DNA of 44,901 nt, taken from positions 1 to 44,901 of the IMG/VR virus record IMGVR_UViG_3300027759_000148, one strand, 5' to 3'. Below, piece after piece: positions 1 to 44,901 of the stretch. Position 1 is the first letter of the stretch. Each line of letters starts with the position of its first letter. A model generated the notes under the pieces. The model was not told the DNA's origin, searched no databases, and worked only from the letters and a program-made list of their open reading frames with translations. The position numbers were made by a program, and so were the translations under genes. The stretch comes from a virus.

Positions 1-195
1 AAATTTTTTATGATAATCGGGATTATCTATTTTCCATAATTTTAAATATGTTTTATTTTCATTTACTCTTGTTTTTGTATAAATAATTTTACATTCTTTA
101 CAAGAACTATAATAACCATCTATTTTTGATTTATCCGTGTAAAACTCACAAACCTCTTTTTCTTCTTTACATTTACTACATATCTTTGTTTGCAT
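1..195 (-). CDS. HNH endonuclease, N-terminal part (runs off left edge)
   Basis: Reading leftwards from an ATG at 195 gives 65 codons with no stop before the window edge, so only the N-terminus is present. It starts MQTKICSKCKEEKEVCEF and carries two CxxC pairs (CSKC, then CKEC about 24 residues later), a zinc ribbon. It aligns closely with the start of the complete HNH protein at 16323-16949, which has the same Cys spacing and the same KICSKCKE start. The HNH core itself lies outside the window. Its start overlaps the end of the upstream RHH gene by 20 nt, exactly as in the second cassette. By analogy it is a free-standing, probably homing, endonuclease. Confidence 0.75.
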   Translation of the reverse strand, partial: MQTKICSKCKEEKEVCEFYTDKSKIDGYYSSCKECKIIYTKTRVNENKTYLKLWKIDNPDYHKKF

Positions 196-331
196 AATAC
201 TCTATTAATAATTTCTCTAACAATCTTGATTTATTTGTTTTTTCTTTAACCATACGATTAAATAAACGAGGATCTAAACTTATTCCAAACTTAACCTTTC
301 TGTCTTCAACTAATTTTAATTTTCTTCCCAT
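176..331 (-). CDS. Small ribbon-helix-helix protein, cassette 1
   Basis: A 51-aa protein starting MGRKLK. A longer upstream-extended frame (to 367) is less likely, because the promoter-like TATTTAT lies at 337-343, only 5 nt before this ATG, and because the paralogue at 16187-16342 is also exactly 51 aa and starts MGRPKK. The layout is a basic N-terminus, a short strand (VKFGISLD) and two helices ending EYYANKD, which fits a CopG/Arc-type ribbon-helix-helix DNA-binding fold. Known proteins of this fold act as dimeric repressors. It overlaps the HNH endonuclease gene by 20 nt, so the two are probably translationally coupled; it may repress its own promoter. The role is inferred. Confidence 0.7.
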   Translation of the reverse strand: MGRKLKLVEDRKVKFGISLDPRLFNRMVKEKTNKSRLLEKLLIEYYANKDM

Positions 332-336
332 ATTAT

Positions 337-343
337 ATAAATA
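337..343 (-). promoter_or_regulatory. TATTTAT promoter-like motif, RHH-HNH cassette 1
   Basis: On the minus strand TATTTAT is followed by ATAAT and then the ATG of the RHH gene, with 5 nt between motif and start codon. The same arrangement, with 6 nt, precedes the second cassette. If this is a -10 element the transcript is essentially leaderless. Confidence 0.5.
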
Positions 344-396
344 TCGCAAAAAATTAAAAAGTATCACTTTTTTTAAATTAAAATAAAAAAATCAAG

Positions 397-403
397 TATT
401 TAT
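397..403 (+). promoter_or_regulatory. TATTTAT promoter-like motif, upstream of 419 gene
   Basis: TATTTAT followed by ATATAAAAC lies 15 nt before the ATG at 419 and is divergent from the motif at 337-343. It belongs to a family of near-identical sites in front of most transcription units here. Confidence 0.5.
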
Positions 404-418
404 ATATAAAACAATTAA

Positions 419-1705
419 ATGGAGTGGTACATAAAAAAAAATGCTACGTTACCCGTTTTAAAGATGCAAGTCGTTAAAGACGGTAGAAGTGATTATAATA
501 AGATGATGGAAATGATTGTGGAATCTTCTATCTTTTTTTCAATGGTAGATACTGAGACGGGGATTCCAAGAATTGTTACTAGACCCGCTGGATTTGTTGA
601 GAAAACATTAATGGATCCTAATGCTGAGTATGAATATTATGTTTATTATCAATTCACATCAAATGACACAAGAAAAGTTGGGAGATATGAAGGCCAGTTC
701 TTATTAAGAAATTCAGATGGTACATTAATTTTACCTATTAGAGAAAAACTATATATAAACGTACAGGAAAGTTTCATTGCTGATGATCTTCCGTATGAGT
801 CTTGTTATGTTGTTGAGTTCCCTTGTTGTGCAAGTATCCCAACAACATCTACAACAACCACAACCCCTTGTCATAGTTGTGGACCATGTTGTCCTCCAAC
901 ACCAACCCCTTTAACAACAACCACAACCACAACCCCTACTCCAACATCAACACCTCCTGAAAATGTTGTTTATGATTTATCTATAGATGTGACAGCTGGT
1001 TCTATTGTTGTTGATTGTGTGTTGACATGTGATCGACCTGTTGATCAACTTGTGACATTAGAGGTTAATACTATTTTAGATTTGTTGTCTGGAGGTTCAA
1101 TTAATATACCGGCAACGGTATCTATATTACCAAATGAATTGTCAGGAACTATTCAGGTGATTAATACTGATTATGATTACTCTGATTTAGGGGAGACTGG
1201 GTATTTTGAGACTGGTGAAGTAAATGTGAGTGGGTTAACTTATAACCTTAATGGGGTTTTGAATCATTTCATTGTTACTCCAACACCAACTCCGACTAAT
1301 ACGACTACACCAACTGTAACCCCAACAAAGACTTTAACTCCTACACCGACTCCTACACCAACAACATTAAACGATAATTTAATTGTTTATTATGGTAAAT
1401 TGGAAAAATTATTTGTTGATTCAAATGATATGGTAGATTTGGGTATTTTGGAGACTAAAAATATTAAAAATGTATATTTATCTTACGGTATGATACCAGG
1501 GTATTGTTATGTGGTTGTTCCTGAGATATTGGATCAGCCGGTACACTTTAAAAACAGTGTTGATGGATGTAATGGATTTACCATTCCGTTCGCAAGACTT
1601 GACGACATTAGTGTATATGACTCAAATGGTGTTGCCAGTGTATATTATGTGTATAGATCTTATGTGTCAACAAGTTCAAGTGTTGATGTATGGGTTTGTG
1701 ATTAA
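419..1705 (+). CDS. Virion surface protein with Thr/Pro-rich linkers (unrecognised family)
   Basis: A 428-aa protein that I do not recognise. Residues 1-140 form a compact domain. Residues about 140-180 are a low-complexity linker of TTTTTT and PTPTP runs interrupted by a cysteine cluster (CHSCGPCC). Residues about 185-285 look like a beta-sandwich. A second TPTPTPT linker spans about 288-320, followed by a C-terminal domain of about 110 residues. Similar Thr/Pro linkers occur in the sheath and hub proteins of this window, and tail-fibre genes follow, so a virion-surface role is likely. A degraded paralogue of the N-terminal domain lies at 12953-13236, which shows that this domain is duplicated in the phage. 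No signal peptide is seen. Confidence 0.6.
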   Translation: MEWYIKKNATLPVLKMQVVKDGRSDYNKMMEMIVESSIFFSMVDTETGIPRIVTRPAGFVEKTLMDPNAEYEYYVYYQFTSNDTRKVGRYEGQFLLRNSDGTLILPIREKLYINVQESFIADDLPYESCYVVEFPCCASIPTTSTTTTTPCHSCGPCCPPTPTPLTTTTTTTPTPTSTPPENVVYDLSIDVTAGSIVVDCVLTCDRPVDQLVTLEVNTILDLLSGGSINIPATVSILPNELSGTIQVINTDYDYSDLGETGYFETGEVNVSGLTYNLNGVLNHFIVTPTPTPTNTTTPTVTPTKTLTPTPTPTPTTLNDNLIVYYGKLEKLFVDSNDMVDLGILETKNIKNVYLSYGMIPGYCYVVVPEILDQPVHFKNSVDGCNGFTIPFARLDDISVYDSNGVASVYYVYRSYVSTSSSVDVWVCD

Positions 1706-1721
1706 AAAAAATTATATGTAA

Positions 1722-2216
1722 ATGTCAGAATTTGAATTACTAGGAGGTATTGGTGTAATGGGCTTTATAAGCCCGATGGATACAAGAGACTCTTATGCTG
1801 TTATTGACCCAATTTATGGTATTGATGGACTTAGAAATGTTCATTCGATCCATGATTTAAATACCATTCCGTTTCTGAGAAGAAGGTCGGGTATGATTGT
1901 GGGGGTTAATGGTGGTGAGAAGTATTTCAAGTTAAAAAAGATTTCATGGATAAATGATATTACTGATTGGGTTGAAATTGATTTAACTAAAATCATTTAT
2001 ATAGATAAGGAGATTCCTTATGGAGTAATTGATGGAATTAACGATATTTTTGAATTATCTTCTGACCCAATTCCCAATTCTGAGCATTTATTCTTAAATG
2101 GGTTATTAAATGATTCTGGTATAGATGAGGACTATTTAATTGAAGGTAAGACCATTAAATTTTCCATTCCGCCTGATATTGGCATGAAAATAAGATGTAG
2201 TTATCGCAGTTTTTAA
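1722..2216 (+). CDS. Probable tail-fibre-associated structural protein
   Basis: A 164-aa protein starting 16 nt after the previous stop, so co-transcribed with it. The C-terminal half (GVIDGINDIFELSSDPIPNS, then a LFLNGLL core) resembles a beta-domain common at the ends of phage fibre and adhesin proteins; the 1148-aa fibre downstream ends with a similar pattern (an IVFLNGIMQ core). The N-terminus (about residues 1-85) is unrecognised. No catalytic motif is visible. A structural role is inferred from this C-terminal pattern and from the neighbours. Confidence 0.55.
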   Translation: MSEFELLGGIGVMGFISPMDTRDSYAVIDPIYGIDGLRNVHSIHDLNTIPFLRRRSGMIVGVNGGEKYFKLKKISWINDITDWVEIDLTKIIYIDKEIPYGVIDGINDIFELSSDPIPNSEHLFLNGLLNDSGIDEDYLIEGKTIKFSIPPDIGMKIRCSYRSF

Positions 2217-2228
2217 TGAGATTGTAGA

Positions 2229-2235
2229 TATTTAT
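2229..2235 (+). promoter_or_regulatory. TATTTAT promoter-like motif, upstream of 2269 gene
   Basis: GATATTTATAG lies 33 nt before the ATG at 2269, in the gap between the 1722 and 2269 genes. Confidence 0.45.
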
Positions 2236-2268
2236 AGTTAAGTGAAATAACAAAAAAGTAAAGACTAA

Positions 2269-2517
2269 ATGAATATTAATATGAGTGAGATTATAACCTA
2301 TGTAACATCCGATTTATATTTAACCGCCTATCTAAAGACTATGGGGTATAAATTAAAGGTTGAGAAAGTTAAAACAAAATCAAACTTTATTTTTGAATCT
2401 TCCCCCGAGCTACTATCACATGTAGATGAGTATTTAACCGAAATGGGTTCCTGTGAACCGTTGGCGTACACAAACGCAATCAAGAACATTAAAAATTTAT
2501 TGTACAACAAAAAATAA
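2269..2517 (+). CDS. Small protein, resembles DUF5659-type domain
   Basis: An 82-aa protein; an in-frame ATG four codons in (2281, MSEIITYV) is an alternative start. The pattern DLYLTAYLKTMGYKL, then FIFESSPEL, and a C-terminal AYTNAIKNIKNLLY resembles DUF5659, a small domain of unknown function in which an N-terminal D-L/F-YLAAYL motif and a terminal alanine-rich helix are conserved. It stands alone between virion genes with its own promoter-like motif upstream and a weak terminator downstream. I cannot assign a role; it could be a small regulator. Confidence 0.55.
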   Translation: MNINMSEIITYVTSDLYLTAYLKTMGYKLKVEKVKTKSNFIFESSPELLSHVDEYLTEMGSCEPLAYTNAIKNIKNLLYNKK

Positions 2518-2541
2518 ACATTTTAATTAATGTGTTTTTTT
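2518..2541 (+). terminator. Weak terminator after 2269-2517 gene
   Basis: A short stem ACATT/AATGT (2518-2522 with 2529-2533) is followed by GTG and a run of nine or more T. The stem is short and AT-rich, so the call is tentative. Confidence 0.4.
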
Positions 2542-2621
2542 TTGTTAATGACCCTTTAAACCGGGTTGTGCAAAATTTCTATGTCCTTAAAAAATAAATA
2601 AATAATTAAAAACAAATTTTT

Positions 2622-5600
2622 ATGTCAAATACTAAAATTGTATTAAATAGACAGTCTGATTTAATATTGGACAACGCGGAAATTACATCACCAGTTGGTA
2701 TCGTCTTAGCTGACATCGCTGGAGCTACTGATGCAATATCTGCTGAAGAATCATTAAGAGTAGCTGCGGTAGCTGCTGAAGAATCAATGAGAATAGCTGG
2801 TGATGTTGAAGTAACTCAACTGGTAAGAAATGAACGAGATACTCGTGTCGCTGCTGTATCTACTGAAGAGTCTGCTCGTATCGCTGGTGATTTAAACCTT
2901 CAAAACCAAATCGACAATGTACTGTCTAATGTTGATGGTGCTGCTTTGGATTCATTAACGGAAATCGTTGGAGCTTTCCAATCTGCTGATGATGATTTGA
3001 ATGGTGCTATCACACTTTTAGCTAACACTGCAAGTTCTGCATTGTCAACTGAAGTTGAAGCTCGTATCTCTGATGTTGACGCTGAACAAGCAAGAGCTGA
3101 ATCAGCTGAAGCTGTATTGACTGCTGATTTATCTGCTGAAAGATCTGCTAGAATTCTTTCTATAGCTGCTGAAGTTGAAAAAGAAGTATCTAAAAGAATC
3201 GCTGATGTTGATGCTGAAGAGTCTCGTGCTAGCGAAGCTGAAGAAATGTTAGCTGCTGATTTATCTTCTGAAGTTGCTGCTCGTGAAGCGGCTATTTCTG
3301 CTGAGTCATCAGTTAGAAGAGAAAATGATGAGGCCGAAGAGTCTCGTGCTATCGAAGCTGAAGGTTCATTAGCTACAGTTATCGCTGCTGAACACAGTGA
3401 ACACATCGCAAACGAATTATCTATCGTTACTGCAATGGATGCTGCTGATTCATCTGAAGCATCTGCTCGTATCGCTGGTGATGCATCATTAACTGCTGAT
3501 TTAGCTGCTGAAGGTGTTCGTGCTGGAAACGCTGAAGGCGTATTAACTGCTAATTTAGCTGCTGAAGGTGTTCGTGCTGGAAATGCTGAAGCTAGTTTAG
3601 CTACTGATTTAGCTTCTGAAATCATGAACAGAGGTAATGCTATTGATAATGAGCAATCTGCAAGAATCGATGGTGACCAATCACTACAAAACCAAATTGA
3701 TTTCATCACAGACAACACTGATGCTGCTGCAATTGATTCATTAACTGAAATCGTTGCTGCTTTCCAAAGTGCTGACGGAGAAATCAATGGTGCAATTACT
3801 ACATTAGCAGATGCTGCTGGTGCTAACTTGTCAACTGAGGTTGCTCGTGCTACAAGTGTTGAAGGTGTATTAACTGCTGATTTATCTACTGAAGTTGCTG
3901 CAAGAGAAGCTGCTGTTTCTATGGAAGAAGCTGCTCGTATTGCTGCTGAGTTAGTTTTAACTAATAGTTTATCTGTTGAAGTTGCTGCACGTATCGCTGA
4001 TGTTGATGTTGAAGAAGCAAGAGCAATGGCTGCTGAGTTAGTTTTAACTAATGATTTATCCGCTGAAGTTGCTGCTCGTATCGCTGATGTTGATGCTGAA
4101 GAGTCTCGTGCTATGGCTGCTGAGTTAGTTTTAACTAACAACTTGTCTACAGAAATGTCTGCACGTATTGCTGACGTTGATGCTGAAGCATCTCGTGCTA
4201 CTGCTGCTGAAGGTATATTAACTGCTGATTTATCAAGTGAAGTTGCTAACAGAGGAACAGCTGTAACTGCTGAAGCTTCTTACAGAGTTGCTGGAGATTT
4301 ATCTCTACAAAACCAAATTGACTTCATCACAGAAAACATCGACCCAGTTGCTATCGATTCATTAACTGAAATCGTTGCTGCTTTCCAATCTGCTGATGGT
4401 GATATTAACGGAGCAATTACAGAATTAGCTGATGCTGCTGGTGCTAACTTGTCAACTGAAGTTGCTCGTGCTACAAGTGCTGAAGCTGTATTGACATCTG
4501 ATTTATCAAGTGAAGTATCTGCAAGAATTGCTGATGTTGATGCTGAAGAGTCTAGAGCTACTGCGGCTGAGTTAGTTTTAACAAACGATTTATCTTCTGA
4601 AGTATCAAACAGAATTGCTGACGTTGATGCTGAAGAGTCTCGTGCTACTGCTGCTGAGTTAGTTTTAACAAACAACTTGTCTACTGAAGTTTCTAACAGA
4701 ATTGCTGACGTTGATGCTGAACAAGCAAGAGCTGAAAGTGCTGAAGCTGTATTGACTGCTGATTTATCAAGTGAAATGTCTGCTCGTATCGCTGATGTTG
4801 ATGCTGAAGAGTCTAGAGCTATGGCTGCTGAAGATTTACTTGATGGTGACCTTCGTTCTGAAATGATGAACAGACAAATTGCTGTTGATGCTGAAGCATC
4901 TTACCGTGTTTCAGGTGATTTGTCACTTCAAAACCAAATTGACTTCATTACATCTAACGTTGATGCTGCTGCAATCGATTCATTAACTGAAATCGTTTCT
5001 GCGTTCCAATCTGCTGATGGTGATATCAACAACGCAATCACTACATTAGCTGATGCTGCTGGTGCTAACTTGTCAACGGAAGTTGCAAGAGCTGAAAGTG
5101 CTGAAGCTGTATTGACTGCTGATTTATCAAGTGAAGTATCTAATAGAGAATCTGCTGACACTAGTTTAGCTGTTGCTTTATCTATTGAAGTGTCTAAAAG
5201 AAATGATTTAGGACAAAGCGTTTATTCTGAAGTTTCTAACAGAACTGCTGACGTTGATGCTGAAGAATCAAGAGCTATCGCTGCTGAAGGTGTTTTAACA
5301 TCAGATTTATCTTCTGAAGTTGCTAACAGAGAAGCTGCAATATCTGCTGAAGAATCAATGAGAGTTGAAGCTGACGCATCTATCGCTGCTGAATTGTCTT
5401 CTGACATTGCTGGATTAGCTGATGTTGATGGAACAACTATCGTTCTTAACGGTGATACTAACCAAATCGAATTGGCTGACGAAGTTGCTGCTGGTGCTGG
5501 TGGAAATAGAACGTTCTTAGGTGAAATAGATATCAAAACAATCTTGAAAGTAGGTGGTGTTGATGTAATGGCTGAAATTAGTTCAGAAATTGCAAGAGCT

Positions 5601-6068
5601 GAAGCTGCTGAAGCGTCTATCGCTGAAGAATTGTCAACTGAAGTATCTTACTTAATAGCTAACACAGATTTAGGTTCAATCGATTCATTCGCTGAAATCG
5701 TTTCTGAATTGTCTAATGAGATTGCAAGAGCTGAAAGTGTTGAGGGTTCAATTGAAACTTCTGTTAACAACTTGTCAACTAACACTGAGATGTATGTAGA
5801 TGATAATAGACCTACAATGCTTGGATTCAAACAAGACCCTGATGGTGCAGTCTCAGCATTCACATGTAATGTTGAAATTGAAACACAAATTGTATTCCTT
5901 AATGGTATAATGCAACTTGAAGACCAAGATTACACTATTGCTTCTGTTGCTGGAGCGAAAGGCGCAATGAATACTGAGGTTACATTTGCTTCTGCACCAG
6001 CAGCGACAGATAGAATCAATATCTATGGTGTTTCTAACAAGATTCGTCCATTTTTAGGAATAAATTAA
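2622..6068 (+). CDS. Long coiled-coil tail fibre protein with internal repeats
   Basis: An 1148-aa protein rich in Ala, Glu, Ser and Asp with almost no aromatic residues. Most of residues 40-930 are repeats of about 29 residues of the type IADVDAEESRATAAELVLTN followed by DLSSEVSAR. The periodicity fits a mixed heptad/hendecad coiled coil, as in trimeric fibre shafts. At a larger scale, a block containing QNQIDF..., then SLTEIVAAFQSADG, then AITTLADAAGANLSTE recurs four times (about 2900, 3690, 4310 and 4930) and once in decayed form near 5680. The last about 85 residues form a different beta-rich tip (cores FTCNVEIETQIVFLNG and ATDRINIYG). It is probably a long tail fibre shaft with a C-terminal knob. 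Reverse-strand open frames here are shadows of the biased repeats. Confidence 0.8.
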   Translation: MSNTKIVLNRQSDLILDNAEITSPVGIVLADIAGATDAISAEESLRVAAVAAEESMRIAGDVEVTQLVRNERDTRVAAVSTEESARIAGDLNLQNQIDNVLSNVDGAALDSLTEIVGAFQSADDDLNGAITLLANTASSALSTEVEARISDVDAEQARAESAEAVLTADLSAERSARILSIAAEVEKEVSKRIADVDAEESRASEAEEMLAADLSSEVAAREAAISAESSVRRENDEAEESRAIEAEGSLATVIAAEHSEHIANELSIVTAMDAADSSEASARIAGDASLTADLAAEGVRAGNAEGVLTANLAAEGVRAGNAEASLATDLASEIMNRGNAIDNEQSARIDGDQSLQNQIDFITDNTDAAAIDSLTEIVAAFQSADGEINGAITTLADAAGANLSTEVARATSVEGVLTADLSTEVAAREAAVSMEEAARIAAELVLTNSLSVEVAARIADVDVEEARAMAAELVLTNDLSAEVAARIADVDAEESRAMAAELVLTNNLSTEMSARIADVDAEASRATAAEGILTADLSSEVANRGTAVTAEASYRVAGDLSLQNQIDFITENIDPVAIDSLTEIVAAFQSADGDINGAITELADAAGANLSTEVARATSAEAVLTSDLSSEVSARIADVDAEESRATAAELVLTNDLSSEVSNRIADVDAEESRATAAELVLTNNLSTEVSNRIADVDAEQARAESAEAVLTADLSSEMSARIADVDAEESRAMAAEDLLDGDLRSEMMNRQIAVDAEASYRVSGDLSLQNQIDFITSNVDAAAIDSLTEIVSAFQSADGDINNAITTLADAAGANLSTEVARAESAEAVLTADLSSEVSNRESADTSLAVALSIEVSKRNDLGQSVYSEVSNRTADVDAEESRAIAAEGVLTSDLSSEVANREAAISAEESMRVEADASIAAELSSDIAGLADVDGTTIVLNGDTNQIELADEVAAGAGGNRTFLGEIDIKTILKVGGVDVMAEISSEIARAEAAEASIAEELSTEVSYLIANTDLGSIDSFAEIVSELSNEIARAESVEGSIETSVNNLSTNTEMYVDDNRPTMLGFKQDPDGAVSAFTCNVEIETQIVFLNGIMQLEDQDYTIASVAGAKGAMNTEVTFASAPAATDRINIYGVSNKIRPFLGIN
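2720..5400 (+). repeat. Tandem 87-nt (29-residue) repeats in fibre gene
   Basis: The DNA repeats a unit encoding IADVDAEESRA...LVLTNDLSSEVSAR with high nucleotide identity between copies, interrupted by four longer blocks encoding SLTEIVAAFQSADG. Such arrays can expand or contract by recombination, which would change fibre length. Confidence 0.75.
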
Positions 6069-6094
6069 TCCATAACACTTAACACATAAAGATA

Positions 6095-6120
6095 ATGGGA
6101 GGATGAAATACTCCTCCCAT
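6095..6120 (+). terminator. Hairpin terminator after fibre gene
   Basis: A perfect 9-bp stem ATGGGAGGA/TCCTCCCAT with an 8-nt loop follows the fibre gene stop by about 25 nt. The downstream tract is A-rich rather than T-rich, so it may act mainly as a 3' end or processing hairpin. Confidence 0.6.
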
Positions 6121-6139
6121 ACCTTAAAAAATAAAACAA

Positions 6140-6514
6140 ATGATAGAAGTACCTTTAAAAATAGAAATTAAAGAAAGTCCAAATAAAGGACTTGGTGTGT
6201 TTGCGAAGGAAAAAATCTTAAAAGATGAAATCATTGAAATATGTCCTTTAATTAAATTAGATGTACCTCATAATTCAGATGTTTTAGATGACTACAGATT
6301 CTATTATCCAAGAAAAACGGCAAAAGATTATGTAGTTGTGTTAGGGTATGGGTCTTTGTATAATCATAACGACCAAAACAACGCTGATTGGAGAGATGGA
6401 AAACCAATGACATTTGAATTTTTTGCAACTAAGGACATTGAACTTGGTGAAGAAATTTATTTAAAATACGGTGGACCAGAATACTTCAAACAAAGGCCAA
6501 AAGATTGGTTGTAA
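6140..6514 (+). CDS. SET-domain protein, putative protein lysine methyltransferase
   Basis: A 124-aa protein consisting of a minimal SET domain and nothing else. Visible motifs in order are KGLGVFAKE near residue 17 (the SAM-binding GxG-type N-terminal motif), GYGSLYNHNDQNNADW near 70-86 (equivalent to the NHSCxPN motif) and FFATKDIELGEEIYLKYG near 94-111 (equivalent to the GEEL/F-YG end). SET proteins transfer methyl groups from S-adenosylmethionine to lysine side chains. Minimal SET proteins of this size are known from viruses and bacteria. Here the gene sits between two adhesin genes with a terminator on each side, so the substrate might be a virion protein or a host protein. The family call is good; the substrate is unknown. 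Confidence 0.75.
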   Translation: MIEVPLKIEIKESPNKGLGVFAKEKILKDEIIEICPLIKLDVPHNSDVLDDYRFYYPRKTAKDYVVVLGYGSLYNHNDQNNADWRDGKPMTFEFFATKDIELGEEIYLKYGGPEYFKQRPKDWL

Positions 6515-6532
6515 TAAAACAAACACATAATG

Positions 6533-6550
6533 GGGGAGGTTTACCTCCCC
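6533..6550 (+). terminator. Hairpin terminator after SET gene
   Basis: A GC-rich stem GGGGAGG/CCTCCCC with a TTTA loop is followed by TATTTATGTTTTTT, a good intrinsic terminator with a T-rich tail. Confidence 0.75.
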
Positions 6551-6557
6551 TATTTAT
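6551..6557 (+). promoter_or_regulatory. TATTTAT motif directly after terminator, upstream of LRR gene
   Basis: TATTTAT follows the terminator stem immediately and lies 40 nt before the ATG at 6598. It could serve both as terminator tail and as promoter of the adhesin gene; the call is weak because the tail alone would explain the T-rich sequence. Confidence 0.35.
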
Positions 6558-6597
6558 GTTTTTTAAATAAACAATTAAAAATTAAAAAATAAAAAAA

Positions 6598-8133
6598 ATG
6601 ACACAGAATAAACTTAGAGTGAAAGGTGTTAATAGTGGTGGTGGAGTTATTTTACCACAATTAATCACTTTCACAAAAGCGGATTACGGAACTGATGTTG
6701 ATGTGATATCACAATACTTAACGTTGAAACGTGGGAATAATGCTGGACTGTTTAACACTAATGAAGGGGCAACATATAATGGTACTTTCGAAGGCGGTAA
6801 AAATCATCTATGGTGTGTGGCAAATGAAGGGGACTTTACGTATGATAGTTATGTGGATTTGTGGAATACATTTGACCCATCAACAATTGACATAACTCAA
6901 TTACAATCTGATTACGAGAATGGTGGTAACCTATTTGATTTTAGTGACAAATCAATGGTTCCTTGGGGTAGGGTTCATAATAGTATGCCTCTTGAAATGT
7001 TAAACAAAGAAATGATTATGTTGGATGTACTTGATGGTAAATTCTATAAAGTAAAATTCACTCAATGGACTAATGGAGGTGCTGGTGGTGGATTATCTTA
7101 TACTAGACAATTGTTTTATTCAGTACCGGAGGTTCTAGTGGTGAACCTAACTCTACCATTTAATGCTAATGATGGAGATACAATTGATGGACAATTCGGG
7201 TCTTCAACAGGGTATTATAAAGTTGAATATTGGGATGGGACATCTGAGGTATTAGGTGATGGTAAAGTATACGATTCAATTTCAATGAAAGCCGATGGAA
7301 TATCATCATTCTATAAACAATTCAATAGTTCAGACTTAAACAATGGACAAATAGTAATAACTAGTTGCACTTCATATGGGTCACCATCTGGAGACATTAT
7401 TTTTGTCGCATTAACTAATCCATGTTATGGTAATTTTGATGTGAATAGTCTAACTAACTTAACTTATTTACATGTTCAGAATAATGAATCACTAACATCA
7501 CTTAACGTATCTAGCTTAAGAAACTTAACGTATTTAGATATTAATGATAACCAATTAACTGAGATTTTATTTCCTCAGTTAATTCCATTGGGTGGGGTTA
7601 TGATGATTCCAGAGTTAAAAAGTTTACAGGTTATTGGTAACCCATTACTAACAACACTTATTGGTTTAAATAATTCTAACTTAACAAGTTTAAAAATTGA
7701 AAATAACAACTCATTAACATCTCTTGATGTGAGTGGTTTATCTAACTTACCAAGTTTAGAGATCAATAGTAACACATCATTAACATCACTTGATGTAACT
7801 GGTTTAATTAACGCAACACTCTTAAGAGTTTATGATAACACATCATTAACATCACTTATTGGTTTAACTGATTTAACTAACTTAACAAGTTTATTTGTTT
7901 ATTATACATCATTAACATCACTTGATATAACTGGTTTAAGTAATTTAATATATTTACAAGCTCGTGAAAATCCATTTGGCGGTACTGGTTATGACAATTT
8001 GTTAATTGAATTGGATACTAACGGTACTTCAGGAGGAACTTTCGCAGCTGGTGGTAGTACGTTTAATAGAACATCTGCTAGTAACGACGCGTTTGCTAAT
8101 TTGATTGACAAAGGTTGGTCTTTGGATATGTGA
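6598..8133 (+). CDS. Leucine-rich-repeat adhesin/receptor-binding protein
   Basis: A 511-aa protein. The N-terminus reads MTQNKLRVKGVNSGGG, a module that reappears near the C-terminus of the 687-aa LRR protein downstream. Residues about 20-260 form a region with many Gly and aromatic residues, probably the virion-attachment or beta-domain. Residues about 275-460 are irregular leucine-rich repeats of the type TSLDVSGLSNLPSLEINSN. The C-terminal cap ends NRTSASNDAFANLIDKGW, a cap I associate with phage and Bacteroidota LRR proteins and shared with the downstream protein. LRR domains usually bind proteins or glycans, so a host-receptor role is likely. Terminators lie on both sides, making it a single-gene unit. 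Confidence 0.7.
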   Translation: MTQNKLRVKGVNSGGGVILPQLITFTKADYGTDVDVISQYLTLKRGNNAGLFNTNEGATYNGTFEGGKNHLWCVANEGDFTYDSYVDLWNTFDPSTIDITQLQSDYENGGNLFDFSDKSMVPWGRVHNSMPLEMLNKEMIMLDVLDGKFYKVKFTQWTNGGAGGGLSYTRQLFYSVPEVLVVNLTLPFNANDGDTIDGQFGSSTGYYKVEYWDGTSEVLGDGKVYDSISMKADGISSFYKQFNSSDLNNGQIVITSCTSYGSPSGDIIFVALTNPCYGNFDVNSLTNLTYLHVQNNESLTSLNVSSLRNLTYLDINDNQLTEILFPQLIPLGGVMMIPELKSLQVIGNPLLTTLIGLNNSNLTSLKIENNNSLTSLDVSGLSNLPSLEINSNTSLTSLDVTGLINATLLRVYDNTSLTSLIGLTDLTNLTSLFVYYTSLTSLDITGLSNLIYLQARENPFGGTGYDNLLIELDTNGTSGGTFAAGGSTFNRTSASNDAFANLIDKGWSLDM

Positions 8134-8147
8134 TAACACAATCAAAA

Positions 8148-8175
8148 AACACCAAGGTAGAAATATCTTGGTGTT
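8148..8175 (+). terminator. Hairpin terminator after first LRR gene
   Basis: A perfect 9-bp stem AACACCAAG/CTTGGTGTT with a 10-nt loop, preceded by A-rich and followed by ATTAT sequence, lies 15 nt after the stop. Confidence 0.65.
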
Positions 8176-8211
8176 ATTATAACAATAAACAAATGACAAA
8201 AAATTAAAAGT

Positions 8212-8364
8212 ATGGAAAAAGAAAGAAAGGTAAAATCCTTGATGCCATTTAAGATGTTAAAACGTTTTAAAACGAATGGAGAAGCTGAGTTGGAAACTCT
8301 TGGACTTAATAATAATAGAATGGGATTCAAACACCCAGAATTTCCAAAGTTTGATAAAAAATAA
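8212..8364 (+). CDS. Small 50-aa protein between LRR genes (unrecognised)
   Basis: ATG at 8212 opens a 50-codon frame ending in TAA at 8362-8364. It starts MEKERKVKSLMPFKMLKRFK and ends HPEFPKFDKK, so it is strongly basic. An A-rich leader precedes the ATG as in other genes here, and the next gene follows 28 nt later. No TM segment or known domain is seen. It falls below usual length cut-offs but fits exactly between terminator and next gene, which supports a real small gene. Function is unknown. Confidence 0.5.
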   Translation: MEKERKVKSLMPFKMLKRFKTNGEAELETLGLNNNRMGFKHPEFPKFDKK

Positions 8365-8392
8365 TAATAAACAATTAAATAACTAAAAAATT

Positions 8393-10456
8393 ATGGCAAC
8401 ATTCATAACATCCAAATCAGTTGGAGAAACAATCTACATTTCTGTTCATGCAACTGGATATTGGAAATATAATCACGATGGAAGTGATTCAAGTGTATTT
8501 GTAAGTGGGGAACAAACAATCTCAGTAACAAACGTAAACGGTGAATTCACAATTATATCATGTGATTCAGATGGTAATGTAAGTGGGAATATAACTTATT
8601 TGGATTTATATAATAACCAATTAACATCATTTGACGGAACTGGTTTAACAGGTTTAACTATTTTGGGTTTATCTACTAACCAATTAACATCATTTGACGG
8701 AACTGGTTTAACAGGTTTAACTTATTTGTATTTACAGAGTAACCAATTAACATCATTTGATGGAACTGGTTTATCTAGTTTAACTACTTTGGAATTAACT
8801 AGTAACCTCTTAACATCATTTGACGGAACTGGTTTATCTAGTTTAACTGAGTTGCATTTAAGTGGACCTAGAGGTGGTGGTGGGACACTAACCTCAGTTA
8901 GTAACCTTCCATCTAGTTTAACTAACTTGTATTTACAAACTAACCAATTAACATCATTTGACGGAACTGATTTATCTAGTTTAATTACTTTGAATTTAAA
9001 TAATAACCAATTAACATCATTTGACGGAACTGATTTATCTAGTTTAACTGGTTTGTATTTAACAGGTAACTTATTAACATCATTTGACGGAACTGGGTTA
9101 TCTAGTTTAACTGATTTACGTTTACAAGGTAACCAATTAACATCATTTGACGGAACTGGATTATCTAGTTTAACTAGTTTGGGTTTACAAATTAACCAAT
9201 TAACATCATTTGACGGAACTGGTTTATCTAGTTTAACTGATTTGGAGTTACAAAATAACCTCTTAACATCATTTGACGGAACTGGTTTATCTGGTTTAAC
9301 TTATTTGGGTTTAGGTAGTAATCAATTAACATCATTTGATGGAACTGGATTATCTAGTTTAACTAGTTTGAATTTAATGGGACTTAAAAGTGGTGGTACA
9401 TTAACTTCGGTTAGTAACTTACCATCAAGTTTAACTAATTTACTTTTAAATAGTAATCAATTAACTTCATTTGACGGAACTGGTTTATCTAGTTTAACTT
9501 ATTTGGGTTTAGATAATAACCAATTAACATCATTGGATGGGACCGGATTATCTGGTTTAATTGAGTTGTATTTACAATATAACCAATTAACATCATTTGA
9601 CGGAACTGGATTATTTAGTTTAACTACTTTGGTTTTAAATAGTAACCAATTAACATCATTTGACGGAACTGATTTATCTGATTTAACTGTTTTAAATTTA
9701 GATAGTAACCAATTAACATCATTTGACGGAACAGGTTTATCTAGTTTAACTGGGTTGAATTTACAGAGTAACCAATTAACATCATTTGATGGAACTGGTT
9801 TATCTAGTTTAACTAGTTTGAAGTTATATGGTAACCCACTTACAACATTTATTGGTGGGGACATGGGTCAAATGAGTGAGTTGAATTTAAATAATTTACA
9901 ATTAACATCATTTGATGGAACTGGATTATCTAGTTTAACTTCTTTGGAATTAAATAGTAACCAATTAACATCAATTGATGTGACTGGTTTATCAAGTTTA
10001 ACTTATTTGGTTTTAAATAATAACCAATTAACATCATTGGATGTGACTGGTTTATCTGGTTTAACTTCATTAAATTTAAGTGGTAACCAATTAACACCAT
10101 CTGTAAACAATCAAGTCTTACATCAACTTAATCAAAATGGAATAATTGAAGGTAGTTTTCAATCTAGTGGTGGAAGAACATCAGCAAGTAACGCTGATTA
10201 TGATAACCTAGTAAGTTTAGGTTGGTATTTTGAAGGTTTAGATTTAATCATTGTTGGAAGTGGTAAACTAAGAGTAAAAGGAGTTAATAGTGGTGGAACT
10301 CCTCCACCCCCAACACCACAACCATGGGATGGCGGAACGATTTATAACATTGGTGCTGTCGTAACCCTTTCCAGACAAACTTGGAATTGTATCCAATATG
10401 CTCCAGCTGGTTACGGTCCATTTGGTGGATATATTGATGTTTATTGGACTTTATAA
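8393..10456 (+). CDS. Large LRR adhesin with near-identical 21-residue repeats and possible carbohydrate-binding tail
   Basis: A 687-aa protein. Residues 1-70 form an N-terminal domain. From about residue 72 to 565 there are about 22 leucine-rich repeats of 21 residues with consensus NQLTSFDGTGLSSLTxLxLxS, many nearly identical, broken twice by a variant unit (TLTSVSNLPSSLTNLYL type). The cap ends RTSASNADYDNLVSLGW as in the upstream LRR protein. After it come KLRVKGVNSGG, a PPPPTPQP linker and about 45 residues with WDGGTIYNIGAVV, QTWNC and a final YW, which resembles the small aromatic carbohydrate-binding modules of family 5/12. It is probably a receptor-binding protein that binds a cell-surface protein or glycan. 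Confidence 0.7.
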   Translation: MATFITSKSVGETIYISVHATGYWKYNHDGSDSSVFVSGEQTISVTNVNGEFTIISCDSDGNVSGNITYLDLYNNQLTSFDGTGLTGLTILGLSTNQLTSFDGTGLTGLTYLYLQSNQLTSFDGTGLSSLTTLELTSNLLTSFDGTGLSSLTELHLSGPRGGGGTLTSVSNLPSSLTNLYLQTNQLTSFDGTDLSSLITLNLNNNQLTSFDGTDLSSLTGLYLTGNLLTSFDGTGLSSLTDLRLQGNQLTSFDGTGLSSLTSLGLQINQLTSFDGTGLSSLTDLELQNNLLTSFDGTGLSGLTYLGLGSNQLTSFDGTGLSSLTSLNLMGLKSGGTLTSVSNLPSSLTNLLLNSNQLTSFDGTGLSSLTYLGLDNNQLTSLDGTGLSGLIELYLQYNQLTSFDGTGLFSLTTLVLNSNQLTSFDGTDLSDLTVLNLDSNQLTSFDGTGLSSLTGLNLQSNQLTSFDGTGLSSLTSLKLYGNPLTTFIGGDMGQMSELNLNNLQLTSFDGTGLSSLTSLELNSNQLTSIDVTGLSSLTYLVLNNNQLTSLDVTGLSGLTSLNLSGNQLTPSVNNQVLHQLNQNGIIEGSFQSSGGRTSASNADYDNLVSLGWYFEGLDLIIVGSGKLRVKGVNSGGTPPPPTPQPWDGGTIYNIGAVVTLSRQTWNCIQYAPAGYGPFGGYIDVYWTL
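8613..10095 (+). repeat. 63-nt tandem LRR-encoding repeat array
   Basis: About 22 copies of a 63-nt unit encoding NQLTSFDGTGLSSLTxLxLxS. The core encoding LTSFDGTGL is almost invariant at the DNA level, while the x positions that would face the solvent on the LRR concave surface vary. Confidence 0.85.
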
Positions 10457-10477
10457 TTAATATTAACACAACAAAAG

Positions 10478-10503
10478 AAGGGACTCAATCGAGTCCCTTT
10501 TTT
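10478..10503 (+). terminator. Intrinsic terminator after second LRR gene
   Basis: The stem GGGACTC/GAGTCCC with an AATC loop is followed by six T, a textbook rho-independent terminator. The plus-strand LRR gene converges here with the minus-strand glycosyltransferase; flanking AA/TT pairs make it usable in both directions. Confidence 0.85.
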
Positions 10504-10521
10504 ATATCATAGAAATGATAT

Positions 10522-11721
10522 TTATTTTAAGTTTTTATACAAATTTGTTTTCGGATTATATTCCAAACCATCATTACCCCCATTAAACAAGTTATAAATT
10601 AATTTATCATATGTTTTAACCAATTTCATATTATCCGCATGATATCTCATCAATACCTTATCGTTACGTTCATTATAGGAATCAATATTTTTATCATGCT
10701 CAGTTAATATATAATCCAATTGTTTAGCACCATCAACGGTATCTGAACCTTCATAATAATAACCCAAATCTTTACACATCGGAGCGTTATGTAATACAGG
10801 ATATCCCATATACGCAGCATCCAAATAAATGTAATTTAATGGATTTAATATTTGATGACAGATTAATACGTCAATATGTTGGGTTAATATAAATGCTGTT
10901 TGGTATCTACTTTCAGATGTTATTTTATTGTCTTTAAATAAATCAAAAGTCCTAATCATACCCATGAACTCCTTGTGTTTGGCAACTTTCTCGGAATTGG
11001 TCAACATTAACTTATCTATATGTTCTTTACCAATCTCACCTCGATAAGACTCTTCGGAAATCATTGCTGGTATAAGACAAAATTTAACCATGTTAAGGTT
11101 CGGTTCCATCACACCCAATCGTTTCTTTTCTTTACCGATGTTGTATCGATAATCTTTTTTAAATGAACCCTTTTTAAATCCTTTTTCAATATCAACAAGA
11201 GCCTCTAGTAGATATTGGTGATGCCATATGAAAGGAACGATAAACGCTTTAGACCGATATAGGGTATGATAATAACCACAATTAGTTTCATGTTGTTGAG
11301 GTATATACCATATTTCATCATATGCTTCATCGAATTGATATGCTTTATTCTCATCTTCTTTAAATAGAATGTTCTCAGCACTTAGAATATAATTGTTACC
11401 GCATTTGTATGCAATTATTTTTTTATTCGGTTTTGATTTAAACTTCTCAATTTCAGATTTATTAATCTGAGCTCCCATAACGATTAACAAATCCATGTCT
11501 TCGTAGTGATCCCTAAAGTTACAAATGTTAACATCGGTTAAATAACTTGGTTTAGTCGACCAATCAACATCGATTGTGTTTAATAAAGTTATTTCATATT
11601 TCTCATTCGAGTTTTTTAACAACTTAGTTAACATCAATATGTTTTGTTTAATTCCGTTTGTCCAAATCGACTCTTTATTATCTTTTAGACCGAGTGTAAT
11701 TCCAATTTTTAAATTTTTCAT
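10522..11721 (-). CDS. Glycosyltransferase-like protein, DUF2827 family
   Basis: A 399-aa protein. The start (KIGITLGLKDNKESIWTNGI near residues 5-24) and the later pattern with QHIDVLICHQILNPLNYIYLDAAYMGYPVLHNAP (about residues 282-315) match my recollection of DUF2827, a GT-B-fold family found near sugar-modification genes. In GT-B enzymes the C-terminal half binds the nucleotide sugar, and the D-A-A-Y-x-G-Y-P-V-L-H segment fits that place. The start codon overlaps the stop of the upstream J-domain gene by 4 nt, so both are translated from one message. A role could be glycosylating virion proteins or modifying host surface or phage DNA; the Thr/Pro-rich linkers of several virion proteins are possible acceptors. 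The substrate is not known. Confidence 0.7.
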   Translation of the reverse strand: MKNLKIGITLGLKDNKESIWTNGIKQNILMLTKLLKNSNEKYEITLLNTIDVDWSTKPSYLTDVNICNFRDHYEDMDLLIVMGAQINKSEIEKFKSKPNKKIIAYKCGNNYILSAENILFKEDENKAYQFDEAYDEIWYIPQQHETNCGYYHTLYRSKAFIVPFIWHHQYLLEALVDIEKGFKKGSFKKDYRYNIGKEKKRLGVMEPNLNMVKFCLIPAMISEESYRGEIGKEHIDKLMLTNSEKVAKHKEFMGMIRTFDLFKDNKITSESRYQTAFILTQHIDVLICHQILNPLNYIYLDAAYMGYPVLHNAPMCKDLGYYYEGSDTVDGAKQLDYILTEHDKNIDSYNERNDKVLMRYHADNMKLVKTYDKLIYNLFNGGNDGLEYNPKTNLYKNLK

Positions 11722-12293
11722 TTTGTTATATTTACGTGTTTGTTTATAAATTTTAATACTACTTCATCTTTTATTTCTTGCGTCGGAGCATGTACCCACA
11801 ACCATAAAAATGATGTCTCTAAGTCCGACATCTCTTTTCGTTTTAATAAAATAACCTCCATTATGTTTTCCACATCTTCACCTTCCAATTCGACATCGAT
11901 ATTTAACTCAACACATATCATATATAACTCAAGTAGGTTGTTATCTGCATATGATTCCTTGGCTTTAATATATGTATCTAACATTTCTTCAGAATCTATT
12001 TTATCAGGATGCGTAACTTTTACGATGTCCCTATAGATTTTTTTCATCTTACGTTTGGTGTGATCATTGACGTTTTTAATTTTGGGTTCCTTTTCTACCT
12101 TATCTTTAGGTTCGGTAGGTATTTCAGGTTCAGGTGACGACACACCCAACTCTTTTTTCTTATCCTCTATCGATTTTAAAAACTCGCTACGGTTATCTCC
12201 AATTACTTCCCTTTTATATTCGTCATCAATCAACAAGAAATTATATTCCTGTAGTAGTTTTTTAATCTCTAATTTTTTTATTTTATCACTCAT
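11718..12293 (-). CDS. J-domain (DnaJ-like) protein
   Basis: A 191-aa protein. Residues about 78-115 read as a J-domain with KMKKIYRDIVKVTHPDKI: helix II followed by the invariant HPD at 95-97, then the helix III start. J-domains stimulate the ATPase of DnaK/Hsp70. The N-terminal 75 residues are charged with a Pro/Glu/Lys linker; the C-terminal 75 residues are helical and acidic. Neither the Gly/Phe nor the zinc region of full DnaJ is present, so it is a J-protein that would recruit host DnaK to a specific client. It overlaps the glycosyltransferase by 4 nt and has a promoter-like motif 37 nt upstream. Confidence 0.7.
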   Translation of the reverse strand: MSDKIKKLEIKKLLQEYNFLLIDDEYKREVIGDNRSEFLKSIEDKKKELGVSSPEPEIPTEPKDKVEKEPKIKNVNDHTKRKMKKIYRDIVKVTHPDKIDSEEMLDTYIKAKESYADNNLLELYMICVELNIDVELEGEDVENIMEVILLKRKEMSDLETSFLWLWVHAPTQEIKDEVVLKFINKHVNITK

Positions 12294-12330
12294 CCACCAA
12301 TGGTGTTTTTAAATTTATCGTCCTGATACT

Positions 12331-12337
12331 ATAAATA
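12331..12337 (-). promoter_or_regulatory. TATTTAT promoter-like motif, J-domain/GT operon
   Basis: Minus-strand AATATTTATAG lies 37 nt before the J-domain ATG and is divergent from the motif at 12353-12359, forming a compact bidirectional promoter region. Confidence 0.5.
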
Positions 12338-12352
12338 TTAGAGATAGCCGGA

Positions 12353-12359
12353 TATTTAT
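12353..12359 (+). promoter_or_regulatory. TATTTAT promoter-like motif, membrane-protein pair
   Basis: GATATTTATAGTAAAAA lies 14 nt before the ATG at 12374. Confidence 0.5.
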
Positions 12360-12373
12360 AGTAAAAAGGTGTT

Positions 12374-12565
12374 ATGAAAATATTATTACATATATTCCAT
12401 TTGGTTCCGATTATCGGGCTTGGAATTTTAGGGTTTCTTTATCCAGGGTGGTATCAAGATGGTTACTTAGATGATTTATACCCTAGAATTGGGGCGTTCG
12501 TAGCTATTTACGGTGGGTTTATCGGATCATTAATATGGTATATACAAAATTTCAAGAACTTATGA
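12374..12565 (+). CDS. Small two-TM membrane protein (unrecognised)
   Basis: A 63-aa protein with two hydrophobic segments: residues about 5-24 (IFHLVPIIGLGILGFLYPGW) and about 40-57 (IGAFVAIYGGFIGSLIWY), joined by a polar loop containing DGYLDDLYP. No catalytic residues are seen. Its TGA stop overlaps the ATG of the next membrane gene (ATGA), which suggests translational coupling and a joint function in the host inner membrane. A holin is possible from size and topology but nothing specific supports it. Confidence 0.55.
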   Translation: MKILLHIFHLVPIIGLGILGFLYPGWYQDGYLDDLYPRIGAFVAIYGGFIGSLIWYIQNFKNL

Positions 12566-12948
12566 TGGTACTTATTGGATTGTTTTGTTTCATATTGGCT
12601 GGCATTTTTGAAGGGATAATGGATACATTACAATTTCACTTTTCGGGTTCACCATTTTTTAATTTTAAAAATAAACTTTTTTGGAATCCAGAGATTTCTT
12701 GGAAAAATAAATATAAAGATGGCGATCCAATGGGTGGACCTAAATTCCCGTTCTCAACGAATCTATTAGTGGGGCTTACCGATGGATGGCATCTATTTAA
12801 ATTGTTAAGGACATTTTTTATCTTCGCTGGTGTATTTTTCATTTTTATCCCCTGCCAAACAACAATGATATGTTTAATGTATGTATTTATATCAAGAATA
12901 GTATACGGAGTGGCATTTAGTTTATCTTACGATTATTTATTTAAATAA
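12562..12948 (+). CDS. Integral membrane protein, Bacteroidota-type
   Basis: A 128-aa protein starting at the ATG that overlaps the preceding stop (ATGA); an upstream in-frame start at 12535 would lie inside the previous gene. There is a hydrophobic segment at residues about 3-20, a central soluble part with NPEISWKNKYKDGDP and FSTNLLVGLTDGWHLFK, and further TM segments at about 83-122. The W-K-x-K-(Y/W)-K-x-G-D-P ... T-D-G/A-W-H-L-F pattern is one I associate with uncharacterised membrane proteins of Bacteroidota, which suggests acquisition from the host. Function is unknown. Confidence 0.55.
   Translation: MMVLIGLFCFILAGIFEGIMDTLQFHFSGSPFFNFKNKLFWNPEISWKNKYKDGDPMGGPKFPFSTNLLVGLTDGWHLFKLLRTFFIFAGVFFIFIPCQTTMICLMYVFISRIVYGVAFSLSYDYLFK
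12934..12940 (+). promoter_or_regulatory. TATTTAT motif upstream of pseudogene
   Basis: TATTTAT within the last codons of the membrane-protein gene lies 12 nt before the ATG of the decayed 419-type gene, the same kind of spacing as at the intact copy (15 nt). Confidence 0.35.
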
Positions 12949-12952
12949 CATT

Positions 12953-13236
12953 ATGGAATTTTTTATAGGAAAGGACTCATCATTACCCATTTTAAAAATG
13001 GATGTTGTTAAAGACGGTAGAACTGACTCGTCAAAAAACTTCTATGACAGTATGGTGAATTCAAAAGTTAGGTTTTCAATGAAAAACTTTATATAAATGT
13101 ACAAGAAAGTTTCATTGCGGACGATCTTCCGTATGAATCTTGTTATGTTGTTGTTGATAAAGTTATGAAATATGAATTTGGTATTGGTTGGAGTGATATT
13201 ACCGATAGTTATAACACTGGATTACCAATTGACTAA
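12953..13236 (+). pseudogene. Internally deleted, frameshifted copy of the 419-1705 gene N-terminal domain
   Basis: ATG at 12953 opens a 47-codon frame that starts MEFFIGKDSSLPILKMDVVKDGRT, clearly related to the start of the 419 gene (MEWYIKKNATLPVLKMQVVKDGRS). At 13081 the sequence jumps to the part matching 743-815 of the intact gene, but in another frame: from 13081 on, frame +2 encodes EKLYINVQESFIADDLPYES followed by CYVVV and a different 26-residue tail, ending at TAA 13234-13236. About 200 bp of the domain are missing and the junction shifts the frame, giving a premature TAA at 13094-13096. The matching 3' stretch is close to 88% identical in DNA by eye. Confidence 0.8.
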
Positions 13237-13264
13237 TTAAAAAAAATAACAAATCAGTTGATAA

Positions 13265-13279
13265 GAGTAATTTTTACTC
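13265..13279 (+). terminator. AT-rich hairpin upstream of DNA polymerase
   Basis: The stem GAGTAA/TTACTC with a TTT loop is followed by CTATATTTATTTT. It may end upstream transcription; it is weak because the stem is only 6 bp. Confidence 0.35.
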
Positions 13280-13282
13280 CTA

Positions 13283-13289
13283 TATTTAT
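13283..13289 (+). promoter_or_regulatory. TATTTAT motif upstream of DNA polymerase
   Basis: TATATTTATTTTAC lies 60 nt before the GTG start of the polymerase, farther than at other genes. This would leave a leader holding the hairpin at 13304-13321. Confidence 0.35.
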
Positions 13290-13303
13290 TTTACGAAGGT
13301 AAA

Positions 13304-13321
13304 TGCCGACCTAATTCGGCA
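13304..13321 (+). promoter_or_regulatory. Leader hairpin upstream of DNA polymerase start
   Basis: The perfect 6-bp stem TGCCGA/TCGGCA with the 6-nt loop CCTAAT ends 28 nt before the GTG start. T4 and RB69 DNA polymerases repress their own translation by binding a leader hairpin. The position here differs somewhat and the loop is not the T4 one, so the operator role is an inference. Confidence 0.35.
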
Positions 13322-13349
13322 GCTAATAAACCAACTAAAATAATTTATA

Positions 13350-16133
13350 GTGATAACACAAGAAGAAATTAAAAGTTTCCTAGAAGGGAACGATCCAGAG
13401 GAACATATTGTTTCCGTAGAGTTTGATTACGTATCGGACCACATTTTCAAAATTAAAGAAGTACCTGGTAAAGGTAAAATTATACAACAAGATTCACTAA
13501 TAGCGTTTGCTTGGGTTGGTGATCTACGTGGTCTTAACTTTTACGAAGGGTCCAAAGCATTGCAAAAACAGGCTATGGGCAAATACGGCATCCTCATAGA
13601 AAAACTCCGAACAGATGGTAATGAACGATTAGAAGAAGGATTAACTTTTATAGTTAAATCCATTAAGGGGTATCGATCATTAACTCAATTTTTCCGTGAT
13701 GGTGGAATTGACCCCTGGGGTGAAAAGGCAAAAGATAAAATCTTGATGGTCTCTCCTGTAGAACAATACCTCATCTCAAAGGAGAAACGATTATTCAAAG
13801 GGTTTGATGAATACAATGACATTACTAGATTTGTATTTGACCTTGAGACGACCTCATTGGAACCAAAGGATGGTCGTATCTTTATGATTGGAATGAAAAC
13901 AAATAAAGGATTCCAAAAAGTTATTGAATGTTCAAACGAAGATGAAGAGCGTGCGGGACTTGTGGAATTCTTCAAAACAATAGATCAACTTAAACCATCA
14001 ATCATTGCGGGTTATAACTCAGCAAACTTTGACTGGTTTTGGATATTCGAAAGATGTAAGGCATTACATTTAGATATTAAGAAAATTGCAATCTCAATGA
14101 ACGCAAAGAAGACGATATCTCAAAAAGAATCAATGTTAAAATTAGCAAATGAGGTTGAGAGATTTAATCAGGTACAAATGTGGGGTTATAACGTAATTGA
14201 TATTATTCATTCAGTTCGTAGATCACAAGCAATCAACTCAAACATTAAAGAGGCCGGTTTGAAGTATATTACCAAGTTTATTGATGCCGAAGCAAAAGAT
14301 CGTATCTATATTGACCACACAAGTATTGGTTCAATGTATGCAGAAAAAGATGAGTATTGGTTAAATGTAGAAAATGGTAATTACAAAAAGGTTGGTATTG
14401 ACCCAAAGGTAGATGAGATATGCGTAAGACGGGGGGATATTTACCTTAAAACAACGGGGGACGACATAGTTGAGCGTTATCTTGATGATGACCTTGAGGA
14501 AACGTTGATTGTGGATGACGAGTTCAACCAAGCAACATTTCTATTGGCATCGTTGGTTCCAACAACATATGAGAGAGCATCCACAATTGGAACAGCGACT
14601 CTTTGGAAAATGGTAATGTTGGCATGGTCATATAAACATGGATTAGCAATACCACAGAAAAAAGAAAAAAGAAACTTTGTTGGTGGATTATCTAGATTAT
14701 TAAAAGTTGGGTATTCTAAGAACGTATTAAAGCTTGATTACTCCTCACTATACCCATCCATTCAGTTAGTTCACGACGTGTTCCCTGAATGTGATATAAC
14801 GGGAGCAATGAAGGGGTTATTAACCTATTTCCGTAACTCTCGTATTATGTATAAGAACTTGGCAGCAGAATATAAAACCATAGATAAGAAGAAATCAACA
14901 TCATACGATCGAAAACAATTGCCGATTAAGATTTTTATTAACGCATTCTTCGGATCATTATCCGCTCCACACGTATTTCCGTGGGGCGACATTGATAAGG
15001 GAGAACAAATAACAACAACGGGAAGACAATATTTAAGACAAATGGTTAAATTTTTTACAAAACGAGGTTATACCGCATCAGTGTTAGATACTGACGGTGT
15101 TAACTTTTCATTACCGGAAGGTGGTGTTGATGACCGTGTTTATATTGGTAAAGGAAATAACTCTTTAATTGTAAAAGGTAAAACATATATCGGTTATGAT
15201 GCTGATGTTGCAGAGTTTAACGATATTTTTATGAAGGGGGAGATGTTTTTAGATTGTGATGGGACTTGGGATTCTTGTATTAACTTGGCTCGTAAGAACT
15301 ATGCGACGATGGAACACAATGGTAAAGTCAAATTTACTGGTAATAGTATTAAGTCCAAAAAAATGCCAAAATACATTGAGAAGTTTTTGGATAAGGGTAT
15401 TAAACAATTACTTAGAGGTGAGGGAAAAGAATTTATTGATTGGTATTATGAATATATTCAAAAGATATTTGACCTAAGAGTTCCGTTGGCAGAGATTGCA
15501 TCAAAAGCAAGAGTTAAAATAAGTGTTGAGGATTACATTAAACGTAGTAAACAAACAACAAAGTCGGGTAGTTTAATGTCAAGACAGGCTCATATGGAAC
15601 TTATTATTAGAGATGGGATACAATCAAATCTTGGTGATACGATTCTTTATGTGAATAACGGAACAAAGGCATCTCACGGAGACGTTCAAAAAGTTAATGA
15701 AAAAATGACTAAGAAGGAAGTGGATTTATTTTTTGATATTAATGGTAGTAAACCTATTTTGGGGTCTCACGTCCAATTAAATTGTTATCGTATTGAGCCG
15801 TCCGATTTAGAAAATAACCCTGAGATGTTGGGAGAATATAACATACAAAGAGCCATTGCAACATTCAATAAACGAGTGGAACCATTGTTAATCGTATTTG
15901 ATAATGAGGTTAGAGATACGTTATTAGTTAAAAATCCGGAGGATAGAAGTTTTTATACTTCAGGACAATGTGTGTTAACAAATGGCAACCCATTCAATCC
16001 TGAAGACCAAGATGATTTGGTTGATCTATTAACCATAACCCCAGAAGAATTATCTTTTTGGGATAATGTTGGTATTAGTCCTGACCATATATATGACTTA
16101 GCAGAGCCTGGATGGGAAGAACATATTAACTAA
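13350..16133 (+). CDS. Family B DNA polymerase (T4 gp43-like) with 3'-5' exonuclease
   Basis: A 927-aa protein starting at GTG (T4 gp43 is 898 aa). The exonuclease domain is intact: Exo I FDLETT with D164 and E166, Exo II GYNSANFDWFW near 222-232, and an Exo III-like YLDDDLEET segment near 372. Polymerase motifs: motif A LDYSSLYPS with D463, motif B R521 to K527 and N531 (KIFINAFFGS), motif C LDTDG with D580 and D582. Thumb-like KSKKMPKYI follows near 669. All catalytic acids are present, so it should be an active proofreading replicase for the phage genome. It stands alone between a pseudogene and an RHH-HNH cassette. The GTG start and leader hairpin suggest controlled translation. Confidence 0.93.
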   Translation: MITQEEIKSFLEGNDPEEHIVSVEFDYVSDHIFKIKEVPGKGKIIQQDSLIAFAWVGDLRGLNFYEGSKALQKQAMGKYGILIEKLRTDGNERLEEGLTFIVKSIKGYRSLTQFFRDGGIDPWGEKAKDKILMVSPVEQYLISKEKRLFKGFDEYNDITRFVFDLETTSLEPKDGRIFMIGMKTNKGFQKVIECSNEDEERAGLVEFFKTIDQLKPSIIAGYNSANFDWFWIFERCKALHLDIKKIAISMNAKKTISQKESMLKLANEVERFNQVQMWGYNVIDIIHSVRRSQAINSNIKEAGLKYITKFIDAEAKDRIYIDHTSIGSMYAEKDEYWLNVENGNYKKVGIDPKVDEICVRRGDIYLKTTGDDIVERYLDDDLEETLIVDDEFNQATFLLASLVPTTYERASTIGTATLWKMVMLAWSYKHGLAIPQKKEKRNFVGGLSRLLKVGYSKNVLKLDYSSLYPSIQLVHDVFPECDITGAMKGLLTYFRNSRIMYKNLAAEYKTIDKKKSTSYDRKQLPIKIFINAFFGSLSAPHVFPWGDIDKGEQITTTGRQYLRQMVKFFTKRGYTASVLDTDGVNFSLPEGGVDDRVYIGKGNNSLIVKGKTYIGYDADVAEFNDIFMKGEMFLDCDGTWDSCINLARKNYATMEHNGKVKFTGNSIKSKKMPKYIEKFLDKGIKQLLRGEGKEFIDWYYEYIQKIFDLRVPLAEIASKARVKISVEDYIKRSKQTTKSGSLMSRQAHMELIIRDGIQSNLGDTILYVNNGTKASHGDVQKVNEKMTKKEVDLFFDINGSKPILGSHVQLNCYRIEPSDLENNPEMLGEYNIQRAIATFNKRVEPLLIVFDNEVRDTLLVKNPEDRSFYTSGQCVLTNGNPFNPEDQDDLVDLLTITPEELSFWDNVGISPDHIYDLAEPGWEEHIN

Positions 16134-16173
16134 AAATTAATAATAAAAGTTTGAATTTTACTAAAAACCAAAA

Positions 16174-16180
16174 TATTTAT
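16174..16180 (+). promoter_or_regulatory. TATTTAT promoter-like motif, RHH-HNH cassette 2
   Basis: AATATTTATATATAT lies 6 nt before the RHH ATG at 16187, nearly identical to the site of cassette 1 in sequence and spacing. Confidence 0.5.
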
Positions 16181-16186
16181 ATATAT

Positions 16187-16342
16187 ATGGGACGACCTAA
16201 AAAAGAAGAAAAGGATAAAAAAATTAAAGTTGGGATTTGTATGGATAGACAACTTTATAAAAAAGTTATGGAAAATGGTGGTAAAGTGTCCCAAATAATA
16301 GAAAGTATAGTTAGAGAATATTATGGATACAAAGATTTGTAG
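16187..16342 (+). CDS. Small ribbon-helix-helix protein, cassette 2
   Basis: A 51-aa protein, MGRPKKEEKDKKIKVGICMD onward. A TTG-initiated extension to 16151 is unlikely because it would start upstream of the promoter-like motif. It is a clear paralogue of the cassette 1 RHH protein: same length, MGR start, KIKVGI/VKFGIS strand with following D, and an EYY-KD ending. The fold is that of small CopG/Arc-type DNA-binding repressors. Its last 20 nt overlap the start of the HNH gene, as in cassette 1. It probably regulates the cassette or pairs with the nuclease; this is inference. Confidence 0.72.
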   Translation: MGRPKKEEKDKKIKVGICMDRQLYKKVMENGGKVSQIIESIVREYYGYKDL

Positions 16343-16949
16343 TAAATGTAAGGAGAAAAAAAATATTTGTGAGTTTGGTAAAGATAAAACAAGAAAGGGT
16401 GGATATAGTTATTTATGTAAACCTTGTTTAATTGAAAAAAGTTTCACTTATAAAAAAAATAATCGTGAAAAGGTTTTAAATGGTTATAAGGACTATCACA
16501 AAAAAAATGGTGAAAAAATAAAGAAGTCAAGAAAAGAATACGTAAAAAATAATCAGGATAAAATATTGGAATATAAGAAAAAATATTATTCGGAAAATAA
16601 AGAATATTTTTTAAATTGGGAAAGAGAAAAACGAAAAAGTGATCCATTATTTAAACTATCCGGTAATATGCGTAAAAGAATTAATTCCTTTGTTAAGTTA
16701 TCTAAATTTGATAAAAAAACCAAAACATTTAATCTTATTGGGTGCAATCCAATATCTTTAAAAGATTTTTTAGAGAAAAAATTCATAGAGGGAATGTGTT
16801 GGGGTAATTATGGGGAATGGCATATTGACCATATAATTCCATTATCTTCGGCAAAAACAGAAGAAGAGATCTATAAATTATGTCATTATAGTAACTTACA
16901 ACCATTATGGGCAATTGATAATTTAAAAAAAGGGTCTAAAATACTTTAG
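16323..16949 (+). CDS. HNH endonuclease with N-terminal zinc ribbon, probably homing
   Basis: A 208-aa protein. An N-terminal zinc ribbon uses C6/C9 and C32/C35. A lysine-rich helical middle (about 40-110) could contact DNA. The C-terminal HNH core contains WHIDHIIPLSS with H167, D169 and H170, followed by NLQPLWAIDNLKKGSK, where the N of NLQPL and the N of DNLKKG complete the His-Asn-His-type metal site. This is the DHI-x-P / NLQPL subtype common in phage free-standing nucleases. It lies directly downstream of the DNA polymerase gene, a typical homing position, and its end overlaps the convergent gene by 4 nt. A paralogue starts at the left window edge. Confidence 0.85.
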   Translation: MDTKICSKCKEKKNICEFGKDKTRKGGYSYLCKPCLIEKSFTYKKNNREKVLNGYKDYHKKNGEKIKKSRKEYVKNNQDKILEYKKKYYSENKEYFLNWEREKRKSDPLFKLSGNMRKRINSFVKLSKFDKKTKTFNLIGCNPISLKDFLEKKFIEGMCWGNYGEWHIDHIIPLSSAKTEEEIYKLCHYSNLQPLWAIDNLKKGSKIL

Positions 16950-17296
16950 GTAATTTTTATTCCATCAGACGAAAGTACATACCAATTACCCTGAACAAAT
17001 TGAAATTGGACACAAGCTCCTTTTTCTAACAACAGTTCATCCCACTCCTCATCAATTTTACCTGTGTTAGGTTTAATTAAAACACTAACCAGTGATTTTA
17101 TAATAATACGATTGGTGGTTTCAGAGTTTAATAAAATTTCTGATCCACCGATTGTTTTAACAATAATTAAATCCTCACCATTAGTGGTGTAATTCTTTTC
17201 TAATAAAATTAAATTATCGTATTTGGTATTATCTTCTATGACGATATTCTGTTTCATTATGGTTTTTCTTATCGGTATTTCTTTAATTATTGGCAT
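16946..17296 (-). CDS. Putative structural protein downstream of neck gene (unrecognised)
   Basis: A 116-aa protein. An in-frame Met at residue 14 (MKQNIV) is an alternative start. The sequence is beta-rich, with LILLEKNYTTNGEDLIIVKT, EILLNSETTNRIIIKS and a C-terminal CVQFQFVQGNWYVLSSDGIKI. The last motif (Q-F-V-x-G-x-W-Y-V-L-S-S-D-G) resembles the ends of phage decoration or fibre-type proteins where a surface beta-strand carries W-Y. It starts 1 nt after the stop of the gp13-like neck gene, so it is co-transcribed with it. A head or neck accessory role is plausible but not shown. Confidence 0.5.
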   Translation of the reverse strand: MPIIKEIPIRKTIMKQNIVIEDNTKYDNLILLEKNYTTNGEDLIIVKTIGGSEILLNSETTNRIIIKSLVSVLIKPNTGKIDEEWDELLLEKGACVQFQFVQGNWYVLSSDGIKIT

Positions 17297-17297
17297 A

Positions 17298-18422
17298 TTA
17301 AATAACGTATATTTGTCTTGGCATTGCCCTAAACTTAAGTGACTTATTTAAATTCTCAGCAATTAATGCCTCACGTTCCATTACTTTTTCAGGTTTCAAT
17401 CTTGTTAATCTACCCTCAGCACCAATTAATTCATCAATCAATTTTGTTTTTTCATCTTTTGCTTCCGTTGCCAATGCGGCATAATCCATAGTTAAATCAC
17501 CATCAGGTGTTTTAAGGTTACCGCTAAATTTACCTCTTACTCTTGCTAGCGTTTCTTTACAATAAGCAATAAACCATCGTCTAACCCAAATTTGAGATGG
17601 GTTATTAAGATCTACCCAACTAAGTTTGTCGTATGGTACATCAGACGGTAATTTAATAATATCGGGATTATTTTTTAAACATTCGTCTCTATCCGCAGGT
17701 CCAACATCATAATACCAATACCAAACTCTACCTTTCATCATTGTAGAATTACCAAAGTCAAATTTACCTCCAGGTGTGTTCATTAAGTGAACCGCCTTTT
17801 TACCTCCTGGTAATGCGGTTACTCTATATGTTAAATCCCCCGAAATAATTCTTTTCTGAATATTAATCTCTTGCATTCTCAATAACATATCAAACGCTGG
17901 CATCATAAAGTAACTTCCTGCCATGTTACCCATTTGTGCAAATCCACCCGCTCCTCCGATACCACCACCGAATTCTCCGAATCCAAATCCAGCACCAAAC
18001 ATTGAACTATTTAAAGTTGCTGGTGTGAACCATAATAACTCATTTAATTCTCTATTTTCAGGAATTTCATAAACTTGTTGACCATGTACTAATTGAATGA
18101 AGTCTTTCTTTAATACCGAATCGCCTCCAGTCTGTAAACCTACAATTTTGGAATATGCATATGTGTATCGTGTTTCATAATCTAAACTTCTTGTTGTAAA
18201 CGCTTTTGATAATGATTGGGTGTCCAAGTTTAAATTATACAAATTAGTCCACTGAGATTCAGTTAACCAATCTTGGATGTATTGAGAATATTCATCAATA
18301 GAAAATTCAAGAAGAGTGTCCATTTGTTCCTCCTCCAATTCTACACTTCTAAGTGGAGCACCTAAAACGTGTTTCACTTTTTTGTATAGGTCACTTCTTT
18401 CTGGTTCGTTAATTATTGACAT
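17298..18422 (-). CDS. Neck/head-completion protein, T4 gp13-like
   Basis: A 374-aa protein. The N-terminus has the pattern VKHVLGAPLRSVELEEEQMDTLLEFSIDEY seen in phage neck and connector proteins (LGaP, VEL, then acidic helix). The C-terminal part includes WVRRWFIAYCKETLARVRGKFSG, then DGDLTMDYAALATEAKDEKTKLIDEL, the usual helical end with the RGKFSG signature. A Gly/Phe-rich segment near residues 142-165 (GAGFGFGEFGGGIGGAGGF) is low complexity and unusual. In T4, gp13 with gp14 closes the filled head before tail joining. The genes at 21390 and 22048 look like the next steps of the same pathway, but on the other strand after an insertion of two enzyme genes. Confidence 0.6.
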   Translation of the reverse strand: MSIINEPERSDLYKKVKHVLGAPLRSVELEEEQMDTLLEFSIDEYSQYIQDWLTESQWTNLYNLNLDTQSLSKAFTTRSLDYETRYTYAYSKIVGLQTGGDSVLKKDFIQLVHGQQVYEIPENRELNELLWFTPATLNSSMFGAGFGFGEFGGGIGGAGGFAQMGNMAGSYFMMPAFDMLLRMQEINIQKRIISGDLTYRVTALPGGKKAVHLMNTPGGKFDFGNSTMMKGRVWYWYYDVGPADRDECLKNNPDIIKLPSDVPYDKLSWVDLNNPSQIWVRRWFIAYCKETLARVRGKFSGNLKTPDGDLTMDYAALATEAKDEKTKLIDELIGAEGRLTRLKPEKVMEREALIAENLNKSLKFRAMPRQIYVI

Positions 18423-18435
18423 ATAAGTTTTATTT

Positions 18436-18442
18436 ATAAATA
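18436..18442 (-). promoter_or_regulatory. TATTTAT promoter-like motif, neck gene
   Basis: Minus-strand GATATTTATAAATAAAAC lies 13 nt before the neck-gene ATG; it is identical over 18 nt to the site at 43737-43754. Confidence 0.6.
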
Positions 18443-18447
18443 TCTTA

Positions 18448-19536
18448 TTATTTTGTTCTTAACAAATATAATTCGTTAACAAATTTCCAATTAACGTGAT
18501 TCCAAAAATTATTTATATATTCATCACGTTTATTACGATATTTTAGATAGTATGCGTGTTCCCACACATCAAGACCTAACAATGGATAACCACCATCCTT
18601 AACGACATTCATTAATGGATTATCTTGGTTAGGTGTGGAAATAATTTTTAATCTATTATTTTTAGTTAAAATTAACCAAGCCCACCCTGATCCAAATTGA
18701 TCTTTAGCAACCTGATTAAATTCGTCTTTTAATTTTTTAATATTTCCGTATTGTTTTGTGATTTTTTCATATACTCCACCACTTGGTTTTTGTTTAGTTG
18801 GGCTTAACATTTTCCAAAAAAGTGCGTGGTTAAAGGCTCCACCTGCATTATTTCTAACCTTAGTGTCATATTTACTAATGTTTTTAACTATGTCTTCCAA
18901 TTCAACCTCACCTTTTTTATTTGCAAGAGCATCGTTTAATTTTTTAACATAACCTTTATAGTGTTTGTTGTAATGAACGTCCATAGTTTCAGGATCCACA
19001 AATTGTTTCATAGATGAATATGAATACGGTAATTTTTCAATACCAATTTTTTTCATCTCCATTAAAAAATCTTTCTTAATATTTTGTTTTTCTGAAATTA
19101 AAATTTGTTCATTAATAAGATTAATTTTATTGTTAATACCTTTTAATCCTTCAAAAACAAATTCATTAAATTGTGGATATTCTTCTTCAAACATTTTGAT
19201 TAGTCGACCAGCGTAGGCATTTGCTTCATCTTCATTCTGACCCCCAATGTTTGGGCCTTGTTCTCTTTTAAGAATATCTCTTTGATAAGAATGAACCCAC
19301 TCATGAGCCAATGTTCTCATTATATCACGATTTAATCTACCATCAGTTAAGACTTTAATACCATCTTTAGGATGTTGACTACCTGTAGTCATATTACTTG
19401 TTTTTTTCCCCAAAAATTGAATAGTAATATCATCCTTTAATTGATAATTCCTTTGTAAGAATTTAATAAAGGTGTGAATTAACTCGTTATACTTTGGATC
19501 AAGTCCTGAATCTATACGTTTGATACTTACTTTCAT
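18448..19536 (-). CDS. Zincin-type metallopeptidase fused to Fe/Mn superoxide dismutase
   Basis: A 362-aa two-domain protein. Residues about 1-130 hold a gluzincin-like site: TLAHEWVHSYQ with H78, E79 and H82, and a downstream NEDEANAYAGRL whose E102 or E104 could be the third zinc ligand. After a lysine-rich helix, residues about 167-360 are a complete Fe/Mn-SOD: LPYSYSSMKQFV, H188 in DVHYNKHYKGYV, H237 in NNAGGAFNHALFW, FGSGWAWL near 281-288, NQDNPLM near 303-309 and D323/H327 in LDVWEH. All four metal ligands are present. The GG before FNH and the Gln in NQDNPL are the features usually seen in Mn-type enzymes. SOD converts superoxide to oxygen and peroxide. No signal peptide; cytoplasmic or virion-carried. 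Confidence 0.85.
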   Translation of the reverse strand: MKVSIKRIDSGLDPKYNELIHTFIKFLQRNYQLKDDITIQFLGKKTSNMTTGSQHPKDGIKVLTDGRLNRDIMRTLAHEWVHSYQRDILKREQGPNIGGQNEDEANAYAGRLIKMFEEEYPQFNEFVFEGLKGINNKINLINEQILISEKQNIKKDFLMEMKKIGIEKLPYSYSSMKQFVDPETMDVHYNKHYKGYVKKLNDALANKKGEVELEDIVKNISKYDTKVRNNAGGAFNHALFWKMLSPTKQKPSGGVYEKITKQYGNIKKLKDEFNQVAKDQFGSGWAWLILTKNNRLKIISTPNQDNPLMNVVKDGGYPLLGLDVWEHAYYLKYRNKRDEYINNFWNHVNWKFVNELYLLRTK

Positions 19537-19558
19537 TATTGATAAATATTATCAATAA
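19536..19558. promoter_or_regulatory. 10-3-10 perfect inverted repeat over promoter and start of zincin-SOD gene
   Basis: TTATTGATAA-ATA-TTATCAATAA is a perfect palindrome with a 3-nt centre. It contains the minus-strand TATTTAT motif (19542-19548) and touches the start codon (ATG at 19536-19534). It could be an operator for a dimeric repressor. Confidence 0.5.
19542..19548 (-). promoter_or_regulatory. TATTTAT promoter-like motif, zincin-SOD gene
   Basis: Minus-strand AATATTTATCAATA lies 5 nt before the ATG, so a transcript from here would be practically leaderless. Confidence 0.5.
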
Positions 19559-19567
19559 CAAAAAGAT

Positions 19568-21331
19568 TTACCTTCTCTTATTAATTAAACCAAGTATTTC
19601 CTCAACAACATCACCAACGTTTTCAGGTTGTTCGTCCCCCATAACGGTTCTAATGACTTCTTTTTTACGATTTAGAATGTCATATACCGCACCTTCTATT
19701 GTGTTTTCATATAATGGGTAATAAACAAGTACATTTGATTTTTGACCATAACGATACGCCCTATCTTCAGCCTGAGCGTGTTCGGCGGGAACAAATGATA
19801 GGTCATTCATAATCACAACCTCAGCAGCAGTTAAGGTTAATCCAACACCCGCAGCCTTTAAGTTACCAACAAACACTTTAATTTTATCGTTCTCCTGAAA
19901 CTCATCAACCGCATTTTGACGATGAGGTTTGGAACAACTACCATCTAAATAAACTGCTTGTTTTCCAAAATGATTATAGATTGTTTGTAAAGTATCAGTA
20001 AAATTGGTAAAGATTATAACTTTCTTACCTTGTTCGATAATGTTCTCAACAAATTCAATTGTTTGTTTTGTTTTTTCATTTGCAATGATCTTACGTACCT
20101 TCATTAATTTTGAGAACTGAACGGTAAGTGACGATGACTCATCCTTTTTATTGTCAAACCATTCATAATATTCCCCCATCAACTCTTCATACTCTTTAGA
20201 TTTCAAACGAAGATATACAGGAGAAATGATTTTATCAGGAAGATCTAACACATCTTCTTTTAATCTACGAAGTATTTGTTTTGAAGTTCGGTCTCTTAAT
20301 TCTTCCAAATTAGATGCCCCCGTTACATTCCAAACTTTTCGTTTACCTGCCATAAATTGATAACCTTGACAATAACGAATTGCGTAAGCCATCCAATTTT
20401 GTGCAACGGGTGATTCAATAATGTTTAGTAAGTTATAATAGTTCATTGGTCGAGAAGTCATTGGGGTTCCCGTTAATAACCAAACTCTTTTAATGTCCTT
20501 AACAAAATGGTTAATAATCTTTGTTCGTTGAGCTTGGGGATTTGATATCATATGTGCCTCATCTAAGATAACCAACTCAAATTCCGATTGTTTCAACAAT
20601 GACGTACCCTTTTTTTCCATATCATGGAAGTTTTTAAGAATGTCATAGTTTACGATAACAAAATCAGACTCAGTTGAAAATTTCTTCCCCTCTGCAATAT
20701 ATACAGGTCGATCAGTGTAGTTTTCAATCTCACGTTGCCAGTTAATCTTTAATGATGCTGGACATATAATTAATATTTTCTTTGCACCTGTCTCTAAAGC
20801 CGCAATAATAGTTGCGGTCGTTTTACCAAGACCCATATCATCAGCAAGAATGAATCGTCTTGATCCTGCCAATTTTTCTACCGCTTCTTTTTGGTGTTCC
20901 AATGGTGGTCGGTGGTCGTATTTAGAGTAATCTACCTCAACTTTCTCAACGTTGTGAGTTTTTATTAATGAAGATTTAGGAACCCAAAATTCTGTTAAAG
21001 GATCCTTCTCAAAAAATTTACCCCAAATATGATATGATTTTTCTTTCTCAACTAATAATTTTTCAATGTAGATTTTTTCTGGTGTTTCCATCAGATATCT
21101 TTCTTCGGTAAACTTTTTTGCGAAATACGTATCAAGATCGACCCACTTACGAGCAATCTTAGGGACCGTATCGTAATAATTTATAATGTAATCAGATTGA
21201 GTCCTTGTTGGATAAAACTTTTTGTTAGTTTCTTTTTTTGCTTTTAAGTACAATATATGGTTGTTGGATCCCGAATACGAGTCCAATAACGACAAAGCCT
21301 TATGCTCTATTAATGATGGGGTAACGTCCAA
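19568..21331 (-). CDS. SNF2-family DNA helicase/translocase
   Basis: The frame is open to an ATG at 21388, but that ATG and its hydrophobic first 19 codons lie over and upstream of the promoter motif at 21376-21382, so I prefer the TTG at 21331 (587 aa). In 587-aa numbering: QKEAVEKLAG (Q motif) near 147, Walker A DDMGLGKT ending at 171, DEAH near 267, LLTGTP near 296, and the second RecA lobe with IIFTNFTDTL, VGLTLTAAEVVI and a final AEDRAYRYGQ arginine-finger motif. This is the SMARCAL1-like branch of SNF2 enzymes, which remodel forked DNA and are common in phages, where T4 UvsW has a related role in recombination and origin control. All core ATPase motifs are intact. Confidence 0.88.
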   Translation of the reverse strand: MDVTPSLIEHKALSLLDSYSGSNNHILYLKAKKETNKKFYPTRTQSDYIINYYDTVPKIARKWVDLDTYFAKKFTEERYLMETPEKIYIEKLLVEKEKSYHIWGKFFEKDPLTEFWVPKSSLIKTHNVEKVEVDYSKYDHRPPLEHQKEAVEKLAGSRRFILADDMGLGKTTATIIAALETGAKKILIICPASLKINWQREIENYTDRPVYIAEGKKFSTESDFVIVNYDILKNFHDMEKKGTSLLKQSEFELVILDEAHMISNPQAQRTKIINHFVKDIKRVWLLTGTPMTSRPMNYYNLLNIIESPVAQNWMAYAIRYCQGYQFMAGKRKVWNVTGASNLEELRDRTSKQILRRLKEDVLDLPDKIISPVYLRLKSKEYEELMGEYYEWFDNKKDESSSLTVQFSKLMKVRKIIANEKTKQTIEFVENIIEQGKKVIIFTNFTDTLQTIYNHFGKQAVYLDGSCSKPHRQNAVDEFQENDKIKVFVGNLKAAGVGLTLTAAEVVIMNDLSFVPAEHAQAEDRAYRYGQKSNVLVYYPLYENTIEGAVYDILNRKKEVIRTVMGDEQPENVGDVVEEILGLINKRR

Positions 21332-21366
21332 AATTTTGTTTTTTATAAAAATAACAATAAAAAAGA

Positions 21367-21373
21367 TATTTAT
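21367..21373 (+). promoter_or_regulatory. TATTTAT promoter-like motif, tail operon start
   Basis: GATATTTATCAATAAA lies 16 nt before the ATG at 21390. With the next site it forms the inverted repeat TATTTAT-CA-ATAAATA. Confidence 0.55.
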
Positions 21374-21375
21374 CA

Positions 21376-21382
21376 ATAAATA
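21376..21382 (-). promoter_or_regulatory. TATTTAT promoter-like motif, SNF2 helicase gene
   Basis: Minus-strand CGTATTTATTGATAAA is back to back with the motif at 21367-21373, 2 nt apart. Its place inside the longest reading frame argues for a helicase start downstream, such as the TTG at 21331. Confidence 0.5.
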
Positions 21383-21389
21383 CGACAAA

Positions 21390-21902
21390 ATGGCAAATAG
21401 AGTTCCTATAACAAGACTAGGGAAATTTTTTGGTGATAATGATTTTAACCTTGAGATTGAGATGGGTCAAGAATGGTTAATTGGTGATATGAATTACACT
21501 TGTGTACTTTATAGAGTTGATAAAGTAAAAACCAAAATTGACGATGTATATGGTGAAACAGTTAAAGATGGTATTAAATTTTTACCCCCTGTTGAGTTTA
21601 ATGCGTATGTTGGAATTGCAGCACCTGAAAACAAATTATTAGGTTCCACTAAAATGGATCAATTTGAACCAGGTAATATCACAATGTCTGTTTATTTAAA
21701 AACTTTAGAAGATTTAGAGATAGATATCCAATTTGGAGATTATGTGGGTTATTATGATACAGAAAGTTTTGTGAGATACTATACGGTGGTTAATGATGGT
21801 CGTGTCACTTCGGATATAAAACATACTTATAAAGGATATAAACCTTTTTATAGGACAATAATAGGGTCACCTGTTGGTCCAAACGAATTTAGAGGATTAT
21901 GA
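21390..21902 (+). CDS. Neck/head-tail completion protein, possibly gp14-like
   Basis: A 170-aa protein starting MANRVPITRLGKFFG; a longer in-frame extension upstream would cross the promoter region and the helicase gene, so it is rejected. Cores include CVLYRVDKVKTKIDDVYGET, GIKFLPPVEFNAYVGIA and GDYVGYYDTESFVRYYTV. These motifs recur in my memory of neck or connector proteins from T4-like phages, and its place just before the gp15-like gene fits T4 gene order 13-14-15. It would take part in closing the head or joining head to tail. The assignment to gp14 rests largely on position. Confidence 0.5.
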   Translation: MANRVPITRLGKFFGDNDFNLEIEMGQEWLIGDMNYTCVLYRVDKVKTKIDDVYGETVKDGIKFLPPVEFNAYVGIAAPENKLLGSTKMDQFEPGNITMSVYLKTLEDLEIDIQFGDYVGYYDTESFVRYYTVVNDGRVTSDIKHTYKGYKPFYRTIIGSPVGPNEFRGL

Positions 21903-22006
21903 AAATAATAATAATAACTGAGGAGCAAGAAGAATTGTTAAAAAATAAAGTTAACAATTTAATTGGTAAAAAAGTAATGTGTTATTACGACTTACACAGA
22001 CATTGA
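21899..22006 (+). CDS. Small 35-aa protein coupled to neck gene
   Basis: ATG at 21899 overlaps the stop of the previous gene (ATGA) and opens a 35-codon frame, MKIIIITEEQEELLKNKVNN...YYDLHRH, ending at TGA 22004-22006. A/T-rich codons are like those of the neighbours. It fills the gap before the gp15-like gene. It may be a genuine small protein or a remnant of a larger one; no domain is visible. Confidence 0.35.
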   Translation: MKIIIITEEQEELLKNKVNNLIGKKVMCYYDLHRH

Positions 22007-22047
22007 AATGATTAACATTAAAGATAAAATATTTTTAATAAACTAAT

Positions 22048-22713
22048 ATGGGGTTACCTAAAAAAATAAAAAAAGATATACCATTAATACCTAAGAAGAC
22101 ACTTCTTCCTAGACGACATGAGATTGCCGATATGATTTCGGAAGACGGTACTTATTTACCTAAAAGTTTATTACATGCCGATTTAGATAGAGGATTTTTA
22201 GATTTTGTTAAAGACGGACTTAAAACTGTGGTTGAGGGAAAAACCGTACCAATGGTAGATGTTTTAATTACAACACAAAATTGGGCTCAGTTTGTTGAGA
22301 CGTGGGACTTTGAAAATATTGACAAGAATGTTGAACCACCATTTATTACGGTGATCAGAACGCCTGAAGTTAAATATGGTAATAACCCTGCGGTTATGTA
22401 TAATATTCCAAACAGAAGATTATATTATTACGCTAAAGTACCAACTTGGGATGGGCAACGTCACGGAATGGATATTTACAAGATCCCACAACCTGTACCA
22501 GTTGATATAAAATATACCGTTGCAATTGTTTGTAATAGGATGAGAGAGTTAAATAAATTCAACCAAATTGTATTAGAAAAATTTGCATCAAGACAAGCGT
22601 ACCAAACAATTAAAGGACATTATATTCCAATTATTAATGATGATATTGTCGATGAATCAATATGGATTTGGAAAAGAGAAAAGTATATATTCAAAAATAT
22701 ACTTTCACAATGA
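22048..22713 (+). CDS. Tail-completion/sheath-stabiliser protein, gp15-like, N-terminal part (split by frameshift)
   Basis: A 221-aa frame starting MGLPKKIKKDIPLIPKK. Residues about 95-190 (FITVIRTPEVKYGNNPAVMYN, then IPQPVPVDIKYTVAIVCNRMRELNKFNQIVLEKF) have the pattern of T4 gp15, where a P-I-x-Y-E-L segment is followed by a helix that binds the tail end. From DES at 22651-22659 the frame degrades (IWIWKREKYIFKNILSQ), whereas the -1 frame continues in a sensible way: MDLEKRKVYIQKYTFTMMGFL. The two frames therefore look like one protein of about 345 aa. gp15 caps the tail and joins it to the neck. Whether the break is real, programmed or an assembly error cannot be decided here. Confidence 0.6.
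   Translation: MGLPKKIKKDIPLIPKKTLLPRRHEIADMISEDGTYLPKSLLHADLDRGFLDFVKDGLKTVVEGKTVPMVDVLITTQNWAQFVETWDFENIDKNVEPPFITVIRTPEVKYGNNPAVMYNIPNRRLYYYAKVPTWDGQRHGMDIYKIPQPVPVDIKYTVAIVCNRMRELNKFNQIVLEKFASRQAYQTIKGHYIPIINDDIVDESIWIWKREKYIFKNILSQ
22656..22710 (+). other. Frame overlap/frameshift zone in gp15-like gene
   Basis: In 22656-22710 both the 22048 frame and the -1 frame are open. The -1 frame is closed by TGA at 22653-22655 and the first frame by TGA at 22711-22713. A -1 step at ATA-TGG (22660-22665) would join DESI to MDLEKRK. No classical X-XXY-YYZ heptamer is present. Confidence 0.55.
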
Positions 22714-23084
22714 TGGGATTCTTAATAGACGAAGATGAGTTTGAGGTACAACCCGCAGTTACAAGGATATTCCAAATGTACGAAACGGAAAGTAAAATCA
22801 AGAAAAGAAAACCTAAAAAGGAAGTTCCTAACTCACCCCTAACCGCAACCTTTGTATATTCAGATGTTGACATAGAAAAGGAGGAAATGTTTAATTATAC
22901 CGTAAATATGCGTTTTATGGATAGTGACAATGTTGATACCTATTCTGTATTCATTAATGATGATTATTATGGTGATGATATTAATGAAATACAAGTTAAC
23001 AATGGGGATGTAATTAAAATAACAATTGATAAAAAAATTGGTGGACAACCATCGTCAATAGTATTTAACGAGGAGTTAATTTAA
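22662..23084 (+). CDS. gp15-like protein, C-terminal part in -1 frame
   Basis: A 140-aa frame from an ATG at 22662. Residues 1-45 (MDLEKRKVYIQKYTFTMMGF, then LIDEDEFEVQPAVTRIFQMYE) look like the strand and C-terminal segment that belong directly after the N-terminal part, comparable to the R-R-I-x-W-x-L-x-F segment of gp15. A lysine-rich linker (KKRKPKKE) leads to a beta-rich C-terminal domain of about 75 residues (NYTVNMRFMDSDNVDTYSVF). It may be translated separately from its own ATG or by frameshifting. Confidence 0.55.
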   Translation: MDLEKRKVYIQKYTFTMMGFLIDEDEFEVQPAVTRIFQMYETESKIKKRKPKKEVPNSPLTATFVYSDVDIEKEEMFNYTVNMRFMDSDNVDTYSVFINDDYYGDDINEIQVNNGDVIKITIDKKIGGQPSSIVFNEELI

Positions 23085-23245
23085 TCCTCCCCGTATATAT
23101 CTTTTTTTTCCTTACATTTTTCAAAAATAAGGTTCTCTAAAAACCGATACATTTTAATCCCTCTTTTATCACAATACTTCTTTAAAGTCTCGTGTGATTC
23201 AACTGAAATCTTCAAGTTTTTTATCTTCTTAGTATCTTTATCCAT
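23081..23245 (-). CDS. Stand-alone ribbon-helix-helix protein
   Basis: A 54-aa protein from ATG at 23245, MDKDTKKIKNLKISVESHET onward. A TTG extension to 23278 would begin before or within the promoter region and is rejected. The pattern is a strand (KNLKISVE), a helix (SHETLKKYCDKRG), then a longer helix (KMYRFLENLIFEKCKEKKD), a typical Arc/CopG-like RHH fold. Unlike the two other RHH genes here it has no HNH partner: the next sequence leftwards is the convergent gp15 C-terminal part, which it overlaps by 4 nt. It lies divergent from the sheath gene and might regulate it. Confidence 0.6.
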   Translation of the reverse strand: MDKDTKKIKNLKISVESHETLKKYCDKRGIKMYRFLENLIFEKCKEKKDIYGED

Positions 23246-23281
23246 AGGTAGAAAAAAGGCAGAATAAAATCTTACCAAAAT

Positions 23282-23288
23282 ATAAATA
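23282..23288 (-). promoter_or_regulatory. TATTTAT promoter-like motif, stand-alone RHH gene
   Basis: Minus-strand CTATTTATATTTTGG lies 36 nt before the ATG at 23245 and is divergent from the sheath promoter motif. Confidence 0.45.
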
Positions 23289-23324
23289 GTTTCGAATAAG
23301 TAAAGTTTTTCGTCAAATTATCAA

Positions 23325-23331
23325 TATTTAT
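23325..23331 (+). promoter_or_regulatory. TATTTAT promoter-like motif, tail sheath gene
   Basis: AATATTTATATAATAAATAAA lies 37 nt before the sheath ATG at 23369. Confidence 0.55.
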
Positions 23332-23368
23332 ATAATAAATAAAATTAAAAACAAAAATAAATTAAATT

Positions 23369-26300
23369 ATGGCAACTAACGGTAAAGTATTCGTATCACC
23401 TGGTGTATATACTTCTGAAGTGGATTTAAGTTTTGTGGCACAAAGTGTGGGGGTTACCACATTAGGTATTGCTGGCGAAACTTTAAAGGGTCCGGCTTTC
23501 GAACCGATATTCATCAAAAATTATGAAGAATTTCAAACTTACTTCGGAGGGACATCCGCAGAAAAATTTATAAACACACAAATCCCTAAATATGAAGCGG
23601 CTTACATTGCAAAATCATATTTACAACAATCTAATCAATTATTTGTAACAAGAGTTTTAGGGCTTTCTGGTTATGATGCAGGACCATCTTGGTCTATTAT
23701 AACTCAAGCGAATGTTGATCCTACCACTATTGATTTTTATTGTGAAACACCACAAATAGTTGATTGTTTACCTTATTGTGATCCTGCTGATTATAAGATT
23801 ATACCTTATACTGTAGGATTTACGGGGTGTACAAACTCACAATCAACAATTAGTTATACAACTAGTTTCCCTGATGAAATTGAAACTCTTTTAACTACTC
23901 AATTTGAACAATTTAATGGAGATGTGTCAACACTACAAACTCAAATCAATAATATGGTTTTTGACGTGTTAACAGATGCTAACCCATTTACCGCACAAAC
24001 TAATACAATCGATTATTTTGGAACAATTTATGGTCCTGATTACGACGTTTTATCAACGGTATTTACTAATGAAACTAATGTTTATGGTGTACCTTCAGTA
24101 TCAAGTACTGAAACTAGTTATGAATCACCATATAATGATCCTTGGTATTATTCATTGTTTTCTAACAATGGTAATAATAGTTATTCAGGTTTTTCATTCT
24201 TCGCTTATGTTGACGATTTAAGTTTAGTTCCGGTAACAACAACAACGACAATAGCGTTCACACCGACACCAACACCGTCGGCGGTTAATCCATGTGCAAC
24301 TGCAACACCGATGACATCACCTACACCTACGCCAACCGCAACTAACACTAATTGTTATACAGGTACAATTAATGGTTCAATCTATTATTATACAGGTACG
24401 TCATACACTAATTTTGATAATTTAGTTGTTGGAACATTAAGATCAAGAGGAATTGCAACATATGAGAATTCAACAAACCCTGTGTTTGAGGTAACAAATA
24501 TCAACAACGTAAATTTAAATATGTCAGGACAATATTTAGGTGTTCTTAAAAACCCATATTTACCATTCGTTGTTAATGTAACAAATGATGATGGAACTTC
24601 ATTCTCTTTTGAGACATCATTCGCAACTTCAGATTCTCAGTACATTTCTAAAGTATTTGGAGCAACTAACTTCCAAAAACCAAGAAAGAATGTTCCTTTA
24701 TTCTTAGAGGAAAGATTCCAAGCGTTGTTAAACTACGGATGGAATAAAGGTTTCATTAGAGGTTTAAGTTCAGAATTAATCGCATTAGATTCCGCACAAA
24801 GTGGACAACAAGATAGTATTGGGTGGTACTTAGATAGATACCAATCACCAAACACCCCTTGGATTGTATCTGAATTAAGAGGTACTAAAGTATTTAACTT
24901 GTTTAGATTCTACTCAATTTCTGATGGTAACTCAGCAAACTCTGAAATTAAAGTTTCACTTATCAATATGTCATTCTCCAATGGAACGTTTGACGTAATT
25001 GTAAGGGACTTCTATGATTCAGATGCTAACCCTACAGTTTTAGAGAAATTCACAAATTGTAGTATGAACCCAAGTCAAAATAATTTCATCGGTAAAAAAA
25101 TCGGTTCATTAGACGGAGAATTCGCATTGATCTCTAAATTTGTAATGGTTGAAATGAATGAAGATGCACCTGTTGATTCATTACCTTGTGGTTTTGACGG
25201 ATATACATTCAGAGAATATGATGGTGTAACACCTCCATTCCCTGTATATAAAACTAAATATGATTACCCAGGAGAAATTGTTTACAATCCACCTTTCGGT
25301 TTTACAAATGGTAATGATGATTCAATTAGATCAAATGGTGATAACGTTAGAAGAACTTATTTAGGTTTCTCTAATAACATCGGATTTGATACCGACTTCT
25401 TCCAATACAAAGGAAAAAGAGCACCAATTGATTTATGTAATGTTGATGGGGTTGAGTGGTCATACCAAACAAGAGGATTCCACATGGATAAAGATGCTAG
25501 TGTTATCGAAATAGGACCATTTTTTGCAACAAGTGGAACACCTAAATATTATGTTGGTGATGCTACATTCCAACAAGAACCTACAAACGAAACAAGTCCA
25601 TATTATAGAATTTATTCAAGAAAATTCACAACAATGTTCTATGGTGGTTTTGATGGATGGGATATCTATAGAGAATATAGAACAAACGGAGACAGATATG
25701 TACTTGGTAGAACAGGATTCTTAAATGGGGCTTGTCCTTCACCAAGATATCCAGACGCTAAAGGATGGGGAGCATTTAAACAAGTGTCAATCGGTGACGG
25801 AACTCAAAGTTTCGCAAATACTGACTACTACGCTTACTTATTAGGAGTTCAAACATTCTCTAACCCTGAAGCGGTAAACATTAATGTATTTGTATCTCCT
25901 GGTATTGATTATGTAAATAATAGTGACTTAGTTGAGGCGACAATCGATATGATTGAGAACAACAGAGCTGACTCATTGTATATTGCAACAACACCTGACT
26001 ACAATATGTTCTTACCTTCAACTACAGGTGGTGATGGATTAATCTACCCACAAGAAGCGGTTGACAACTTAGAACAAACAGGAATTGACTCTAACTACAC
26101 GGCTACTTATTACCCTTGGGTGTTAACTCGTGATAGTGTGAACAATACTCAAATCTATATCCCAGCAACGGCTGAGGTAACGAGAAACTTAGCGTTGACC
26201 GATAACATTGCATTCCCTTGGTTCGCAGCGGCAGGTTACACAAGAGGTATTGTAAACTCAATTAAAGCACGTAAGAAGTTGACCCAAGAAGATAGAGATA

Positions 26301-26710
26301 CTCTATATCAAGGAAGAATTAACCCAATTGCAACCTTCTCGGATGTTGGTACAGTAATATGGGGTAACAAAACTCTTCAAGTTAGAGAGTCCGCTCTTGA
26401 TAGAATTAACGTAAGAAGATTATTACTACAAGCTCGTAAATTGATTTCTGCAGTTTCTGTGAGATTGTTATTCGATCAAAACGACGAACAAGTAAGACAA
26501 GACTTCTTAAATGCGGTTAATCCGATCTTAGATGCAATCAGAAGAGATAGGGGTCTATATGACTTTAGAGTTACTGTTTCAAGTGACACTGAAGACTTAG
26601 ACAGAAATCAAATGGTAGGTAAAATCTATATCAAACCAACTCGTTCTTTGGAGTTCATAGATATAACATTCTACATCACTCCAACAGGAGCATCGTTTGA
26701 TAATATCTAA
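23369..26710 (+). CDS. Tail sheath protein, T4 gp18-like, with large insertion
   Basis: An 1113-aa protein, much longer than T4 gp18 (659 aa). The N-terminus (KVFVSPGVYTSEVDLSFVAQ) and C-terminus (AGYTRGIVNSIKARKKLTQE near 960, VIWGNKTLQ, RINVRRLLLQARKLI, then TVSSDTEDLDRNQMVGKIYI near 1070-1090) are typical contractile sheath motifs. Residues about 130-430 are an inserted region with cysteines (IVDCLPYCDP) and a Thr/Pro linker near 289-326 (TTTTTIAFTPTPTPSAV), like those in the 419 and hub genes; in known sheaths such insertions lie on the outer surface. The protein forms the contractile tube around the tail. The next gene but one is the tube protein, the usual order. Confidence 0.92.
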   Translation: MATNGKVFVSPGVYTSEVDLSFVAQSVGVTTLGIAGETLKGPAFEPIFIKNYEEFQTYFGGTSAEKFINTQIPKYEAAYIAKSYLQQSNQLFVTRVLGLSGYDAGPSWSIITQANVDPTTIDFYCETPQIVDCLPYCDPADYKIIPYTVGFTGCTNSQSTISYTTSFPDEIETLLTTQFEQFNGDVSTLQTQINNMVFDVLTDANPFTAQTNTIDYFGTIYGPDYDVLSTVFTNETNVYGVPSVSSTETSYESPYNDPWYYSLFSNNGNNSYSGFSFFAYVDDLSLVPVTTTTTIAFTPTPTPSAVNPCATATPMTSPTPTPTATNTNCYTGTINGSIYYYTGTSYTNFDNLVVGTLRSRGIATYENSTNPVFEVTNINNVNLNMSGQYLGVLKNPYLPFVVNVTNDDGTSFSFETSFATSDSQYISKVFGATNFQKPRKNVPLFLEERFQALLNYGWNKGFIRGLSSELIALDSAQSGQQDSIGWYLDRYQSPNTPWIVSELRGTKVFNLFRFYSISDGNSANSEIKVSLINMSFSNGTFDVIVRDFYDSDANPTVLEKFTNCSMNPSQNNFIGKKIGSLDGEFALISKFVMVEMNEDAPVDSLPCGFDGYTFREYDGVTPPFPVYKTKYDYPGEIVYNPPFGFTNGNDDSIRSNGDNVRRTYLGFSNNIGFDTDFFQYKGKRAPIDLCNVDGVEWSYQTRGFHMDKDASVIEIGPFFATSGTPKYYVGDATFQQEPTNETSPYYRIYSRKFTTMFYGGFDGWDIYREYRTNGDRYVLGRTGFLNGACPSPRYPDAKGWGAFKQVSIGDGTQSFANTDYYAYLLGVQTFSNPEAVNINVFVSPGIDYVNNSDLVEATIDMIENNRADSLYIATTPDYNMFLPSTTGGDGLIYPQEAVDNLEQTGIDSNYTATYYPWVLTRDSVNNTQIYIPATAEVTRNLALTDNIAFPWFAAAGYTRGIVNSIKARKKLTQEDRDTLYQGRINPIATFSDVGTVIWGNKTLQVRESALDRINVRRLLLQARKLISAVSVRLLFDQNDEQVRQDFLNAVNPILDAIRRDRGLYDFRVTVSSDTEDLDRNQMVGKIYIKPTRSLEFIDITFYITPTGASFDNI

Positions 26711-26730
26711 TCAGACAAATAATTTAAAGG

Positions 26731-26757
26731 AAAAGGGGAATTCGTTCCCCTTTTTTT
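26731..26757 (+). terminator. Intrinsic terminator after sheath gene
   Basis: The stem AAAAGGGGAA/TTCCCCTTTT with a TTCG loop is followed by more T; it is a strong rho-independent terminator and its loop gives the very stable UUCG-type tetraloop. Confidence 0.88.
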
Positions 26758-26767
26758 ATTTTCATAG

Positions 26768-26774
26768 TATTTAT
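26768..26774 (+). promoter_or_regulatory. TATTTAT promoter-like motif, HAD gene
   Basis: AGTATTTATTAATGT lies 6 nt before the ATG at 26781, right after the sheath terminator, so the HAD gene starts a new transcript. Confidence 0.5.
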
Positions 26775-26780
26775 TAATGT

Positions 26781-27620
26781 ATGAGAAATTATCATAAAAT
26801 TATTGTTAAACAAATTATTAACGAAATTATAGAGGAAAGACAAACACCGGTAATGAAATACTATGCGTTTGACTGGGATGATAATCTTATGTTCATGCCA
26901 ACAAAAATTTACCTTAAAGATGATAACGGTAAGAGTGTTGGGATGTCAACTGAAGATTTTGCAGAATATAGAACTGAGATTGGTAAAGAACCTTTTGAGT
27001 ATGAGGGTCACACCATAGTATCTTTTGATGAAGAACCTTTCAGAGATTTTAGGGTGTCGGGAGACAAAAAATTTATATCGGATGCGATGTCCGCACCAAC
27101 AGGTCCGTCATGGGATGACTTTGTGGAAGCAATTAATAGTGGGTCAATATTCGCAATTGTTACGGCAAGAGGTCACACACCTTCTGTATTAAAAGAGGCA
27201 GTTTACGAATTAATTAAACAAAATAAACATGGGTTGGACTCAAATCAGTTATCAAAAAATCTTTTAAAATATAGAGATTTAGCAGATGAAGACAAATTAT
27301 CTAAAGATCAACTAATACGATCTTACTTAGATATGTGTCGTTTTCACCCTGTGTCTTTCGGAGACGGTTCTGCAACTAACCCCGAACAAGGAAAAATAGA
27401 TGCAATGGAGGAATTTGTTACTTATGTGAAACATTTATCACATTCATTACAACAAAAGGCATTTATGAAAAACAAGATTAGTAATTACTTTACACCATTT
27501 ATTGGATTTTCAGATGATGATGTAAGAAATGTAGAAACTATGAAGAAACATTTTGATAAAAAAGAAGATAATATATTAAAGACTTATTTAACCGCAGGAG
27601 GACAAAAGAAATTATATTAA
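26781..27620 (+). CDS. HAD-superfamily hydrolase
   Basis: A 279-aa protein. HAD motifs: motif I YYAFDWDDNLM with nucleophile D31 and acid D33, motif II IVTARGH near 131-137 and motif IV GFSDDDVRNVETM near 242-254. A long cap insertion lies between motifs I and II. HAD enzymes form an aspartyl-phosphate intermediate and mostly act as phosphatases; T4 PseT 3'-phosphatase belongs to this superfamily. The first 25 residues (MRNYHKIIVKQIINEIIEER) form a separate basic-acidic helix before the catalytic domain, reminiscent of T4 capsid-targeting leaders with I/L-x-E cleavage sites. The gene lies between sheath and tube with its own promoter and no obvious partner. Confidence 0.75.
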   Translation: MRNYHKIIVKQIINEIIEERQTPVMKYYAFDWDDNLMFMPTKIYLKDDNGKSVGMSTEDFAEYRTEIGKEPFEYEGHTIVSFDEEPFRDFRVSGDKKFISDAMSAPTGPSWDDFVEAINSGSIFAIVTARGHTPSVLKEAVYELIKQNKHGLDSNQLSKNLLKYRDLADEDKLSKDQLIRSYLDMCRFHPVSFGDGSATNPEQGKIDAMEEFVTYVKHLSHSLQQKAFMKNKISNYFTPFIGFSDDDVRNVETMKKHFDKKEDNILKTYLTAGGQKKLY

Positions 27621-27693
27621 CTAGTTTATCTAGTCTAGTATAAGAATATGTTCAAAAAAAATGGAAGTAAATAGAAAAATTTTATTATCGTGA

Positions 27694-27700
27694 TATTTAT
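27694..27700 (+). promoter_or_regulatory. TATTTAT promoter-like motif, tail tube gene
   Basis: GATATTTATAATAAAAACT lies 40 nt before the tube ATG at 27741. Confidence 0.55.
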
Positions 27701-27740
27701 AATAAAAACTAAAATAAACTAAAAATTAAAATAAATAATT

Positions 27741-28229
27741 ATGGCTGATTTGTTAATGAAAATGCCTATTCCTTACGAACCTAAACGTGAAAACCGTTGG
27801 ATTTTAAGATTCCCATCATCACTTGGTATTAATGAGTGGTATGTGGAAAGTACCGCAAGACCTAAATTGAAAATTGCTTCAGTTGCAATTCCTTTCTTAA
27901 ACACTGAAACATATGTTGCGGGTAGATTCAATTGGGAAGAAGTTACAGTTAAGTTTAGAGACCCAATTGGTCCTTCAGCGTCTCAAGCGGTTATGGAATG
28001 GATTCGTCTATGTGCAGAGTCTGTAACAGGTCGTATGGGTTATGCCGCAGGATACAAGAAAAATGTTGATTTGGAAATGTTAGACCCAACAGGAGTTGTT
28101 GTTGAGAAATGGATTTTAGAAGGGGCTTGGTTGACAGGATATGATGGTGGATCGTTAGATTATTCAAGTGATAAGATTGCGGGAATTTCTTCAAGTATTC
28201 GTATGGATCGTTGTATTTTAGTATACTAA
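27741..28229 (+). CDS. Tail tube protein, T4 gp19-like
   Basis: A 162-aa protein, almost the length of T4 gp19 (163 aa). Typical patterns are PKRENRWILRFPSSLG near residue 14, ETYVAGRFNWEEVTVKFRDP near 56-75, SQAVMEWIR and a C-terminal stretch with WILEGAWLTGYDGGSLDYSS. These fit the tube fold shared with Hcp and lambda gpV: the E-x-V-x-W segment forms the hexamer-hexamer contact and the W-x-L-x-G-A segment is the C-terminal strand pair. It polymerises inside the sheath. It is a single-gene transcript between a promoter motif and a terminator, which fits the need for high expression. Confidence 0.9.
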   Translation: MADLLMKMPIPYEPKRENRWILRFPSSLGINEWYVESTARPKLKIASVAIPFLNTETYVAGRFNWEEVTVKFRDPIGPSASQAVMEWIRLCAESVTGRMGYAAGYKKNVDLEMLDPTGVVVEKWILEGAWLTGYDGGSLDYSSDKIAGISSSIRMDRCILVY

Positions 28230-28247
28230 AAAAATTTACTTTTAATA

Positions 28248-28282
28248 AAAACCGTGTACATTTATGATGTATACGGTTTTTT
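28248..28282 (+). terminator. Intrinsic terminator after tube gene
   Basis: The 13-bp stem AAAACCGTGTACA/TGTATACGGTTTT (one G-U pair) with a 7-nt loop ends in a T run; it may work in both directions. Confidence 0.85.
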
Positions 28283-28314
28283 GTGCAATAATAAATTAAA
28301 AAAATATAAAAAAA

Positions 28315-29079
28315 ATGGATCAAGACACAATTGCTCATGGGCAAATGGATTTTAACTTACCACATGACGTGGTGACACTACCTTCAGGTGGTTTATTCTA
28401 TAAATCAAAAAAGAAAAGTGTTAAGGTTGGTTACTTAACTGCAAGTGATGAAAATATTTTAGTTAATATTGATTCAAGAAAATCTATTAATGAAGGTGTT
28501 GTTTTACCCTTACTAAGAAATAAACTTTATGAGAGGGACTTAAGACCTGAAGAATTAATGGAAAGTGATATTGAAGCAATCCTTTTATTTTTACGTAATA
28601 CATCATTTGGACCTGAATACACAATAAGTACAGTTGATCCTATTAGTGGTCAAGTATTCGAGGCATCAATAATGTTAGATGAGTTAAATCTAACAAAACC
28701 TAAAGTACAACCTGATGAAGATGGTACATTTACAGTTAAATTACCACAATCAAAAGCTGATGTCAAACTTAAAATGTTAAGTTTATACGATACAATTGAA
28801 ATATCAAAAATAGTCGATTCATACCCAAAAGGATATGTTGCACCTACTATAACAACAAGATTAAATAAAACCATTTTAGAATTAAATGGTAGTCCTGATC
28901 GTAATGAAATAAGCGTATTTTGTCAAAATATGCCAATTGGCGATTCTAAGTTCATAAGAAATTTCCTTAAAGAAAACGAGCCGAGATTGGATTTGAGGAA
29001 AACAGTTTACACCCCATCTGGAGAAAAAGTCGATGTTAGCATCAACTTTGGGGTGGAGTTTTTTCGGCCTTTCTTCTAA
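28315..29079 (+). CDS. Baseplate/tail assembly protein, T4 gp26/gp51-like
   Basis: A 254-aa protein. Diagnostic patterns are HDVVTLPSGGLFYKSKKKSV (LPSGG-x-x-Y near residue 24), VKVGYLTASDENIL, ESDIEAILLFLRNTSFGPEY (about 80-100), then a helical second half and a C-terminus VDVSINFGVEFFRPFF. These match the phage T4 baseplate protein family that includes gp26 and gp51, which act in hub assembly and sit in the place of tail-assembly chaperones before the tape measure gene. The last 47 nt overlap a +1 frame that encodes a further helical domain (29033-29221), joined at a run of six T. Confidence 0.75.
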   Translation: MDQDTIAHGQMDFNLPHDVVTLPSGGLFYKSKKKSVKVGYLTASDENILVNIDSRKSINEGVVLPLLRNKLYERDLRPEELMESDIEAILLFLRNTSFGPEYTISTVDPISGQVFEASIMLDELNLTKPKVQPDEDGTFTVKLPQSKADVKLKMLSLYDTIEISKIVDSYPKGYVAPTITTRLNKTILELNGSPDRNEISVFCQNMPIGDSKFIRNFLKENEPRLDLRKTVYTPSGEKVDVSINFGVEFFRPFF

Positions 29080-29221
29080 TCACCCAAAATTTTTATTAGA
29101 CGAGTTCTATTACTTGGCAAAATTCCTAAGAATTTCATACAAGGAGTTTTTAATACTCCCAACCTATATTAGGAAATACCTATTAGATAAGATAGTGGAG
29201 GAAAATACACCCAAAACTTAA
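29033..29221 (+). CDS. Small overlapping frame, possible frameshift extension of gp26/gp51-like protein
   Basis: A 62-aa frame from ATG 29033 in the +1 frame of the preceding gene. Residues after the overlap (FLLDEFYYLAKFLRISYKEF, then LILPTYIRKYLLDKI) form a helical domain of the kind I recall at the end of gp26/gp51-type loci, where a short protein with a P-x-x-x-R motif follows or is fused. Translation could start at 29033 or occur by +1 (or -2) frameshifting at TTT-TTT-C (29059-29065), producing a protein of about 301 aa. In other tailed phages tail chaperones are often produced by frameshifting just before the tape measure gene, which is exactly the next gene here. Confidence 0.6.
   Translation: MLASTLGWSFFGLSSNHPKFLLDEFYYLAKFLRISYKEFLILPTYIRKYLLDKIVEENTPKT
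29059..29065 (+). other. T6 slippery run, candidate programmed frameshift site
   Basis: The sequence GAG-TTT-TTT-CGG at the end of the 254-aa gene would let tRNA-Phe move from TTT to TTC (+1) and continue in the 62-aa frame. The stop of frame 0 (29077-29079) is only four codons downstream. Confidence 0.45.
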
Positions 29222-29229
29222 TACTTAAA

Positions 29230-29236
29230 TATTTAT
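29230..29236 (+). promoter_or_regulatory. TATTTAT promoter-like motif, tape measure gene
   Basis: AATATTTATTATAAAAACT lies 14 nt before the ATG at 29251. Confidence 0.5.
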
Positions 29237-29250
29237 TATAAAAACTAATT

Positions 29251-31218
29251 ATGGGTTACCGTTCAATAGAAGAAATATATAGTGCTGGATTATCAATTGA
29301 TGCAACAAAAAAGGCGGTTAAGGAATATAATGCCGCGTCAAACAAAGCTAGTTACAATTCGGGAAAAGAAAGTGTTAATAGTAGTGGTAGTAATAGTGAT
29401 TATGATGAGGATAGTGAGGATGCTTTAAGTGATACAAAAGCTAAAGCAACGTCACTTAAAAATGTTTTTGATGATGTGGGAAAGGCAGGTAAGGATATAA
29501 TCGCAGCGTTAAATCCAACCGATTTTAGTGGTGCGAATTACTTAATGAAAAGAGGTCAAGAATTAGCGAACGACATGGGTATTGGTAAGACTAGGATGTC
29601 AGAAATGAAAACCACAATTGCCGATGCTATTCCTGAAATGTTAAAATTAGGTATAACAACTGGTAACGCATTCCAAATTATAAGAGACGTACCGGCAGCA
29701 CTTGGTGTTAATACAACTATGGGTACTGAGGCACTTAGAGAAATGGGAGCCGCCGCTCAAGTAAGTGCAGTTTCAACAAAACTATTAGCACAAGAATTTA
29801 AAGGTGTTGGTATGTCATTATATGATGTTGGTGATAGAATGGCTGAAGTTGCAAATTATGCTAAAAGTGTTGGTGTAAATGTAAAGGCAGTTTCCGCCGA
29901 AGTGGTAACTAATTTAAAACAATTAAATCTATTCAACTTTAGTAATGGTGTTACAGGTTTAGCAAAGATGGCGTCACAGGCAACTATGTTAGGAATTGAC
30001 ATGGAAAAAACATTTAGACTTGCGGAAAGTTTAATGTCACCTGAAAAGGCAATTGAGATGTCGGCAGCATTACAACGTTTAGGGGTTTCAAGTAGTGCGT
30101 TATTAGACCCATTGAAGGCGATGGATTTAGCTCAAAATGACCCTGAGGCATTACAAAAAGAAATGATTAACGTTTCTAAAGAATTTACCAAATTAAAGGC
30201 GGATGGTTCAGGTTTTGAAATTTTACCTGGAGCAAAACGTAGATTAAGAGAAGTTGCGGAAGCGATGGGTATGAGTGCATCTGAATTGGCAAATATGTCA
30301 ATTAAGAGTGCTGACTTGGACATGAAGATGAGTAAAATTAAATTCCCAAGTTTAGCGTCATCTGAAGAGGATAAAATGTTAATTGCCAATATGGCACAAA
30401 TGAAAGGTGGTGAGGCGGTACTCCAAATTAAAAACGAGGTCACTGGTAAAATGGATGAAATTAATGTTAAGGATTTAACTGCGGATCAAATTACTAAATT
30501 AAAAGAACAAGAGGCAGATCAAAATAAAACTATTGAACAATTAGCAATAGATCAGTTAGACGTTTTACAATCTATTGATGCTAAAACGGGTAGTGCGGTA
30601 GCCGCAGTTTCATATGGTAAGGCAACCACACCGGCAATGGATAGGTTTTATAACACAATGAATGTTCTTAGGGAAGAAACGGTTAAAGTGGTAACATCAG
30701 GACTCAATACAGGAAACGTTAGAGAGGGATATAAAGGTGTAACAGAACCTTTAGAGTCGGGAATTATTGATGTCCTTAAAGGAAATGCTAGTTTTGAATC
30801 ATTAACAAGTGTTGTATCTGAGTTAACTACTAATGTAAGAACGACATTAGCGACTATTGCTGAAGGAGCAAAAGATAATTTAATTAATTCAGGACAAAAT
30901 ACGATTAATAGAGTATCGGAAATATATAGATCAACAGGAAAAGTTGATGCGACGAATATAAAGGTTGATCAAGATCACCCAATTATTAAAAAATTGGGAG
31001 ACTATATAGATCTACTAAAACCAGGTGTACCTACGGAAACAAAAACAACGGTTAGTGGTGAGGTTAAACATACAGTTGAATTTGGTGGAACTGGAATGAG
31101 CGCTCAAGAAGAAGCGTCTTGGAATAAATATATGGATAAGTTTTTACAAGACCCTAATAAAAAGGCGGAATATTTGAAATGGGTTGCAACTTCAAACTCA
31201 GGGTTACTTAATAAGTAA
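29251..31218 (+). CDS. Tail tape measure protein (gp29 position)
   Basis: A 655-aa, mostly helical protein, rich in Ala, Met and Lys, with a flexible Ser/Asn/Asp segment at residues about 30-65. Stretches such as FQIIRDVPAALGVNTTMGTE and FSNGVTGLAKMASQATMLGI are of the amphipathic type found in tape measures. It follows the chaperone-like frame pair directly, as tape measures do in most tailed phages, and precedes the baseplate genes. T4 gp29, with the same role, is 590 aa. At about 0.15 nm per residue the tail would be near 100 nm. The call rests on position and composition more than on a specific motif. Confidence 0.6.
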   Translation: MGYRSIEEIYSAGLSIDATKKAVKEYNAASNKASYNSGKESVNSSGSNSDYDEDSEDALSDTKAKATSLKNVFDDVGKAGKDIIAALNPTDFSGANYLMKRGQELANDMGIGKTRMSEMKTTIADAIPEMLKLGITTGNAFQIIRDVPAALGVNTTMGTEALREMGAAAQVSAVSTKLLAQEFKGVGMSLYDVGDRMAEVANYAKSVGVNVKAVSAEVVTNLKQLNLFNFSNGVTGLAKMASQATMLGIDMEKTFRLAESLMSPEKAIEMSAALQRLGVSSSALLDPLKAMDLAQNDPEALQKEMINVSKEFTKLKADGSGFEILPGAKRRLREVAEAMGMSASELANMSIKSADLDMKMSKIKFPSLASSEEDKMLIANMAQMKGGEAVLQIKNEVTGKMDEINVKDLTADQITKLKEQEADQNKTIEQLAIDQLDVLQSIDAKTGSAVAAVSYGKATTPAMDRFYNTMNVLREETVKVVTSGLNTGNVREGYKGVTEPLESGIIDVLKGNASFESLTSVVSELTTNVRTTLATIAEGAKDNLINSGQNTINRVSEIYRSTGKVDATNIKVDQDHPIIKKLGDYIDLLKPGVPTETKTTVSGEVKHTVEFGGTGMSAQEEASWNKYMDKFLQDPNKKAEYLKWVATSNSGLLNK

Positions 31219-31266
31219 TAATAGGAAATTCTTAAAATTATGTTTTCTATAAAAAAATTCTCAAGG

Positions 31267-31273
31267 TATTTAT
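31267..31273 (+). promoter_or_regulatory. TATTTAT promoter-like motif, 1658-aa baseplate gene
   Basis: GGTATTTATTAATAAAAAAG lies 12 nt before the ATG at 31286. Confidence 0.5.
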
Positions 31274-31285
31274 TAATAAAAAAGT

Positions 31286-34200
31286 ATGTCGGATAGTACA
31301 TTATCGTTTGCATCTTCGTCAAATTTCAGGGATATATTATTAGCCCGTAATTTACAACCGTATTCGGTACCAGGATCTTATTCACCTAGTAGTAATAGTG
31401 TTAATTACGAAACTAATTTATCTGTTACAAATGTAATTGACTCACCAAACGCTTTAATTTCCACAAATCAACTTGCCGATAGTATGTATTCACTTAATGA
31501 ATACGGACCTGAAGGTGGTTACGATGGGAAATATTCTGTGCCGGGAGCACCACTACCTGTGGACTCAAACTCAGGACCATACGCACCTACCGATACGGTA
31601 TTAGATTTAGTTAATGAGTTTTATATTGATGCAGCATACGTACAAAACATTTACGGACCTGAAGGTGGTTACAAAGATTTAGTTATTATAACCGATGTGG
31701 TTGGTAATCCTAAAATGTACACACCATATTGGGATCCCTCAACGTTTGTAACATCATCCTATTCACCATACGAGATAATTTTCAGTAATAACCCAACTGG
31801 AACTAACGGTCCATTATCTCAAGATACATATTTAGCAAAGATTGGTGCGGCACAACTTAAAAGTTTATTTGAGGAGAGAATTGCAAGTGAATTATTACAA
31901 GCGAGTGTTGGAAGTGTTAATTTAGATTCACTACAAGATCCGTTTAGTGCAAGTATGGTTGCGACAGGTAAACAACCATTCTTCACAAAAAATTGGAGAA
32001 TTACAGTACCTGAAAATCCAATTAAAGCGTCAGTAACTTTGGCAAATAGATTATCGGGAACATATTTTCCTGTATCATTTATTCCTGGCGACTATTTTGA
32101 TGAATCGTTTATTGATAACCCACAAACTGAGGCGGCGTTAAATGTTGTAAATAATTTAACAGGTGGATTCTTGGGACCAATCTTAAATAAATTTAAAAAC
32201 CCATCTGAAATATTTGTTGCAAACACAGGGTTTGGACAAAGATCTATATTATTCTCAAGTTTAGATTATAACAAATATAGACCGGCATATAATAGAGGGG
32301 TAATTCAAGGGGCAACAAGTGCAATTGATAGGTTATTCGATCAAGATAAAGCACAAAGTGGAGGATACTACGTGGGTAGTCCAAATTCTGAACCTTCTCA
32401 GATTGATTCACCCGCAAATCAAATTCCAATTGGTAAAAATGGTAGACAAGTACAAACTATTGTTTATGGTCCACAAGAACTTGGTATTCTATATGAAGGT
32501 AATGAGGCTCAATTACAATTTGGTTTAAAAGGAAAATCATACACCGATGGTGGTGGTATTGATGGACAATTTATTTGGACATCACCAAAATATAAAGACA
32601 ATGCAGGATTTAAAGTCGGTCCTGGTGGGGTTGTCACAAAATTAGATAACGAATTTGAAACAATAAAAAGTGATTATGGAAGATACCAATCAACTGATAT
32701 TAAATTCAAAGGGGATTCAATTTTAGATAAAACACAAAGACTTATTGAATCTGCGGATCAAGTACAAGGGCAAGCAAGATTAAAACACGTAGGTAATGCG
32801 ATTAACCAAGTGTCTAAGGTATTCAACGATGGATACAAAGAGATGACAAAGGGTTCTATGGTATTATCTTATACAGATCAAGCCGATGGGTCTCAAGCGG
32901 GTATTGAGTACTGTAGAGTTTTTCAAAAGGACACACCTTACTTTACATATGCTGATTTACAAAAAAGTGATGGTATTACAACGGAAGGTAGAAAATTTTC
33001 ATATTCTGTATTGGATAATACATATAATCTTAACATTGCCCCAATTAAGAATCCGGGATCAACAAATATTGTAGATAACAAAGTTAAAAAATATATGTTC
33101 TCTATTGAGAACTTAGCGTGGAGGACTTCAGATAGGCCTGGATTTACTTACGACGATTTACCTGTTTGCGAAAAAGGACCAAACGGTGGTAGAGTCATGT
33201 GGTTCCCACCTTATGACATTTCATTTAGTGATGATAGTACTCCTGAGTTCTCGTCAACTAATTTCTTGGGAAGACCCGAACCAATTTACACATATAAAAA
33301 TACTTCAAGAAAGGGTAGTATAAGTTGGAAGATCGTTGTCGATCACCCCGCAATTATGAATACCATTATTCAGAAACAATTGGCGGGAGTTGCAAAAGAA
33401 AGAGTGGATTCAATCGTTAATTCATTCTTTGCTGGATGTGTTAAATATGATATGTATGAATTAGGAATTAAATTTAATACGATACCAACAAGAGATTTAT
33501 TTACATACCAACAGATATTAAATAACCCAAGATTAACAAATGAAGAGTTGGGTCAAGTTGCATTTGAGATGCCTGTTGACCAAGCGGCAAATGCATCTAT
33601 TGTTGAAACGACTGCCCCGGTCATACAATCAAATACCATAACTAACTCAACATCTTTAGTTGATGGTAGTGATGAATTAAAAGAATTTATAAATAAGGCA
33701 TTTTATTTTGAAAATGATTGTCCTGAATGTTATGGCTCATATGCAACAACCTCATCAAAACCATTTGATAGTTGGTATGATTCATATATTCCTAAACAAA
33801 GTACAACATATGTAACAAAAGCTCCGGCAACAGTTTATGTTGGATCAGAACCGTATGCCAAAGAAGGTGTGCAGACATTTTTTAATGATGTTATTAAAGA
33901 AAATTTTAATAAGTTAAAAGGTGAATTTTTAACTAAATTAAAAGAAGTTATTATTGATAAAGGTGGTACAGTTGAATTAACTTTGGTAGGTTCAGCATCG
34001 GCACCTGCAACGGTAGGGTATAATAAAAAATTATCACAAAGAAGAGTAGATAGTGTACAAAAATGGTTTAAAAATCAAAAACTTGGGGATAAACTAATAA
34101 GTGAATTACCTGCAGGTAAATTTAACATTAAAATTGCAACATCGGGAGAAACTGAAGTTGTGACTGTTGGTGCAAGTGTGGGTGGTAATGGAAAACCAAT

Positions 34201-36262
34201 TAATTGTACGACTAACATAACTTTAACTCCATCTGCAAACCCAAATGGTGGTGATATTCCGGGAGTTCCTTCTAATAGTGCAGCACAATGGTGGTCAGTA
34301 CCGGCAATGGCTTGTAGACGAGTTGCTTTATCGGATATTAAAGTTATGGTTCCACCTGAAACAAAACCTGTGGTAACGACAAATGAGATAACAACAGATC
34401 CGGATAAAGCAAAAGTTCCTGGTGATCCATCTAACACAATTAAACCAAGTCCTAATTTAACAATTGAACAAAAAATTAAAGATGGAATCTCTAAAAAAAT
34501 ATTAAGATTTTTATTCTCAGAATGTGATTACTTTGAGGTTATTAAAAAAACTGATCCTATGGTGTATGATAGTATCAAACAAAAAATTAAGTACTTTAAT
34601 CCTGCATTCCATTCAACAACACCTGAGGGATTAAATGCAAGATTGACATTCTTAAATCAATGTATGAGACCTGGTCAAACAATTCCTGTGATTGGACCTG
34701 ATGGCAGACCAAAATACAATGATGCGTTAAACACATCATTTGGGGCACCTCCGATCTTAATTTTAAGAATGGGTGACTTTTATAATAGTAAGATTGTTCC
34801 AACATCATTGTCTATTGCTTATGACCCAATAACATTTGATTTAAATCCTGAAGGTATTGGTGTACAACCAATGATTGCTAAAGTAACATTATCGTTTAAC
34901 TTTATTGGTGGTCATGGACTTAAAGAACCTGTTGAAGAATTACAAAACGCATTATCGTTTAACTATTATGCAAATACAGAAATTTACGACGAAAGAGCGA
35001 CGGCAACCGAAAGTACTGAGGCAAGGGACAAATACATGGTTGAGAAGATATTGGTTAACCAACCAAAGGTAACAACCTCTGATGTTGTAAATCAACAACC
35101 AAAAAGAGGTGGAGAATCAATTGGAACAATATCAGGTGAAGAAGATATTGATTACACTAAATTTGTCAAAGACTATTGGAATAGTACTAAAGAATATTTT
35201 GAAACATATGTTAATATTAATGCAACAATTGGTAAAAACTATAACATAGGTATTTTAGATTTATTATATGCCGATAGAGATTATTCTAAAGGTACTGCGG
35301 AGTTTACTCCTGAAATAGAAGTCCCAATTTATGGTAAACCAAGTAATGTTGAAGACAAATTGGATAAATTATTTGATAAAGTTAATGGGGATATTTCAAA
35401 TAGAACTGATCCTTTTATGCAAATAGTTGTTAACAATGATCAATCTATAACTAATAGTGACAAGAGAGAAATTGAAAATAAATTAAAAGAATATGTGACA
35501 GGAATTAAACCTGATTTTATCACAAATGTTAGTAACAGTGTAAACGATTTAGTTTTATTACAACAGGACTATATTCAATATATAAGAAAGGCAAATTTGG
35601 TACTATCAAAAACTGACGGAATAATGAATTCAAATAATGAACCTGATGTATATGATATTTCAGGGGTTACGGATTCATTTACTCAGTTACAAACTTATTT
35701 GAAAAAAATAACAGATAAACATATTGAATTTTACGGACCTGAAAACGTTGTGGAAAAAGACGATTTATTATATTTAATTGAAGATCATTATAAAAAAACA
35801 TCGTGTACATTTGATGATGCAAGTGCAAGTTTAGGTGGTACCGATGTGGCAAATAGAAGAGATATTATCGTAAATAGCGATGAAAAAAATAGATTTTATC
35901 AAGTTATGGCCAATATATTTAATGATGAAAATAGTAGAAATGAATTAAAAACTTTTATACTTAATGGTCAATATGGTAATATACAAGAAGTTACTAAAGT
36001 TGTTGACCTTGCGGTTAGTCAATGTGCAACTCTTTTTAACCTTTATACTGATTTTAATAAAACCAAATATGATGGTATTAAAAATAATCCATTGTATAAA
36101 ACATTAATGATTCCACCAATAGAAGATACTGTTAAATTTGGATTAACGTATAAAAAAGTTAGTGGTACATCACAACAAAAAAAGAATATAAAAGAATTAT
36201 ATTCAAATGTGAATGTGGACAATAAAGAAAAAACCTTTGATGGTAAAATTAAATTTAATTAA
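31286..36262 (+). CDS. Giant baseplate protein with embedded OmpA-like domain
   Basis: A 1658-aa protein. Its N-terminal part has two YGPEGGY motifs (about residues 72 and 122) and a FFTKNWRITVPENPIKASVT segment near 230. Residues about 852-985 read like an OmpA C-terminal (peptidoglycan-binding) domain: VELTLVGSASAPATVGYNKK then LSQRRVDSVQKWF, matching the G-x-(T/S)-x-x-x-G-x-N-x-x-LS-x-R-A/V-x-x-V pattern. Residues about 1150-1240 (ILRMGDFYNSKIVPTSLSIA, then IAKVTLSFNFIGGHGL) form a baseplate-like beta-domain. The C-terminal 400 residues are charged and helical. It sits between the tape measure and the gp53-like wedge gene with only 2 nt to the latter. I cannot equate it with one T4 protein. 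Confidence 0.65.
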   Translation: MSDSTLSFASSSNFRDILLARNLQPYSVPGSYSPSSNSVNYETNLSVTNVIDSPNALISTNQLADSMYSLNEYGPEGGYDGKYSVPGAPLPVDSNSGPYAPTDTVLDLVNEFYIDAAYVQNIYGPEGGYKDLVIITDVVGNPKMYTPYWDPSTFVTSSYSPYEIIFSNNPTGTNGPLSQDTYLAKIGAAQLKSLFEERIASELLQASVGSVNLDSLQDPFSASMVATGKQPFFTKNWRITVPENPIKASVTLANRLSGTYFPVSFIPGDYFDESFIDNPQTEAALNVVNNLTGGFLGPILNKFKNPSEIFVANTGFGQRSILFSSLDYNKYRPAYNRGVIQGATSAIDRLFDQDKAQSGGYYVGSPNSEPSQIDSPANQIPIGKNGRQVQTIVYGPQELGILYEGNEAQLQFGLKGKSYTDGGGIDGQFIWTSPKYKDNAGFKVGPGGVVTKLDNEFETIKSDYGRYQSTDIKFKGDSILDKTQRLIESADQVQGQARLKHVGNAINQVSKVFNDGYKEMTKGSMVLSYTDQADGSQAGIEYCRVFQKDTPYFTYADLQKSDGITTEGRKFSYSVLDNTYNLNIAPIKNPGSTNIVDNKVKKYMFSIENLAWRTSDRPGFTYDDLPVCEKGPNGGRVMWFPPYDISFSDDSTPEFSSTNFLGRPEPIYTYKNTSRKGSISWKIVVDHPAIMNTIIQKQLAGVAKERVDSIVNSFFAGCVKYDMYELGIKFNTIPTRDLFTYQQILNNPRLTNEELGQVAFEMPVDQAANASIVETTAPVIQSNTITNSTSLVDGSDELKEFINKAFYFENDCPECYGSYATTSSKPFDSWYDSYIPKQSTTYVTKAPATVYVGSEPYAKEGVQTFFNDVIKENFNKLKGEFLTKLKEVIIDKGGTVELTLVGSASAPATVGYNKKLSQRRVDSVQKWFKNQKLGDKLISELPAGKFNIKIATSGETEVVTVGASVGGNGKPINCTTNITLTPSANPNGGDIPGVPSNSAAQWWSVPAMACRRVALSDIKVMVPPETKPVVTTNEITTDPDKAKVPGDPSNTIKPSPNLTIEQKIKDGISKKILRFLFSECDYFEVIKKTDPMVYDSIKQKIKYFNPAFHSTTPEGLNARLTFLNQCMRPGQTIPVIGPDGRPKYNDALNTSFGAPPILILRMGDFYNSKIVPTSLSIAYDPITFDLNPEGIGVQPMIAKVTLSFNFIGGHGLKEPVEELQNALSFNYYANTEIYDERATATESTEARDKYMVEKILVNQPKVTTSDVVNQQPKRGGESIGTISGEEDIDYTKFVKDYWNSTKEYFETYVNINATIGKNYNIGILDLLYADRDYSKGTAEFTPEIEVPIYGKPSNVEDKLDKLFDKVNGDISNRTDPFMQIVVNNDQSITNSDKREIENKLKEYVTGIKPDFITNVSNSVNDLVLLQQDYIQYIRKANLVLSKTDGIMNSNNEPDVYDISGVTDSFTQLQTYLKKITDKHIEFYGPENVVEKDDLLYLIEDHYKKTSCTFDDASASLGGTDVANRRDIIVNSDEKNRFYQVMANIFNDENSRNELKTFILNGQYGNIQEVTKVVDLAVSQCATLFNLYTDFNKTKYDGIKNNPLYKTLMIPPIEDTVKFGLTYKKVSGTSQQKKNIKELYSNVNVDNKEKTFDGKIKFN

Positions 36263-36264
36263 AA

Positions 36265-36588
36265 ATGAATTTACAATATTATAATAGATATAATGAGTTT
36301 TTAATAAATGGACAACAAACAGTTGTACCATATATAAATTTACCTGCAAAAACAACTGATAAAAATTTCATATACAAAGTCGGACAATCAAGGTTGGATA
36401 AGGTATCGTTTCAATTTTATAGTACACCTTATTTTGGGTGGTTAGTACAAATGGCAAATCCACAGTATAGTGGGTTAGAATCAAACATACCCGATGGGGC
36501 AATTTTAACAATACCATTCCCCCTTGTTAAATCATTACAGGATTATAAAAATGAATTAGATAATTATTTCTTCTATTATGGTAGATAA
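36265..36588 (+). CDS. Baseplate wedge protein, T4 gp53-like (LysM-like fold)
   Basis: A 107-aa protein. The pattern IYKVGQSRLDKVSFQFYSTPYFGWLVQMANPQ, with Y-x-V, R-x-D-x-x-S/A, Y/F-x-x-P-x-x-G/W-W-L-V and N, followed by SNIPDGAILTIPF, is that of gp53-type baseplate wedge subunits, which share the LysM-like architecture (Y-x-V-x-x-G-D-x-L-x-x-I then G-x-x-L-x-I-P). T4 gp53 helps join wedges to the hub. It begins 2 nt after the giant baseplate gene and its end overlaps the 2380-aa gene by 11 nt, so the three are one translational unit. Confidence 0.75.
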   Translation: MNLQYYNRYNEFLINGQQTVVPYINLPAKTTDKNFIYKVGQSRLDKVSFQFYSTPYFGWLVQMANPQYSGLESNIPDGAILTIPFPLVKSLQDYKNELDNYFFYYGR

Positions 36589-39500
36589 AGGTGAAAACAT
36601 ATTGGTGGAATTTGATTATGACAACATTACCTTAATAGACCCAAACAAAATTGTTGATAGCGAAGGTAAGGTTAGTGACAGATTAGTTAAACATGAGAAC
36701 CTTGTGTTCTATGCTAATCTTGAGTGTAGTGTATTACCAAGAACTAAATTAGCGTTAGGATCGGCATTAAATGATTCAGTTAGAACTGTTTCCGTAGGTA
36801 AGATTAATTTCTTAAATCCTGGAAACAAAACGTTTATGGATAACCGATATACCGATGAGATTACAGGTAAAGGATCTGTTCAGGGACAAGGCGTAAACCA
36901 ACCAAAATTAAATGCGGTTCAAAACCCAAACAAATCAGACGACTTCTATCTTACTCAGAGTATGTACTCAAATGGTACACCTGGAGCGGTGGATAATGGT
37001 TTATTAGGTATAACTGATATACAGGTTGCGATTGACACAAGTTTCTTACCTACCGTAACTGTTCAATTAACAGATATTAAAGGAAGAGCATTATTTGAAG
37101 GGGGGAACAATTCGCCTTATTCTGCGTTTTTCCAATTACCATACCCAATGTTTTATTTAACATTAAAAGGGTATTATGGTAAGGCAGTTAGATTACCATT
37201 AATGTTACAATCATTTACATCAACCTTTGATAATACATCAGGAAACTTTAAAATTACATTGAAATTTTTTGGTTATAAGTATACTGTGATGTCTTACGTG
37301 AATTGGGGAGCTATGATGGCAGTACCACATATGTACAATAATTTTGTTTCAACCACACAGGTAAGTACAAACACCACCACAGGGTCTAATCTTGATGCGG
37401 TATCACAAAAACCTGTTAGTAGAGGTTATCAAAAAATGAAAGAATTATACTCCGAGTATAAATCAAAAGGATTAATTGATGACGATTTTCCTGAGATAAC
37501 AGTAACGCAATTGAAGGCTCGTCTAGATAGATTTATTAAAAACATATTAGAAAAATTTACCAAAGAAAATTTGGGATCAATAACAGAATTAGATAATTTT
37601 CAAACTCAGTTAACTGAATTTCAGAAAAAAGTATTTTTTTATGGTGATTCATGGTTTGAAACATACATGGATAAAACAACTTCATATAGTTTAAAAGACA
37701 CTAAAGAAGTTGTTTATACATATAAAAAAGAATATTCAGATCTTAACAAACAAGCTGAGGCGGAAACTAAATTGGCGGGTATTTTTACTGAATACCAAAA
37801 ATTATTTGAAAGTAATAGTGTTGCAGGAAAAAATGGTAGTTATACCGCTGGAGGTAAAACCACAAAAAGTGAGGTACCTATTAATGCCACTGTTGAAAAA
37901 TGTTATGCAAAAATTAACCCACTTACGGATATTGATTTTGCAAAAACATATGAGGAAAGAACAGGCAAACCCGCAAAGACACAAACTGAATTAGATACGT
38001 TCATTACTGTTAACTCAATTGTACCAGGAACTAAGTTCTTTGTGTTTGAAGGTACGGATCACTTTATTGATATAACAGAAAAGGCGGCTAAAGAATCATC
38101 AACACTTAGACGACAAATTGAAGAAAAAATAACTGAAAATCTTAACGAACAATTAAGTAATAAAGACACTGGGGTAGGGTTTAAACCATCTATTAGAAAC
38201 GTATTGGCAGTTTTCTTTGCACAAGGTGAGGCATTTATTCGTTTAATGGATGATGTACATTCTAAGTCTTGGGATTTAAGAGAAAATAAATACAGACGAC
38301 AAGCAATCTTTGGAAGTAATAGTACCGCAATGAGTGTGGACGTTAAATCCTCAACTCAAAATAATGAACCAATATATCCTTGGCCTCAGGTTATAAAAGA
38401 AACTTTAGGTGACGATAAACAAGAGAAATTTGAAATTGTTTATCCTGGTGATAAATCTATTGCAACAATGACAAAGGCGTATATTCCTGAAATATGGCCT
38501 GAGGTTGAATTTGTTGAGGAATTTATTAAAGGTTATACTGATAGGGTACCTAAAAAACCTGATTATGGTGATGAAACTAATGTGGTTACAAGACCAAATA
38601 GATTAAGTTTAAATGCTCTTGATTTCCCAGTAACAAATGAAGTATTCCAAAACAAAGAAGAGATAAAATTCTTTTATGAAATTTATGAAAGAATTATGAT
38701 TAACACTTATTATTCTAAATTAAATAGACAATCGGGGTATGATGCAAGTATCTTTATGGTTGAGGCTGAAGATGAAAAAATTAACATATTAAAAAGTTTA
38801 GGTAATGATAATCCATTCTTAATTCAAAAGTTAAAACAATACTTAATTGATCAAAACAATTTCTTAACATTTTTAAGACACATTTCAAATCAAGGGGAGG
38901 GAGAAAGTTGGCAAAAATTTATAAGAGGAGAATTTACAATAAATTACCTTAAGAATAAAACAAATGTACCATTTGAATTATTTAACCAAGAAATATTAAC
39001 AAATGAAAGATCCCAGCCAAATGTATCATTAACAGATGAATCAAAAATAATTGATTACATTGGGAATCAAACATCGAATAATGAGTTTGATTTTTCTGAT
39101 ATGTACCCTATCACCAATCTAAATTGGTGTAATACTTATCTTGCGGATGGTAAATCAATTGAAAACGTTAATTTGGCGTATAATACTAAAGATGTATTAT
39201 CATATAATACTACACATAAAACAATTTGTAATTTTAATAACGACGACACTAACGAAAAGAAAAGACCTATAACAAACTTTAATTATAAATCGGATGTTTT
39301 TAGTCAAAATATTGATGATACCACCACTATTAATTTCAAAACATTCTATAATAATAGAAAAATTGAAGAACAGTTTACGACTGAAGGGAATTTAAATTAT
39401 TTTAATTATGACGGGTATTTAACCGAGACTCAGACAACTTCAATCTTGAATACACCTTATTTTATAAATGCAATTCAAAATGGGGTATACAATTTTAGGT

Positions 39501-42500
39501 ATAAACCAAATGATTTATCATCATACAAACAAGCGGCTTATCTATTCTTGAATAGTTTACCGTTAGCAAGTCTTAGAGAAAAATATAGATCGTATAATGA
39601 ACCTAATGATTTAAGTTACATCTTATCAACCATTAAAAAATTCGGAGCGGTACATAAATTACCATACGCTTGGGTCGTTAAATACGGATCAATTTGGCAT
39701 AGATATAAAACTTGGAATGATACGGGGGTTGATATGTTAGATGAGGTTTGGAAAGACTTTGATTATTTGAGTAATTATGATCCTGTAACATCGGCATCAA
39801 CAAAAGTTTATTCTTTAAATATTGAAGGATTCCAAAACAACATTGTTTTAGAAGATACGGTATCTGCAACACCAAGTTTAATTACATATAACTCAACAAC
39901 TATGAATACAGGGTTTTTCCCTAAGTTGTATGATGATATGAATGTATTCTTACAAGGGTTACAATTATTTTCGGAAGCAACACAATTGAACGGTACTTGT
40001 AGTATTGTTGGAACAACGTTAGATGTATATACCATAAATGATAACAACTTGGGCGCAGGTCAGGTAATTGCAGGACCTAATGTTGAAGTAAATACAACTA
40101 TTGTGTCTCAAATAAATGGTACAACGGGAGGTATTGGTAAATATGTTGTTGATATATCTCAAAATGTGTCAATATTAAACGGTACTTGTGATATTAATGG
40201 AACAACAATGGACGTTTTAACGTTTAGTGGTGGTACATTATCTATCGGTCAAATTATTTCAGGACCAACTCTTGCTCTTGGAACTAAAATTGTTAGTCAA
40301 GTAAGCGGTACTACGGGTGGCGTTGGTCAATATAATATTGACATATCCCAAACACTTACGGGTGAAAACTTTAGTGTGGTTACACCAAATAATTTTTATG
40401 TTACTAATTCGACAACAGGTGGTTATTCACAAACTGAAATACAATCATTAATTAATGATGGTAAAATGGTAATGACAACTAATCAAGACGGTAAGATTAT
40501 TGGAACAAGTGGTTTTGACCCTAGTGATAATAATAGATCATTAAAGGTTACTCCTTGGTCAACAATTGTTAAAACTACCGAAGGTGATAAGTATTTTGTA
40601 ATGCCGTCTTTTGGTTATACAAAAAATCAAACAAGTGATGAGTGTTTTAAAAATAACAAAATGAAAGTGGAGGTATCAAGTAATCCTGCGGTGTTTAATG
40701 GGTCCGTTAGATTATTTTGGGGATCACCAAACTATGGTTATTTTGATAATACAAAAATCTCAAAACCAAATCCTGATTCATATTTAAAGGAAATTCTTAA
40801 CGATAAAAAAACACAACAAAACTTCTCATTAAATGGGGATAACACAAAATACGATAAGATATCTGAAATGTTTACAACATTTGATACGGAAATATTAGAT
40901 TACTTTGAACAAGAATTTTTAAACTTTAGTAGATCAATTTATGATTATAAGACGTTAGTACCAAGTGATAAAGATGTTGAAACAGAGTCTGAAAGGTCAT
41001 ACAAAAACTTCCAACTATTAATGAGAGAGTTATTAGTTGTTGAGAAACCGTCAACTCTTAATTCTGAGGGGATGATTAAATCTGTTATTGAAAAACAAAA
41101 AACAACATTTCAGGGAATACTAACTAATTTCTTAGAGTATAATGTTGTATTAAAGATGGGTAACCCATCTATGTTTGACAGAAGAACATTCTTAACATTC
41201 TCTACTAAATTTTTAATTGATCCAGTGTCATATCAAGGATACAATCAAGGAACAACAGGTAGTTTACCATCAAATGGTGGGACTATTACATTGGCACAAT
41301 CTAAAACCGCAAACCCTGAAACATGGAAAACTTTAGAGAAGTATGTTGGATTTTCCGAAATACCTGAGTTAGTTTATTCCGATAATGGTTCATATATTAC
41401 GGATTTCTTTATTGACTTGAACGTACAATTTACCGAAAAAAACATTCAAGACTTTGCTCCGTTGATCATGTTATATGCAACGCAGAAACTTAATAATTTT
41501 GAAGTTCCAACAAATAATGTTGGAATACCAAATCCTGTACCTACACCTGTACCAAGTCCTCAAACACCTGGTGATTTATTGACTATTACAACACTTAAAG
41601 ACACTAAAACAATTTCTGTGTATAAATTTGGACCACAAAAATATGGTGTTTATAAAGACACTAATGGGACAATTTTATACACAGGACTACCTGTGAGTGC
41701 ATCATTGTACCCATTAAATACACCTATTATTAATGCGATTATTATAAGTCAATATACTGCAGGTTTATCATCAACCCCAACTGATCCTCAATACATTGTT
41801 AGTACCGTTAATATAACTTCTTCGCAAGTTACAACAACTACAACTACTCTTCCTATTGTACAAAATTTAGGTAATAATGTCGATGGTATTAAGTTTTATG
41901 GTCTTATGGACGAATACCTTGATAAATCTGAAACTTATCTTAAAAACGTCATTTCAAATCTAATGACAGGTGTAAGAGCAGGGTTACCAAACATTACTAT
42001 TGAAGGCGATAAAGGTAATAAGTCACAACTTGAGGGTGAACAAACAAGAGTTGAGATGTGGGAGACATTCAAAGCATTTAATGATACTTGGGTTGCCGGT
42101 GGTGACTTTAAAACAAAAACATTATTTGAAGATGTACTATTATTTGATAGAGCAAGTAGAGATGTTGGACAAAAAGTATATGTGGATATCTTTAAGATTA
42201 AGGATTTAATTGAGGGATCATTATATAAAAACAATATGTTAGACATTATCTCAACAATACTTACAGAAAATAATTTCACTTATTTCCCATTACCGGCTTA
42301 TGCTAATTTCTATAATGCACAAGATGCGGAAAAAAATCCTGTACCGAGAAGTGAAGGATCAACTGAGTTCGCCAATTCATTTTGGGGTACGTTCTTAAAT
42401 GTAGATTACAGAAACACATCACCTAAGTTCTTGTGTTACTACGCAAACAAACCTAGTCAATATGTGGACATGAAAGATAATGTTGACTATAGATTTAGAG

Positions 42501-43720
42501 ATGATGCGTTTGATCTTAGAAGGGCAAGTGATAATCCATTAGTTGAAAATCAATCTAATAAAAAAAATTGGGATAAATCAAATAAAGTTGTTGGATTTAA
42601 TATAGACATTAGTAATCAAAATCAACAAATATTTAAAAACTTCAGTGTTGGTCAAGACGTTGGTAAACCTACAGCGGAATCTTTGGAGATGTTAAATCAA
42701 ATGGCAAACCAAAGTAGAAACAGAAGTACTGGATCACAAAACGTATCCTTATATAATCTATATAGAAATAGAAGTTACGAATGTTCTGTAGATATGTTGG
42801 GTAATGCACTTATTCAACCGATGATGTATTTTAATGTGAGAAACATACCTATGTTCTCAGGACCATATATGATTACATCGGTAACCCATCAAATTAGTGA
42901 CGGTGAATTTAGTACAACTTTTAAAGGTACAAGACAACCTTTTTATAGTTTACCTAAAATTGATAGTTTTATACAATCCTTAAGTTTAAATATAATTTCT
43001 AAATTACAAGAAGAAGTAAAGGCAAATGAAGAAAAAATAAAATCTTCAAGCGAAAATGTTATTTTCCAAAAAAATAATGTAGTTTCAAATGTAACTGGTA
43101 CTGATACAATAACTAAAAATCAAGATTGTTCGGATAAAATTTATAATGGTTATGTTGGATATACACCATTAGATAATCCAACTATGACACAAATTTCATA
43201 TAAGGACTTTAGAAAATTACTTGATGATAGGATTGTTGCAAATGGAACCCCTAAAACAACCACTTCAAATGGGGTAACAAAACCTACGGATAATTTTACT
43301 AATTTATCGGTTTATTTATTTTCATTTATATACTTGGATTCGGCATCATCAAGTGGGATGAAAGCGTATGAAAATAATTATAGTACAATTAATTTAACTG
43401 AGGCTTATGGCGGATCTCAATTTGCGTCGTCGGTGAATAAAAAATATTTTTGTTTATCAAGAGGGACAAATTTGAATATCCCAATAGTTTCATTTGTTTC
43501 TAATGAAAAATTTATTGACTTTGCAATTTCTAAATTTAAAGATAGGTTGTCTTTAATTAATAATAATGTTCCTTATGAACAAGACATTGTTAAATTATAT
43601 GTGACTAAGTATCCTAACGTACAACCTGATAATGTTTATACCGAAATGACCGAACAAGATAAAAATACATTACAGAATAAGGCAAAACAGGCAATAAATT
43701 TATATAAATCATTAAATTAA
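36578..43720 (+). CDS. 2380-aa baseplate/hub-like protein
   Basis: Domains in order: residues about 130-260 hold a baseplate domain (ITDIQVAIDTSFLPTVTVQL, DIKGRALFEGGNNSPYSAFF, LTLKGYYGKA). A long helical-rich middle part follows. Residues about 1136-1269 are two tandem copies of a beta-domain with LNGTCSIVGTTLDV and GTTGGIGKYVVDISQ. Thr/Pro-rich linkers lie near 1645-1664 and 1750. At about 2075-2126, ALIQPMMYFNVRNIPMFSGP with YMITSVTHQI and FSTTFKGTRQ resembles the hub domain of gp27/gpD-type proteins. The last about 120 residues (2204-2321), with SSGMKAYENNYSTINLTEAY and KKYFCLSRGTN, resemble glucosaminidase or lysozyme-like domains but I see no clear catalytic Glu. Its size far exceeds T4 hub proteins. 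Confidence 0.65.
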   Translation: MVDKGENILVEFDYDNITLIDPNKIVDSEGKVSDRLVKHENLVFYANLECSVLPRTKLALGSALNDSVRTVSVGKINFLNPGNKTFMDNRYTDEITGKGSVQGQGVNQPKLNAVQNPNKSDDFYLTQSMYSNGTPGAVDNGLLGITDIQVAIDTSFLPTVTVQLTDIKGRALFEGGNNSPYSAFFQLPYPMFYLTLKGYYGKAVRLPLMLQSFTSTFDNTSGNFKITLKFFGYKYTVMSYVNWGAMMAVPHMYNNFVSTTQVSTNTTTGSNLDAVSQKPVSRGYQKMKELYSEYKSKGLIDDDFPEITVTQLKARLDRFIKNILEKFTKENLGSITELDNFQTQLTEFQKKVFFYGDSWFETYMDKTTSYSLKDTKEVVYTYKKEYSDLNKQAEAETKLAGIFTEYQKLFESNSVAGKNGSYTAGGKTTKSEVPINATVEKCYAKINPLTDIDFAKTYEERTGKPAKTQTELDTFITVNSIVPGTKFFVFEGTDHFIDITEKAAKESSTLRRQIEEKITENLNEQLSNKDTGVGFKPSIRNVLAVFFAQGEAFIRLMDDVHSKSWDLRENKYRRQAIFGSNSTAMSVDVKSSTQNNEPIYPWPQVIKETLGDDKQEKFEIVYPGDKSIATMTKAYIPEIWPEVEFVEEFIKGYTDRVPKKPDYGDETNVVTRPNRLSLNALDFPVTNEVFQNKEEIKFFYEIYERIMINTYYSKLNRQSGYDASIFMVEAEDEKINILKSLGNDNPFLIQKLKQYLIDQNNFLTFLRHISNQGEGESWQKFIRGEFTINYLKNKTNVPFELFNQEILTNERSQPNVSLTDESKIIDYIGNQTSNNEFDFSDMYPITNLNWCNTYLADGKSIENVNLAYNTKDVLSYNTTHKTICNFNNDDTNEKKRPITNFNYKSDVFSQNIDDTTTINFKTFYNNRKIEEQFTTEGNLNYFNYDGYLTETQTTSILNTPYFINAIQNGVYNFRYKPNDLSSYKQAAYLFLNSLPLASLREKYRSYNEPNDLSYILSTIKKFGAVHKLPYAWVVKYGSIWHRYKTWNDTGVDMLDEVWKDFDYLSNYDPVTSASTKVYSLNIEGFQNNIVLEDTVSATPSLITYNSTTMNTGFFPKLYDDMNVFLQGLQLFSEATQLNGTCSIVGTTLDVYTINDNNLGAGQVIAGPNVEVNTTIVSQINGTTGGIGKYVVDISQNVSILNGTCDINGTTMDVLTFSGGTLSIGQIISGPTLALGTKIVSQVSGTTGGVGQYNIDISQTLTGENFSVVTPNNFYVTNSTTGGYSQTEIQSLINDGKMVMTTNQDGKIIGTSGFDPSDNNRSLKVTPWSTIVKTTEGDKYFVMPSFGYTKNQTSDECFKNNKMKVEVSSNPAVFNGSVRLFWGSPNYGYFDNTKISKPNPDSYLKEILNDKKTQQNFSLNGDNTKYDKISEMFTTFDTEILDYFEQEFLNFSRSIYDYKTLVPSDKDVETESERSYKNFQLLMRELLVVEKPSTLNSEGMIKSVIEKQKTTFQGILTNFLEYNVVLKMGNPSMFDRRTFLTFSTKFLIDPVSYQGYNQGTTGSLPSNGGTITLAQSKTANPETWKTLEKYVGFSEIPELVYSDNGSYITDFFIDLNVQFTEKNIQDFAPLIMLYATQKLNNFEVPTNNVGIPNPVPTPVPSPQTPGDLLTITTLKDTKTISVYKFGPQKYGVYKDTNGTILYTGLPVSASLYPLNTPIINAIIISQYTAGLSSTPTDPQYIVSTVNITSSQVTTTTTTLPIVQNLGNNVDGIKFYGLMDEYLDKSETYLKNVISNLMTGVRAGLPNITIEGDKGNKSQLEGEQTRVEMWETFKAFNDTWVAGGDFKTKTLFEDVLLFDRASRDVGQKVYVDIFKIKDLIEGSLYKNNMLDIISTILTENNFTYFPLPAYANFYNAQDAEKNPVPRSEGSTEFANSFWGTFLNVDYRNTSPKFLCYYANKPSQYVDMKDNVDYRFRDDAFDLRRASDNPLVENQSNKKNWDKSNKVVGFNIDISNQNQQIFKNFSVGQDVGKPTAESLEMLNQMANQSRNRSTGSQNVSLYNLYRNRSYECSVDMLGNALIQPMMYFNVRNIPMFSGPYMITSVTHQISDGEFSTTFKGTRQPFYSLPKIDSFIQSLSLNIISKLQEEVKANEEKIKSSSENVIFQKNNVVSNVTGTDTITKNQDCSDKIYNGYVGYTPLDNPTMTQISYKDFRKLLDDRIVANGTPKTTTSNGVTKPTDNFTNLSVYLFSFIYLDSASSSGMKAYENNYSTINLTEAYGGSQFASSVNKKYFCLSRGTNLNIPIVSFVSNEKFIDFAISKFKDRLSLINNNVPYEQDIVKLYVTKYPNVQPDNVYTEMTEQDKNTLQNKAKQAINLYKSLN
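39985..40380 (+). repeat. Two tandem copies of a beta-domain in the hub-like gene
   Basis: The pattern LNGTC-x-I-x-GTT-x-DV ... G-x-x-I-x-GP ... T-x-IVSQ-x-x-GTTGG-x-G-x-Y-x-x-DISQ appears twice, about 64 residues apart (starts near 39985 and 40177). I recall this motif as a module of phage surface proteins. Confidence 0.65.
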
Positions 43721-43738
43721 TTTTATTGAATAACCAGA

Positions 43739-43745
43739 TATTTAT
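43739..43745 (+). promoter_or_regulatory. TATTTAT promoter-like motif, upstream of 43759 gene
   Basis: AGATATTTATAAATAAAACT lies 13 nt before the ATG at 43759 and matches the neck-gene site on the other strand almost exactly. Confidence 0.6.
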
Positions 43746-43758
43746 AAATAAAACTATT

Positions 43759-43983
43759 ATGAACACAAAATTAATATTAGACAACTACTTGGGTAAAAAC
43801 ACAAGAGTGTCAGAGAAAGATAAAGGTAATGGGTACAAAGAAGTTTGTGACCTAGATACGGGGGATTGTTACACACTTAGAATAAAAGACGGATTAATTG
43901 AACGAGTTGATAATACTATGAATACGTTTAAAAAAATTCAAGTCGAAACTAAAACAGGAATAAAACAATTATTAAACGGATAA
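43759..43983 (+). CDS. Small protein (unrecognised)
   Basis: A 74-aa protein starting MNTKLILDNYLGKNTRVSEK. The longer frame from 43726 would begin before the promoter motif and is rejected. A CDLDTGDCYTLRIKDG hairpin in the middle and a basic C-terminus (KKIQVETKTGIKQLLNG) are visible. It lies 2 nt before the Pro-rich gene and shares its promoter. It resembles no family I know. Confidence 0.55.
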   Translation: MNTKLILDNYLGKNTRVSEKDKGNGYKEVCDLDTGDCYTLRIKDGLIERVDNTMNTFKKIQVETKTGIKQLLNG

Positions 43984-43985
43984 CC

Positions 43986-44663
43986 ATGGCAATAGATCAA
44001 AAAATATTAAACGAAATAAGTAGATTTAATTCTATTAACAAATACATAATGGAACAAGCCGATCCTTCTTTGGATCCTGCTTTGGCACCACCCGCTGATC
44101 CTGCTTTGGCACCACCCGCTGATCCTGCTTTGGCACCACCTGTCGATCCTGCTTTGGCACCACCCGCTGATCCTAATGCGGTTGTACCACCACCACCGGC
44201 AGCACCTATTGATGTTGCAACCGATCCTGAAGTTGAGGAACTTGGTGATGATGGTGAAGAAGAAGGTAACAAAGAAGAATTAGATGTTACTGATCTTGTT
44301 ACAAGTCAAAAAAATATGGAACAAAAACAAGAAGAATATTTTGATAATTTATTTGCACAATTAAAAACTCTTGAGGAAAAATTAGGTGAAATGGATGGTT
44401 TGGTAACGACCATAAATAACTTAGAGGCTAAGTTTGATAAATTTAGACCTAAAACACCACAAGAAAAATTAGAATTGAGAAGTTTAGATTCAGGACCATT
44501 TAACCAAAAATTATCAGATTTCTTTGAAGATAAAGAAGATGATATGGTAAAATCAGGTAAAAATGAATATGTTTTAACAACTGACGATGCTAATAATTAC
44601 TCTACAAATGATATTGAAACATCATTTAACAATTACGACGACGAAGACACAAATATGATGTAA
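43986..44663 (+). CDS. Pro-rich and coiled-coil protein, possibly internal head or core protein
   Basis: A 225-aa acidic protein. Residues 1-25 (AIDQKILNEISRFNSINKYI, then MEQ) form a leader helix with an I-x-E site. Residues about 30-70 are four 8-residue repeats DPALAPPA. A Glu-rich segment is followed by a heptad coiled coil at about 105-150 (FDNLFAQLKTLEEKLGEMDG...INNLEAKFDKF) and an acidic C-terminus. T4 core and internal proteins are acidic or helical, with leaders cleaved by the prohead protease after L/I-x-E; that match is suggestive only. It could instead be a scaffolding-type protein. A terminator follows. Confidence 0.5.
   Translation: MAIDQKILNEISRFNSINKYIMEQADPSLDPALAPPADPALAPPADPALAPPVDPALAPPADPNAVVPPPPAAPIDVATDPEVEELGDDGEEEGNKEELDVTDLVTSQKNMEQKQEEYFDNLFAQLKTLEEKLGEMDGLVTTINNLEAKFDKFRPKTPQEKLELRSLDSGPFNQKLSDFFEDKEDDMVKSGKNEYVLTTDDANNYSTNDIETSFNNYDDEDTNMM
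44073..44168 (+). repeat. Four tandem 24-nt repeats (DPALAPPA)
   Basis: Four copies of gatcctgctttggcaccac with following CC and GCT/GTC in direct tandem, differing at only a few positions, encode a Pro/Ala-rich linker. Such arrays change copy number easily. Confidence 0.85.
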
Positions 44664-44666
44664 CAC

Positions 44667-44707
44667 TTTTGAAGGGGGACACCAGTGTCTCCCTCAAAAT
44701 TTTTTTA
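44667..44707 (+). terminator. Intrinsic terminator after 43986-44663 gene
   Basis: A long stem pairs TTTTGAAGGGGGACAC with GTGTCTCCCTCAAAA (one bulge and G-U) around a short CA loop and is followed by seven T. Confidence 0.85.
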
Positions 44708-44775
44708 AATACCTTATTGACTACCCTACTTATTATAACTATATTTTCTACGTAAACCTTTAATTAATATATACA

Positions 44776-44901
44776 ATGGCGACAAACAATGTTTTAGATG
44801 CAGTTTTGGCTCAGTATGAGAGTTCAAAACAAAGTGGTTCTTCTTCCACTTCAAAATTCACACAAGAAGAAAGAATGAAAAAGTATTTCGCAGCAATCCT
44901 T
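44776..44901 (+). CDS. Possible gp32-like single-stranded DNA-binding protein, N-terminus (runs off right edge)
   Basis: Only the first 42 codons are present: MATNNVLDAVLAQYESSKQS, then a Ser-rich stretch and FTQEERMKKYFAAIL. The K-K-Y-F-x-x-x-L segment after a flexible Ser/Thr N-terminus is how gp32-type proteins of T4-like phages start in my memory, where it is followed by a zinc/OB fold. gp32 coats single-stranded DNA in replication and recombination, which would fit the polymerase and helicase genes here. With so little sequence the call is tentative. No TATTTAT motif lies upstream. Confidence 0.4.
   Translation, partial: MATNNVLDAVLAQYESSKQSGSSSTSKFTQEERMKKYFAAIL

Follow-up and report, generated by a model that had tools for sequence, protein, structure and literature searches.

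Why would a virus place a metallopeptidase and a superoxide dismutase (SOD) on one chain, and where would that chain act? The question is raised by a single open reading frame (ORF) of 362 codons with an ATG start on the minus strand of IMG/VR virus record IMGVR_UViG_3300027759_000148 (Table 1). The whole stretch analysed, 44,901 nucleotides long, is referred to here as the window. An earlier note, made from the letters alone, had read this gene as a zincin-type peptidase fused to a complete Mn-type SOD between neck and helicase genes.

A recurrent peptidase and SOD chain

With the whole protein as query, relatives were encoded in 144 of 150 candidate IMG/VR stretches; the best 80 of the 144 were kept, corresponding to 80 loci on 80 contigs, two of them incomplete. 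With an alignment as query, at least 523 relatives were found among at least 599 stretches, and again the best 80 were kept. Together, 158 IMG/VR loci yielded 92 distinct proteins, eight of which end with their stretch, and HExxH and the SOD motif are both present in all 92. When the peptidase alone served as query, both parts were found in 64 of 66 newly fetched loci, the other two being incomplete. All these relatives are best-scoring sets, and SOD-less relatives at lower similarity could lie outside them. Contigs carrying the chain reach 296 kb. The same two-domain architecture in other phages, which the earlier note had proposed to look for, thus exists on the 80 best-matching contigs. Its recurrence there (two loci incomplete) and in 92/92 distinct proteins rejects an assembly error, the alternative the note had raised, and likewise a chance joining of peptidase and SOD.

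The note's author knew of no such fusion, and neither the fusion nor its packaging was found reported in the literature searched. In a phages collection, 28 records match at E ≤ 1e-5, all within the SOD part, and the peptidase part is covered in none of the 28; several of these SOD-bearing records resemble host DNA. Three further SODs from phage records were inspected, and each is encoded by a single-domain gene of 182–199 aa; one of the records (MW462191) looks bacterial by its neighbours.

Table 1 Coordinates of the fused gene, its parts and its neighbours in the window
Feature	Position	Strand	Basis
Whole ORF: zincin-like peptidase, linker and Fe/Mn-type superoxide dismutase, 362 aa	18448..19536	-	ORF, Pfam, relatives
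Zincin-like metallopeptidase domain, residues 1-128	19153..19536	-	HExxH, ExEAN invariant; AF2; hhalign
HEWVH, residues 78-82, in predicted helix 70-87	19291..19305	-	alignment, AF2
NEDEAN, residues 101-106, in predicted helix 100-119	19219..19236	-	alignment, AF2
Linker, residues 129-160, L/I-x-E-rich	19057..19152	-	representatives alignment, pLDDT <50
Putative prohead-protease site I141-N-E143↓Q	19108..19116	-	48 representatives
Putative prohead-protease site I147-S-E149↓K	19090..19098	-	48 representatives
Putative prohead-protease site L158-M-E160↓M161, abutting canonical SOD start	19057..19065	-	L/I-x-E↓M, 47/48
Mn/Fe superoxide dismutase, residues 161-362, ligands H188, H237, D323, H327	18451..19056	-	Pfam, PDB, alignment, fold
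Head-tail adaptor-like (neck) gene, downstream	17298..18422	-	phrog_211 E 5.5e-10
Helicase gene, upstream	19568..21388	-	phrog_62 E 1.9e-114

By its sequence, the stretch from residue 161 to 362 is a complete SOD of the Mn type, with metal and activity predicted. The HMM check suggested for it gave clear matches, Sod_Fe_N at residues 166–245 (E 3e-20) and Sod_Fe_C at 252–355 (E 9.5e-40) both lying well above the curated Pfam cut-offs, and the four metal ligands named in the note are present and invariant in 45 aligned sequences. Among NCBIfam models, SOD [Mn] scores highest, yet under that model's whole-protein cut-off. A PDB sequence search returned 161 distinct matches, of which the 60 listed all fall in the SOD part, the best being a Sphingobacterium Mn-SOD. 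In a VIA fold comparison, the 50 matches listed have Z 21.8–23.0 and rmsd 2.5–3.0 over 189–200 aligned residues, and all start at model residues 157–160. The SOD assigned to the C-terminal 195 residues is therefore present, although SOD proper starts at residue 161, seven residues earlier than had been supposed.

At the other end of the chain, HEWVH and NEDEAN occur where the note had placed them, with H78, E79, H82, E102 and E104 invariant in the 45-row alignment. HExxH followed by a downstream Glu helix is the zincin pattern, and E102 or E104 is a candidate third zinc ligand. We take the ExxAN features to be ImmA-like and, from these motifs, read the N-terminal domain as a zincin. AlphaFold2 (AF2) modelled the whole protein with a mean pLDDT of 75.5 and a pTM of 0.50, drawing the peptidase as an alpha/beta domain with pLDDT 70–95 per ten residues up to residue 120. 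Structure prediction placed each motif in a helix. When the whole model was compared with solved folds, SODs took up the entire hit list, so that the absence of zincins from it carries no weight. In the profile check, no match of the peptidase part reached a curated Pfam cut-off; members of a 23-row alignment matched DUF6055 (16/23), DUF4344 (5), SprT-like (5), M76 (4), M91 (3) and M78 (3) only weakly, with E 0.00087 at best. Pfam, NCBIfam, PDB sequence and PHROGs (no cut-offs) searches with the peptidase and with those of the third modules described below that were tried yielded nothing above a cut-off and no trusted match. The domain extent given as 130 residues was nearly right, the peptidase covering residues 1–128 and a separate conserved linker following at 129–160.

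To compare loci, the 90 proteins with a readable SOD end were reduced to 48 representatives under 90% identity. The neck and helicase setting claimed for the gene holds across them: the helicase gene lies upstream in 48/48 (gap 19–1032 nt) and the neck gene downstream in 45/48 (gap 24–1422 nt, mostly <50), the other three being off the contig. The window gave no Rfam match, and ARAGORN found no tRNAs in loci L083–L097. Elsewhere in the window, the protein at 10522–11721 matches DUF2827 over its full length (E 1.6e-98), and that at 6140–6514 (124 aa) resembles a SET-domain methyltransferase by eye, with one weak PHROG. At 8393–10456, a highly repetitive protein of 687 aa shows leucine-rich repeats of about 20 residues by eye and has a PHROG in common with the protein at 6598–8133.

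The linker and a gp21-like prohead protease of carrier phages

Residues 129–169 have pLDDT <50 in the AF2 model, with a low-confidence helix drawn at 134–153. This first linker carries up to three L/I-x-E motifs in the ORF and its relatives. Position 141 is L or I in 48/48 representatives and position 143 is E in 45/48; position 149 is E in 38/48 and D in 8/48; position 158 is L or I in 47/48, and E160-M161 is invariant in 48/48. Altogether 152 L/I-x-E fall within the 1816 aa of linker 1, a density of 8.4 per 100; shuffles that preserve composition gave 75.4 ± 6.9, and none of 2000 reached the observed count. Elsewhere the motif is sparse: 37 in 5819 residues of peptidase (0.64 per 100), 59 in 9423 of SOD (0.63 per 100) and, as a control, 27 in 2550 residues of twelve cellular SODs (1.06 per 100). 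Glu at +2 from L/I scores highest of all tested combinations of residue and offset, with z 11.7 in linker 1 and 10.5 in the second linker found behind the SOD of longer relatives; the 48 representatives are akin to each other, so that z-scores and shuffle counts are no independent tests. Linker 1 shows a helical pattern as well, with enrichment of Glu at +3 (z 8.8), of Lys at −3 (z 8.1) and of Gln at +4 (z 7.0), and part of its signal is what one would expect of an amphipathic interaction helix.

The motif corresponds to the specificity of the T4 prohead protease gp21, L/I-X-E with cleavage following the Glu; residues 8 and 10 (P3 and P1) of the 10-residue IPIII tag control processing, and phiKZ propeptides have redundant cleavage sites (PMC9026906, available in part). 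As in T4-type internal proteins, L/I-x-E stands here between a part that would be removed and a mature part, as judged from sequence. A cut at E160↓M161 would leave eight residues before LPY, compared with 7, 7, 7, 7 and 8 in five leaderless cellular SODs, and since the VIA matches listed start at 157–160, cleavage at this last site would free a SOD of canonical length.

A gp21-like protease (PF03420) is encoded in 1/13 and 7/10 carrier contigs examined, 8/23 in all. It was not found in the other 15/23, among them contigs of 160, 224 and 274 kb, all of which may be fragments; tblastn of G001 (160 kb) with the capsid protein and protease of G002 gave no match, and neither a gp21 nor a capsid gene was recognised among the window ORFs scanned, a subset of all. 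Where the protease gene occurs, scaffold and capsid genes lie near it. The capsid protein has a 60-residue leader ending LINE↓A in 8/8 cases examined (six different sequences), and the T4 gp23 record has FLTE↓A at 65, in agreement with the published gp23 propeptide length (PMC9026906, in its accessible part). The two sites are equated by eye, because the automatic gp23 alignment splits the motif. Five L/I-x-E fall in the first 60 residues of the capsid protein in 7/7 sequences counted, and 3–6 in the remaining 549–576 residues; for T4 gp23 the counts are four in the leader and four in the rest. At the sequence level, capsid leader and remainder show the same L/I-x-E contrast as linker and folded domains. 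Protease and gp23-like capsid protein with its site are thus found in one genome for 8/23 carrier contigs, the window contig being outside this set. By eye, portal or terminase genes appear broken by intein-like (Hint) sequence in L258 and L260 (portal) and at L083:416–1588.

Third modules and tagged relatives of the peptidase

The chain often continues behind the SOD. In the 87 of 92 distinct proteins with a recognised SOD end (of the five dropped, three are incomplete and two, L147 and L158, are likewise extended), the ORF extends >25 residues past that end in 50. Grouped by similarity, the 50 extensions comprise 23 of type b, a group that includes carriers of a type d module (for example L041, L042, L135 and L140), 16 of type a and 11 of type c. 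Each begins with a second linker in which L/I-x-E occurs within the first 40 residues (50/50). After removal of 19 near-copies, the motif lies in the first 18 residues in 31/31 and two or more copies lie in the first 40 in 22/31; 56 were observed against 23.3 ± 4.1 in shuffles. Within the first 24 residues, Glu at +2 is followed in strength by Lys at −3 and Ser at +3 (z 5.5 each) and Asn at +1 (z 4.3), enrichments that may stem in part from one inherited K-x-x-L-N-E-S string.

Searches of the phages collection at E ≤ 0.01 returned nothing for modules a, b and c. Twelve type b sequences share two invariant Glu in the linker as well as invariant D192, Q206 and K208, and the AF2 model of this module has pLDDT <50 at residues 1–24. 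Its best Foldseek matches are SPARDA complexes and I-Ssp6803I (E 0.057–0.1), and VIA comparison with such nuclease folds gave Z up to 6.2, under the level held safe, so that the modelled likeness of type b to PD-(D/E)XK nucleases is weak. The active-site signature applied here is what we take to be that of the PD-(D/E)XK family; inspection by eye alone shows a similar pattern in type a. The peptidase and SOD core was also placed on a tree, with 45 of 48 rows labelled by module and 13/45 inner branches weak; there the module label needs 16 changes, against a possible minimum of 4 and 25.5 for shuffled labels; it is therefore clustered yet often changing. Peptidase and SOD remain joined while the C-terminal module swaps often.

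The peptidase also has relatives outside the fusion. A profile of nine phage proteins, seven from IMG/VR and the others from Synechococcus phages B23 and S-SRM01, aligns to the peptidase domain with an hhalign probability of 99.4% (E 6e-22). In B23 gp332 the peptidase stands without a partner domain and is preceded by an N-terminal tag similar, by eye, to the T4 IPII and IPIII tags; the peptidase of S-SRM01 gp257 has no tag, and the nearby gp258 cytidylyltransferase has a similar one. The IMG/VR relatives were traced via a peptidase on the Prochlorococcus single-cell contig L242, viral in IMG/VR as L284, and 12 loci gave 11 peptidase proteins, nine of them distinct. Eight of these nine have an N-terminal lysine-rich tag ending in L/I-x-E, and eight, not the same eight, have L/I-x-E directly before the peptidase. 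Judged by these tagged relatives, other phages seem to carry the peptidase as tagged cargo as well. A peptidase-profile search of genome contigs gave 85 stretches, of which three passed, one (Deltaproteobacteria) probably by chance; SOD is joined to the peptidase in none of the three.

An excess of N-terminal tags across genomes is only suggestive: random draws were as high in 13/2000 for G001 and 420/2000 for G002, and in 0/2000 for the window, but its seven hits include ordinary enzymes. At window positions 26781–27620, a protein that is HAD-like by eye has an N-terminal leader with I-x-E motifs; G002 86278–87192 and the 5′-nucleotidase of Flavobacterium phage immuto (L264:4884–5483) have L/I-x-E leaders before a similar domain, possibly another tagged head cargo. 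Adjacent genes at L284 473–6337, several with MKxLIRKILKEE-type starts, suggest a cluster of tagged cargo proteins. The 907-aa NadR-annotated protein of immuto (L264:2159–4882) appears, by eye and by a weak tblastn match, to combine a similar zincin domain with nucleotidyltransferase parts; it is a candidate for another such polyprotein, here from a phage in culture.

Proposed packaged cargo, its alternatives and known systems

Taken together, these observations make it fairly probable, in our view, that the chain is a polyprotein of capsid cargo from a T4-like phage, to be cut inside the prohead and ejected with the genome; packaging, cleavage, ejection and the enzymes' activities are what we infer. 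The chain would enter the prohead, probably via the amphipathic linker as an internal capsid-targeting segment, which is a guess, since the ORF starts with a structured peptidase in place of the N-terminal targeting sequence of 10–19 residues of T4-type proteins. The gp21-like protease would then cleave the linker after the Glu of L/I-x-E, E160↓M161 last, releasing a canonical-length SOD, a separate small metallopeptidase and, in longer relatives, the third module. The enzymes would remain in the head and leave with the genome; in the cell, the SOD would clear superoxide from the first minutes of infection, its source perhaps being disturbed respiration or light, and the peptidase would act on a host target. 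By the T4 standard a folded peptidase of 16 kDa is large as a propeptide, and in giant phages >100 residues are removed (PMC5694885, available in part). Virion proteomics was not found in the literature searched, including the accessible part of PMC8557907. The virion association that the earlier note called conceivable is now better founded, by prohead-protease-type joint motifs in addition to gene neighbours. A bolder version is plausible, if somewhat short of probable: L/I-x-E linkers would both target modular cargo polyproteins to the prohead and be cut there, one gene would deliver peptidase, SOD and a swappable, partly nuclease-like module at ejection, and the linkers would be general sockets for effector exchange.

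Other readings account for part of the data. The chain might work unpackaged during infection as an ordinary bifunctional enzyme, a stress-lowering SOD tethered to the peptidase by an amphipathic linker. The invariant SOD ligands and the amphipathic pattern of linker 1 suit this, as do Pseudomonas phage Callisto, whose stand-alone SOD gene has clpX, clpS and a small heat shock gene nearby, and a Microcystis-virus Fe/Mn-SOD proposed as a host ROS buffer (PMC12542629, in its available text). We nonetheless judge it rather unlikely, because it leaves unexplained the Glu peak at exactly +2 before unrelated modules, the L/I-x-E at every joint and the conserved neck-gene adjacency. The related suggestion in the earlier note, a peptidase that targets the SOD within a stable two-domain enzyme, is the less likely reading, since the linker looks cut-ready and longer relatives repeat the joint type.

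Were the zincin domain itself to cut the linker, with the parts then working in the infected cell, its presence in all 92 distinct chains and the low linker pLDDT (<50) would follow readily. Such self-processing is nevertheless improbable: zincins often favour a hydrophobic P1′, and the motif fits known prohead-protease specificity and recurs at joints away from the peptidase and in the capsid protein. Translation could also start a second time at M161, so that free SOD is made beside the long chain; M161 is invariant in 48/48 at the canonical SOD start, and T4 gene 21 has an internal start (record note; PMC9026906, part available). A Shine-Dalgarno-like motif precedes it in only 2/48, though such phages may not depend on one, and the invariant E160, the other sites and the C-terminal joints would go unexplained, which makes an internal start very improbable. 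The least probable reading is a structural protein of the neck or head, with the two folds serving only as building blocks. It would account for the conserved adjacency to the neck gene; against it stand the strict conservation of the motif residues in both domains and the frequent gain and loss of C-terminal modules.

If the cargo reading is right, an antioxidant enzyme travels in a phage head and is injected from it, and the prohead protease adds the unpacking of polyproteins to its known roles in shell maturation and tag trimming. The reading would further supply a culture-free rule for spotting injected effectors (unrelated domains, flexible L/I-x-E linkers and adjacency to head or neck genes) and, in types a to d, a delimited group of uncharacterised modules.

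Among known systems, stand-alone Fe/Mn-SODs of phage records and bacteria have fold and ligands in common with the SOD part; bacterial SODs are 46–54% identical among the matches listed, and matches occur in 285/295 genomes from the class to which a Flavobacteriales MAG belongs. B23 gp332 and S-SRM01 gp257 have a homologous zincin domain with different partners and no SOD, and the immuto NadR-annotated protein, a short weak tblastn match (E 2e-3), likewise has other partners and no SOD. SOD is named among the virion enzymes of giant eukaryotic viruses, but the reference cited in the available part of PMC9405923 concerns a Cu,Zn-SOD, whose family is unrelated, and these viruses are unrelated too. 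Similar as well are the ejection proteins of giant phages (phiKZ, SPN3US), which lose a long N-terminal part when a prohead protease cuts after Glu and which belong to phages with many internal proteins; the phiKZ motif differs, being S/A-x-E (PMC9026906, in the text available), and the accessible part of PMC5694885 makes no mention of propeptides that are folded enzymes. T4 IPI, IPII, IPIII and Alt have a capsid targeting sequence, are cut by gp21 and are ejected. Alike are the L/I-x-E joints, a group with gp21-like protease and gp23-like capsid protein, and a gene that adjoins morphogenesis genes. Here, in contrast, internal joints connect several folded domains in a single chain that lacks an N-terminal tag, and the cargo includes a SOD, unmentioned for T4 in the available part of PMC9026906. 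By analogy, the chain would work like the T4 internal proteins, yet by the tag criterion it is not classed as one.
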